From contig OMIV01000115.1 in the NCBI GenBank assembly GCA_900299185.1, positions 1 to 46,658 of the forward strand: a stretch of DNA of 46,658 bases, in the 5' to 3' direction. Under the pieces are notes generated by a model. It did no database searches. It saw only the letters and a program-made list of their open reading frames with translations, and was not told the DNA's origin. Below, piece after piece: positions 1-46,658 of the stretch. How positions within the stretch are numbered: position 1 is the stretch's first letter; each line of letters opens with the position of its first letter. Both the position numbers and the translations under genes were made by a program. This DNA is from Planctomycetaceae bacterium (GTDB lineage Bacteria; Planctomycetota; Planctomycetia; Planctomycetales; Planctomycetaceae).

Positions 1-27
1 GCAGACCAGACTTAGCAGTTGTCGCAT
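1..27 (-). CDS. Start of an exported protein, cut by the window edge
   Basis: An ATG on the minus strand at 27 opens nine codons reading MRQLLSLVC and then leaves the window. The short basic start followed by hydrophobic residues and a Cys resembles the beginning of a signal peptide. It lies 48 bases downstream of the alcohol dehydrogenase stop, in the same direction, so it could be the next gene of that transcription unit. Only nine residues are visible, so the product cannot be named and even the reality of the gene is a guess. Confidence 0.3.
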
Positions 28-75
28 GGTTGGCTTCTGTCGTTCCGATGGTTGGGGGAAAGGCGGAAGCTGCCA

Positions 76-1308
76 TCAGAGCAGCTTCTGTAAGAGTTCT
101 AGCAACTCGGGCTGGCTGACTTCGCGAGGGTTGCCGTCCATGCTGTTGCCCTTCGAGCCGGTCGCCAGGGCTTCTAGTTGATCCGCCCGAATGCCGATGG
201 CTCGCAAGGTCGCTGGGATGTGCAGTCGCTGACAGAGATAGCTCACCAGTTCGACCGCGAAGTCACCATCAGATGTCAGGGACTGGCCATGATTGGCATG
301 CCACTCCTGCAGCGGATGATCCTGAGGCAGCGGAGCAACGGCTGCTCGCATCACGCGACCGAGTTCGTTGAAGGATGCCTCGGCGACAACACGATTGATT
401 CGCATGGCTGACGGCAGCATGACGGCACAGGCCAAACCGTGAGGCACATTGGCGGTGACTCCCAAGGCTGCGGCCACTCCATGTGCCAGCCCCAATCCCG
501 AGTTGGCCAAGGCCATGCCCGATAGCAACGCGGCGTGACTCATGGCTGCTCGTGCGGCGACATCGTCCGGTCGTTCGACGGCTGTGATGATGGCGGGAAT
601 TGCGAGTCGCAGGCCGTCAATACACAGAGCTTGAGGTATCGGTTTCGCGCGACGCGAGACATAGCTCTCGATGAGTTGCGTGATGGCATCCATCCCGGTG
701 TAAGCGGTGGTGTCTGGTGCCAAGCCCAGCGTCAGTTCGGGATCAATGATCACGACGGCCGGAACCATCGAGTCGGCACGCAGGCTCTTCTTAAAAGCAG
801 GCGAGTGCGATGAGATCACCGAGTTCTTTGTCGCTTCAGCTCCCGTTCCTGATGTGGTCGGCACGGCGATCATCGGCAGCGGCGGCACTGAGATCTTCAG
901 ACCTCGACCGACTCCTTCGAGATAGTCCTGCACGGTGTCGCCTGCTTGGTTGGTCGCCAGGGCCGCGGCAGCTTTGGCGAGATCAATCGCCGAACCGCCA
1001 CCGATGCCCAGCACGCAATCTCCACTGCCGGCAGCTTGTTGGCGGATCGACTCCACCAGTTGGTCAACGTCTTGAACCAACGGCTCACGCGTTTGAGTGG
1101 CGACATGCAGCGGTTCGACTCCGGCACGTCGGAGTTCATCACAGATCGCCGCGAGTTGCCCGGAGCGTTCGAGAGTTCGACTCCCTGAAACGATGAAGCA
1201 ACGACGACCGAGCTGACTGGCTTCTGCTCCAATAGCCGAGCGGCGGCCAACTCCAAAGAGGATCTTGCGAGGTGCGATGAAGTCGTAAGCCGGTAATTGT
1301 TGCGACAT
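76..1308 (-). CDS. Iron-containing (group III) alcohol dehydrogenase family protein
   Basis: The 410-residue product has the usual length and architecture of group III alcohol dehydrogenases, cytoplasmic NAD(P)-dependent enzymes that interconvert alcohols and aldehydes or ketones. The N-terminal half shows the dinucleotide-binding signature GIGGGSAIDLAKAAA. The C-terminal half shows the metal site: an Asp in GMDAITQLIESY and the histidines of GLAHGVAAALG and NVPHGLACAVMLP. The metal ligands therefore look intact, so it is probably active. The ATG at 1308 is followed directly by a typical family start (YDFIAPRKILFGVG). It is transcribed away from the plus-strand gene at 1603, leaving a 294-base divergent gap. 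The substrate cannot be deduced: lactaldehyde, butanol, propanediol and maleylacetate reductases share this fold. Confidence 0.92.
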   Translation of the reverse strand: MSQQLPAYDFIAPRKILFGVGRRSAIGAEASQLGRRCFIVSGSRTLERSGQLAAICDELRRAGVEPLHVATQTREPLVQDVDQLVESIRQQAAGSGDCVLGIGGGSAIDLAKAAAALATNQAGDTVQDYLEGVGRGLKISVPPLPMIAVPTTSGTGAEATKNSVISSHSPAFKKSLRADSMVPAVVIIDPELTLGLAPDTTAYTGMDAITQLIESYVSRRAKPIPQALCIDGLRLAIPAIITAVERPDDVAARAAMSHAALLSGMALANSGLGLAHGVAAALGVTANVPHGLACAVMLPSAMRINRVVAEASFNELGRVMRAAVAPLPQDHPLQEWHANHGQSLTSDGDFAVELVSYLCQRLHIPATLRAIGIRADQLEALATGSKGNSMDGNPREVSQPELLELLQKLL

Positions 1309-1602
1309 GAGTTGCTGGCGATTTGGGGGAGGTTGTCGAAGACTTGGTGTGTGGAGATTGGCTCGTGTTGGTCTCAGTTACGGAGCGACTGAGCTATGTA
1401 AACGAGTCGTTCCGCGACTCGCTGCACTCGACGATGAGCCTGTGCTGTCACACGCGGCGGCAGCATATCGTCGCGGTCGTCGAATGCCGCTCAGTCAGCG
1501 AACGCTTGGATTCCTGCCGCAATGTGTCGGCTGCCATTATGCTCGCCGCTCTGCGACGACGTTTGCGTCGCGTTGACTGCTGATGAATCCACGGAAATGA
1601 CC
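1309..1602. other. Divergent intergenic region with one copy of a 50-base repeat
   Basis: This gap separates the start of the alcohol dehydrogenase from the start of the membrane protein and must hold the promoters of both, but no convincing -35/-10 pair stands out. It contains 1374-1423, which matches 5638-5687 at 39 of 50 positions. No protein-like reading frame is apparent; the short frames here lack any recognisable domain or ribosome site. Confidence 0.5.
1374..1423 (+). repeat. Dispersed 50-base intergenic repeat, copy 1
   Basis: This stretch aligns without gaps to 5638-5687 with 39 identities in 50 (counted by hand). It includes a perfect 7-base inverted repeat, CGAGTCG-ttccg-CGACTCG, able to form a small hairpin. 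A fragment of the same element (CGCGACTCGCT) recurs at 23746-23756. Both full copies lie between genes, not inside them, which fits a dispersed intergenic repeat family. Confidence 0.6.
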
Positions 1603-3846
1603 ATGAATCGAGTTTTGGCTGGGCTTCTTTGGTTGCTGTGTGCGTCGACAAGTTGGGCACTCGATGTCGTGCCGATCGTGCGAATTTCGAGCTTCCGAGT
1701 TGGACTCGATAACGCCTCCAAAGTGGGTGTGACTACCGAAGTGCAAGTGGCGATCGAGGCCGCAGGAGACTTCGAGGGCGACCTCTCGTTGGTGACGCCC
1801 GATCCGCGCGGCAACCCCGTGCGAATTACTCAGAAGTTCGCGGTCAAAGCCGGGCAGACCGAGCAAGTTCGCCTGCCCCTGACGCTCGGTCGTATCGAAA
1901 GCCATTTCACGATCGAACTGCATCAAGGCAACCATCTCATTTCGCGTCGACGCCTGGAGTGCAGCGAGAACAACGAAGAATCCGAGATTCGAGTTGCTCG
2001 ACACTCGCAACCGTTTTGGTTGGTCGTGGGTCCGTTGGCGTGGGGGCAATCGTCCGTCAGCGATAGTGACGAGAGTTCGCAACAAGCGACCGCCAAGTTA
2101 CTGCGGCGAGTTCATCACACTCCCTTGGCGGCAGCGACGGACTTCCCAACACAAAGCGCGGCGTTGTCTTCCTACGACACCGTGTTTCTCGCAGGCGATT
2201 TCAAGCTAAGCGACGACGCCTCGAAGTCTCTCGAACGGTGGGTGAAGAATGGCGGACATCTGGTCGCAGCGATCGGCACTCGTTGGCCGGACTTGCAAGC
2301 CAGCACGCTCTCCAGTTGGTTGCCGGGCAAGGCTCGCAACGTCAAAGCGGGGCGACTGACCGACCTTTCTCCATTGGTGTTTTTCTCGCAGACCGAGTTC
2401 CCACTGCCGCCCGTGAATCGAGTCGACGGTTCGACCTTCACGTACTCGGATGGTGAGAACGTCGTGCGGACCTTCGACGGAGAATTGGTGGTTCGGTACG
2501 CGCATGGGTTTGGTCGAGTCACATTGGTGGGTGTCGATTTTGACAAACGCCCGTTGGTGAATTGGCGTGGGCTCGATGCTCTCGTCGCGGCGATTGGTGA
2601 GCTGGGGCAACAAGAAGGCAAGACGTCGCGCGGTCCCGAACGACTTTCACGCACGGGGATCTCCGAGCTACAGACGCAACTGCATACGGCGCTCGCTCGC
2701 TTCCCGGAAACCACTGAGCAGTCTGTTCCGAACATGTTGGGCATGGTGTTGCTGTTCCTGCTGGTGATTGGTCCGATCGACTTCTTCTTAGTGCAGAAGT
2801 GGCTGAAGCGACCGGAGCTGACCTGGGTGTCTTTCCCTGGCGTGGTGGTGCTGGCTGTGTTGGCGGCCACGGTCACAGCGGGAGCGGCGCGAGGCTCCAA
2901 GGTCGCGGTGCAGCAGCTTGACTTCGTGGACTACGACGCGAACTCGGGCCACATGCGGCAGACCAGTTGGGCCGTCACGTATAGCCCTGATAACCGTCGC
3001 TACTCGTTGGACTTTCAACCGAACAAGACCGTGAAGTTCGGAGGATCGGTGCCGCACTCGATCAACTGGTTGTCGAATCCTGAATCCAACTACGGTGGCA
3101 TGTATCGCGTCGGTGGCTTCGAAGTCGGCAAGCCGGAATACGAATTGCCCGCTAGCTTGGCGAACGTCCGCAATGCGCCGATTGCGGCTGGCTCGACACG
3201 CTCGTGGCGAGGGCATTTCGAAACTCAGATCGCAGAACCATTAATTGAATCCAAGCTCGAGCGAATGGGCGTCGGCCAATTCACAACAGACAGCTACGTG
3301 ATGCATCACTTCGACGGGCCTGTCGATCAATGGATGGTTGCCTACGCCGGCCGCGTCTACTTCCACAGCGTTCGTGATTCGGGAGTCATGGCACCGTCGA
3401 GCATTGCTCCGGGACAGCGACTCGATTTGAGTAGCATCAACATTCGTAACACGGACCTCAAGAGCTTCCTCACGGGAGCGACTTATCGCTCTCACAAAAC
3501 ACGAAAAGGACCAACTGAAGACGAGCACTTTCACACCATCACCAAGTACGACCCAACCGGCGAAGATCTGATCGAGATCAGTCGCATGATATCGTTGCAT
3601 CACGCTGCCGGGGCGACCGAATACACGACCCTCACGAACTCGGCACTTCAGCAACTGGACTGGTCCGACTTGATGACGTTGGATCGCGCCGTGTTCTTTG
3701 GAGTGTTGGAGAACCCGGCGAGTCGATTGGCTGTTGATGGCAGCGTGCCCGAGTCGACTCGTCACACGGTTGTCGTGCGATGCTTGATTCCCGTGAAGGA
3801 ACTCGGCGAAGCCAACGACTCGTTGCCGAAGTTCAAATCGGAGTAA
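1603..3846 (+). CDS. Exported two-helix membrane protein of unknown function
   Basis: The ATG at 1603 gives 747 residues and is preferred because GGA at 1593-1595 is spaced correctly from it and a signal peptide (NRVLAGLLWLLCASTSWA) follows at once; ATG 1597 and an upstream frame open from 1522 are alternatives. The region around residues 190-225 (YDTVFLAGDF...RWVKNGGHLVAAIG) resembles the core of class I glutamine amidotransferase-like folds, but no catalytic Cys is evident. Two hydrophobic helices at about 377-397 and 408-429 split the protein into N- and C-terminal domains, probably both outside the cytoplasm. Similar large proteins accompany MoxR/von Willebrand modules in other planctomycetes, but no MoxR or vWA gene is present here. 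It is followed after 68 bases by the FAD oxidoreductase. No specific function is claimed. Confidence 0.8.
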   Translation: MNRVLAGLLWLLCASTSWALDVVPIVRISSFRVGLDNASKVGVTTEVQVAIEAAGDFEGDLSLVTPDPRGNPVRITQKFAVKAGQTEQVRLPLTLGRIESHFTIELHQGNHLISRRRLECSENNEESEIRVARHSQPFWLVVGPLAWGQSSVSDSDESSQQATAKLLRRVHHTPLAAATDFPTQSAALSSYDTVFLAGDFKLSDDASKSLERWVKNGGHLVAAIGTRWPDLQASTLSSWLPGKARNVKAGRLTDLSPLVFFSQTEFPLPPVNRVDGSTFTYSDGENVVRTFDGELVVRYAHGFGRVTLVGVDFDKRPLVNWRGLDALVAAIGELGQQEGKTSRGPERLSRTGISELQTQLHTALARFPETTEQSVPNMLGMVLLFLLVIGPIDFFLVQKWLKRPELTWVSFPGVVVLAVLAATVTAGAARGSKVAVQQLDFVDYDANSGHMRQTSWAVTYSPDNRRYSLDFQPNKTVKFGGSVPHSINWLSNPESNYGGMYRVGGFEVGKPEYELPASLANVRNAPIAAGSTRSWRGHFETQIAEPLIESKLERMGVGQFTTDSYVMHHFDGPVDQWMVAYAGRVYFHSVRDSGVMAPSSIAPGQRLDLSSINIRNTDLKSFLTGATYRSHKTRKGPTEDEHFHTITKYDPTGEDLIEISRMISLHHAAGATEYTTLTNSALQQLDWSDLMTLDRAVFFGVLENPASRLAVDGSVPESTRHTVVVRCLIPVKELGEANDSLPKFKSE

Positions 3847-3914
3847 GTCGCGCGGCAGTTGCGAGCTCAATCTGCTCGTCGCGCCGCCCAATCTCACCTC
3901 TTGCGAGTTGCTTC

Positions 3915-5558
3915 ATGAACCGTCGCGAACTGTTGACCGCATTCTTGGGGATGCCGTTTGCGAGTTTGGGATGCCATTCGAAAAGTCGATCACTGCCAGT
4001 GCAGGGCGAGATTGTCGGAGCGTCGGTGACTGCGGCTCATCGGTTGCGGACAGGCTTTCGGCCGCGACCGTCCAGCGATGCGTGGCGCGATGTTGATGTC
4101 GTCATCGTGGGCGGCGGTCCGTCGGGGCTGGCCGCTGGAAGACGATTGCGACAACTCAAGGTCGACGACTTCGTACTCTTGGAGCTTGAACCCGAATTAG
4201 GCGGCACATCGCGGGGCGGTTCATCGGCACTCGTGAGCTATCCGTGGGGAGCTCATTACTTGCCAGTGCCGATGAAGTCGAATCGAGATCTGATTGATCT
4301 CTTGGATGAGATGCTGGTGCTCGAAGGCACCACCGTCACCGGTGATCCGATCGTCGCGGAGCAGTTTCTCTGTCGGGCACCGCAAGAGCGGCTCTTCATC
4401 AATGGCAAGTGGCACGAAGGACTTGTGCCCGAAGATGGTGCTTCCCCCGCGGACCTCGCTGAGTTTGCGGCGTTCGAACGCGAGGTCGATCAGTGGGTGG
4501 CATGGCGCGACGGTAAGGGACGTCGAGCATTCACGTTGCCTGTTGCTGAGTGCTCGCGCGATGCCGAAGTCATGTCGCTCGACAAGCTGACGATGAGTGA
4601 ATGGCTCACAGAGCACGGCTGGACTTCCAAGCAATTGCGATGGTTCGTCGATTACGCCTGCCGCGATGACTACGGCTTAACCGTCGATCAAACGAGTGCC
4701 TGGGCCGGCCTGTTCTACTTCGCCGCTCGTGTGGCTGAGTCTGGCAGTGAATCGCAGCCCTTCATCACATGGCCGGAAGGGAATGCTCGGTTGGTGCAGC
4801 ATTTGGCCGAAACGTTGGACGATCGGACTTTGAACGGCTGGTTGGTGACCGAAGTGACGCCGCTCGCTGCGACGGCCGACGAGGTCGATGGTCGGCTGGA
4901 GATCGTTGCTTACCGAGAGCAGGGCGGGGCGAGCGAAGTGCGAGGCTGGCGAGCTAAGAAGGTCATTCTGGCAACGCATCCGTTTTTGAATCCGCACTTG
5001 CTGACCGGGTATCGCGAGGGCGGATCGCAAGCCTGGCAAGAGCTCCAATTCGGTTCATGGCTGGTGGCCAATCTCCATCTCGCGAATCGGCCTCAAACGC
5101 CGCGAGACCAGTTCCCCTTGAGTTGGGACAACGTGTTCTATGACAGCCCATCCTTGGGCTATGTCGCCGCGACTCATCAACGCGGTCTGGACTACGGACC
5201 GACCGTGTTGACCTATTACTACCCGCTTTGCGATGACGATCCGCGAGTCGCTCGCGAGCGACTGTTGGGGCTTGATTGGGCGGCGTGTGCGGAGATTGCG
5301 TTGTCCGACATCGAGCGTGCTCATCCACAAATCCGATCGCTGACAACGCGACTGGATGTGATGCGTTGGGGTCATGCGATGGTGCGACCGCGACCAGGAT
5401 TGCAAAGCAGCGAGCAACGGTTGCAGGCTCAAGTCCCGTGGCGAGGCGTGCATTTCGCGCACTCCAGCTTGAGCGGCGTCCCGCTTTTCGAAGAGGCTTT
5501 CGCCAACGGCCAACGAGCCGCTTATGAAGTTGGCCGCGCCTTGGGACGAATCGTTTGA
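3915..5558 (+). CDS. Tat-type lipoprotein FAD-dependent oxidoreductase
   Basis: The frame is open from 3780, but ATG 3915 is chosen because it starts MNRRELLTAFLGMPFASLGC, a twin-arginine-like leader ending in a lipobox with Cys20. That predicts a folded, cofactor-loaded, lipid-anchored protein exported by the Tat system. From about residue 60 it has an FAD-binding Rossmann start (VDVVIVGGGPSGLAAGRRL, GGGPSG at 66-71), an acidic residue ending strand 2 (LLELEPELGGTSRGG), and a later strand AKKVILATHPFLNPHLL typical of amine-oxidase or NAD(P)-binding-8 type flavoproteins. The length is 547 residues. The substrate is unknown; the fold fits oxidation of amines, carotenoid-like or other hydrophobic substrates. 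It sits between a membrane protein and a DUF1501 protein on the same strand and may be co-transcribed with the former. Confidence 0.85.
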   Translation: MNRRELLTAFLGMPFASLGCHSKSRSLPVQGEIVGASVTAAHRLRTGFRPRPSSDAWRDVDVVIVGGGPSGLAAGRRLRQLKVDDFVLLELEPELGGTSRGGSSALVSYPWGAHYLPVPMKSNRDLIDLLDEMLVLEGTTVTGDPIVAEQFLCRAPQERLFINGKWHEGLVPEDGASPADLAEFAAFEREVDQWVAWRDGKGRRAFTLPVAECSRDAEVMSLDKLTMSEWLTEHGWTSKQLRWFVDYACRDDYGLTVDQTSAWAGLFYFAARVAESGSESQPFITWPEGNARLVQHLAETLDDRTLNGWLVTEVTPLAATADEVDGRLEIVAYREQGGASEVRGWRAKKVILATHPFLNPHLLTGYREGGSQAWQELQFGSWLVANLHLANRPQTPRDQFPLSWDNVFYDSPSLGYVAATHQRGLDYGPTVLTYYYPLCDDDPRVARERLLGLDWAACAEIALSDIERAHPQIRSLTTRLDVMRWGHAMVRPRPGLQSSEQRLQAQVPWRGVHFAHSSLSGVPLFEEAFANGQRAAYEVGRALGRIV

Positions 5559-5735
5559 TCGTCGTGTTCGAGATGTCGATCAGAGTGATCACGAGGAACT
5601 CGTGCGTCTTCAAGGCTAAGAGTTCGAATTGCCCACCTCAGTTTCGGTGCGACTCAGATACGTAGGCGAGTCGCATCGCAACTCGCTAAACCTGAAATCC
5701 AAGGCTTGAAGGTGTGCTAGCTCAGGAGAAGTTTC
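5559..5735. other. Intergenic region with repeat copy 2
   Basis: These 177 bases separate the flavoprotein from the DUF1501 gene. They include the second copy of the 50-base repeat (5638-5687) and, just before the ATG at 5736, a ribosome-site-like AGGAG at 5724-5728. No strong terminator hairpin with a T run was found, so read-through is possible. Confidence 0.45.
5638..5687 (+). repeat. Dispersed 50-base intergenic repeat, copy 2
   Basis: It matches 1374-1423 at 39 of 50 positions without gaps. The inverted repeat is weaker here, with CGAGT/ACTCG as the intact core. The changes are scattered, so the two copies have diverged for some time. Confidence 0.6.
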
Positions 5736-7229
5736 ATGCTGAATGTGCTCGGTAGTCCGAAGCGACTCTGCAACGGAGTGACGCGGCGCGACTTGCTCAC
5801 TGTCGGAGGTCTCAGTTTGATGGGACTGGGGATGCCCACTCTGGCTGCGGACAGCTTCGGCAAGGCCAGTTCTTTGGCACCGTCTCTGCCCGGCTTTGGT
5901 GCGGCCAAGAACATTTTGCTCCTGTATTTATTCGGAGGACCTTCGCAGTTGGAGACGCTGGACGGTAAGCCCGAGGCACCCGTCGAGATTCGCGGACAGT
6001 TCCAAACCATCACCTCAACGCTGCCCGGTTTGCACATCAGCGAGCATCTGCCGCGGATGTCTCAGATCATGGATCGCACGACGGTTGTTCGGTCGCTGAC
6101 TCATCCCTGGAATTTTCACGGCATGCAGTACGCCACGACCGGTTTGGCAGTCGGCAGCATCCCGGTGGAAGAGACTGCGGTGCATCAGCAGCACCAACCA
6201 TTCTTAGGTTCGGTGGTGAATTACTTCGATCAGCAGAAGCATGGACCGAGACCTCACGGAGCGTTGCCTGACAACTTGATGCTGCCGTTTCCGTTGAGCA
6301 GTCGCCGTCCTGCCGCCTTCTATGCGCGGCCGTATGCGGCGTATCTCGGGAGCGGCTATGACCCAATCTGGACCGAGTTCCGAGGCGAGCCGACCGCATC
6401 CATGTTGCGGCGATCGTTCGGAGCGCCGACTCAGATTGCTGATCCATATTTGGGAGTGAAGCCTGATTGCCGCTTCTTGATCGTGCCTGAAGCTGAATTG
6501 CCAACCGGGCTCACTCTCGATCGCTTGGACCGTCGTCGTTCATTGCTCGAACAATTGGAGTCGGCTCGACGCGAACTCGGTCGCCAAGCAGGCAAGACTC
6601 AACTTGATCATCAGCGTGAGGCGGCATTTTCGTTACTCGACTCGCAAGCCGTGCGGCAGGCGTTTGATCTCACGCAAGAGCCCGCCAAGTTGCGTGAGGC
6701 TTACGGCATGAACTTATTCGGGCAGTCGGTTTTGCAGGCTCGTCGATTGATCGAAGCTGGCAGCCGATTTGTCACCGTCGTGTGGGATGAGTTCGGCCAA
6801 CTGAATGCGGGCTGGGACACTCACGTCGATCACTACAACCGTTTGAAAGGCGAGCTGTTGCCGGGCCTAGATGCCGCGTTCTCGACGCTGATACGTGACC
6901 TCGAAGAGCGAGGCATGCTGGATGACACGCTGGTGCTCGTAATGAGCGAGATGGGGCGCACGCCAAAGTTTGAAGGCGAGGGCCGAGGCCATTGGGGCCG
7001 TGCTTACACCAACTTCTTTGCCGGAGCAGGCATCAAGCGCGGAGCGATCGTTGGTAAGACAGATTCCATCGGAGCTGCCGTCGCTGACCGACCGCTCACA
7101 GCCAAAGACATCTTGGCTACGATCTACCACTTAGCAGGCATCGACCCACACACGACGCTGCCGGACAAACTCAACCGCCCGGTACCACTCGCCCACGATG
7201 GAGCCATTGTGCCTGAGATGTTGGCGTAG
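5736..7229 (+). CDS. DUF1501 domain protein with Tat-type leader
   Basis: The 497-residue product begins with a twin-arginine leader (VTRRDLLTVGGLSLMGLG) and then shows the DUF1501 pattern: LLLYLFGGPSQLETLDGKP near the N terminus, RSLTHPWNFHGMQYATTG, a central GWDTHVDHYN, and the C-terminal VLVMSEMGRTPKFEGEGRGH. DUF1501 proteins belong to the alkaline-phosphatase/sulfatase fold and are very numerous in planctomycetes, but their substrates are not established. The conserved Asp and His residues that would bind metal appear present (GWDTHVDH, SEMGRTP, GRGHWGR). ATG 5736 is preceded by AGGAG at a suitable distance. The gene converges on glnA, whose stop lies 44 bases away. Two other DUF1501 genes are in the window (32778-34250 and 45546-46658), and this one is the most distant from the surface-protein cluster. 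Confidence 0.9.
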   Translation: MLNVLGSPKRLCNGVTRRDLLTVGGLSLMGLGMPTLAADSFGKASSLAPSLPGFGAAKNILLLYLFGGPSQLETLDGKPEAPVEIRGQFQTITSTLPGLHISEHLPRMSQIMDRTTVVRSLTHPWNFHGMQYATTGLAVGSIPVEETAVHQQHQPFLGSVVNYFDQQKHGPRPHGALPDNLMLPFPLSSRRPAAFYARPYAAYLGSGYDPIWTEFRGEPTASMLRRSFGAPTQIADPYLGVKPDCRFLIVPEAELPTGLTLDRLDRRRSLLEQLESARRELGRQAGKTQLDHQREAAFSLLDSQAVRQAFDLTQEPAKLREAYGMNLFGQSVLQARRLIEAGSRFVTVVWDEFGQLNAGWDTHVDHYNRLKGELLPGLDAAFSTLIRDLEERGMLDDTLVLVMSEMGRTPKFEGEGRGHWGRAYTNFFAGAGIKRGAIVGKTDSIGAAVADRPLTAKDILATIYHLAGIDPHTTLPDKLNRPVPLAHDGAIVPEMLA

Positions 7230-7273
7230 GAGCGACGTGTTGGTGAACGCTGTCAACAAGTCCAAGCTGACGC

Positions 7274-8701
7274 CTAGATGTCGTAATAGAGTGCGAATTC
7301 GTAGGGGTGTGGACGCTGGCGGATGGCTTCGACTTCGTGGTCTGTCTTGTACCAAATCCAAGTGTCGATCACGTCGTCGGTGAAGACATCTCCGCGCAGT
7401 AAGAAGTCGTGATCCTGACGCAGCGCATCGAGCGACTGCTCCAACGTGGCTGGGACTTTGGGCACGTCCACGAGTTCCGCTGGCTCCAGATCGTAGATGT
7501 CTTTGTCGAGCGGTTGACCGGGATGGATGCGGTTCTTGATGCCATCCAGCGCCGCCATCAAAACAGCAGACATGGCTAAGTAGGGGTTCGATGATGAGTC
7601 CGGGCAGCGGAACTCAAAGCGTTTGTCTTCGGGGTTCGGGCTATGCACTGGAATGCGAATCGCAGCCGAACGATTGCGATAGCTGTAAGTGAGATTGATC
7701 GGCGCTTCGAAGCCGGGGATCAGTCGCTTGTAGCTGTTGGTCGTCGGGCAGCAGAACGCGAGCACGGCTGGGGCATGCTTGAGAATGCCGCCAATCGCGA
7801 AGAGGGCGGTATCGCTGAGTCCTCCATATCCCGACCCGGCAAACAACGGTTGCCCGTGGTTGAACATCGACAAGTGCAAGTGCAGTCCCGAACCGTTGTC
7901 GTTCCACAGTGGCTTGGGCATGAAGGTCGCCGTCTTGCCGTGCCGCGCCGCGACGTTTTTGGCGACGTACTTGTAAAGGAGCAGGGCGTCCGCAGTCTTA
8001 ACGAGCGGACCAAACTTGATGTCGATCTCACACTGCCCGCCACTGGCGGACTCGTGATGCTGAGCTTCAATCGGCACTCCGCAGTCCTGAAGCGCGATCA
8101 TCATTTCGGTGCGTAGGTCTTGCAGGGTGTCGGCTGGCGGGATCGGCAAGTAACCCTCTTTGCGACGGATGCTGTAGCCCGCGTTCGACTGCGATTGTCC
8201 CTTGATGCGGCGGCGACGTCCGCGAGTCCAATGCCCCTCGGCACTCTCGATGTGATAGAAGCCTTCGTGTTCGTTCTGATCGAACCAGACATTGTCGAAG
8301 ACGAAGAACTCGGCTTCGGGCCCGAAGAACGCTTGATCGGCCAATCCCGTGGACCGCATGTAAGCTTCCGCCTTGCGAGCGACGTTGCGTGGATCGCGTG
8401 CGTAGTCCTCACGAGTGATCGGATCCTGGATGTTGCAAGTCAGGACCAGCGTGTGACTCATAAAGGGATCGACGTAGGCCGTGTCCGCTTCGGGGACCAC
8501 GAGCATGTCGCTCTCATTGATGGCCTGCCATCCGCGCAAAGAGGATCCATCCACTCCGAAGCCATTTTCGAACGAGGCTTCGGTCAGCGTCTGAGCGGGG
8601 ATGGTGAAATGCTTTTGAGTCCCAGGAAAATCCATAAATCGCAGGTCGACGGCTTTGATCTCGCGTTCGCGGATTAAGGCCAAAACTTCACGCGGCGTCA
8701 T
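7274..8701 (-). CDS. glnA: Glutamine synthetase, type I
   Basis: Glutamine synthetase joins ammonia to glutamate using ATP and is the main entry of nitrogen into the cell; type I enzymes are cytoplasmic dodecamers. The 475-residue protein has the family length and signatures in order: GVDGSSLRGW, the catalytic glutamates in FFGPEAEFFVFD, NDNGSGLHLHLS, KRLIPGFEAPINL, NRSAAIRIP and RFEFRCPDSSSNPYLAM. Near the C terminus DKDIYDLEPAEL places Tyr403 where GSI-beta enzymes are adenylylated, so control by GlnE-type adenylylation is plausible; no glnE or glnB gene is in the window. The minus-strand ATG at 8701 has a weak GGA upstream. The gene stands after the metallophosphoesterase on the same strand with a 94-base gap. 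No sigma-54 promoter was recognised in that gap. Confidence 0.97.
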   Translation of the reverse strand: MTPREVLALIREREIKAVDLRFMDFPGTQKHFTIPAQTLTEASFENGFGVDGSSLRGWQAINESDMLVVPEADTAYVDPFMSHTLVLTCNIQDPITREDYARDPRNVARKAEAYMRSTGLADQAFFGPEAEFFVFDNVWFDQNEHEGFYHIESAEGHWTRGRRRRIKGQSQSNAGYSIRRKEGYLPIPPADTLQDLRTEMMIALQDCGVPIEAQHHESASGGQCEIDIKFGPLVKTADALLLYKYVAKNVAARHGKTATFMPKPLWNDNGSGLHLHLSMFNHGQPLFAGSGYGGLSDTALFAIGGILKHAPAVLAFCCPTTNSYKRLIPGFEAPINLTYSYRNRSAAIRIPVHSPNPEDKRFEFRCPDSSSNPYLAMSAVLMAALDGIKNRIHPGQPLDKDIYDLEPAELVDVPKVPATLEQSLDALRQDHDFLLRGDVFTDDVIDTWIWYKTDHEVEAIRQRPHPYEFALYYDI

Positions 8702-8795
8702 GTCGAAGCATCCAAAACTAAGCGGTCAAAAATCGGGCACACGAGGCGCGGCGGAAGTCTAAGTACGTGTCGTTCAGAAGTCTCTCGTCAGTGTG

Positions 8796-9878
8796 CTACA
8801 GGCTCCAAACCTTGGGAGTCCAAAAGCCTGTTTGCCAGCGGTCCGTGGTTTGGAACTCGCGCAACAACAACTTGCCGCCGTGAGATTCCACATAGAAGAA
8901 CGCCTGCGTGTCGCCGCCAAAATGGCTCGCGTTGTCGGTGTTGAAGACTCGAATTCCCGCCTGAGCCTGAGTCGACAATCCATCCCATTGAAAGACCTGT
9001 CGAGCATGGGTGTGGCCGTAAAAGATGCCCGCGACATTGTATCGATGAATGGCCTGATGAAAGGCACGAACGTCGCAAGGATCCCACTCCTTGCTGTCTG
9101 CTGGTGCTTGCGGATTGCAGGCAACGGAATAGCGAGCGATGTCGACATGATGAGTCAGCACAACGGGTCGTCCGCTGTCACCAACATGTTTCTGCAGATC
9201 AGCCACCAGGAACGGCAAACTGTCGAGCGAGGCGTAACGTCGCTTACGAGTAATGTTCGCGTCAGCCCCAACGATTAAACCCAGATTGACGAAGTGAGTA
9301 CGTCCCCAGTCCCACGAGTAATGCACTCCATTGTCGGAAACATGAACGACTCCCGGTCGGGACTTGTTTCGCTGTTTGATCTGCTCGATGAACAGCCCCT
9401 CGCCATGCGGTGAGTCGTGATTACCCGCCAGTTCAAAGACCGGGAACTTCAAGCGACCGTCTCGGCCCGTTAGTCCATAGTCCTCTTTGAAACGAGCTAA
9501 CTCCGTGCGCTGCATTTCGATCTGACCAACACCATGTTTGTCACCGGTGTCGATGACATCGCCGGCATGAATGACTCCTTCGATCTGCGAGACTTGGCCT
9601 CCGCCAGCGACTGCCGGAATGTCAGTGCCGGGCAGTCGATTGAGTGTGTCGACCAATCGACCGCAGATCGCCGCGGACTTGGCTTCCATCTCGTTCGGCT
9701 TACTGAGGTTGGCCAAGTAGTGAGTGTCGCCAATGAGGAAGAATGCAAAGTCCGGTTTGGCCGCGTCGGAAGCCCGCGCCGACGATGAATGGTTGGCGGA
9801 CAGTGCCATCGCTCCCACTGAAAGTTGAGAGAGGAAGCCTCGTCGCGTTAACGATGAAGACGAATTGATGAAGGGCAT
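8796..9878 (-). CDS. Tat-exported metallophosphoesterase
   Basis: ATG 9878 is chosen because TTGGAG lies six bases upstream; a TTG at 9890 is the alternative. The 360-residue product starts with a twin-arginine leader (SLTRRGFLSQLSVGAMALS) and then carries the metallophosphoesterase ligand series: GDTH, GVIHAGDVIDTGD, LAGNHDSPHG, VLTHHVD and GHTHAR. These bind two metal ions and hydrolyse phosphomono- or diesters, so the protein is likely a periplasmic or surface phosphatase. Purple-acid-type, calcineurin-like and phosphodiesterase subfamilies all share these motifs, and the substrate is not evident. It is divergent from the small membrane protein at 10007 and lies upstream of glnA. A functional link with glnA is not implied. 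Confidence 0.9.
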   Translation of the reverse strand: MPFINSSSSLTRRGFLSQLSVGAMALSANHSSSARASDAAKPDFAFFLIGDTHYLANLSKPNEMEAKSAAICGRLVDTLNRLPGTDIPAVAGGGQVSQIEGVIHAGDVIDTGDKHGVGQIEMQRTELARFKEDYGLTGRDGRLKFPVFELAGNHDSPHGEGLFIEQIKQRNKSRPGVVHVSDNGVHYSWDWGRTHFVNLGLIVGADANITRKRRYASLDSLPFLVADLQKHVGDSGRPVVLTHHVDIARYSVACNPQAPADSKEWDPCDVRAFHQAIHRYNVAGIFYGHTHARQVFQWDGLSTQAQAGIRVFNTDNASHFGGDTQAFFYVESHGGKLLLREFQTTDRWQTGFWTPKVWSL

Positions 9879-10006
9879 GGCGAACTCCAACTGGGGCGAC
9901 TTCGAAGAATAACTTGTCGGATGAAGATGCTTGCTAAGTGTCGTTCATCCTTCGAGCGATCTCACTGCTTAGCCCACTTCCTAATTGCATCGCAAGGATT
10001 GCTTTG

Positions 10007-10369
10007 ATGCTCGCTGCCGATGATCTACTTACATCAGGAACCGCATTGGAGTTTCTGCAATATATATGGTGGCACTCGCACCGAAACGCCGGCGGTTGGT
10101 TCGATGTCGTTTATCCCGCCTTCAACGTCGTCGAAGCCATTTGCTGGTTCTGTGTTGCTACATATGTGTGGCGACGCGCTCGCCGCCATTCCGGTCCGCG
10201 ATTGGAATTCTTTTATGCGGCCCTATGGCTGGCGTTTGGACTCACTGACTTACGGGAAGCGTGGGCACAGCAAACGTGGCTGATCCTGTTAAAGGGCTGC
10301 TTACTCGCGGTGTTGTTGTCGCTTCGCCGAATCATCCTGCGGCGTTATCCCAAGCACGTGGCCGTATGA
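10007..10369 (+). CDS. Small membrane protein of unknown function
   Basis: ATG 10007 gives 120 residues and is preceded by AAGGA at 9994-9998, a good ribosome site; a GTG at 9938 would add 23 residues but has no comparable site. Three hydrophobic segments are visible: WFDVVYPAFNVVEAICWFCV, FFYAALWLAFGL and TWLILLKGCLLAVLLSL, with basic loops (WRRARRH, RRIILRRYPK) suggesting a positive-inside topology. No family was recognised. It lies 106 bases upstream of coaX in the same direction and may share its transcript. Confidence 0.65.
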   Translation: MLAADDLLTSGTALEFLQYIWWHSHRNAGGWFDVVYPAFNVVEAICWFCVATYVWRRARRHSGPRLEFFYAALWLAFGLTDLREAWAQQTWLILLKGCLLAVLLSLRRIILRRYPKHVAV

Positions 10370-10475
10370 AGGCGAGTCGCGTTTCGTTGAATCTGGGATG
10401 TCGACTCGAACCGGCTGTTGAGTCCGACTAGCGTCCCGCAGATTCCTGGTCTCCTTTGAGTTCCGAAAGCGAAGC

Positions 10476-11303
10476 ATGTCTGAATCGTCTCGTTCTTGGT
10501 TGGCTGTCGACGTGGGCAACAGCCGAGTCAAATTCGTGCTCTTCAACGAACCACTCTATCGCGCCTCACTTGAATTGCCCGAAGCTCTCGCCGCTTGGAC
10601 GGTCGCACTGGGGCAGCCGATTCCGTGGCAAGATCTGCACCTCACGGTTAAGCGGCTGACGAATGGTGTGCATGCCGTAATCGCCGGATCGAATCAGAAG
10701 GCTGTCGACCGCATTGTCGAAGCTTGGCCGGAAACATTGAGCCATCGACCGTGTTTAGTTCGCAGTTCAGAGGGCTTTCCGCTTGAGATTCTTGTGGATG
10801 AACCGCGTCGAGTGGGACTCGATCGAGTGCTGAGTGCGGTAGCAGCAGCCGTCATCACCGCCAAACGCCGACCGGCAATCATTGTCGACTGCGGTACGGC
10901 GACGACGGTGAATCTCATGCGAGCCGATGGTGCGTTTCTTGGCGGCGCGATCCTGCCTGGATTCGCGCTGATGTCACAAGCATTGCATCATTACACCGAG
11001 GTCTTGCCACTCGTTTCGATAGAAGAAATCGTCAGTATTGATGGCGAGTATCGAGGTCATGCTCCGCTCGGCAAGAATACGAAGCAGGCCATCATGAGCG
11101 GTATTTTTTGGGGACAATTGGGGGCCGTTCGCGAACTCGTGCAAAGACTCAGCCAGGAAGTCGAAGGCTCTCCAGATGTCTTGCTGTCAGGAGGCGGGTC
11201 GCGTCTGCTCGTTCCCCATCTGACAACCGCGACGCATTACCCATATCTCGCCTTGCAGGGCCTTGTGCTTGTCGCAGCCGCGGGTCGCGCAACTTGCGTA
11301 TAA
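10476..11303 (+). CDS. coaX: Type III pantothenate kinase
   Basis: CoaX phosphorylates pantothenate with ATP, the first step of coenzyme A synthesis, and unlike CoaA is not inhibited by CoA. The 275-residue product begins with the phosphate-binding signature LAVDVGNSRVKFVLF, has PRRVGLDRVLSAVAA in the middle (the family's GxDRxxxxxAA), then the second phosphate loop VDCGTATTVNLM followed by FLGGAILPGF. AIMSGIFWG and the C-terminal VLLSGGGSRLL complete the ASKHA-type fold. Motifs and length are normal, so it is probably functional. The gene ends 65 bases before the thiamine synthase on the same strand. This coaX-thiE pairing suggests a small cofactor transcription unit. Confidence 0.93.
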   Translation: MSESSRSWLAVDVGNSRVKFVLFNEPLYRASLELPEALAAWTVALGQPIPWQDLHLTVKRLTNGVHAVIAGSNQKAVDRIVEAWPETLSHRPCLVRSSEGFPLEILVDEPRRVGLDRVLSAVAAAVITAKRRPAIIVDCGTATTVNLMRADGAFLGGAILPGFALMSQALHHYTEVLPLVSIEEIVSIDGEYRGHAPLGKNTKQAIMSGIFWGQLGAVRELVQRLSQEVEGSPDVLLSGGGSRLLVPHLTTATHYPYLALQGLVLVAAAGRATCV

Positions 11304-11368
11304 GTGATTATCAATCGCATCTCGCAGCTATTCCGACAAATGTAGATTATCATTTTCTTTCGACCTCG

Positions 11369-12922
11369 ATGGAGCATGCTCGCATGCAAGAACAAACGCT
11401 GACAGAAGGAGCACGCCGAGCAATTGAGCTGGCCCAAAGATTGGCCCGCGAAGAATCGCGACTCCCCACGCCGGGGCATCTGCTTTGGGCTTTGCTGTCT
11501 GAGGAATCAATGGCCTCGGAACGACTCGCGAGCTACGGATTCCTGTTGGATAACGTCGAGCGAGACGGCTTGTTTTCGAGTGTTGGTTCGAGCGATGAGT
11601 CCAAGACAGAAGACGATTGGGATGAATTGCTGTGGCATGCCGATTCGCAAGCTCGTCGGGAAGGGCGCGGTACCGATGTCTCGACTGAGCATCTCTTGTC
11701 GGCGTTGCTGCTCGTGAATTCGCCCGTGCAAAAACTCTTGGCGAAAGGCGGCCTACGAGATGAATCGACTGTCGCACGACCAGAGCGACTTGCGAATCCC
11801 ATCGCTCCAAACTTTGAAATCCAATGGACAGACACAACAGAAAACGACCGGACTCGGACGCTTCGAATTCTGGATGCCGCAGCTAATCGGGCCAGGGAAG
11901 GTTTTAGAGTCGTCGAGGATTATGTTCGCTTCACCCTCGACGATGCCTTCCTGAGTCGGCAATTGAAGGAACTCCGACATGGATTGAGCACCGCATTGTC
12001 GTCGTTGAACGACGTAATCTTGGTGCATTCACGTGATACTCAAGGCGACGTTGGGACGACGATTCGAACATCAACTGAGATGCATCGCGCGACTCTGTTC
12101 GATGTTGCAAAAGCCAATCTCAAACGAATTGAAGAGGCAACTCGCACACTCGAAGAGTTTTCGAAAGTTGCGACAGCCTTTGATCGAAGCTCTCGCCAAT
12201 TGCAGGAACTTCCCGAACAACTCGGTCAGGTGCGATATCAACTCTATACCTTGGAGAAAGCCATTCTGACCGCTCATGACAGCCGACGCCGCCTGGAAGA
12301 TGCGAACCTATATCTGCTTCTGACGAAGTCCCTTTGTCTTCATCCCTGGGAAACAGTGCTTCGAGAGGCAATTTCGGGGGGAGTGCGAATCGTACAAATT
12401 CGTGAAAAGGAAATACCCGATCGGGAGCTTTTGGAACACGCTCGCCGCGTGCGTCAGATAACTTCTGAACTTGGGACGCTACTCATCATCAACGATCGTC
12501 CGGACGTTGCTGCTCTTAGTGACGCTGACGGAGTACACGTCGGGCAAGAAGAACTTGCCATAGCCGACGCGCGTCGCATCGTCGGCCATGACCGTCTAGT
12601 GGGAGTCTCGACGCACTCCATGGATCAGGCTCGACAAGCTGTGCTCGATGGGGCCAGCTACATCGGAGTTGGTCCGACCTTTACTTCCGGCACCAAGCAA
12701 TTCAATTCGCTCGCCGGTCTGGAATACGTGGGGCAGGTCGCCAGCGAGATTGGATTGCCTGCTTTCGCGATCGGCGGAATTGATGCCACCAACATTGGAA
12801 ACGTAATTTCCGTGGGGGGAACTCGCGTCGCGGTGAGCGGAGCCATTTGCCGTGCAGATCAGCCCCGAATCGCGTCCGCGGAATTGTGTGAGAAGCTCAA
12901 AACCAGCGTCAGATCAAGGTGA
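11369..12922 (+). CDS. thiE: Three-part thiamine-phosphate synthase: Clp_N repeats + ThiD2-like + ThiE
   Basis: The protein is 517 residues from ATG 11369 (ATG 11384 is an alternative; the frame stays open back into coaX, but those residues lack family character). Residues 7-55 and 81-125 each resemble one half of the Clp_N repeat that serves Clp ATPases as substrate- or adaptor-binding domain (RRAIELAQRLAREES, PTPGHLLWALL, then VSTEHLLSALL). Residues 160-310 (RTLRILDAAANRAREGFRV, GDVGTTIRTSTEM) resemble the ThiD2-type domain attached to ThiE in some bacteria. Residues 312-515 are ThiE, which joins HMP pyrophosphate to thiazole phosphate: VQIREKEIPD, LLIINDRPDVAAL, DGVHVGQEEL, GVSTHS, YIGVGPTFTSGTKQF, FAIGGIDATN. 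In GQEEL a Glu replaces the Asp that in Bacillus ThiE coordinates magnesium. The Clp_N part is the odd feature. No AAA+ ATPase domain follows it. Confidence 0.88.
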   Translation: MEHARMQEQTLTEGARRAIELAQRLAREESRLPTPGHLLWALLSEESMASERLASYGFLLDNVERDGLFSSVGSSDESKTEDDWDELLWHADSQARREGRGTDVSTEHLLSALLLVNSPVQKLLAKGGLRDESTVARPERLANPIAPNFEIQWTDTTENDRTRTLRILDAAANRAREGFRVVEDYVRFTLDDAFLSRQLKELRHGLSTALSSLNDVILVHSRDTQGDVGTTIRTSTEMHRATLFDVAKANLKRIEEATRTLEEFSKVATAFDRSSRQLQELPEQLGQVRYQLYTLEKAILTAHDSRRRLEDANLYLLLTKSLCLHPWETVLREAISGGVRIVQIREKEIPDRELLEHARRVRQITSELGTLLIINDRPDVAALSDADGVHVGQEELAIADARRIVGHDRLVGVSTHSMDQARQAVLDGASYIGVGPTFTSGTKQFNSLAGLEYVGQVASEIGLPAFAIGGIDATNIGNVISVGGTRVAVSGAICRADQPRIASAELCEKLKTSVRSR

Positions 12923-12934
12923 TCTGACGCTGGT
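12902..12934 (+). terminator. Perfect 15-bp hairpin overlapping the thiE stop codon
   Basis: Bases 12902-12916 are the exact reverse complement of 12920-12934, separated by the 3-base loop AGG. The thiE stop codon TGA (12920-12922) lies at the base of the right arm, so the hairpin includes the last thiE codons. No T run follows, so it is not a canonical rho-independent terminator; it may stop transcription with help, protect the 3' end of the mRNA, or be a palindromic repeat. Confidence 0.6.
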
Positions 12935-13325
12935 GATTGGAGAATTTGCGATCTCCATCTCTAAGTAGCTCGTCACATCTAGCGTTGGCCTCAACTTGGT
13001 TTGCTCAGGCATGTTCGACGGGTTTGGCAGCACTTCATTATTGCCACCAGGCCTCTGCCACGCTGGCAGGCGACTTCATGCTTCGCTGCTTTGGTCGCTT
13101 GAATTGGCAGATCATCGAAGCAGGTCTCATCTCGTAAAGCATTGCAAAATTGTCATTTACGATTGCCGCAAAGTCGCGGCACGATGTTCGCTTACCAGGC
13201 ACCAGTCAATTGGTGTCTGAATTTGGCACCACTCAAAAACACCGCTGGTCTGTGGAGTTCGTATCCGACAGGGTCGGGACCAGACCGCAAACTCGAACTG
13301 AAGTGATTCGACCGAGGAGTTCAGA
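12935..13325. other. Intergenic region upstream of groES
   Basis: About 390 bases without a credible gene. Two small hairpins are visible: CTGCCA-cgc-TGGCAG (13055-13069) and TGCCGC-aaagtc-GCGGCA (13164-13181). A CACCA/TGGTG inverted repeat lies near 13199-13214. The region should contain the groES promoter, but no CIRCE operator (TTAGCACTC-N9-GAGTGCTAA) and no convincing sigma-70 or heat-shock promoter was found. A ribosome site GAGGAG lies just before the groES ATG, at 13314-13319. Confidence 0.5.
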
Positions 13326-13628
13326 ATGGCGAAGAGCAAGGGCACGAAGTTGATTCCCCTGGGTGACCGAGTCGTAGTCCAACGGGATGAGGCAGAGACC
13401 ACCACGGCTGGCGGCATCGTTCTGCCGGATTCGGCTAAGAACAAGCCGCAACGCGGCAAGGTAATCGCCGTTGGCGAAGGCCACGTTCGCCGTGACGGCA
13501 AGAAGATCGCCCTGACCGTCAAGGAAGGTGATAGCGTTCTCTTCACGTCTTATGCTGGCGAAGAAATTAAGGTCGGCGATGGAGAGTTTCTGCTGCTCCG
13601 CGAAAGCGACATCCTCGCCACGTTTTAG
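13326..13628 (+). CDS. groES: Co-chaperonin GroES
   Basis: GroES is the heptameric lid of the GroEL folding chamber. The 100-residue protein has the expected size and landmarks: [16 protein letters not shown] at the start, the mobile loop that contacts GroEL ([14 protein letters not shown]), [34 protein letters not shown] and the C-terminal [12 protein letters not shown]. The start ATG 13326 is preceded by GAGGAG at 13314-13319. groEL follows after 163 bases, a rather wide spacer in which an inverted repeat (AGTTTGC 13643-13649, GCAAACT 13677-13683) could form a hairpin. The two genes are very likely expressed together under stress control. Confidence 0.97.
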
Positions 13629-13791
13629 CTTCTAGATTGTCGAGTTTGCTCATCGGTGTTTCCTGATTGAGCCTCGGCAAACTGAATTCTCAAGCGGCCT
13701 TGTGAACGCTGCTTCTCATGCAGATCTCGTTGGCATCGCCACGAAATGACACGGCTGCAATCAATCTCAAATCCATTTGGAGATATCATTC

Positions 13792-15405
13792 ATGGCAAAG
13801 ATCATTGCCTTTGATCAAGAAGCGCAAGAAGCGATGCGCCGTGGCGTTCAGAAACTCGCCAAGGCCGTGAAGACAACTCTTGGGCCGCGTGGCCGCAACG
13901 TCATTCTGTCGAAAAGCTTCGGTTCTCCGACAGTGACCAAAGACGGCGTCACGGTCGCCCGCGAAATCGAGCTCGGTGACAAGTTTGAAGACATGGGTGC
14001 TCGCCTCGTTCGCGAAGTTGCCAGCAAGACCAGTGACAATGCCGGTGACGGTACCACAACGGCGACCGTGATGGCCGAGGCAATCTTCATCGAAGGTCTC
14101 AAAGGTGTTGTCGCTGGTGTTAATCCAATTGAAATGAAGCGGGGCATGGATAAGGCGGTTGATCAGATCGTCGCCAAGCTCAAGGAAATGTCGACCGAGT
14201 GTCGTTCCAAAAAGTCCATCGCTCAGGTTGGTACTGTTGCAGCCAATGGCGACGAGGAAATTGGCAGTATCCTCGCTGATGCGATGGAGCAAGTCGGCAA
14301 GGACGGCGTGATCACTGTTGAAGATGGCAAGAGTCTTAAGACGGAACTCGAGAAGAAGGAAGGTATGCAGTTCGATCGCGGCTATTTGTCGCCGTACTTC
14401 GTAACCGACCCACAAACGATGGAGTGCGTTTACGATGACTGCTATGTGCTGATCAATGAAAAGAAGATTAGCAACATTAAGGATCTGGTACCGGTCCTTG
14501 AGAAGGTGGTCCAAAGTGGAAAGCCTCTATTGATCATCGCTGAGGACATCGATGGTGAAGCGTTGGCGACGCTGGTCATTAATAAGCTTCGAGGCACCTT
14601 CAAATGTGTCGCCGTGAAAGCTCCAGGATACGGCGACCGTCGCAAGGCATTATTGCAAGATATTGCGATTATGTGTGGCGGCCAGGCCATCTTCGAAGAT
14701 TTGGGGATCAAGTTGGACAACGTTCAACTCAGCGATCTCGGCCGTGCCAAGAAGGTAATTGTTGATAAAGATAATACAACAATCATCGAAGGCGCCGGCA
14801 AAGGCTCTGACATAAAGGCTCGCATCGAGCAAATTCGTCGCGAAGTCGAAATCTCAACAAGCGACTACGACAAAGAGAAACTCAACGAGCGAGTTGCGAA
14901 ATTGTCCGGTGGCGTTGCTCAGGTCAACGTGGGAGCCGCAACCGAGTCCGAGATGAAAGAAAAGAAGGCTCGAGTTGAAGACGCCCTACATGCGACTCGC
15001 GCTGCCGTTGCTGAAGGAATTCTGCCTGGTGGTGGCGTCGCATTATTGCGTGCTTCTTCGGGCTTGAAGGCCAAAGGCTTGTCTCACGACGAAGAAGTTG
15101 GTTTCAATATCATCGTCCGAGCATGCCGTGCTCCGATTACGCAAATCGCTAACAACGCTGGTGTTGACGGTGCGGTGATCTGCGAGAAAGTCCTAGAGCA
15201 AGACGGAAACAAGGGCTACAACGCAGCAACTGGGAAGTTCGAGGATCTCGTTAAAACGGGCATCATTGATCCGACCAAGGTCACGCGCACTGCTCTGCAA
15301 AATGCGTCAAGCGTTGCAACTCTGCTTTTGACGAGTGATGCACTGATTGCAGAGAAGCCAAAGGATGACAAGAAAGGACATGGTCACGACGAGGATGTCT
15401 ACTAG
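13792..15405 (+). CDS. groEL: Chaperonin GroEL with a His/Asp-rich tail
   Basis: GroEL is the 60-kDa double-ring ATPase that folds proteins in the cytoplasm with GroES. ATG 13792 starts [15 protein letters not shown], 537 residues, with TTGGAGAT upstream; an ATG five codons earlier is less likely. Hallmarks are intact: [12 protein letters not shown], the ATP-site [46 protein letters not shown], and [14 protein letters not shown]. The C terminus ends GHGHDEDVY and lacks the Gly-Gly-Met repeats of canonical housekeeping GroEL. Planctomycetes often carry several groEL genes, so this may be one of multiple paralogs, although pairing with groES argues for a main copy. A strong terminator lies 44 bases downstream. 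Confidence 0.97.
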
Positions 15406-15449
15406 GATCGAGTGATCTTTGACGCCAAGTCATGTCGACTAATATCATC

Positions 15450-15494
15450 AACACACCCAGGATTTCGTTATGAACTCCTGGGTGTGTTCGTTTT
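15450..15494 (+). terminator. Rho-independent terminator after groEL
   Basis: AACACACCCAGGA (15450-15462) pairs perfectly with TCCTGGGTGTGTT (15476-15488), a 13-bp stem with a 13-base loop, followed by CGTTTTC. The stem, the short T run and the location 44 bases after the groEL stop make this the clearest intrinsic terminator in the window. Confidence 0.85.
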
Positions 15495-15649
15495 CAGGCC
15501 CATATCTGGTAACCACAATCGCTACCGACCTCGAACCCGGTTTAGACTCATTTTTGCAATTGGCCAAACTTTGGATTTATACAGATTTCCAGAATTACTC
15601 AACTTCGTCGTTGTACATCCCAAATTCCAAGTGAAGGCTATGCTTCTTC

Positions 15650-16909
15650 ATGAATCTCGATTGGCCTGATTATGGAGACTCGGCAGTGGGACGTTATCGA
15701 TTTCTAACGAAGTTCAATGTCGGGCTTGTGCTCGCACTAATTGCAGCAGTTGTTATCTACTTTGCTCCGCAGCCAACCGCTCGCGATGTCTTCGAACAGG
15801 GGGTTGCTGCGATATTGCGGCATGACCATGAGAAAGCTGAACGACTCGCACAACAGTTGCGTAGCTTGCCTAATAGCGAAACTCTCGAGCGAGTTTTGAA
15901 CGGCGGAATTCTCGCTCAATCAGGATACTTCCGTGAAGCTTTGACTGAACTTGAACCAACCGCTGCCAAGGGCGGCCTTCATCGCGAGTATGCGTTATTG
16001 TGGATTGGAGAGTCCTACTATGGCCTAAGAGACTTAGCGAGATCTGAGATCGTACTTCGCACCGCGTTGATTGAGTTTCCAAATAATAAAGAAGTAATTC
16101 GAATAAACGCCGCCGTCTATTACGACCTAGGAGCGATGTACCCGGCTCTAACTCAGTTAGAGAAACTCAAAAAACTCACGCCGCTTGATTCTCGACCATA
16201 CCACATGGCCGGCGCCATCTATCTTGATTTTGAACAATTCGACGAAGCTGTGGCTAATCTCAAAGCCGCACTCGATCGCAATCCAACTCAAACTCAACGT
16301 GAAGAGATTATTCTCGATCTCGCGGTTTCACTGCGGAAGCTTCTTCGATATCAGGAAGCATTGGCAAATCTTGACTGCGTAAGCAGTTCAGCAAAAAGAT
16401 TCGCAGAGCAGGCATTGTGTCACCTCGGATTGGGAAACATCAGCGATGCCGCAGCATGCATCGAATCCGCACGTACTTTGCAGGAACAGTCGCCAGATCT
16501 GTATCGAGCCGAATCGCAATTGATGATTGAGAAAAAACAATTTGGAGATGCAATAATTGTACTTGAAAAACTTGCCGCAGCAGAACCACATGACTTCGAA
16601 GTTCATTACAAAATGGCATCTGTATATAAACAATTGAACCTCCCAGATGATCAAGCCGAAGCGATAAAAAAGTTCGAATCTAAGCAGTCACTTCGAAGTC
16701 GGCTAACAGAACTAAACCAATTAGCTAATCAAAACCCCTATGACGCCGACCTTCGTTTACAACTTGCAGATACTTGTAAGCAATTGGGGCGTTCGGATCT
16801 CGAAAAGATTTGGTTCGAAGCCGCAGATGCGTGTCGAGATATTGAGATACAGCGAATTCGGGAAAAGAAACGATCAGACTCGCATAATCAAGTGAGGGAT
16901 TACCGCTAG
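15650..16909 (+). CDS. Membrane-anchored TPR protein (first of a convergent pair)
   Basis: The 419-residue product has one hydrophobic segment at about residues 23-42 (FNVGLVLALIAAVVIYFAP), then tetratricopeptide-like helical pairs through most of the rest: VFEQGVAAILRHDHEKAERL, ALLWIGESYYGLRDLARSE, YHMAGAIYLDFEQFDEAVANL and VHYKMASVYKQLNLPDDQAEA. TPR arrays bind proteins or peptides; here the array would be anchored with its repeats outside the cytoplasm. No enzymatic domain is visible. The gene is convergent with another membrane-anchored TPR gene; their stop codons are 46 bases apart. Its DNA is visibly richer in A and T than the flanks. The start ATG 15650 has only a weak ribosome site. 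Confidence 0.8.
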   Translation: MNLDWPDYGDSAVGRYRFLTKFNVGLVLALIAAVVIYFAPQPTARDVFEQGVAAILRHDHEKAERLAQQLRSLPNSETLERVLNGGILAQSGYFREALTELEPTAAKGGLHREYALLWIGESYYGLRDLARSEIVLRTALIEFPNNKEVIRINAAVYYDLGAMYPALTQLEKLKKLTPLDSRPYHMAGAIYLDFEQFDEAVANLKAALDRNPTQTQREEIILDLAVSLRKLLRYQEALANLDCVSSSAKRFAEQALCHLGLGNISDAAACIESARTLQEQSPDLYRAESQLMIEKKQFGDAIIVLEKLAAAEPHDFEVHYKMASVYKQLNLPDDQAEAIKKFESKQSLRSRLTELNQLANQNPYDADLRLQLADTCKQLGRSDLEKIWFEAADACRDIEIQRIREKKRSDSHNQVRDYR

Positions 16910-16955
16910 AATTCGAAGCGATTACCCCTGCCCCTATCAACGCAAAATGATTTAA

Positions 16956-18254
16956 TTACTCTGTAAATGGCTGTTTTTCGTTATTTACTTGATCAATTCT
17001 CTTAATAGCCTCGCGATGGTGCCCCGAAAGAGTCTTTAGCCCTTCGTGATCGTAATATTCCGCCAGCATCGCGTGGGCCTCACGATGCATCGGGGATAGC
17101 TCAAGAGTTGATCGCAGCCATCCAGCACCATCTTTCTGAAAACCGAAAGCCATGAGATTCTTACCAATTGAGAAACGACTATCGGCGTCTTGGGGACTCT
17201 CTCTGGCTTGATCTAGGGCTGATCGAACTTTGTTGAACGCTTCGTCGGCGCGCTGCACATACTCTAAATGTGTTTTGGCTTCTGAGTTTCCTTCTGATGT
17301 AAGCACTTGAGCTAGCAAGTAGCGGAATTCGTAATCAGCGTTGTTCCTTGCCAATCTCGACTGAATGATCGACAACGCCTGCTTTGACTTTCCATCTTGG
17401 AAATACTCTCTGGCAAGTAACAGCTTAATCTCCCGATGATCCGGTTGTTTTTCGCAAAGTGATTCGAGCAGTGATTGTGATTCCTTCGAATGACCAGTTT
17501 CCGCGAGATACTTAGCGTACGCACTCCCCAATTCGACGTCTCCCGACGGGGGACTCTTAATTCTAGAAAGAACGGCTTCGGCCTTCTCGTAGTGATGTTG
17601 GGAAACAAACGTGATAAACAGTCTGCGAAGAATGTCTTCGCGGAGTGGAGCAGACGCTAACGCAGCTTCGTAATAATCGAGAGCAGCGACGTTGTTTCCC
17701 AATTGCTCTGCAATTTGACCTCTGATGTATTTTGGCTGTGGATCGGAAGGTGCATCGGCTTCCCATGCATCTAAGAGCTGCTGTGCGTCACCAAGCCGGT
17801 AATTCAGCAAGAGGCCGTTGATAAGTGCTTCGCAGATTTCAGCTGCATCATTGCTACCTTTCGATAGTGAGCGTCTCAGAATTGATTCTGATCGCAAAAG
17901 TTGTCCCGTCTGGGCTAGTGCGAGAGTTTTCTCACGTGCGATTAACTCGATAGATGCTCCATAGTCAGCTGCATCGCTAAGGTTGAGATGCATCTCGTCG
18001 AGGGAGCCCATTAAGCGGTTGACTCGAGCTTTTAACAGACTGACTTCCGATGAATGGGGGACAAGAAGGCTCAATTGGTCAAGCGACCATTTGGCTTGCG
18101 ACAGATTTCGATTCTCAATCGACTGAGCGACGAAACGATGCAATTGCCAAATGCTGGCCAGATAAAGGCAAAGACAGCAAATGCCGAAAAACAAAGCGTT
18201 TCTAAGCAATCTCGCTTGTCCGCGTGTTGACGGCTTCCGATTGGCGTCTTTCAT
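16956..18254 (-). CDS. Membrane-anchored TPR protein (second of a convergent pair)
   Basis: The minus-strand frame is open from 18461, but ATG 18254 (432 residues) is preferred because it puts a basic N terminus (MKDANRKPSTRGQARLLRN) directly before a transmembrane segment at about 16-38 (ALFFGICCLCLYLASIW). After that the sequence is helical repeats: LDQLSLLVPHSSEVSLLKAR, YIRGQIAEQLGNNVAALDYY, AYAKYLAETGHSKESQSLLE and MLAEYYDHEGL. The layout copies the neighbour at 15650, although the two are not obviously close in sequence. It is divergent from the DUF1559 gene at 18507. A scaffold or assembly role for the adjacent exported proteins is an inference from position only. Confidence 0.78.
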   Translation of the reverse strand: MKDANRKPSTRGQARLLRNALFFGICCLCLYLASIWQLHRFVAQSIENRNLSQAKWSLDQLSLLVPHSSEVSLLKARVNRLMGSLDEMHLNLSDAADYGASIELIAREKTLALAQTGQLLRSESILRRSLSKGSNDAAEICEALINGLLLNYRLGDAQQLLDAWEADAPSDPQPKYIRGQIAEQLGNNVAALDYYEAALASAPLREDILRRLFITFVSQHHYEKAEAVLSRIKSPPSGDVELGSAYAKYLAETGHSKESQSLLESLCEKQPDHREIKLLLAREYFQDGKSKQALSIIQSRLARNNADYEFRYLLAQVLTSEGNSEAKTHLEYVQRADEAFNKVRSALDQARESPQDADSRFSIGKNLMAFGFQKDGAGWLRSTLELSPMHREAHAMLAEYYDHEGLKTLSGHHREAIKRIDQVNNEKQPFTE

Positions 18255-18391
18255 AATTCTCGATGAATTCCGTAAGAATTGAGTGACATGAGCAACGACG
18301 ATGGGTAATCCTCTCGGCTTTTGGTTTGCAGTGCACTTAAAGTCACCACGCAAAAGCGACAAAGAGTAGTTCTTAACGTTCTCGAGATTCC

Positions 18392-18420
18392 TTGACACGT
18401 TTCGCGGTAGGATCAATCTT
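18392..18420 (+). promoter_or_regulatory. Possible -35/-10 pair for the DUF1559 run
   Basis: TTGACA at 18392-18397 is followed after 17 bases by AATCTT (18415-18420). The -35 match is perfect and the spacing ideal, but the -10 is poor. It lies in the 252-base divergent gap before the DUF1559 gene. Planctomycete promoters are not well known, so this is only a suggestion. Confidence 0.25.
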
Positions 18421-18506
18421 GGATTTTTTCGACTTCCAAGTGTAGTCATCTGTAAGTGCAATTCTGGCTGATTCGTCTCGGCTCGAACTTTTCTCAGGAG
18501 ATTACG

Positions 18507-19466
18507 ATGTTACGACAGAAGCATCGAGGATTCACACTAATCGAATTGCTCGTAGTGATTGCGATTATCGCTGTGCTTGTCGCCCTATTGCTTCCGGCGG
18601 TTCAATCTGCAAGAGAATCGGCACGCCGAAGTCAGTGTCGTAATAACCTTAAACAATATGGTCTCGGCTTGCTCTCCTACGAGGAAACGCACAAGCAGCT
18701 TCCAGGCGGCGGTAATAACTGGGCTGCTCCTCAGATCGGCTGGCAGGTTCAGATTCTACCATATATGGATCAAGCGACTCTGTACGAAAAGGTTGACATG
18801 AATTTGTCAGCAGCCTGGGATAGCTGCATGGATCCAGCTTGTTCCCGTCGTGCCAGACAGGTCAATGTTCCATACACGTTCTGTCCTTCAGATAGCGGAC
18901 AGAAAGGCGTTGACACAAATTGGGCTCAGACCAATTACTCCGGGAGTCTGGGTTCTCAACGAACACCCTCGAATGACGGCAATTGCAATAAATTCTTGAC
19001 CGCCGGCACCAACTATGAACCGACGAATGGAAACGCCGATCACGGAAATGATTTTTTTGGAAATAATATATCTGGTGCATTCGGACGTCTGAACCCCGGA
19101 TTCCCCTTGGCTGCCTTTACAGATGGAATGTCAAATACGGTATTGGTAGGCGAAATCATTCCAACGTGTAATGATCACACTGGCGGATGGTGGCTATATA
19201 ATGCGATGGGAAACGCCCATGCTTCGACGTCTGTGCCGATTAACATAATGACTACTTGCGATGGCGAACCCAATCCCGAGTTTCCGTCTTGCACGCCGAA
19301 AAGTAATTGGAATCTCTCCTGGGGATTTAGATCTCGTCACACAGGAGGAGCTCATTTCTTGCTAGGAGATGGAACCGTGCGATTCCTAAGTCAGAATATT
19401 GACTATCAAACCTATCAGCGTCTCGGTGGCAAACGAGATGGTCAGACCGTGTCCATACCTGAGTAA
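18507..19466 (+). CDS. DUF1559 protein with type IV prepilin-like leader
   Basis: Starting at ATG 18507 (CAGGAG at 18495-18500), the 319-residue product opens with RGFTLIELLVVIAIIAVLVA, the class III signal cut by prepilin peptidase after Gly, leaving an N-methylated hydrophobic helix. It then follows the DUF1559 pattern: LLPAVQSARESARRSQC, NNLKQYGLGLLSYE, VQILPYMDQATLYE, AAFTDGMSNTVLVGEI and the C-terminal FRSRHTGGAHFLLGDGTVRF. DUF1559 proteins are among the largest families in planctomycetes and are thought to be pseudopilin-like surface proteins, but their job is unknown. Several Cys residues (SCMDPAC, FCPSD, ATSC-like spacing near the end) could form disulfides. It heads a four-gene plus-strand run. 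Confidence 0.92.
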   Translation: MLRQKHRGFTLIELLVVIAIIAVLVALLLPAVQSARESARRSQCRNNLKQYGLGLLSYEETHKQLPGGGNNWAAPQIGWQVQILPYMDQATLYEKVDMNLSAAWDSCMDPACSRRARQVNVPYTFCPSDSGQKGVDTNWAQTNYSGSLGSQRTPSNDGNCNKFLTAGTNYEPTNGNADHGNDFFGNNISGAFGRLNPGFPLAAFTDGMSNTVLVGEIIPTCNDHTGGWWLYNAMGNAHASTSVPINIMTTCDGEPNPEFPSCTPKSNWNLSWGFRSRHTGGAHFLLGDGTVRFLSQNIDYQTYQRLGGKRDGQTVSIPE

Positions 19467-19532
19467 GAAGTTGAAACCGGTATAAATAGTCTGTGCCAAA
19501 CCTTTAACGCGATAGCGACGAGGAGAGCTAAA

Positions 19533-20009
19533 GTGGCAGTTAAAAATTGCATGGTTCGGACAATTCCGGCTTGGTTTTTGATTTTACTGCTTGGCTGTGG
19601 CGGTAGTGATGGTCCACAGTTGGCAGAGTGCTCTGGAAGCGTAGTGTTTAACGGCCAAGCGATTTCAAACGCAGATGTTACTTTTTTTGTGGACAAGTCT
19701 CCGATCGCAATTGGAACGACCGATTCGAGTGGAGCGTTTTCTCTCAAGACAGGATCACGCTCGGGTGCCCCTTTGGGAAAAGCGAAAGTGAGTATCTCCA
19801 AATCAGCCGAATCGGGAACGGTTGCTGGAGGAGCATCGATGAAGCCTGAAGAAATGCAGAAAATGCAAATGGCTGCGATGTCTCAGAAGAAGACATCCGG
19901 GAAATCTCCCATTCCGAGTCGGTACGCTGACCCTAAGAGTAGCAATTTGACAGTTGAGGTCACGGCAGACGCAAAAAAGAATGTGTATGACTTCCAACTG
20001 GTGGATTAG
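19533..20009 (+). CDS. Small lipoprotein with carboxypeptidase-regulatory-like fold
   Basis: A GTG at 19533 is taken as the start because AGGAG lies at 19521-19525; ATG 19551 is the alternative. The 158-residue product has a lipoprotein signal (FLILLLGCGGSDG, lipid-bearing Cys in LLLGC). The next 70 residues (CSGSVVFNGQAISNADVTFF, GTTDSSGAFSLKT, PLGKAKVSIS) look like the beta-sandwich of carboxypeptidase-regulatory-like domains, followed by a Met/Gln/Lys-rich segment. Lipoproteins of this type commonly follow DUF1559 genes in planctomycetes. Its last codons overlap the start of the next gene, which suggests coupled translation. Function unknown. Confidence 0.8.
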   Translation: MAVKNCMVRTIPAWFLILLLGCGGSDGPQLAECSGSVVFNGQAISNADVTFFVDKSPIAIGTTDSSGAFSLKTGSRSGAPLGKAKVSISKSAESGTVAGGASMKPEEMQKMQMAAMSQKKTSGKSPIPSRYADPKSSNLTVEVTADAKKNVYDFQLVD

Positions 20010-21531
20010 CGTCTGCACTTTTGCAAAGTTTGCGATAAGTCGTGTGCCACTTTGGTGTGTTTCTCTGCTGATATCCCCCCTGTTTTGTGGCGGTTGTGGA
20101 AATGATGTTTCAAAGCTAGCGAGCCCATCATACGAAGTCGAAGATGGCGACATAACTGCCCGTGTTGTATTGCTATGTGGAGCCTGTCACACAGTGCCAG
20201 ATCCCGCATCTTTTCCTAAAGATCAATGGTATCACGAAGTCCGCCAAGGGTTCGATTTTTATCTTGCATCTGGGCGCACAGATTTAGTTCTTCCGCCACT
20301 CAATGATGTTGTGACGTGGTTTCGGTCGCGTGCTCCTACAAATCTAACTTTGATGAGGTTTGCTTCCAGTGAAACCTCGGTTCGTTGGCATCGCGAGACG
20401 TTACGTGCTCCAAGCGTGAGGCATGTGTCGCATGTTGAGTTCGTAGCTGGTGTGAGAGCTCAGCTTATCATCAGCGATATGAAAGCTGATTCTGTCAGTC
20501 AGTTCGACTTTAGTTCGGGTCGGTTTGGTGTTTCCACGAACGTAAAAGCGTCAAGCCCTGCATGCGTTGCTATTACTGACTTAAATGGCGACGGAAAAGT
20601 CGACTATGTTGTGGCCGAACTCGGAACTTATTTACCCGGAGACCATAACTTCGGACGGGTAAGTTGGTTAAACGCTGCCGCAGACGGGACGTGGAAGCGA
20701 ACATCGCTACTAGAAGGCGTCGGACGAATTGCGGATGTTAGGCCTGCGGATATTGATAACGACGGCGATGTGGACCTACTGGTCGCGGAATTCGGGTGGC
20801 GTCGTACTGGTCGCATTTTGTTGTTGCGTCAGGAGTCCCAGATGTTCGATCAGCTCAGATTTCGGTTAGAAGTCTTGGACGAACGGCACGGTGCCATCCA
20901 CTTGCCGGTTGCTGACATTGACGCTGATGGTGACCTTGACTTCGTAGCGTTGGTGAGTCAGGAGTTTGAAGAGGTCGACGCGTTCCTGAATCTCGGAAAC
21001 GGGGTATTTGAGAGGCAGATTATACACCTGGCTGGGGATCCGTCTTTCGGTTCGAGCGGGATTCAATTAGTTGATTTTGATCGAGACGGTGACCTTGATG
21101 TTCTTTACACAAACGGTGATTCGCTCGATTCCAAATATATTAAGCCCTATCACGGAGTTCGGTGGTTGGAGAATACAGGCGATTTTCCATTCATATCACA
21201 TCAGATCGCTACCCTTCCCGGGGCCTCTCGTGCGATAGCAACAGACATTGATCGTGACGGAGATCTCGATGTAGTTGCTTCTGCATGGATTCCAGATGAT
21301 TTACGCAACTCGGAAGATCGCGAGGATCTATACGAATGTCTATTATGGTTTGAGCGGAAATCAGGGGAACATTTTGAGCGGCACGTAATGATAGAAACAC
21401 GACGCTTTGGATACCTCGCGATTGATGCCTCAGACTTCGATGGCGACGGAGACATTGACATCGTTGCTGGTTGGTTTGGCGGGCCGATTCAAGGTGATAC
21501 GGGGTCGGTCGATATTTTTTGGCAGCGATAG
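19981..21531 (+). CDS. Exported VCBS/FG-GAP protein with a c-type heme motif
   Basis: From ATG 19981 (19987 or TTG 19954 are alternatives; ribosome sites are weak) the product is 516 residues and overlaps the previous gene by 29 bases. The N terminus is hydrophobic (LWCVSLLISPLFCGGCGND), probably a lipoprotein signal. A CGACH motif (Cys66, Cys69, His70) in VVLLCGACHTVPDP is a covalent c-heme attachment site by pattern. The rest has six loops of the type DxDxDGDxDxxxA: DLNGDGKVDYV, DIDNDGDVDLLVAE, DIDADGDLDFVAL, DFDRDGDLDVLYT, DIDRDGDLDVVAS and DFDGDGDIDIVAG. These bind calcium in FG-GAP/VCBS propellers. A propeller carrying a heme segment suggests electron transfer or a redox-sensing surface role, but none is demonstrated. 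Confidence 0.82.
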   Translation: MCMTSNWWISVCTFAKFAISRVPLWCVSLLISPLFCGGCGNDVSKLASPSYEVEDGDITARVVLLCGACHTVPDPASFPKDQWYHEVRQGFDFYLASGRTDLVLPPLNDVVTWFRSRAPTNLTLMRFASSETSVRWHRETLRAPSVRHVSHVEFVAGVRAQLIISDMKADSVSQFDFSSGRFGVSTNVKASSPACVAITDLNGDGKVDYVVAELGTYLPGDHNFGRVSWLNAAADGTWKRTSLLEGVGRIADVRPADIDNDGDVDLLVAEFGWRRTGRILLLRQESQMFDQLRFRLEVLDERHGAIHLPVADIDADGDLDFVALVSQEFEEVDAFLNLGNGVFERQIIHLAGDPSFGSSGIQLVDFDRDGDLDVLYTNGDSLDSKYIKPYHGVRWLENTGDFPFISHQIATLPGASRAIATDIDRDGDLDVVASAWIPDDLRNSEDREDLYECLLWFERKSGEHFERHVMIETRRFGYLAIDASDFDGDGDIDIVAGWFGGPIQGDTGSVDIFWQR

Positions 21532-21651
21532 TCTGTTTTGCAACATTCGTCGCGGTTGATAATGACAGCACTCTTCAGGCTGACTAGCGGATTGTTTCGA
21601 TCACGCTCTTATTAGGTCGGTTCAAATCCGATTACGTCCAGCGAAGATCGA

Positions 21652-23472
21652 ATGTCATGGTGTTGCTTGGTGTTTTTGAGTTATTTTAAATGCGAGTCAG
21701 ACTTGGATAGTAATATAGCATCTCGCAGACATGCGCCGGTTCATTTGTGGTCGTCAAATTACTTTTTATTGGTTTTTCGCCTGATCGTAACATTGTTTTC
21801 ATTGTTGGTGTCCGGATGCGACGGAGATTTCGAGCGTGCGGAAAATACGACGGCGAAAACTTCTTCTTTGAAAGAAGGAACGCATTCAGAGACAAAATGT
21901 CGGATTCGTTTCGATGACGTTCTCAAATCAGGGGAAGCATTCACCTATCAAAACGGTGAGGAATCCAACAACTATGCAATACTGGAGTCGCTTGGAGGAG
22001 GGGTTGGGTTAGCTGATTTTGATTGTGATAGAATCTTAGACATTTTCTTGCCAGGTGGCGGTACATTTTCGAGTGATCGACAAATCATCGGGCTAAGTTC
22101 GAGCGTTCTTGTTGGTCTGGGAGAATGCCAATTTAGGAACGTAACTTCAGTTTCTCGAGCAGACTTGGCTGGTCGGTATTCGCATGGAGCGAATATTGGA
22201 GACTTTGATTGTGATGGATTCAGTGACGTAATCGTGACTGGCTATGGAGGTCTAACTCTCTGGAAAAACTGTGGTGACGGCACGTTTAATGATAGTACCT
22301 TGGCGTCTGGACTAAGTGATTCACTGTGGAGTAGCAGCTCTGCTTGGGGAGATCTCAATCTAGATGGAACTTTAGACCTATACGTTGCTCACTACGTCGA
22401 TTGGTCGTGGGAAAAAAATCCTCAGTGTTCGGGCGGGCCTGGAGGGCAGCGGGATGTTTGCCCGCCACGTCGTTTTGAGCCTTTGGCTGACACGGCTTAC
22501 ATATCAAACGGTGATGGGACCTTTCGAGACGGATCAGTTGAGCTAGGCTTGAGGCAGGACGGAAAAGGGCTCGGCGTTGTCATTGCTGATGTTGACCTCG
22601 ACGGAGACGCTGATATTTACGTTGGCAATGACACTGTCCCTAATTTCTTGTATCGCAACACCGGTGGGCGACTTGAGAACGTTGGGCTGATGAGCGGGAC
22701 GGCTCTAAGTGATCGAGGTACGCCAGACGGTAGTATGGGAGTGGATGTTGGCGACGTAAACGGAGATGGATTGCCAGATATTTGGGTTGCAAACTTCGAA
22801 TCTGAGAGTTTTGGCCTATATAGCAATCAGGGAAATGGGTTCTTCCAGCACAAGAGCCAGGCTATGGGGGTCACAGCAGTTGGGGCGTTGTTTGTAGGTT
22901 GGGGAACACTGCTCTTAGACTTAGATCGCGATGGAGACCTCGATGCGTTTTGTTCAAATGGGCATGTGATACGTCATCCAGTAAATGCTCCAATCAAACA
23001 ACATCCGTTAGTTTTTGAGAATGTTGAGTATCGACGATTTGTTAATGTTGCACCCACGGCCGGAAGTTATGCGGCAAGTACTCACAATGGACGCGGGTGT
23101 GCGGCTGGCGACCTTGATGAGGATGGTCGAATTGACCTCGTTGTTTCACGCTTGAACGAACCCATTGCGATCCTAAGAAATGTCACCGAAACGTCCAATT
23201 CATGGCTTTCGTTGAGGATGATCGGAACTCAGAGCAATCGTGATGCGATCACTGCAGTTGTCTACGCGAATTTGTCAGATGGCCGTAGAATTGTGACCCA
23301 GGTAAAGTCTGGGTCGAGTTATGCGTCTAGTAGCGATAAACGAGCTTTCTTAGGTCTAGGAGATAGCTCGATTGATAGCCTTGTTATTCATTGGCCATCA
23401 GGGCTGAAATCGCGATTCGTCAATCCTCGAATTAATTGTGAGATGTTTGCCATAGAAGGCAGTGGCTCTTGA
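21652..23472 (+). CDS. CRTAC1-type protein: FG-GAP propeller + ASPIC/UnbV domain
   Basis: The 606-residue frame starts at ATG 21652; the signal peptide actually seems to lie later (FRLIVTLFSLLVSGC, a lipobox), so the true start may be further in. Seven calcium-loop repeats follow: DFDCDRILDIF, DFDCDGFSDVIVT, DLNLDGTLDLYVA, DVDLDGDADIYVG, DVNGDGLPDIWVA, DLDRDGDLDAF and DLDEDGRIDLVVS. The C-terminal 75 residues (SWLSLRMIGTQSNRDAITA, GSSYASSSDKRAFLGLGD, LVIHWPSG) match the ASPIC/UnbV domain found with FG-GAP repeats in CRTAC1-like proteins. Such proteins are exported and probably adhesive or carbohydrate-binding; activity is unknown. The gap to the previous gene is 120 bases. Confidence 0.88.
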   Translation: MSWCCLVFLSYFKCESDLDSNIASRRHAPVHLWSSNYFLLVFRLIVTLFSLLVSGCDGDFERAENTTAKTSSLKEGTHSETKCRIRFDDVLKSGEAFTYQNGEESNNYAILESLGGGVGLADFDCDRILDIFLPGGGTFSSDRQIIGLSSSVLVGLGECQFRNVTSVSRADLAGRYSHGANIGDFDCDGFSDVIVTGYGGLTLWKNCGDGTFNDSTLASGLSDSLWSSSSAWGDLNLDGTLDLYVAHYVDWSWEKNPQCSGGPGGQRDVCPPRRFEPLADTAYISNGDGTFRDGSVELGLRQDGKGLGVVIADVDLDGDADIYVGNDTVPNFLYRNTGGRLENVGLMSGTALSDRGTPDGSMGVDVGDVNGDGLPDIWVANFESESFGLYSNQGNGFFQHKSQAMGVTAVGALFVGWGTLLLDLDRDGDLDAFCSNGHVIRHPVNAPIKQHPLVFENVEYRRFVNVAPTAGSYAASTHNGRGCAAGDLDEDGRIDLVVSRLNEPIAILRNVTETSNSWLSLRMIGTQSNRDAITAVVYANLSDGRRIVTQVKSGSSYASSSDKRAFLGLGDSSIDSLVIHWPSGLKSRFVNPRINCEMFAIEGSGS

Positions 23473-23799
23473 CGTCGCATAGCAGAAAAAACACACAAAT
23501 ATATATTATTAAGCGATGTTTTAAATATGGTCTGATCGCGTAGATTAGTTTGTTTGGTCATCTCCTAATCACGTCACTGTTTAATTCGAGATGCAATCTG
23601 GCAGCAGGTCGGGCATCGTGCCTTCGCGTCTCGCGAAGAGCCAGTCGGCATTTCCGGTGCCACAAGTCTTGTCTGTCGCAGCATCGTCGAGTCCCGTGCT
23701 GCCCGCGTTGAGTGTGCGCAACCCCGCTCCCGTGTGCGATAAACTCGCGACTCGCTAATCGAAAGATTGAGTGTTAGATCAATCTGAAGTCAGGTTTCG
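23473..23799. other. Gene-free, degenerate region
   Basis: About 330 bases with no convincing coding frame. The first 60 bases are strikingly AT-rich (around 23490-23530), the rest GC-richer and without recognisable structure. A fragment of the 50-base repeat (CGCGACTCGCTAA) is at 23746-23758. It leads into the broken FGE-like gene and may hold that gene's decayed 5' part. Confidence 0.5.
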
Positions 23800-24430
23800 C
23801 AAAGCACCGGCCTGAAGCGACCTTATTGGATAGGCCAGACAGAAGTGACTATTGCACAGTTTCGTCAATTCGTCGTTGACGCAAAGTACGAGACCGATGC
23901 GGAGAAGTCCGGCAGTTGGGGTTTGGAGAACAACAACTGAGCTCAGAGCCGAACGTATTGCTGTAAGAACTTAGGCGAGCATCCGGTCGTCGATGAGATG
24001 CCCGCCGTCAGCGTTACCTATCAAGATGCGACTGGATTTTGTGATTGGCCCACTCAACGCGATCAGCGGAAATATCGACTGCCGACAGAGGCCGAATGGG
24101 AATACGCCTGCAGGGCAAGGCAGTTGGAGCTGTGGTCGACGACGCCGTTCAACACGCGAATTGATGGGTATGCCGGGAATGCAGGGGGGGGGGCGAATTC
24201 ACAACGTCGCGAGCCGCTCGTTAGCGAATGGGTTTGGCCTGTTCGACATGCGCGGGAATGAATCGGAATGGTGCCTCGATGCCTTTGATCCCGAGAACTA
24301 CCGTCGCTCGCCCGTTGATAATCCGCCTGGCCCAAGCAGTGGCGAACTGCGAGTTCAGCGCGGTGGCATGTTTGGCTTCACCGCGAATCAGTTGCGGTTC
24401 ACGGCTCGTGACGCCCATCGGCAAAACTGA
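23800..24430 (+). pseudogene. Broken formylglycine-generating-enzyme-like gene (FGE-sulfatase/SUMF1 domain)
   Basis: Translation from about 23809 reads GLKRPYWIGQTEVTIAQF and continues through QFVVDAKYETDAEKSGSW, then hits an in-frame TGA at 23938-23940. The same frame resumes with NLGEHPVVDEMPAVSVTYQD and YRLPTEAEWEYACRARQ, the family's central signature. At a run of ten G bases (24184-24193) the frame shifts; the following frame gives NGFGLFDMRGNESEWCLDAF and ELRVQRGGMFGFTANQLRFT, ending at 24430. The domain order is that of the FGE-sulfatase family, which modifies sulfatases or acts as a binding fold. The stop, the frameshift and the missing N terminus indicate a dead gene. The G run could also be a sequencing slip, but the TGA would remain. 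Confidence 0.85.
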
Positions 24431-24516
24431 CCAACTCACGGTGCTTTTCGCGTGGTTTGCGAAATCAAGTCGTTCCGCGTGTGACTCTAAATCATCGCGC
24501 TTTGATGTCGCAGAAC

Positions 24517-25779
24517 TTACTCACTGGCCAACACAAAGCTGGCATCGCACCAATTGGTGAAGTCACCGAAGTCGAGGTTCATGGCTGGCTCAACGCGAAC
24601 TTCCAGAATGTCTGATGGCCGGCAAGGGACACGAATTACGTGGGGAGACTCGGTCGGAGTTAATCGCAGTCGAGCCGCTTCTTGTCCCGCAACTGTCACG
24701 ACGCAAACACAGTCGCCGCCATTGTGATGGTGTTGGTCGAGTGCCATCGTCGCGACGAATACCTGCGCTCGCTCGGGAACTCGGAAGCTCAAGCGAGAAC
24801 CGGCTGGAATCCCTAGACCTCGTTCGAAGGTCTCTGTTCCTGCCGACAAAATGCGCCCCGATACGCTTCGATCACGACGCCACGGGCGGGGCAGGGCTGT
24901 GATGGTCGTGGCGACTTCGGTCTCTGGCTTCATGTCCGAGAGATACATCAATCGCGATGAGCGAGATTCGATTACGGAAAGCAACGAGTTAGGAATGTCG
25001 AGCGTTGCTCCCATTCGTGTGGTGACCCGGATGTATGAATCGGCTGAGTCGGATTTCAATTGAGAAGTGGCCAACGACGAGACGTTCAATCTCGACCCGT
25101 TGCGAAGTTGAACTTTGAAACGATCGGGTTTGAAAACGCCGGTCGGTCCTGTCGCAAAAACGACAGCTCGCAAGCGATCAATCGGCAGCTTCCGAGTTTC
25201 ATTCATCCATTCGAACCGGACCGTTCCGTCTTGGAGAGCTTCCAAGTAGCCGTCGAGCGGAGTCACGGCATCGCCGTTCGCAACGAAGAGACGATCAAGC
25301 TGACGATCGCGGCGAGCAATTTCGGCTTCAAACTTCGAAGCTGTGAGGTCTGTGTTGCCGAGTTTCATGGCAGCGACTTGATCAAGTTCAAGCTTGAGTC
25401 CTTCCGACGGCGGCATTGCGAAGTGGCAGGTGTCATTGCTGACGGAGATCTTTTCGGCGACCAGCAAGCTTCCATCTCGCAATTGAATCTCGGCCTTTGC
25501 TCGCTCGGACTTCGTGTTGGTGACAGGTTCTGACGATGCTCGCTGAAAGTGGATTCGTCGAATGTCATCCAGCGACAGAGACTGCTTCGCTACGGTGATC
25601 GTGCGGCGGTCGGCATCCACAGAGACTTCTGAGGCCGATTCGAAACTGCCATCGAGTTTGGTGATTCGAATCGAATGCTTCTGCTCGTCTGCTTGAGAGT
25701 TCCCTGTCAGAACCAGCACTACCAAGAGCATCGACTTAATGCAGCCCGCTCGGCAGCGTCTCAACCATGCGGCGATCAT
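24517..25779 (-). CDS. Exported protein with C-terminal NPCBM-like domain
   Basis: ATG 25779 gives 420 residues and is chosen because AGGAG stands nine bases upstream. A signal peptide-like start (RRCRAGCIKSMLLVVLVLTG) precedes a beta-rich N-terminal half with two similar stretches (ITKLDGSFESASEVSVD, LRDGSLLVAEKISVS) typical of exported planctomycete proteins. Residues about 279-420 match the NPCBM/NEW2 pattern, a carbohydrate-binding sandwich attached to many glycosidases: YLSDMKPETE, FERGLGIPAGSRLSFRVP, FVATMALDQHHHNGGD, and TNWCDASFVLA. No catalytic domain is attached, so it probably binds glycans or cell-surface material. It is divergent from the small membrane protein at 26028. Confidence 0.82.
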   Translation of the reverse strand: MIAAWLRRCRAGCIKSMLLVVLVLTGNSQADEQKHSIRITKLDGSFESASEVSVDADRRTITVAKQSLSLDDIRRIHFQRASSEPVTNTKSERAKAEIQLRDGSLLVAEKISVSNDTCHFAMPPSEGLKLELDQVAAMKLGNTDLTASKFEAEIARRDRQLDRLFVANGDAVTPLDGYLEALQDGTVRFEWMNETRKLPIDRLRAVVFATGPTGVFKPDRFKVQLRNGSRLNVSSLATSQLKSDSADSYIRVTTRMGATLDIPNSLLSVIESRSSRLMYLSDMKPETEVATTITALPRPWRRDRSVSGRILSAGTETFERGLGIPAGSRLSFRVPERAQVFVATMALDQHHHNGGDCVCVVTVAGQEAARLRLTPTESPHVIRVPCRPSDILEVRVEPAMNLDFGDFTNWCDASFVLASE

Positions 25780-26027
25780 GCTTTGGCACTCCTGAGTTTG
25801 GCGGACGAACCTCGAACGACGCGGGCCATATAATAAGATCTCTTCACTCATCTGAACGACACGATCTCAAGGCTGTCATGCGAACTCAAGCCGTGGCATC
25901 TGGTTTGGTTGGCCGCTTGAGGTCACATTCGGGATGCAACACCATCAGCTTTGCATCGTCAGTCTGGCGACGACGATGTCAGTACGTGTGAGTCGGTCTC
26001 TGTCTGGTCCCTGAGGAATGTCACGCC

Positions 26028-26681
26028 ATGTCAGAAGCATTGCCTGGTTCAGTTCGCCCCCGCCGACATCCGATGGCCAAAGTAGCGTTGTTGCTCATCG
26101 CCGTTTTCAGTCTGTCGATTGGTGGCGTTTGTTTGATCCCGGCCATGTTGCAGAAGTATCTGACGACTCAGCATCGCACTCGGGTGAGCGACGAAGTCCG
26201 GGAGATCAGTGCCAAGATTGCTGACGTCAAGCTGCCTGATGGTTTTGAAGCAGTTGACGCAATTGAAGTCGATCAATTTGGTGCGATCACTCGTGCGGCC
26301 ATTTGGAAGAATCGCACTGGCGGATTTCTTCTGCTGGCAGAACTACCGCAGCGATTTGACTCCTCGGCGACTTTTGACGTGCAGACCGAGGCAGCCAACT
26401 TTGCGATCTTCGATTTCCCTGTCGAAGTTCGGCCGTACTACTTCGGCGGTGTGACGAGCGAAACCGCAGAGGTCGAGATTCATGGAGAGAAGATTGACTT
26501 CTCAGTTCAAACTCCGGCCAATCCGTCTGGAATAACGATTCCACTTCCAGCCACCGGCGATTCCGAGCTCAGCGGATCATTTCCGACGAAGGGACGTCAA
26601 CGTGCCATGCTGCTCCTGCGAGCCGCGAGTCGCGATCTCTCCAAAGACCAATTGATCGAGATCGCGAAATCCGTGAAGTGA
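26028..26681 (+). CDS. Single-pass membrane protein of unknown function
   Basis: The 217-residue product starts at ATG 26028, with TGAGGAA upstream; ATG 26073 would begin directly at the hydrophobic segment (MAKVALLLIAVFSLSIGGVC). After the single helix, the body is a soluble mixed alpha/beta domain with a short motif ADVKLPDGFEAVDAIEVDQF and ends in a Lys-rich helix (SKDQLIEIAKSVK). No known family was recognised. It sits between the divergent NPCBM gene and the large hydrolase gene. Confidence 0.7.
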   Translation: MSEALPGSVRPRRHPMAKVALLLIAVFSLSIGGVCLIPAMLQKYLTTQHRTRVSDEVREISAKIADVKLPDGFEAVDAIEVDQFGAITRAAIWKNRTGGFLLLAELPQRFDSSATFDVQTEAANFAIFDFPVEVRPYYFGGVTSETAEVEIHGEKIDFSVQTPANPSGITIPLPATGDSELSGSFPTKGRQRAMLLLRAASRDLSKDQLIEIAKSVK

Positions 26682-26697
26682 CCAGACTCAGGACATG

Positions 26698-26776
26698 CCG
26701 TTCAGATGTCGACGCTTAAGGCCATCGCTCAACGACTCAGCGCTGTTGCGTCGCTCGTCGTTACATCTTCGAACGG
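26698..26776 (+). repeat. Imperfect inverted repeat between two genes
   Basis: CCGTTCAGATGTCGACG (26698-26714) pairs, with small bulges, with 26756-26776, where CGTCG, ACATCT and GAACGG appear in matching order. The arms flank about 40 bases. It lies 17 bases after the membrane-protein stop and could end that transcript, but there is no T run. Confidence 0.4.
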
Positions 26777-26874
26777 TCTGATGGGTGAGGTCGAACTGCA
26801 ATGCCACTAGAACTCCCCGACTGTCTGTCGGTCTGTTGAAACCTTGATCGTGTTGATCTCTGAGGATTCTCAAG

Positions 26875-29800
26875 ATGAAGTCGTGTTTGATCGCAGTGTG
26901 TCTCGCGTTGTTCGCCAACTTGAATGCCGTCATGTCAGCAGACCCGGACATGGTGGCGGGAAGCCAAACAAAGAAGATTGAAGGCTGGACCGTTCTTGTC
27001 AGCGACGACTTGCTGAAGAAGGAGAAGGTCGCAACCGATCGAGCTCTTGAACTCCTGACAGTTCAATTACAGGAGATCGTTCGCGTGGTGCCTGCTCCGG
27101 CGGTCGCTGAGTTGCGGAAGGTGCCGCTGTGGTTTTCTCCGGAATATCCCGGCGTGCAACCACGAGCGGAGTACCACCCTGGTGCAGACTGGTTGCGCGA
27201 CAACAAACGCAATCCGGCCATGGCGAAGGCCGTCGAGTTCACGGACATTCGTGACTTCGAGCGTGAAACAAAGCGGATGCCAAACTTCACGCTGCACGAA
27301 CTCGCTCATGCATACCACGATCGAGTACTGCCCAAAGGCTTTGGCAACGAACAGATCAAAGCTGCGTTCGACAAGGCCAAAGCGAAGGGCCTCTATGAAC
27401 GTGTCGAACAGCGGTTCGGCGATGGGCGTTCGGCCCAAGTTCGGGCTTATGGCATGTCGAGCCCGATGGAGTATTTCGCGGAGAGTACGGAAGCGTTCTT
27501 TTCGACCAACGACTTCTTCCCGTTCACTCGCGAGCAACTTGCGAAGCACGACCCCGAGATGTTCGCATTACTCACGACGCTTTGGGGAGAAGCCGCTCAG
27601 AACAAGCCCAACAAGGCTGCTGGCGCCAGTTTCGAAAAATGGAAGCACTCTGGTTCGATGTGGGTGCTGACGACTCCCGAGGGAGCTGATCTTCCGGCTG
27701 ACGCAATCGTCGAGCAGTTTCCGTTACTCGTGCGAGTGCATCGCGACTGGTTCAACTTCGCTCAAACCAAGCCTGCCGGAGACGACTTGCGATTCGCGAC
27801 CAACGACGGCGAGAAACTGGCCTATCAAATTGAAGAGTGGGATGCCGAGAAGGGTCTCGCGAGCATTTGGGTGCGTGTGCCGCGAATCACCGGGAACTCG
27901 CGACAAGAGATCAAGCTTTATTGGGGCAACGCAGACGCGACGAGCGAGTCCGATGGGAAGGCGGTGTTCAATGAGTCGAATGGGTACCTCGGCGTGTGGC
28001 ACATGAACGACCCGGTGCGCGATGACACCGGCATGCTCACCAGCCAAGACACTGGCACCAAAGCGACGCCTGGAGTGATTGGACTGGCTCGACACTTTGC
28101 AGATCGGAAGGGTGTCTTCTGCGGAGACAAGATCGAAACACTGCCGACAGGTTCCAGCTCGCATAGCACGGAAGTTTGGTTCCGGCCCGAGAAGCCAAAC
28201 TCAACGTTGGTGGCGTGGGGTAACGAACAAGCTCAAGGCAAAGTTGTGATGCAGTATCGCAGTCCGCCGCACATGCAGATGGACTGCTACTTTTCTGGTG
28301 GCAACGTCAGCGGAGCGAGCCGCGTTCCCATGAGCGATTGGACTCACGTTGTTCACACATACCGAGAAGGCGAAGCACGGATCTACGTCAACGGCGTGCT
28401 GGATGGGACGAACACCAAGCAGGGCGGGCCGCTCAACATCAGAACGCCGGCCAGGCTGTTTCTGGGTGGCTGGTACAACAACTACGACTTCGTGGGCGAC
28501 CTCGATGAAGTCCGAGTTTCGAAGGTCGTGCGATCTCCTGAATGGGTGAAGCTGCAGTTTGAGAATCAGAAGCCGAACCAATCTTTGGTCGGTTCGCTGG
28601 TGCAACCTGGGAATGAGTTTTCGGTTTCAGCGAGTGAGCTTGTGGTCGGAGAAAATCAGACCGCAAAGTTTACGGCGCAGGCGGGTGGTGCTCTGAAGGT
28701 ACTGTGGTCGTTGAAGCAAGATGGTCGCGAGAGGTTGGTTGCCTCGGATCGTTTGGCCTACGACTTCAACGCGGGACGAGTGCGTGGTCGCTCGAACGTG
28801 ATTCTCAACGTCAAAGCGATTTATCCTCAGGAAGTGAAGTCGAAGGACATCAAGCTCACCATCAGTGACGATATCCCCGAGCCAACTTTTTCACTGGCGG
28901 GACCGACTCAATGGGACGGTCGACAAACCATCGAAGTGTTGCCGCAGATTTCCAATCTGGCCGCGATGCAGGCCAAGGGGGCAGGGCAGTTCCACATCAA
29001 TTGGACCGTTGACGACATCGCGGTCATTAAGCGAGTCGAAGCAGGCAAGCTGATATTGAAGCGGGCTCAAGGTCGCGGCGTGTTGCGAGTCACTGCGGCC
29101 ATCGACAACGGCGGCGAGAAGGTCGTGCAGTCGATGAAAATCACCGTGACAGAGCCGTCATCGAAAGACGGCTGGGTACCGCGACCGCTTGCCGAAACAG
29201 AACAACCTGAAGATCACCAATTCATTGCTCGTGACGGCACGGGACTCGACGGTCAGCAACTCGGTTCGTTGGTCTATGCCGGTACGCTCGCCGAAGCCGC
29301 TGAGTCGGTCTTTGTGAAGGTCTTCGCGGATGAGCAACTCGTCACGACCGAGACGGCCAAGGTTGGTGCTGACAAGAAATATGCTCTGACCGTGAAGCTC
29401 AAAGCGGGGCTCATTAAGTACCGCACAGAATTTGGATCGAAGACCGGAAACAACGAGACCGTGTTGCACTCCGCCAAAGACATCGTCTGCGGAGATGCGT
29501 TCCTCATCATTGGTCAGTCCAACGCTGTTGCGACTGACTTCGGGAAAGATAACAACCTTGTTGCGAGCGATTGGGTTCGTACGTTTGGTGCGACAGCAGG
29601 CGATCCCAACGGCTCGCGACTGAAACTGTGGGCCAACGCGGAAGCACGCAGTCCCGGTGGCAAGTCCGAGATTGGTTATTGGGGCATGGAGCTTGGTCGA
29701 CGATTGGTCGAAAGTGAGAAGCTCCCAATCTGCCTCATCAACGGAGCCGTGGGCGGTACTCGCATTGACCAGCATCAACGCAACGATGCTGATCCAACCG

Positions 29801-30552
29801 ACGTGAGCACGATCTACGGTCGCCAACTTTGGCGAGTTCAACAGGCGAAGCTGACTCATGGAATCCGAGCGGTTCTGTGGCATCAAGGCGAGAACGATCA
29901 AGGTGCTGATGGTCCGACGGGTGGGTATGGCTTCGAGACTTACCGCCAATACTTCGTGGATCTGACCGCGAGTTGGAAAGAGGACTATCCCAACATCCAA
30001 CACTACTACGCATTTCAGATTTGGCCGAAGTCCTGTGCGATGGGCATCAACGGTTCGGACAACCGCCTGCGTGAAGTTCAGAGGAATCTTCCCAATCTGT
30101 TTTCAAACATGAGTGTGATGTCGACGTTGGGCATCAAGCCGCCTGGAGGCTGTCACTATCCCGCCGCAGGCTACGCCGAGTTTGCGAGATTGCTCGCACC
30201 GCTCATTGAACGCGATCTCTATCGCCGTAAGTTCAACGAACCAATCGCTCCGGCAAACCTGAAGCGAGCGGCCTTCAAGAACTCACAACGCGATGAACTG
30301 ACTCTCGAGTTTGATCAGCCCATCGTGTGGTCGGACGAGCTGGCAACTCAGTTCCATCTCGAAGGCGAACCCAAGCAGGTCACATCAGGCTCAGCCAACG
30401 GCAAAACGATTACCTTAAAGCTGAAGACTCCGACTCAATCCAAGACGGTGACGTATCTCGACAGCGCGAATTGGAATCCCAACAACCTGCTTTATGGAGC
30501 GAATGGCATCGCGGCACTCACGTTCTGCGAAGTTCCAATCGCGGGCGAGTAG
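26875..30552 (+). CDS. Exported chimera: metallopeptidase-like + DUF2341/LamG + sialate O-acetylesterase domain
   Basis: The 1225-residue protein has a signal peptide (KSCLIAVCLALFANLNAVMS). Residues about 30-240 contain a zinc-peptidase site: HELAH at 141-145 and a downstream EYFAESTEAFF (199-209), typical of exported gluzincin-like domains. Residues about 255-570 carry a DUF2341 module (FPLLVRVHRDWFNF, IKLYWGNADATSES) and a LamG/concanavalin fold (TEVWFRPEKPNSTL, LFLGGWYNNYDFVGDLDEV). The C-terminal third is a sialate O-acetylesterase (SASA) domain with GQSN at 880-883, LWHQGENDQG (His1003) and CHYPAAGYAEF (His1094), forming the Ser/His/Asp-type SGNH site. It probably removes acetyl groups from complex sugars while the other domains attach or process protein. 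The metallopeptidase-esterase combination is unusual. ATG 26875 follows TGAGGATT. Confidence 0.85.
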   Translation: MKSCLIAVCLALFANLNAVMSADPDMVAGSQTKKIEGWTVLVSDDLLKKEKVATDRALELLTVQLQEIVRVVPAPAVAELRKVPLWFSPEYPGVQPRAEYHPGADWLRDNKRNPAMAKAVEFTDIRDFERETKRMPNFTLHELAHAYHDRVLPKGFGNEQIKAAFDKAKAKGLYERVEQRFGDGRSAQVRAYGMSSPMEYFAESTEAFFSTNDFFPFTREQLAKHDPEMFALLTTLWGEAAQNKPNKAAGASFEKWKHSGSMWVLTTPEGADLPADAIVEQFPLLVRVHRDWFNFAQTKPAGDDLRFATNDGEKLAYQIEEWDAEKGLASIWVRVPRITGNSRQEIKLYWGNADATSESDGKAVFNESNGYLGVWHMNDPVRDDTGMLTSQDTGTKATPGVIGLARHFADRKGVFCGDKIETLPTGSSSHSTEVWFRPEKPNSTLVAWGNEQAQGKVVMQYRSPPHMQMDCYFSGGNVSGASRVPMSDWTHVVHTYREGEARIYVNGVLDGTNTKQGGPLNIRTPARLFLGGWYNNYDFVGDLDEVRVSKVVRSPEWVKLQFENQKPNQSLVGSLVQPGNEFSVSASELVVGENQTAKFTAQAGGALKVLWSLKQDGRERLVASDRLAYDFNAGRVRGRSNVILNVKAIYPQEVKSKDIKLTISDDIPEPTFSLAGPTQWDGRQTIEVLPQISNLAAMQAKGAGQFHINWTVDDIAVIKRVEAGKLILKRAQGRGVLRVTAAIDNGGEKVVQSMKITVTEPSSKDGWVPRPLAETEQPEDHQFIARDGTGLDGQQLGSLVYAGTLAEAAESVFVKVFADEQLVTTETAKVGADKKYALTVKLKAGLIKYRTEFGSKTGNNETVLHSAKDIVCGDAFLIIGQSNAVATDFGKDNNLVASDWVRTFGATAGDPNGSRLKLWANAEARSPGGKSEIGYWGMELGRRLVESEKLPICLINGAVGGTRIDQHQRNDADPTDVSTIYGRQLWRVQQAKLTHGIRAVLWHQGENDQGADGPTGGYGFETYRQYFVDLTASWKEDYPNIQHYYAFQIWPKSCAMGINGSDNRLREVQRNLPNLFSNMSVMSTLGIKPPGGCHYPAAGYAEFARLLAPLIERDLYRRKFNEPIAPANLKRAAFKNSQRDELTLEFDQPIVWSDELATQFHLEGEPKQVTSGSANGKTITLKLKTPTQSKTVTYLDSANWNPNNLLYGANGIAALTFCEVPIAGE

Positions 30553-30701
30553 CTTTGGTTACAACCTGTTGAAATGACTGGGGCGTCGCCTTCAAGGCCG
30601 CGTCGCTTGAAGTGACGGCCTGATGAACGATCACGGTCGGAGCTAACCGGAACGCAGGACGACTGAAAACCAAGACATCCTTTGACTGAGGTAGAAACTC
30701 A

Positions 30702-32027
30702 ATGATGAATTCGACTCGACCGTCATCAACCAACGTGATGAATCGCCGAGAAGCATTAGCAGCGTCGGCCGTCGCGGGATTGGGGTTAACGTTTGGTGTT
30801 CATTCCTCGCTCGCTCAATCCAATCCAACCCGTTCGGTGATGAATCGGTTGCGAGTCGGTGCTATCGGTCTGCGTTATCAAGGCAGCGTGATTGCTCATA
30901 AGGCGATGCTTTACGGAGACATCACGGCTGTTTGCGACGTGGATCGGAATGTGCGTGATCAAGCCAAGGCGGCGTTTGGAAGCACTCCATTTGCCTGCGA
31001 GGACTATCGCGATCTCATCACTCGCAAGGATGTCGACGTTATCACGATCGGCAGTCCCGACCATTGGCATACCAAGATGGTCATCGACGCTTGCCGGGCG
31101 GGTAAAGACGTCTATTGCGAGAAGCCACTGACCTTGACGATCGATGAAGGCAAGCAGCTTACGAAGGTCGTCAAAGAGACCGGACGAGTGGTGCAAGTCG
31201 GTTCTTGGCAACGTAGTGATGATCGCTTCCGATTGGCTGTCGAGATGGTTCGAGGCGGTCGCATCGGCAAGTTGCAGAAGGTCGAAGTCGTGCTGGGTAA
31301 GAATGGCACGAGCAGCTCATTCGTGCCGCGAACTCCGCCCGCGCACCTCAATTGGAATTTGTGGCAAGGGCAAACCCCCGACGTGCCCTACATCGAAGAA
31401 CGCAGTCATTACACGTTTCGTTGGTGGTACGAATACTCCGGCGGCCAAATGACCGATTGGGGAGCCCACCACATCGACATCGCTCAGTGGGCCATCAGCT
31501 CGGAACCGGTGGAGATCGAAGGCACGGCCAAGATGCCTAACGTCGTCAATGGGTACAACGTCGCCTTGGACTTTCAGGCGGCATACAAGTTCGCCAACGG
31601 AGTCGTCATGACAGTGAGTGATCATGGCGACAACGGCATCCTCTTCACGGGCGATGCAGGGCGATTGTTCGTCAATCGCGGCAAGATTACGGGAGCCCCA
31701 GTCGACGCGCTAAAGTCAAAGCCACTCAGCCGCGAGGACTGGAAGGTCTACGACTTCGACAACCTGGACCGGCCAGCGCGAGCGGGCAAGCTCGACGCCA
31801 TCGTCAATCACATGGGTAACTTCTTTGACTGCGTGCAGACTCGACGAACTCCCGTTTCCGACGTCATCAGTTCGCATCGAACGGTTTCGACATGCCATCT
31901 AGGCAACATCTCCATGCGACTGGGCAGACCGCTGAAGTGGGATCCAGTCAAAGAAGAGTTCGTCGACGACAAGGAAGCCAACACGTGGCTCAAGAGAGAG
32001 CAACGCAAAGGCTTTGAAACTGTCTAA
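30702..32027 (+). CDS. Tat-exported Gfo/Idh/MocA family oxidoreductase
   Basis: The 441-residue product has a twin-arginine leader (VMNRREALAASAVAGLGLTF) followed by an NAD(P)-binding Rossmann domain: LRVGAIGLRYQG, ITAVCDVDR and VDVITIGSPDHWHTKM. The family's active-site EKP is at 140-142 (YCEKPLTL). In the C-terminal domain DWGAHHIDIAQW (Asp252 to His257) carries the conserved histidines. These enzymes oxidise or reduce sugars, inositol or amino sugars with a tightly bound NAD(P); secreted ones are common in planctomycetes. It follows the sialate-esterase-type hydrolase after 149 bases, suggesting a shared role in sugar metabolism, but the substrate is unknown. ATG 30702 is preceded by TGAGGTAG. 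Confidence 0.93.
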   Translation: MMNSTRPSSTNVMNRREALAASAVAGLGLTFGVHSSLAQSNPTRSVMNRLRVGAIGLRYQGSVIAHKAMLYGDITAVCDVDRNVRDQAKAAFGSTPFACEDYRDLITRKDVDVITIGSPDHWHTKMVIDACRAGKDVYCEKPLTLTIDEGKQLTKVVKETGRVVQVGSWQRSDDRFRLAVEMVRGGRIGKLQKVEVVLGKNGTSSSFVPRTPPAHLNWNLWQGQTPDVPYIEERSHYTFRWWYEYSGGQMTDWGAHHIDIAQWAISSEPVEIEGTAKMPNVVNGYNVALDFQAAYKFANGVVMTVSDHGDNGILFTGDAGRLFVNRGKITGAPVDALKSKPLSREDWKVYDFDNLDRPARAGKLDAIVNHMGNFFDCVQTRRTPVSDVISSHRTVSTCHLGNISMRLGRPLKWDPVKEEFVDDKEANTWLKREQRKGFETV

Positions 32028-32135
32028 TGACCGTAGTGCGATAGGCCACTCCGATTCACAAGTCCGTTTGCGGTGTTGGAGTTCTTCCGACTCGCTTAAC
32101 TCAATCAGCTTTTATCCACAGAGACAGGAAGCTTC

Positions 32136-32735
32136 ATGTCCGAACGAAAGGTCTTGGTCATCGTCGGCGACGCCACCGAAACGGTCGACACGCTTTATCC
32201 GTACTATCGACTCATTGAGGGCGGCTATCGCCCCGTGGTCGCAGCTCCGGAGAAGCGGCGTTACCAAATGGTGCTGCATGAAGTGAAGCCCGGTTGGACA
32301 ATCACCAAAGAGTGGGAGGGCTACTCGATCGAAGCCGATATCGCATTCCGCGACATCCGACCGGAAGAGTATGTCGGCATCTTCTTCAGTGGCGGTCGAG
32401 CTCCCGAGTACATCCGCGAAGACGCCGACCTACTCCGCGTCACTCGATGGTTTTGGGACAACAAGCGACCGATGGCGAGTGTCTGTCACGGAGTCGAAGT
32501 GCCCGCGCGAGCCGGCATCGTGAAGGGCTTGCGGATGGCAACTGTCGCCAAGTGCAAGTTCGATCTCGAAGTCTGTGGCGGCATCTATGTCAACGAGCCG
32601 TGCGTCATTGACCAGCACATGGTCAGCGGCCGGACTTACCACGACAGCGGCCACTTCGTTGGTCCGTGGATCAAGATGCTCGATGCTCAACCTACGCCAG
32701 CGTCAGCTTCGAAGTCAGTGAAGGATGTCAGATAA
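32136..32735 (+). CDS. DJ-1/PfpI family protein
   Basis: The 199-residue product has the class I amidotransferase-like fold of the DJ-1/PfpI superfamily: VLVIVGDATETVDTLYPYY at the start, VGIFFSGGRAPEYI in the middle, and the nucleophile elbow MASVCHGVEVPARAG with Cys117 followed by His118. Family members act as peptidases, glyoxalases/deglycases or stress chaperones; the sequence does not decide among them. No signal peptide is present, so it should be cytoplasmic, unlike its neighbours. AGGAAG precedes ATG 32136. The stop lies 43 bases from the end of the convergent DUF1501 gene. Confidence 0.9.
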   Translation: MSERKVLVIVGDATETVDTLYPYYRLIEGGYRPVVAAPEKRRYQMVLHEVKPGWTITKEWEGYSIEADIAFRDIRPEEYVGIFFSGGRAPEYIREDADLLRVTRWFWDNKRPMASVCHGVEVPARAGIVKGLRMATVAKCKFDLEVCGGIYVNEPCVIDQHMVSGRTYHDSGHFVGPWIKMLDAQPTPASASKSVKDVR

Positions 32736-32777
32736 CTGACACCACTCGCCCTCAATCTCAGCAGCCGCGCGACTCGA

Positions 32778-34250
32778 TCACGCAATGATTTCATCAATCG
32801 GTTTGCCGTGGTCGATGTCGAGGCGTTTGCGGCCAGGGATTTCGAGCTTGCGAGAGTCGAGACCAAGCTGCTTAAGAATGGTGGCATGGATGTCGGTGAC
32901 ATAGTGCCGGTTTTCGACGGCATGGAAGCCGATTCCATCCGTTGCTCCGTGAGCGATGCCGCCCTTAATGCCGCCACCGGCCAGCCAAACTGAGAAGCCA
33001 TAAGGATGATGGTCGCGCCCGTCGGTGCCCTGCGAGGCGGGCGTGCGTCCAAACTCGGTGGCAAAAATCACGATCGTTGAATCAAGCAGTCCGCGCTGCT
33101 TCAGGTCTTTCAGCAGTCCACCGATCGGTTTGTCGACGGCTTTAAAGTTAGCGGTGTGATTGGCCTTCAGGCCTCCATGAGCATCCCATGCCCCGGCTCC
33201 ACCAGCTCCGTGTTGCACTTGGATGAAACGAACTCCGCGTTCGATCAAACGACGCGTCGCAAGCATCTGCGATCCAAAGTTCTTCGTCGCCGGGTCATTC
33301 AGCCCATACATCTCTTGAGTGGCTTCCGTCTCGTTCTGAAAACCCAAGGCTTCGGGCACTGAGGTCTGCATGTGGAACGCCAACTCATACGCCTTGATGC
33401 GAGCCAACAGCGCAGGATCGTTGGGATATTCGATGGCCTTCAACCGATTGAGTCGGCCTGCCAATTCAAAGCTCAGTTGTTGTTCGTCGATCGACTGACC
33501 GTTCGCAGGTTTGCCGTAGTCGAGTGGGTTGTTGGGATCGATGCGGATCGGCACGGCATCGTGAGCGGGACCGAGATAGTGCCCGTCCTTGGCGTTCCAG
33601 TACTCGCGGTTGCCCATCGAAATGAACTGCGGCAAGTTGTCGTTAAGCGAACCCAAACCGTAATGCACCCAAGCCCCCAGCGTGGGGAACTCGCCGTCGA
33701 GCATGTGCCGACCGGAGTGAAATTGAGTCTGTGCTCCGTGATTGTCATCGGTGGTCCACATCGACCTGACGACTGCGATGTCGTCGATGCAGCTTCCCAT
33801 GTGTGGAACCCAATCACTCAGCTCGATGCCGCTATCGCCGTACTTTCGAAAGCCCACTTGCAAGGGATAGATCTTGTTCCGCAACTCGACATTGAACGCG
33901 ACTTCCCGTCGATTAAGCCGCTTAGGATCTTGAGTGTCCGCGTAGGGAGTCTCGCTGAATGTCTTGCCCGCGTACTTGGTCATCTCCGGTTTTGGATCGA
34001 ACGACTCACCGTGAGAAACTCCACCATTCATAAAGAGCCACACGACCGACTTCGCCTTGGGGGTGAAGTGAGGCTTGCCATTCGGAGGCAACCAAGCATC
34101 GGGCTCATTCGCTTTTACGACACCGTCTTGAGCCAACATGGCTCCGAGTGCCAGTCCCGTGAAACCGAGACCAAAGTCGGCAAGAAACGTGCGACGCGAT
34201 GGAGGAAGAGGGCGGGGCGAGGAGACCGAGGAGTGAGAAGAAGATTTCAT
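32778..34250 (-). CDS. DUF1501 domain protein, last gene of the minus-strand surface cluster
   Basis: ATG 34250 gives 490 residues; the frame is open to 34334 but the extra residues do not resemble a leader. The start carries a twin-arginine leader ([19 protein letters not shown]). DUF1501 landmarks are clear: [68 protein letters not shown] and [20 protein letters not shown]. Compared with the DUF1501 gene at 5736 it belongs to a different subgroup (longer spacing and a GRDHHPYGF motif). It is transcribed in the same direction as the DUF1549/DUF1553 genes at 35289 and 40362; DUF1501 and DUF1549/DUF1553 genes are very often neighbours in planctomycetes, so a common pathway is likely although unknown. 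Confidence 0.93.
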
Positions 34251-34418
34251 GTTGAGGTCCGTTCCTCGGCGTGATGGTTGATGTGAGTGTGGATCAGATT
34301 CACGTCGTGTCGTTTGAATCGATTTGTTGAGCATGTCTCATGCAACATGAGTTGCGGCTTCGTACTCTCGAAGTCTCAAGTGCGACTCGTCATTTGCTGT
34401 TATCGATTTCCTGCGACA

Positions 34419-35201
34419 TCACTTTCGTCGGCCATGCTGCCGCAGAAGCTCATCGCACCATGTTGCATCTTCGGAAGCCAGAGGCTGACTCGGTTCAACT
34501 TGGTAGTTCAATCGCCCATATCGACCGCGTTCGTAAACTTGGTCGATCAGCGTCTGAATCGCGAGAGTGACGTCTTGATCGATAGGACGCAGCGGAATGG
34601 CGATCGTAGGCAATGCTTCGCGGATCGATGCCCCAAACAGAATCGTTCTGGTGCGAGTTCGAACGCTCATCATGTAAGTCCGCCGTCGGTGCTCGGGCAG
34701 TCGTTCGAGTTCCGTCGCGAGGACGTACTGACCACAACGGAGTAGGTCGATCTCGACGAGATTCACACCCGAGTTGAGGTAGTCTTGCTGCTTTCGCCAG
34801 TAGTCTCGACGACCTAGCGCCGTGGCCTTGTTGGACGGACTTAAGACTTCGATCACCGTTACGACTCGTTCGCCTGACGAGAGATCCAAGATTCGAACAT
34901 GGCGAGCAGTCTGTGGTTCTTCTTCCAGCACCATGAGCGGCTCGGCAAGGGCCACGGCTGACGCGCTCGAAAACCCAAATGACGCCACGTCGCCATCTTC
35001 CACAATGCTGACATCCGGCGCGACTAATCGGCCCTCATCCCCATCGGCGTCAACGGAAACGGATTCCTCGACTCGCGCAACCAAATCGAACGGCAGTTGC
35101 TCCTGAATCTGATCTCGAATGTAAGTCATTAGGCTGGTATGCACGTCGCGCCAATGATCTTCGAGATATGGGTCCATACCTGGAAACGGACTGCGTGTCA
35201 T
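34419..35201 (-). CDS. DUF4058 family protein
   Basis: ATG 35201 (260 residues) starts MTRSPFPGMDPYLEDHWRDV, the standard DUF4058 opening; an upstream extension to 35258 is not supported. Later segments VVTVIEVLSPSNKATALGRR, YLNSGVNLVEIDLLR, and the C-terminal YGRLNYQVEPSQPL are typical of this family, which is widespread in cyanobacteria and planctomycetes. The motif with EVLSPSNK and VEIDLLR recalls PD-(D/E)XK-type folds, but nuclease activity has not been shown for the family to my knowledge. No signal peptide is seen. It lies in the minus-strand run between the giant DUF1549/DUF1553 gene and a DUF1501 gene, 88 bases after the former. Confidence 0.88.
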   Translation of the reverse strand: MTRSPFPGMDPYLEDHWRDVHTSLMTYIRDQIQEQLPFDLVARVEESVSVDADGDEGRLVAPDVSIVEDGDVASFGFSSASAVALAEPLMVLEEEPQTARHVRILDLSSGERVVTVIEVLSPSNKATALGRRDYWRKQQDYLNSGVNLVEIDLLRCGQYVLATELERLPEHRRRTYMMSVRTRTRTILFGASIREALPTIAIPLRPIDQDVTLAIQTLIDQVYERGRYGRLNYQVEPSQPLASEDATWCDELLRQHGRRK

Positions 35202-35288
35202 GACTCGGTCCTTGCCGTGGTTTTCAATAAGCCGTCGAAGGGCTTCTGTACTTCGCAATACAGAAGCCGACGCGTCGCTTCAGGCTTG

Positions 35289-38200
35289 TCATCTGATGGT
35301 GATGAAGTCGTTGTGATTGAGAATGGTCTGTACCAAGTTCGTTCGAGCAACGGATTCAGGATTAGGGCGATTCTTGTCTTTGGCAAGATCGGTCATGCGA
35401 CGCAGCAACTCGAGCATCGTGGCTTGTTCTGCGGCAGTGGGTTCGACTGACAAGATCGTCACGAAGGCTGTTCGGACAAAATTCGAATCCGCCGCTTGTG
35501 GGTTCGAGGACGCGATGCGTGTCGCGATCTTTCCGGCGATCGTCATCGCCAACGGACTGTTCTCCAGAGCGAGTGCTTGTTGAGGAACGATGCTCTCTGC
35601 TCGGCGATAACAATCCAGCACGCTGGCATCGTCGAACGTCGACAGAAACTTGTTGTGGTCGTTGTGTGAATGAACGAAGTACAGACTGCGTCGTCGCGAT
35701 GTCTCGTCATTGATCGGGATTGACGGACCGCCGAGCGACAGATCGAGTTCCCCCGCCAGCGAGAGCAAGCTATCTCGCACGATCTGAGCTTCCATACGAA
35801 CGGGATTCATACGCCAGTAGAAGCGGTTATCTGGATCCAGAATTAGACTCGGGGAAGCAGAGAGTGGGAGAGCCGGGGACATGCCACTCGCAGGCGCGTT
35901 GATCCCCCCGTCACCCCGTCCCGCAGTCACCCCGTCTGCATTCGTGGCGCTCGATGACGATCGTCGGTAAGCCTCGGATGTCACGATCAACCGATGAATG
36001 TGTTTCATACTCCAGCCACTTTCGATCAGTTCAACGGCAAGCCAATCGAGCAGCTCAGGATGCGTCGGCGGAGTGCCCTTGCGACCGAAATCAAAGATTG
36101 TAGGAACCAGCGGCTGGCCCATGTGACGAGTCCAGATGTGGTTGACAGCGACTCGTGCTGGCAGCGGATTGCTGGGATCAGTCAGCCATTTGGCGAATGC
36201 TGTCCGACGGCCAGTGCTCTTCGATGGATATGGCACGTTGGCGTTGCGGTTCTGGTAGTCCTCTTGAGTCTTCTTCGCACCTAGCAGCGGTGTGAACGCT
36301 TCGCTTGTCGTTTCGATTACTTTGGCGGCGGCTTCAAATGCCGTCTTCGCGGCGGAGAGCTTCTTCTCGGCGTCAGCTCGCTTATCGGTCGCCGCCTGCA
36401 AGAGAGCCAGTTCTGCTTTGCTGTGTTCCTCGTCGGCCTTAGATGCGGCAACAAGTCGTTCGGCCTTTGATGCAGCCTTCGCCAATTCCGACTGGTCTGC
36501 GGTTTGACCGACTTTGGCATGCTCAGCAGTGGCTCGTGCTTCGACCGCTGCGAGTTGAGCTTCTGCAACTATCAGCGACTTCTCGGCAATCGTTACTGCG
36601 AGTTTTGCTTGATCGACGGGTAGTGGAGCCATTGTAGCAGTTGCTACCGCAGGATTCGGAGACTTCGACGCTTCAGCTTCGACGAGCTTGAAGTCGGTTG
36701 GCAACGCCCGGAGTTCGAAATGTGTGAACTCAACTTTGGCATCGAATGCGACCAGTTCGAGGAAGCCGCGCTGGCGTTCAATGGGCAATCGAAACGCGAC
36801 TGAGTGCTCACCGTCGACCTGCATGTTGAAGAGAGTTCCGCGTGCACTCAGCACGATCTCGTGAGGTTGATTCAACTCGACCTTACGAGGCTGAGAAGCA
36901 TTCGGCGGATACACGTAGTTGCCGTTCTGCTTGTAAGAGATTTGCGAACGAGGCCCTCCTGCATAGGCACTGACATAGGCCATGATGTCATGGCCAGCAC
37001 TTGTGACGTCGCATGAAATCCCGATCGACTTCCAGGTCTCACCCCCGGTCGGGATGTATTTGAGTTTGGCTTCAAAGTCCGTGGGCGGTTGCTGCTTCAT
37101 TCGGAGCACCATGCGACTAGCCCCAGTCTGAGTCTGAATGAGCCTGCCGTTTTCATAGCTCCATTTGCCAGAAAGTTGCTCCCAGACATCTGGCTTCATC
37201 ATCGCGAAATCATCACGAACCAGAGGTTGCGCAGAGTTTGAAGTGGCTGGCGATCCATCGGGAACTGCCGAGGCAGGGGGAGATGTTTCGGGCTTCATCG
37301 TTGTTGCTTTGGAAGCAGCTTCAGCTTCGTCGAGCTTCTTCTTCGCAGCCTCTAAGGCAGAGCGGGCTGCGGCAATTTGTTGCTGTGCGGCTTCCAGATG
37401 AGTCTTCACAACGAAGTCACGCAGACCGGGATAAGTGGCCTCAATTGGAAGGTCGATCGGTGCGATATCGAACTTCGAATGCGACAAGAAACTCGGGATC
37501 GCCGGTTCCATCGAACGGGTCTTGTCGGGATTCCGATCGTCGCCGCGAACGTGCAGATGTGTGGCGACATCGAGATGAGCATCAAACGCTCGCGGGATGC
37601 CGTCTTTCTCGAAGTCAGTCTGGCCAGGCACCATTTCGGTTCGAATCTGATATGGCTCGAAGATCGCGCGGAGCTTGTAGTACTCGACCTGAGATACGGG
37701 GTCGTACTTGTGGTCGTGACACTTCGAACAATTGAAGGTCAGGCCGAGCATGCCTTTGGCCGTGTGCTCGATGGTTTCATCCAGCCAGGCCGTGCGATTG
37801 AAGATGAAGTATTGCCGCGCTAGATACCCGGTCGCTCGTACTCGATCCAAGTCGTTGGGGTAGAGTTCATCCGCCGCCAGCATCTCGCGCAACATCTGGT
37901 CGTAGGGCTTATCCGCGTTCAAGGACTCGACGATCCAATCACGCCAATGCCACATGTGCTTCTGAGAATTGCGGACCTCAGCCCCAAGCCCCCACCAATC
38001 GCTGTAACGCCAGATATCCATCCAATGACGGCCCCAACGCTGACCGTACTGCGGACTCTCCAACAAACGTGTGACGACCTTGTCGTAAGCGTCGGGGGAC
38101 ATGTCAGCGATGAAGGAGTCCAACTCAGCGACCGTTGGTGGCAATCCAATCAAGTCGAGCGTCACGCGCCTTAACCACACTCGTCGATCAACCTCGCGTT

Positions 38201-38765
38201 GAGGAACGATGTTCCGCTTGAGTTGCTCGGCCGCGATCAACGAATCGATGGGGTTCCGAATCTGATACTTGCGATCTGCATTCTGAGCGGTCAGGTCTGG
38301 AACTCGCGGACGCACGGGAGTCTTGAATGCCCAATGGTCACGAGGATCTTGATCGGGCTGCTCGTCGCTTGGCCCCATCGCATTCTCGGCGATCCATTGC
38401 TTGAGAACTGCAATCTGTTCGGCCTTTAGAGGTTCGCCTTCGGGCGGCATGCGTTCCGCTTCGTCCGTTGCGGTAACGCGTTTGATCAACAGGCTGTCTC
38501 CAATACTTCCCGGCTTGATGGAAGCTCCAGAGTCGCCGCCCTTCATCGCTGCAGCGACCGTATCAATCCGCAGTTTGCCTTCTTGCTTCAACGCTCCATG
38601 ACACGAAAAGCATCGTTCTCGCAGCACGGGCTTAATCTGCTTTTGGTAGTCGACGCGATCTTCAGCCGCGTCGCTTGGCTGCTCGAACAGAACGAACGCT
38701 GCAAAGGCTCCGAGGAATGCTCGGACCGAGAGCGATAGGTAAGTGGCAAAGTGATGCTGAATCAT
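35289..38765 (-). CDS. Giant exported DUF1549/DUF1553 protein with cytochrome-type and sugar-binding-like inserts
   Basis: ATG 38765 (1158 residues) is 23 bases after the WD40 gene stop, with AGAAGG upstream. Order: signal peptide; planctomycete cytochrome C domain with CFSCH (Cys52, Cys55, His56); DUF1549 (NPIDSLIAAEQLKRN, VTLDLIGLPPTVAELD, YGQRWGRHWMDIWRYSD) with a second CSKCH; a coiled coil (AAARSALEAAKKKLDEAE); a concanavalin-like sandwich (GKWSYENGRLIQTQTGASRM); a second coiled coil rich in Ala/Lys/Glu; DUF1553 at the C terminus (FAKWLTDPSNPLPARVAVNH, IFDFGRKGTPPTHPELLDWL). The heme motifs suggest electron transfer at the cell surface. The long inserts make it one of the larger members of the family. 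Its biochemical role is unknown. It is followed by the DUF4058 gene. Confidence 0.92.
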   Translation of the reverse strand: MIQHHFATYLSLSVRAFLGAFAAFVLFEQPSDAAEDRVDYQKQIKPVLRERCFSCHGALKQEGKLRIDTVAAAMKGGDSGASIKPGSIGDSLLIKRVTATDEAERMPPEGEPLKAEQIAVLKQWIAENAMGPSDEQPDQDPRDHWAFKTPVRPRVPDLTAQNADRKYQIRNPIDSLIAAEQLKRNIVPQREVDRRVWLRRVTLDLIGLPPTVAELDSFIADMSPDAYDKVVTRLLESPQYGQRWGRHWMDIWRYSDWWGLGAEVRNSQKHMWHWRDWIVESLNADKPYDQMLREMLAADELYPNDLDRVRATGYLARQYFIFNRTAWLDETIEHTAKGMLGLTFNCSKCHDHKYDPVSQVEYYKLRAIFEPYQIRTEMVPGQTDFEKDGIPRAFDAHLDVATHLHVRGDDRNPDKTRSMEPAIPSFLSHSKFDIAPIDLPIEATYPGLRDFVVKTHLEAAQQQIAAARSALEAAKKKLDEAEAASKATTMKPETSPPASAVPDGSPATSNSAQPLVRDDFAMMKPDVWEQLSGKWSYENGRLIQTQTGASRMVLRMKQQPPTDFEAKLKYIPTGGETWKSIGISCDVTSAGHDIMAYVSAYAGGPRSQISYKQNGNYVYPPNASQPRKVELNQPHEIVLSARGTLFNMQVDGEHSVAFRLPIERQRGFLELVAFDAKVEFTHFELRALPTDFKLVEAEASKSPNPAVATATMAPLPVDQAKLAVTIAEKSLIVAEAQLAAVEARATAEHAKVGQTADQSELAKAASKAERLVAASKADEEHSKAELALLQAATDKRADAEKKLSAAKTAFEAAAKVIETTSEAFTPLLGAKKTQEDYQNRNANVPYPSKSTGRRTAFAKWLTDPSNPLPARVAVNHIWTRHMGQPLVPTIFDFGRKGTPPTHPELLDWLAVELIESGWSMKHIHRLIVTSEAYRRSSSSATNADGVTAGRGDGGINAPASGMSPALPLSASPSLILDPDNRFYWRMNPVRMEAQIVRDSLLSLAGELDLSLGGPSIPINDETSRRRSLYFVHSHNDHNKFLSTFDDASVLDCYRRAESIVPQQALALENSPLAMTIAGKIATRIASSNPQAADSNFVRTAFVTILSVEPTAAEQATMLELLRRMTDLAKDKNRPNPESVARTNLVQTILNHNDFITIR

Positions 38766-38788
38766 GTGCCTTCTTTCTGACTGCCAAA

Positions 38789-40225
38789 CTATTTGCGGTT
38801 CGGATCGATTGGCCACGAATGAAGCTGTCCGGCTGAGTCCCCGGCGAGAATTGTTGCGCCGTCAAAAGTCAGAGCTGATCGTAGTGGTAGGATTCTCACG
38901 GCAGACTTGGACTCGTTGGAAGCCATATCGAGCGGCTTGGTCAGCAATAGGTTGCCATCAGCCTTCCAAACTCGAATGGTTCGATCTCGGCCACATGTGA
39001 CGAGTTCTCCGTTAGGACCGAATGACACATCCAGCACCCCGTTGGCAATCTTGCCATAAGTACCCGCGGGGCGTTGAGGCGGATGGGCGTCGCCTTTGGA
39101 AATGGCAGGCCAGCCCTTCGAGACTTCCCACCAGATAACCAGGCCGTCCTCGCTACACGTTGCCAAGACTTGGCTGTCAGATCTCCAACACAGTGCGCGA
39201 ACGGACGACTTGTGTTCGGACAGTGGAAGAACGACTCCACCACTCTTGACATCCCACAAGTGAATGTTGCCCACACGATCTGCGCTGGCGAGCAACTTAC
39301 CGTCCGGACTGAAGGCCAAGGCCGTGATCCAGTCCGTATGTTTGACTAGAGACTGCTTTAAGGAACCGTCAGTCGTTGAGAACACTTTTACGACTCGATT
39401 CGAACCGCCAATCGCCACCAGTCGTTCGTCGGCAGACAGATCCGCGGCAATGACGGTGTCGGTTTCATTACCAATCTCTGCGAGTCGCTTCCCTGTCTTC
39501 ACATCAAACAAGACCGCCGACCCGCTCTGCACTGGCCGCCCACCGGCTGCCAACAAGACTGCTCCCGAGCGACTGAATCGCAACACCTGCGGTTCGCCTT
39601 CGGGGAAGGGCACCGCGCCGATGACGTCGCGAGTTTGAGGATTCACAAAGTCGATGCGTTCATAGCCAGACACAGCAGCGAGTGGTGCTCGCGGACTAGT
39701 CGCTAATGCGAGTACTGGAAACGGACGGTTCGTCTTCGAACTTGGAATTGCAGGTAACTTTTCTGGCATCGGAGCCGGTCCATCGGCTGATTGAACCGCC
39801 GACGGAGTGAAGCTCAACGTGCGAGTCGGAGCGGCAGCACTGCCGGCGTTCTGCCGAAGTCCAGTTTCGATCCAGGCTTTAATCAGAGCGATTTGGTCTT
39901 TGGAAAGAGGATCGTTTTCAGGCGGCATCCGCTCGGCGGGATCTTCAGCCGTAATGGCTTTGAAGAGCCGACTGGTACTCGACCGCCCAGAAACAACGAC
40001 CGCTCCGCCACTGCCACCTTTGATCGCAGAGGAGTAACTCGCCAGGTTCAGCCCCGCCTCTTGCTTGGATTCGCCATGACACTGAAAGCAGTGACGTTTG
40101 AGAATCGGAGCAATGTGGTCGTCGTAGGTAATCGGCTTCGAGTCGTCTGCAGCAAAGGCAGGCGCTGAAAGGGCCAGCAACAGTGTGGCGATGGCGTATC
40201 GAGGGATCTTATTAAACTGGATCAT
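38789..40225 (-). CDS. Exported cytochrome-type/WD40 protein
   Basis: The 478-residue product starts at ATG 40225 with a signal peptide ([16 protein letters not shown]). A planctomycete cytochrome C domain follows, with CFQCH at Cys46-His50, [20 protein letters not shown] and [20 protein letters not shown]. The rest is a WD40 propeller: [66 protein letters not shown] and [11 protein letters not shown]40 propellers bind proteins; the domain pair suggests a docking partner for the neighbouring DUF1549/DUF1553 proteins. The gene overlaps none of its neighbours but is only 23 bases from the giant gene, so they are probably co-transcribed. Repeat copy A lies just upstream of its start. Confidence 0.93.
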
Positions 40226-40265
40226 GATGTTTCTGAGTGGCTACTTCTTGTCGTTGAGAAAACAA

Positions 40266-40344
40266 GTCTCACGCAGAGGCGCGGGGGACACAGAGAACGC
40301 ATCTGGACTTCTCACTCTGCGTCCCCTGCGCCTCTGCGTGAGAC
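40266..40344. repeat. Long intergenic inverted repeat, copy A
   Basis: Arms 40266-40295 and 40315-40344 are 30 bases each and pair with two mismatches; the loop is 19 bases. The arm opens GTCTCACGCAGAGGCGC. It sits in the 136-base gap upstream of the cytochrome-WD40 gene and downstream of a DUF1549/DUF1553 stop. The same arm recurs in copies B (42678-42810) and C (45437-45532). Confidence 0.85.
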
Positions 40345-40361
40345 CTTCCCTTAATCAACTC

Positions 40362-42602
40362 TCAATGATTGAACGCGAACTCGGTTGAGTTCAGCAGGCT
40401 CCAGAAGATGTCTTCGTAGACCTGCAGATCTTTGGTGGCTTCGCCGACGAGTTCTTTCATTGCTTCTCGCTCAATACTTGTCGGGCGGCGACTGAGGGCT
40501 CGGATGAAGAGTTGTTCGAGGATTTCCTCGGGCGATGCGTTCTTCTGAATGAGCTTCGCAAGCTCACCATTATTTGAGACCCGATCTTTAACAGTGTCGC
40601 CCACGGCCATGTGTAATGTTTGTGACAACGTGGGATCCTTCTTGGTTTCGCAGGCACACACCGTCGCGCGGCTCGAACGTCCAAAGGTCGCAAAGAAAGC
40701 ATCGCCGAAGTGGGCACCTTCGGTGTCACCGGATTCTCTGGGGTAGTACTCAATGGCTTTCGTGCCTTCGGGGAAGCCATTGAAGCGACGATTCACACCG
40801 GTCACAGTCACAACAGAATCCAAGAGAACGTCAGCTCGCAGTCGTCGCAAATGCCCGTGCGAGAACTGCCGAGTGTCTCGCTGATTGGACGCATTTGGTT
40901 TTGCGCTCAACTGATAGACCCGCGAGTTGCAGATGTCTCTGACCAGAGTCCGCAGGTCGAACTTGGATTCAACCAAACGCTTCGCCAAGGCATCCAGCAG
41001 CGGGCCATTCACGGGCGGGTTGCTGGTTCGCACATCGTCGACCGGTTCGATGACTCCGCGTCCGAGCATCTGAGCCCAGATGCGATTGGCGAGGTTGCGA
41101 CTGAAGATGTCGTTGTCGGGCGAGGTCATCCATTGAGCCAGCGCTGTTCGAGGATCTCCACCTGCGGGCACGGGTTCAATGCCGCCGAGTACTCGCGCAG
41201 GCATCGGTCGACCATCGACGAGATGCCGAGCGGGCGGGGCCGAGGTGTCGCAATAAATACGTCGTTCACGAGGCTCGACTCCGGGCTTTCGCTTCATACC
41301 GGTGAAGAAACTGACGAAGCCGTAGTAGTCGTCCTGAGTCCAACGATCGAATGGGTGGTTGTGGCACTCGGCACATTGAATCTGCACGCCGAGAAACAAC
41401 TGAGAGAAGTCCGCCGCGAACGCCTTCGGTTCGAACTGCGGCTTATGCACCAGCATCGTGTAGAGATTGACCGGGCCGTTCGTCAGGTTGCTGCCGGACG
41501 CATCGACCATCTCGGCCACGAACTCATTGAGCGGCCTGCTGCTGCGCATCTGCTTGCGGATCCATTGGTAGTAAGCGTCCGCCGCTTTCACGTCCGTTGC
41601 GACGGGAGCGTAGTTGCCACCGATGACTCGCAGTTGTTCGGCCCACAGCGCGGCCCAGTAATCGGCGAAGGCGTTATCCGCGAGCAGTTGATCAATCTTG
41701 AGAGCTCGCGTGTTCGGTCGTTCGTCCGCCATGAATTCGCGGTACTCGTCGACGGTCGGAGTTCGAGCGACCAAGTCGAGCGTCACTCGACGCAGGAAGG
41801 TCTCGTCATCACACAGGTCCGACGGAGCGATCCTCAGCTTCTGCAAGCGGTCAAAGACCAGCTCGTCGATGAAGTTGACGGTCGGAGGATTGGGCCAAAC
41901 GAAGGCGCTGTCTTGAGGCAGCACGATCACTTCAGCACCGACCGTGAAGCGACTGAAACGAGCGAAGACGTGCGTGTCGCCAGGACCAACGGCGACGACG
42001 CGACCATCCGAATCGATCTTCGCGACGCTCTCGTTGTTCGAAAAGAACCTTGCCAACTTAGTGACATCGCGAGTTGATCCGTCACTCGCTTTGGCCGTGA
42101 CCTTCAGCGACTCACCGGCTTTTTGTTGTTCGAACAACAATCGTTCGTTGGACAGTTCGACCGCAACCGTCGCTGGCACGTCACCGACATCATCTGGTGC
42201 CCCGGCTTCGATCCAACGCAAGAGCGTTTGGTAGTACTCGCTGTCACGCTTGAAGAGCTTGCCGCCGGTATGTGGCACCGCGCCGATAGCCTTGAGCAAC
42301 AGCAAGCTTTGCTCGGGCACCGCCGCATTCACGCGCCGCCCCGGCATGTCATTTACGACCCGCTCGTAGTCTCCCTTCGCGTCGTACCCGAACAAGGACA
42401 GCATGAAGCCATCCTTGCCGCGAGCCGACCCATGACACGTCCCCGAGTTGCAACCCGCTCGGAAGAAGATGGGCATTACATCGCGACGGAAGCTGGGTTC
42501 GTCGGCGAGCAAGGCAGACGTAGAGAATGGGAGACCAGGAGAGAGGGAGACAATCAGCAGGGCCAGTAGCAGGCTGTTGATGGTAGGTCTTCGAACAAGC
42601 AT
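40362..42602 (-). CDS. Exported DUF1549/DUF1553 protein with atypical heme motif
   Basis: The 746-residue product starts at ATG 42602 with a signal peptide ([18 protein letters not shown]). Near residue 51 is [12 protein letters not shown], a CX4CH instead of the standard CX2CH. An Ig-like (BIG2) region follows ([37 protein letters not shown]). DUF1549 covers [15 protein letters not shown] to [12 protein letters not shown], with a standard [12 protein letters not shown] in between, and DUF1553 is at the C terminus ([40 protein letters not shown]). These exported proteins are planctomycete-typical, of unknown substrate. It lies between repeat copies A and B. Confidence 0.93.
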
Positions 42603-42677
42603 GGAGCGGTTCCGTTAAGAGCGGTGGGCTCTGATTGAGTTGGCGTTGATTTCATTTGGTCATAGCGAGAAGGCATT

Positions 42678-42810
42678 GATCTCACGCAGAGGCGCGGGGG
42701 TCACGGAGAAGAGGTTTGGGGGCCGGTGATCGTGTGATGCCCAGACATTGAAGCGTCGATTTCAAGATCCCTCTCTTCTCTCTGCGAACTCCGCGCCTCT
42801 GCGTGAGATC
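42678..42810. repeat. Long intergenic inverted repeat, copy B
   Basis: Left arm 42678-42713 and right arm 42773-42810 are imperfectly complementary over about 36 bases; the central loop is about 60 bases. The outer 18 bases (GATCTCACGCAGAGGCGC and its complement) are identical in both arms. It fills most of the 236-base gap upstream of the DUF1549/DUF1553 gene. Confidence 0.82.
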
Positions 42811-42838
42811 GCTTTTCAAATCGTGAACTCAAGCGTCA

Positions 42839-45373
42839 TCACTTCTTCCCTTCGATCAGCGGGTCGATTCGCAGCGTGCCGTTGCCGGTGCGTTGACGAA
42901 TCTCTTGACCGGCGGCTTTGACGGTGATTTCGCAACTGACTCCGCGCACGCTGCCGAGTAGGGCTTCGTTCGTGGCTTCGATTTCGAAGGCGATCTCTTT
43001 GCTATCGCGGGTCAGTGTCGGCTGTGGCTCCATTACGCTGACTCCCTTCGGCAGGCCGAGCAGTCGGACGGACGCTTGGCCTTCGAAGGGGCTCTTGTGT
43101 TGGATCGACCACACGTACTTCTTGCGTTCTCCGCGACGCACTGCTTCGGGTTGGCTGGCGAGTTCCACATACGGCTCGGCGATCATGAGGTCGACGATTT
43201 CGGAGGAGACGCGGATGCGACCGGTCCCCAAGTAGGCGTCGAGATCATCTCGCGTTGTCGTCGCGCTGATCACGATCGGGCACTTGCCAAGCGGAGCGTT
43301 GGCTTCGCCGGTGATTCTCAAGACACCTTCGCTCTCACCGGCGGGGATGATCGTCGCTGGTTGAACTGAAACGCCGGGCGGCACCCAGTCGCATTGGAAC
43401 TCGACGGCCTCGTTGAAGTCCTGGCGTCGAACGATCTTCAACGGAATCGCGAGTTCGCCGCCTCGCACGAGCGCGGCAGGTGGAGCTTTCATCTCGACCG
43501 TGAATGGCGCTTGCTCGGTCACGGCCAGCACGAAGCGGTCGACTCGCACCGTTCGCCAGGCATCGCCACCCGAATGATTGATGAATGGAAACGATTGCTG
43601 AGAATGACTCTCTAACTTCGCCGCGGCATCGACAGGCTTGGCTTCGATGGTGATCAGCGAACTGGTGGGCTTCATCGCGGCATCGGCGACGAACTGCACC
43701 GGCCAGACGGGGCGCCCGGCGGGGACTCGACCAGCCAGCATGCGCACTCCGTCGGGCAGGCCGTGTGCGATTAATTCCAGCTCGCCTCGAAAGTTCGTGC
43801 CCTGACCTTGAGGCAGACTCACGTTAACCGTCCAGCGATTGCCGACCGGGACCGCTAGGCCGCTCGTGCGGATGCACTCTTCCCAATCGAAGGCAGTGCT
43901 TGTGAGAACGGTATGCACCGAATTCACAGCCGGTTCGACTTCGATGCGATAGACCGCCGTCGGGCCGCTGACGCCGCTCGTGTCGAGCAGTTCGATCGCG
44001 TAGTCGCCGTCGGCTTTTGGTTCCCAAATGACGGACGGATCGAGGATGTCTTTCAAGCCGCCGCGACTTCGGAAGCCGGTTCCGAAGATGTCTCGATCAT
44101 TCACTTGAGCGTCATCAGCTTCGAGATCGACAGCTCCCATCATTCCAGCCGGATCGATCGCTCGAATACGCAACGTCGGATCGATCGGCGATCCAATTGA
44201 AGCCGCAAAGATTCGAACTCGATAACGCTCGCCCTTCTTGACGGTGACTCGGAAGGCGTCTGTCTCGTCGCGACGATCAATGCGTCCGTTGAGTGCAGCC
44301 GGCAGTTGCTCAACTCGCGTCAGTGCGCCAGTCGAGTCTTCCAACACATTGGGGTAAGCACTCGACCGCAAGAGTACCGACGATGGAGCGTCTCCGAAGT
44401 ACTCGAAACTACGCGTTGTGCTGCCGTTCAAACTGGGGACAGTCAGCGATTCGGTGAATGGCCCCGATGCATCACCCACGAACTCGAACGACTGTTTGGT
44501 CCCGGCCTGACCTCCGGCGGGATACGCGACGATCGGACGTCGGTTCGTCCCGATATGCACGCAATAGTCTTTGTCGGCGGGGACGAAGAGCGAGCGTTGC
44601 ACTTCCACAAACGCGAAGCCATCGCGCGGCACCTTGACCGACGCGACGGGATCTTGCAGATGCAGCGAGTTGTCATCGTTCGCAGCGAGTTCGCGACCTT
44701 CTTCATCGAGGATGCGCAGAGCCACGTCGTACTCCGAGCCGCCGTAATGCCGATCGGCGATGCGGACCGAATCAACTTCAACCGACAACCGCTGCCCAGC
44801 AACAACGGGCACTCGATAGACATCAACGTCGCCGCGAGAACTTGATCCCAACTGACCGCGCACGGTCACGTTGAGAGGGACCGGCAGGGCGGTCTTGATG
44901 GTGTCGTTCGAGTTCGCAGCCTTCTCGTTCTCATCCATGACCGGGAAGGGCGATACGTGAAACGTGCCGAGCGATGTGATCTCGGTCGCGGTGCGGATGC
45001 GAAAGGGGTGCTCGCCAAGCACGCAGTCGGGAGTGATCTCGAACTTGCAGAGGATTTGTTCTTCCATCCGTCCGCCATGCACCAAGCCAACGGGCTGAGG
45101 CAGCTTCGGCAGTTGCGTGATGCTGACTGCTCGAATGCCCGGCTTGAAGAAGATGACCTCTTGAGCGTCCTTCAAACAAATGCCCTGAATGGTGACATCA
45201 ACTGTCGTCCCGCGCTGAGCCACTCGCGGCGCTGTCGCTCCGATATGGAGCAGCATCGCGCCGGCGGCGACAGGTCTGACAGCAGAGACAACGATTGCGA
45301 ATGTTAGAAGCAGCGTTGCCAGGAACGTTGAATTGAAGTGAGACAGATGTCGTGATTGATCGAAGAAGCTCAT
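42839..45373 (-). CDS. Large exported protein with PPC-like beta-domains
   Basis: ATG 45373 (844 residues) is preferred to a GTG at 45415 because it precedes the signal peptide more closely (NSTFLATLLLTFAIVVSAV). The first 130 residues form a beta-sandwich (RVAQRGTTVDVTIQGICLKD). Two segments have the bacterial pre-peptidase C-terminal (PPC) pattern: RGDVDVYRVPVVAGQRLSVE and RRDETDAFRVTVKKGERYRV, each in a run of short beta strands ending in residues like GDYAIELLDTSG. The rest is a series of Ig-like repeats (VEMKAPPAALVRGGELAIPL, RVSSEIVDLMIAEPYVELAS). No catalytic site is visible; it looks like a surface or binding protein. It sits between repeat copies B and C in the minus-strand cluster. 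Confidence 0.85.
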   Translation of the reverse strand: MSFFDQSRHLSHFNSTFLATLLLTFAIVVSAVRPVAAGAMLLHIGATAPRVAQRGTTVDVTIQGICLKDAQEVIFFKPGIRAVSITQLPKLPQPVGLVHGGRMEEQILCKFEITPDCVLGEHPFRIRTATEITSLGTFHVSPFPVMDENEKAANSNDTIKTALPVPLNVTVRGQLGSSSRGDVDVYRVPVVAGQRLSVEVDSVRIADRHYGGSEYDVALRILDEEGRELAANDDNSLHLQDPVASVKVPRDGFAFVEVQRSLFVPADKDYCVHIGTNRRPIVAYPAGGQAGTKQSFEFVGDASGPFTESLTVPSLNGSTTRSFEYFGDAPSSVLLRSSAYPNVLEDSTGALTRVEQLPAALNGRIDRRDETDAFRVTVKKGERYRVRIFAASIGSPIDPTLRIRAIDPAGMMGAVDLEADDAQVNDRDIFGTGFRSRGGLKDILDPSVIWEPKADGDYAIELLDTSGVSGPTAVYRIEVEPAVNSVHTVLTSTAFDWEECIRTSGLAVPVGNRWTVNVSLPQGQGTNFRGELELIAHGLPDGVRMLAGRVPAGRPVWPVQFVADAAMKPTSSLITIEAKPVDAAAKLESHSQQSFPFINHSGGDAWRTVRVDRFVLAVTEQAPFTVEMKAPPAALVRGGELAIPLKIVRRQDFNEAVEFQCDWVPPGVSVQPATIIPAGESEGVLRITGEANAPLGKCPIVISATTTRDDLDAYLGTGRIRVSSEIVDLMIAEPYVELASQPEAVRRGERKKYVWSIQHKSPFEGQASVRLLGLPKGVSVMEPQPTLTRDSKEIAFEIEATNEALLGSVRGVSCEITVKAAGQEIRQRTGNGTLRIDPLIEGKK

Positions 45374-45436
45374 GAGGTGATTCAGTGTTGGAGTGATTGA
45401 ACGAGAGCACTGCACGAGTTGAGTTTCCGACGAAAA

Positions 45437-45532
45437 ATCTCACGCAGAGGCGCAGGGATCGCAGAGGAAGACGAGGATGTCATTGACGATGAATTGCATC
45501 CCCTCAGCGAACTCTGCGCCTCTGCGTGAGAT
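45437..45532. repeat. Long intergenic inverted repeat, copy C
   Basis: Left arm begins ATCTCACGCAGAGGCGCAG at 45437 and the right arm 45503-45532 carries its complement; the outer 20 bases pair perfectly. The loop is variable in length compared with copies A and B. It lies between the PPC protein start and the stop of the upstream DUF1501 gene. Confidence 0.83.
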
Positions 45533-45545
45533 CCGAACTCATCGT

Positions 45546-46658
45546 TTACAGCAAGCCTTTCACCAGCTTGCCGTCCTTGATGATCTCAATGGGCCGAGTG
45601 CCGAACGCGACCAGTTCTTTGTCGGCGTCGACTCCGAGTTGGTGGTAGATCGTGAAGAGCAGGTCTTCGAGCAGCAGCGTGTCACGAGCGGGTTCGGCGG
45701 CGGTGGCGTCGCTGGCTCCATAGATCAGGCCGCGAGCGAAGCCGCCTCCGGCTAAGAGGTTCGAATAGCAGCGCGCCCAGTGATCGCGGCCGCTCGTTGA
45801 GTTTACTTTGGGAGTCCGTCCGAACTCTGAGGTCACCCAGAACAAAGTCGTGTCGAGCAAGCCTCGTCGGTCCAGATCCGTCACCAGTCCGGCGATGGCA
45901 TGGTCGAGTGCCGGCATTTGATCGAGACAGTTCTTGCGGACATCAACGTGAGAATCCCAGGCTCCATAAGTGACAGTGACGAACCTCGTGCCCGCTTCGA
46001 CTAAGCGTCGCGCGAGGATCAGACGCTCGGCCAAACCCTTGGGATGGAACCTGTTGTCTGGTCCCTTTAAGCCGACGACATCGCGGCCATAAAGCTGCAT
46101 GGTCTCTTCGGTCTCACCGTCCAATGTGAAGGCAGCTTGAGCCTTTGCAGACGTCAGTAGCGTGTAGGCTCGCTGGTAAAAGTTATCCATCGTTTCGAGC
46201 GTCGTGGGATCAGCTTCGAGTTGTTTGATCTGCTTCTCGACGATCTCACGAGCCGACTTACGGCGCGAGAACCGATCAGACGTCACGCCGTCGGGAATCG
46301 AGAAGTCGCGAACCTTAAACCCCTTCTGACCGGGATCTGCATTGAGATCGAATGCCGCGTAAGTGCTGCTCAAGAACCCGGTGCTGCCCGCGAAGCTGTG
46401 GTTGTTCGGAATGGCGATGTACGGCGGCAGTTCGCCGCGTCCACCGAGTTCGTGCGAGACCACGGCACCCATCTGCGGATAGTCGATGACGGCCGTCGGC
46501 GTGTAGCCGGTGAAGAGGTGATAGGTCGCTTGAGCGTGATCGGGAATGCGTCCGACCAAGCTGCGAACGACCGTGATCTTGTCGGCGATGGCAGCGGTCA
46601 TCGGCATGTTTTCGCTGAAGACGTCGCCGTTCTTGGTCTTCGTCACGCCGAAGGAACC
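45546..46658 (-). CDS. DUF1501 domain protein, N terminus beyond the window
   Basis: The frame runs through the right edge (the codons before 46646 read GSFG), so the Tat leader and first conserved segment are missing. At least 370 residues are visible. The DUF1501 pattern is complete from there: [80 protein letters not shown] and a C-terminal [18 protein letters not shown]. It would be the first visible gene of the minus-strand surface cluster, 172 bases upstream of the PPC protein with repeat copy C in between. Its subgroup ([11 protein letters not shown]) resembles the DUF1501 gene at 5736 (GRGHWGRAY) more than the one at 32778. Confidence 0.92.

Follow-up and report, generated by a model that had tools for sequence, protein, structure and literature searches.

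The window (the whole 46,658-nucleotide stretch of Planctomycetaceae DNA analysed here) contains a forward-strand gene at coordinates 11369–12922 that encodes two Clp_N repeats followed by ThiD2 and ThiE domains. The frame opens before 11369, closes with the stop codon at 12922, and spans 517 residues with no internal stop. The second ATG, at 11384 (MQEQTLTEGARR...), is favoured as the start codon because related proteins start 4–5 residues ahead of a conserved LT, and would give a product of 512 residues; the ATG at 11369 (517 residues) is a less likely alternative. The preliminary description allowed that a missed start might divide the region into two genes. The fusion frame is uninterrupted in dozens of further genomes, which speaks against both a frameshift error and a pair of separate genes and establishes it as a single gene. 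The neighbours, as read from the sequence, are all on the forward strand: a type III pantothenate kinase gene (coaX; 10476–11303) lies upstream, and groES (13326–13628) and groEL (13777–15405) lie downstream. A coaX homologue is also upstream of the gene in the nearest relative (L008), and the clpC gene of the window's genome is on a different contig (C357). An Rfam search of coordinates 9000–16000 gives no match to a TPP riboswitch, and a promoter scan gave no result.

The first Clp_N repeat occupies residues ~11–72 (11399–11584) and carries a family-conserved acidic residue, E46. The second corresponds to residues ~77–136 (11597–11776) and includes the sequence S-T-E-H-L at positions 105–109. 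A linker of residues 137–159 (11777–11845) with low model confidence and a nearly invariant proline (Pro144) separates these from the ThiD2 domain (HMP-phosphate kinase; residues 166–297; 11864–12259) and the ThiE, or TMP-TENI, domain (thiamine phosphate synthase; residues 314–493; 12308–12847). All three families exceed their curated Pfam cut-offs, with 125.4 bits for ThiD2 (E = 2.2e-36), 185.6 bits for TMP-TENI (E = 7e-55), and 24.8 bits against a cut-off of 20.7 for Clp_N, the last being a weak match derived mainly from the second repeat. No AAA family is matched by Pfam anywhere in the 517-residue protein, in agreement with the reported lack of an AAA+ module.

Because the Clp_N match of the lone sequence is weak, relatives were used to test it. 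Clp_N is matched in 39 of 43 full-length relatives (best E = 1.5e-26), and a profile built from the N-domains of 41 relatives aligns end to end (residues 1–135) with solved ClpC1 N-domains (E = 1.5e-25), with lower significance for ClpC2 (5.8e-19) and E. coli ClpB (1.5e-13 to 2.6e-15). At the level of sequence comparison both Clp_N repeats are certain once the relatives are included. An AlphaFold model of the whole protein has a mean pLDDT of 90 with a flexible linker around residues 139–158, and the N-domain forms an all-helical double repeat in which most blocks have pLDDT values of 88–95; values are low at the N-terminus, at residues 71–80, and in the linker. A PDB fold search with the whole chain was filled by ThiE structures (Z 29–31 for the ThiE part), and the N-domain was therefore folded separately (mean pLDDT 84.6). 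Its top PDB matches are all Clp N-domains, namely those of ClpC, ClpB, ClpA, ClpT1/T2, ClpD, ClpC2, and Hsp104 (Z 12.4–16.6; Foldseek E = 8.8e-5). Pfam, profile and fold comparisons all agree with the preliminary description of two Clp_N half repeats ahead of a ThiD2-like domain and a complete ThiE, and the fusion of a complete double Clp_N, ThiD2, and ThiE in one polypeptide is confirmed.

The ThiE active-site motifs QxREK, NDRPD, and GxTK are present, and Q343, R345, K347, N375, D376, R377, T442, and K443 are invariant in 43 sequences. As noted earlier, the ThiD2–ThiE pairing is itself known: residues 156–512 score 361.3 bits against the NCBIfam model PRK02615 (cyanobacterial-type thiamine phosphate synthase; cut-off 335), which has the same order of the two domains, although that family lacks Clp_N and its model has 349 residues. 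Judged from these matches, the protein is a bifunctional enzyme with a ClpC-type N-terminal domain, predicted to convert HMP-P to HMP-PP and then to combine it with thiazole phosphate to yield thiamine phosphate. ThiD2 phosphorylates HMP-P and not HMP (PMC12345177). Phos_pyr_kin, the family of canonical ThiD, gives only weak and partial matches, so that phosphorylation of HMP-P probably falls to ThiD2 in this organism. ThiC is present in the genome.

The preliminary description called for a survey of planctomycete ThiE proteins. ThiE is matched in 195 of 198 genomes of the class Planctomycetia, with most alignments starting at residue ~7 and the others only at ~160. Among 120 distinct ThiD2–ThiE proteins of the class placed in a tree, 93 are fused, and by our own count at least 67 genera, from 10 families, carry the fusion. 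No case turned up among 141 genomes sampled from other planctomycete classes; outside the class, every match in the phylum sample starts at residue 126 or later, and the cyanobacterial and Phycisphaerae ThiD2–ThiE enzymes compared are unfused. The architecture is therefore ancestral to Planctomycetia and, as far as sampled, confined to this class. One contig titled Candidatus Kuenenia (L126) has an enzyme and clpC arrangement of the Planctomycetia type; it is likely mis-binned since its enzyme falls within Planctomycetia, and was left out as evidence outside the class.

In a tree of the enzyme part, the 93 fused proteins of Planctomycetia form one clade with the 27 unfused ones (96% SH-aLRT) that requires at least eight changes of fusion state, read most simply as a single gain with repeated loss. 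The unfused members belong to families f5, f11, and f17 and to parts of f1 and f7, and have short unrelated N-termini with no domain remnants. The N-domain diverges fast (mean identity among members 26%). In pairs of close relatives its dN/dS is mostly 0.10–0.31, with 0.65 in one pair that has very few changes, and that of the enzyme part is 0.03–0.11; the N-domain is under purifying selection, with weaker constraint than the enzyme part.

The thiD2-thiE gene is head-to-head with clpC in many Planctomycetia, fused and unfused alike. The pair is found in at least seven families (f1, f5, f9, f11, f13, f14, and f16, together with named Pirellulales) and is always divergent, never on the same strand. 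Where the neighbouring clpC is complete it was recognised from its AAA+ region, and complete frames beside the gene include one of 893 residues next to an unfused enzyme (L068) and one of 843 residues next to a fused enzyme (L078). Members of Isosphaeraceae, Gemmataceae, f4, and f8 retain the fusion with no clpC within the 1.4–3 kb examined. In several families the space between thiD2-thiE and clpC holds a frame of ~200 residues (WPGL...WRGL), perhaps a membrane protein, upstream of clpC (L062 3306–4001, forward; L052 547–1203, reverse; L050 1439–2176, reverse). A frame upstream of L053 considered as a Clp_N domain was rejected, as it is not Clp_N. At another locus (L169; G053:C40) clpC is present as two divergent frames, perhaps through a frameshift or an extra adjoining N-domain frame, and single frames with several tandem Clp_N double domains are found in two genomes (G015:C314:58277-60529, right beside clpC, and G008:C1:6035208-6036029).

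The N-domain was probably captured from clpC, the adjacent gene in many relatives. In an N-domain tree, those of 86 ThiE proteins group beside ClpC N-domains as their sister group and are split from ClpB at 99% SH-aLRT; the ClpC sequences in this tree are planctomycete only. Raw N-domain identity is equal to ClpC and ClpB (~22% each) and fails to separate them, so it is the profile and the tree that place the N-domain with ClpC. A ClpB origin is disfavoured by both (profile E of 1.5e-25 for ClpC1 and 1.5e-13 for ClpB). On a well-supported reading, the 5′ end of a neighbouring clpC was captured as an inverted copy ahead of thiE in an ancestor of the class.

One lineage differs from this general pattern. 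In genome G146 (locus L052) the ThiE N-domain is 60% identical to that of the adjacent ClpC and only 20% identical to that of its nearest relative in the enzyme tree (L083), is of a nearly canonical ClpC type, and falls inside the ClpC clade (98%). The DNA of the clpC and thiE N-domains is 71% identical over 230 bp in inverted orientation; a value of this size is already expected from the similarity of the proteins, and such inverted similarity is seen in L052 only. An AU test does not reject a single clade of all ThiE N-domains including that of G146 (p = 0.395), and hence does not settle the choice between a second capture and slow retention. A second capture or gene conversion, in which the N-domain was added or replaced from clpC, seems the likelier reading, with slow retention of an ancestral N-domain less likely, and the pattern suggests repeated capture of the ClpC N-domain.

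The ClpC N-domain binds adaptors, phosphoarginine (through E32 and E106), and peptides (PMC12583610). The glutamate of the first phosphoarginine pocket (pArg1; E32) corresponds to Gly36 here, and the position is variable across the family, with the glutamate lost in the main clade. That of the second (pArg2; E106) is kept as Glu107 (E in 76% and D in 17% of the family), although it may be structural since ClpB shows an equally fixed glutamate there; the pArg2 threonine is mostly replaced in the main clade. The domain has thus retained its fold, whereas most of the ligand sites known from ClpC are gone. A role as a phosphoarginine receptor was rejected, as the pocket residues are not retained in the main clade. 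Other positions have become conserved in the ThiE N-domains, including R17 (96%) and an acidic residue at position 46 (96%) followed by Arg/Ala; these are not common to ClpC and suggest an interface of the domain's own.

Besides a ClpC in which both GTEH motifs are present, the genome to which the window belongs encodes two adjacent ClpPs, ClpS, and a McsA–McsB pair. A McsA-like protein followed by a McsB-like arginine kinase is encoded at L164 (G000:C292, 4596–6580, forward). McsB-family kinases are present in 195 of 198 Planctomycetia genomes; their co-occurrence with the fusion is therefore uninformative, and signalling through phosphoarginine may extend throughout the class. A stand-alone double Clp_N protein of ~150 residues without AAA+ is encoded at L165 (G000:C224, 5007–5483, forward), and a similar 159-residue frame is present in G045.

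The reading we prefer, at a probability of roughly 0.45, is that the N-domain is a docking module for partners from the Clp system. ClpS-type adaptors, the McsA–McsB kinase, or ClpC/ClpP itself would dock on the enzyme through this domain, and the docked partners would set the turnover or the activity of ThiD2–ThiE. The proposal in the preliminary description that Clp proteolysis could be linked to thiamine synthesis is plausible and gains indirect support from the ClpC-like domain, the divergent clpC of many relatives, and the Clp and McsA–McsB components of the genome. In plants, a CLPC1 trap enriches THIC (PMC8889267), and thiamine enzymes can thus be Clp interactors. Against docking, most members have decayed ClpC ligand sites, the N-domain diverges fast and has conserved residues of its own, and the fusion persists without an adjacent clpC in Isosphaeraceae and Gemmataceae and has been lost in lineages that retain ClpC and McsB. 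The more specific proposal that the last thiamine steps are directly controlled by ClpC/McsB, via a domain that the adjacent clpC supplied, perhaps on two occasions, is less likely than not.

Ranking close behind docking, and nearly as likely, is a scaffold with no Clp partner, in which the N-domain packs on or oligomerises with ThiD2–ThiE and either stabilises the enzyme or unites its two active sites. The decay of the ClpC pockets while new conserved residues arose is consistent with this, as are the near-invariance of Pro144 in the linker, the moderate constraint on the N-domain, and the retention of the fusion where clpC is not adjacent. However, the unfused relatives have the bare enzyme with no such domain, which is thus dispensable for catalysis, and the retention or re-acquisition in G146 of a near-canonical ClpC N-domain with both pocket glutamates is odd for a mere scaffold. 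Less probable again is a chance by-product, an inverted duplication of the 5′ end of the adjacent clpC that fell in frame with thiE and is tolerated as ballast. Adjacency of clpC offers an easy route to it, and both the repeated loss (at least eight changes on the tree) and the faster evolution of the N-domain relative to the enzyme part fit, but purifying selection (dN/dS mostly 0.1–0.3) and an intact double-repeat fold over at least 67 genera do not. That the domain acts as a decoy or sponge, taking up phosphoarginine or peptides directed at ClpC, is very improbable: mycobacterial ClpC2, an AAA-less Clp_N protein, binds cyclomarin (PMC10030653) and McsB is nearly universal in the class (195/198), but the pocket residues have decayed in most members and there is no reason to couple a sponge to a low-demand vitamin enzyme.

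Clp_N proteins without an AAA+ module have precedents in plant ClpT1/T2 (PMC8889267) and mycobacterial ClpC2 (PMC10030653). The planctomycete N-domain shares the double-repeat fold with all of these as well as with ClpC (Z up to 16.6 for ClpC, 15.5 for ClpT2, 15.3 for ClpT1, and 13.6 for ClpC2). However, ClpC has an AAA+ ring, together with the pArg1 glutamate and pArg2 threonine that the main clade lacks; the ClpT proteins are stand-alone subunits of the Clp core, whereas the planctomycete domain is fused to an enzyme; and ClpC2 represses its own promoter, binds cyclomarin, and has no enzyme domain (PMC10030653). A search of the open literature on ThiD2–ThiE, on Clp_N together with thiamine, and on planctomycete Clp_N fusions found no description of this architecture, subscription papers being outside the search; sequence databases may show it automatically.

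Whatever the present function of the domain, the pattern resembles the capture of a domain from an adjacent gene, and this process can be studied through the head-to-head clpC conserved in relatives, the fusion inherited from an ancestor of the class, and the exceptional G146 lineage. With McsB-family kinases near-universal in the class, arginine-phosphate signalling could be tested in planctomycetes. If the domain is still a Clp docking site, ThiD2–ThiE would carry a protease receptor of its own, directly connecting protein quality control with the synthesis of a vitamin.
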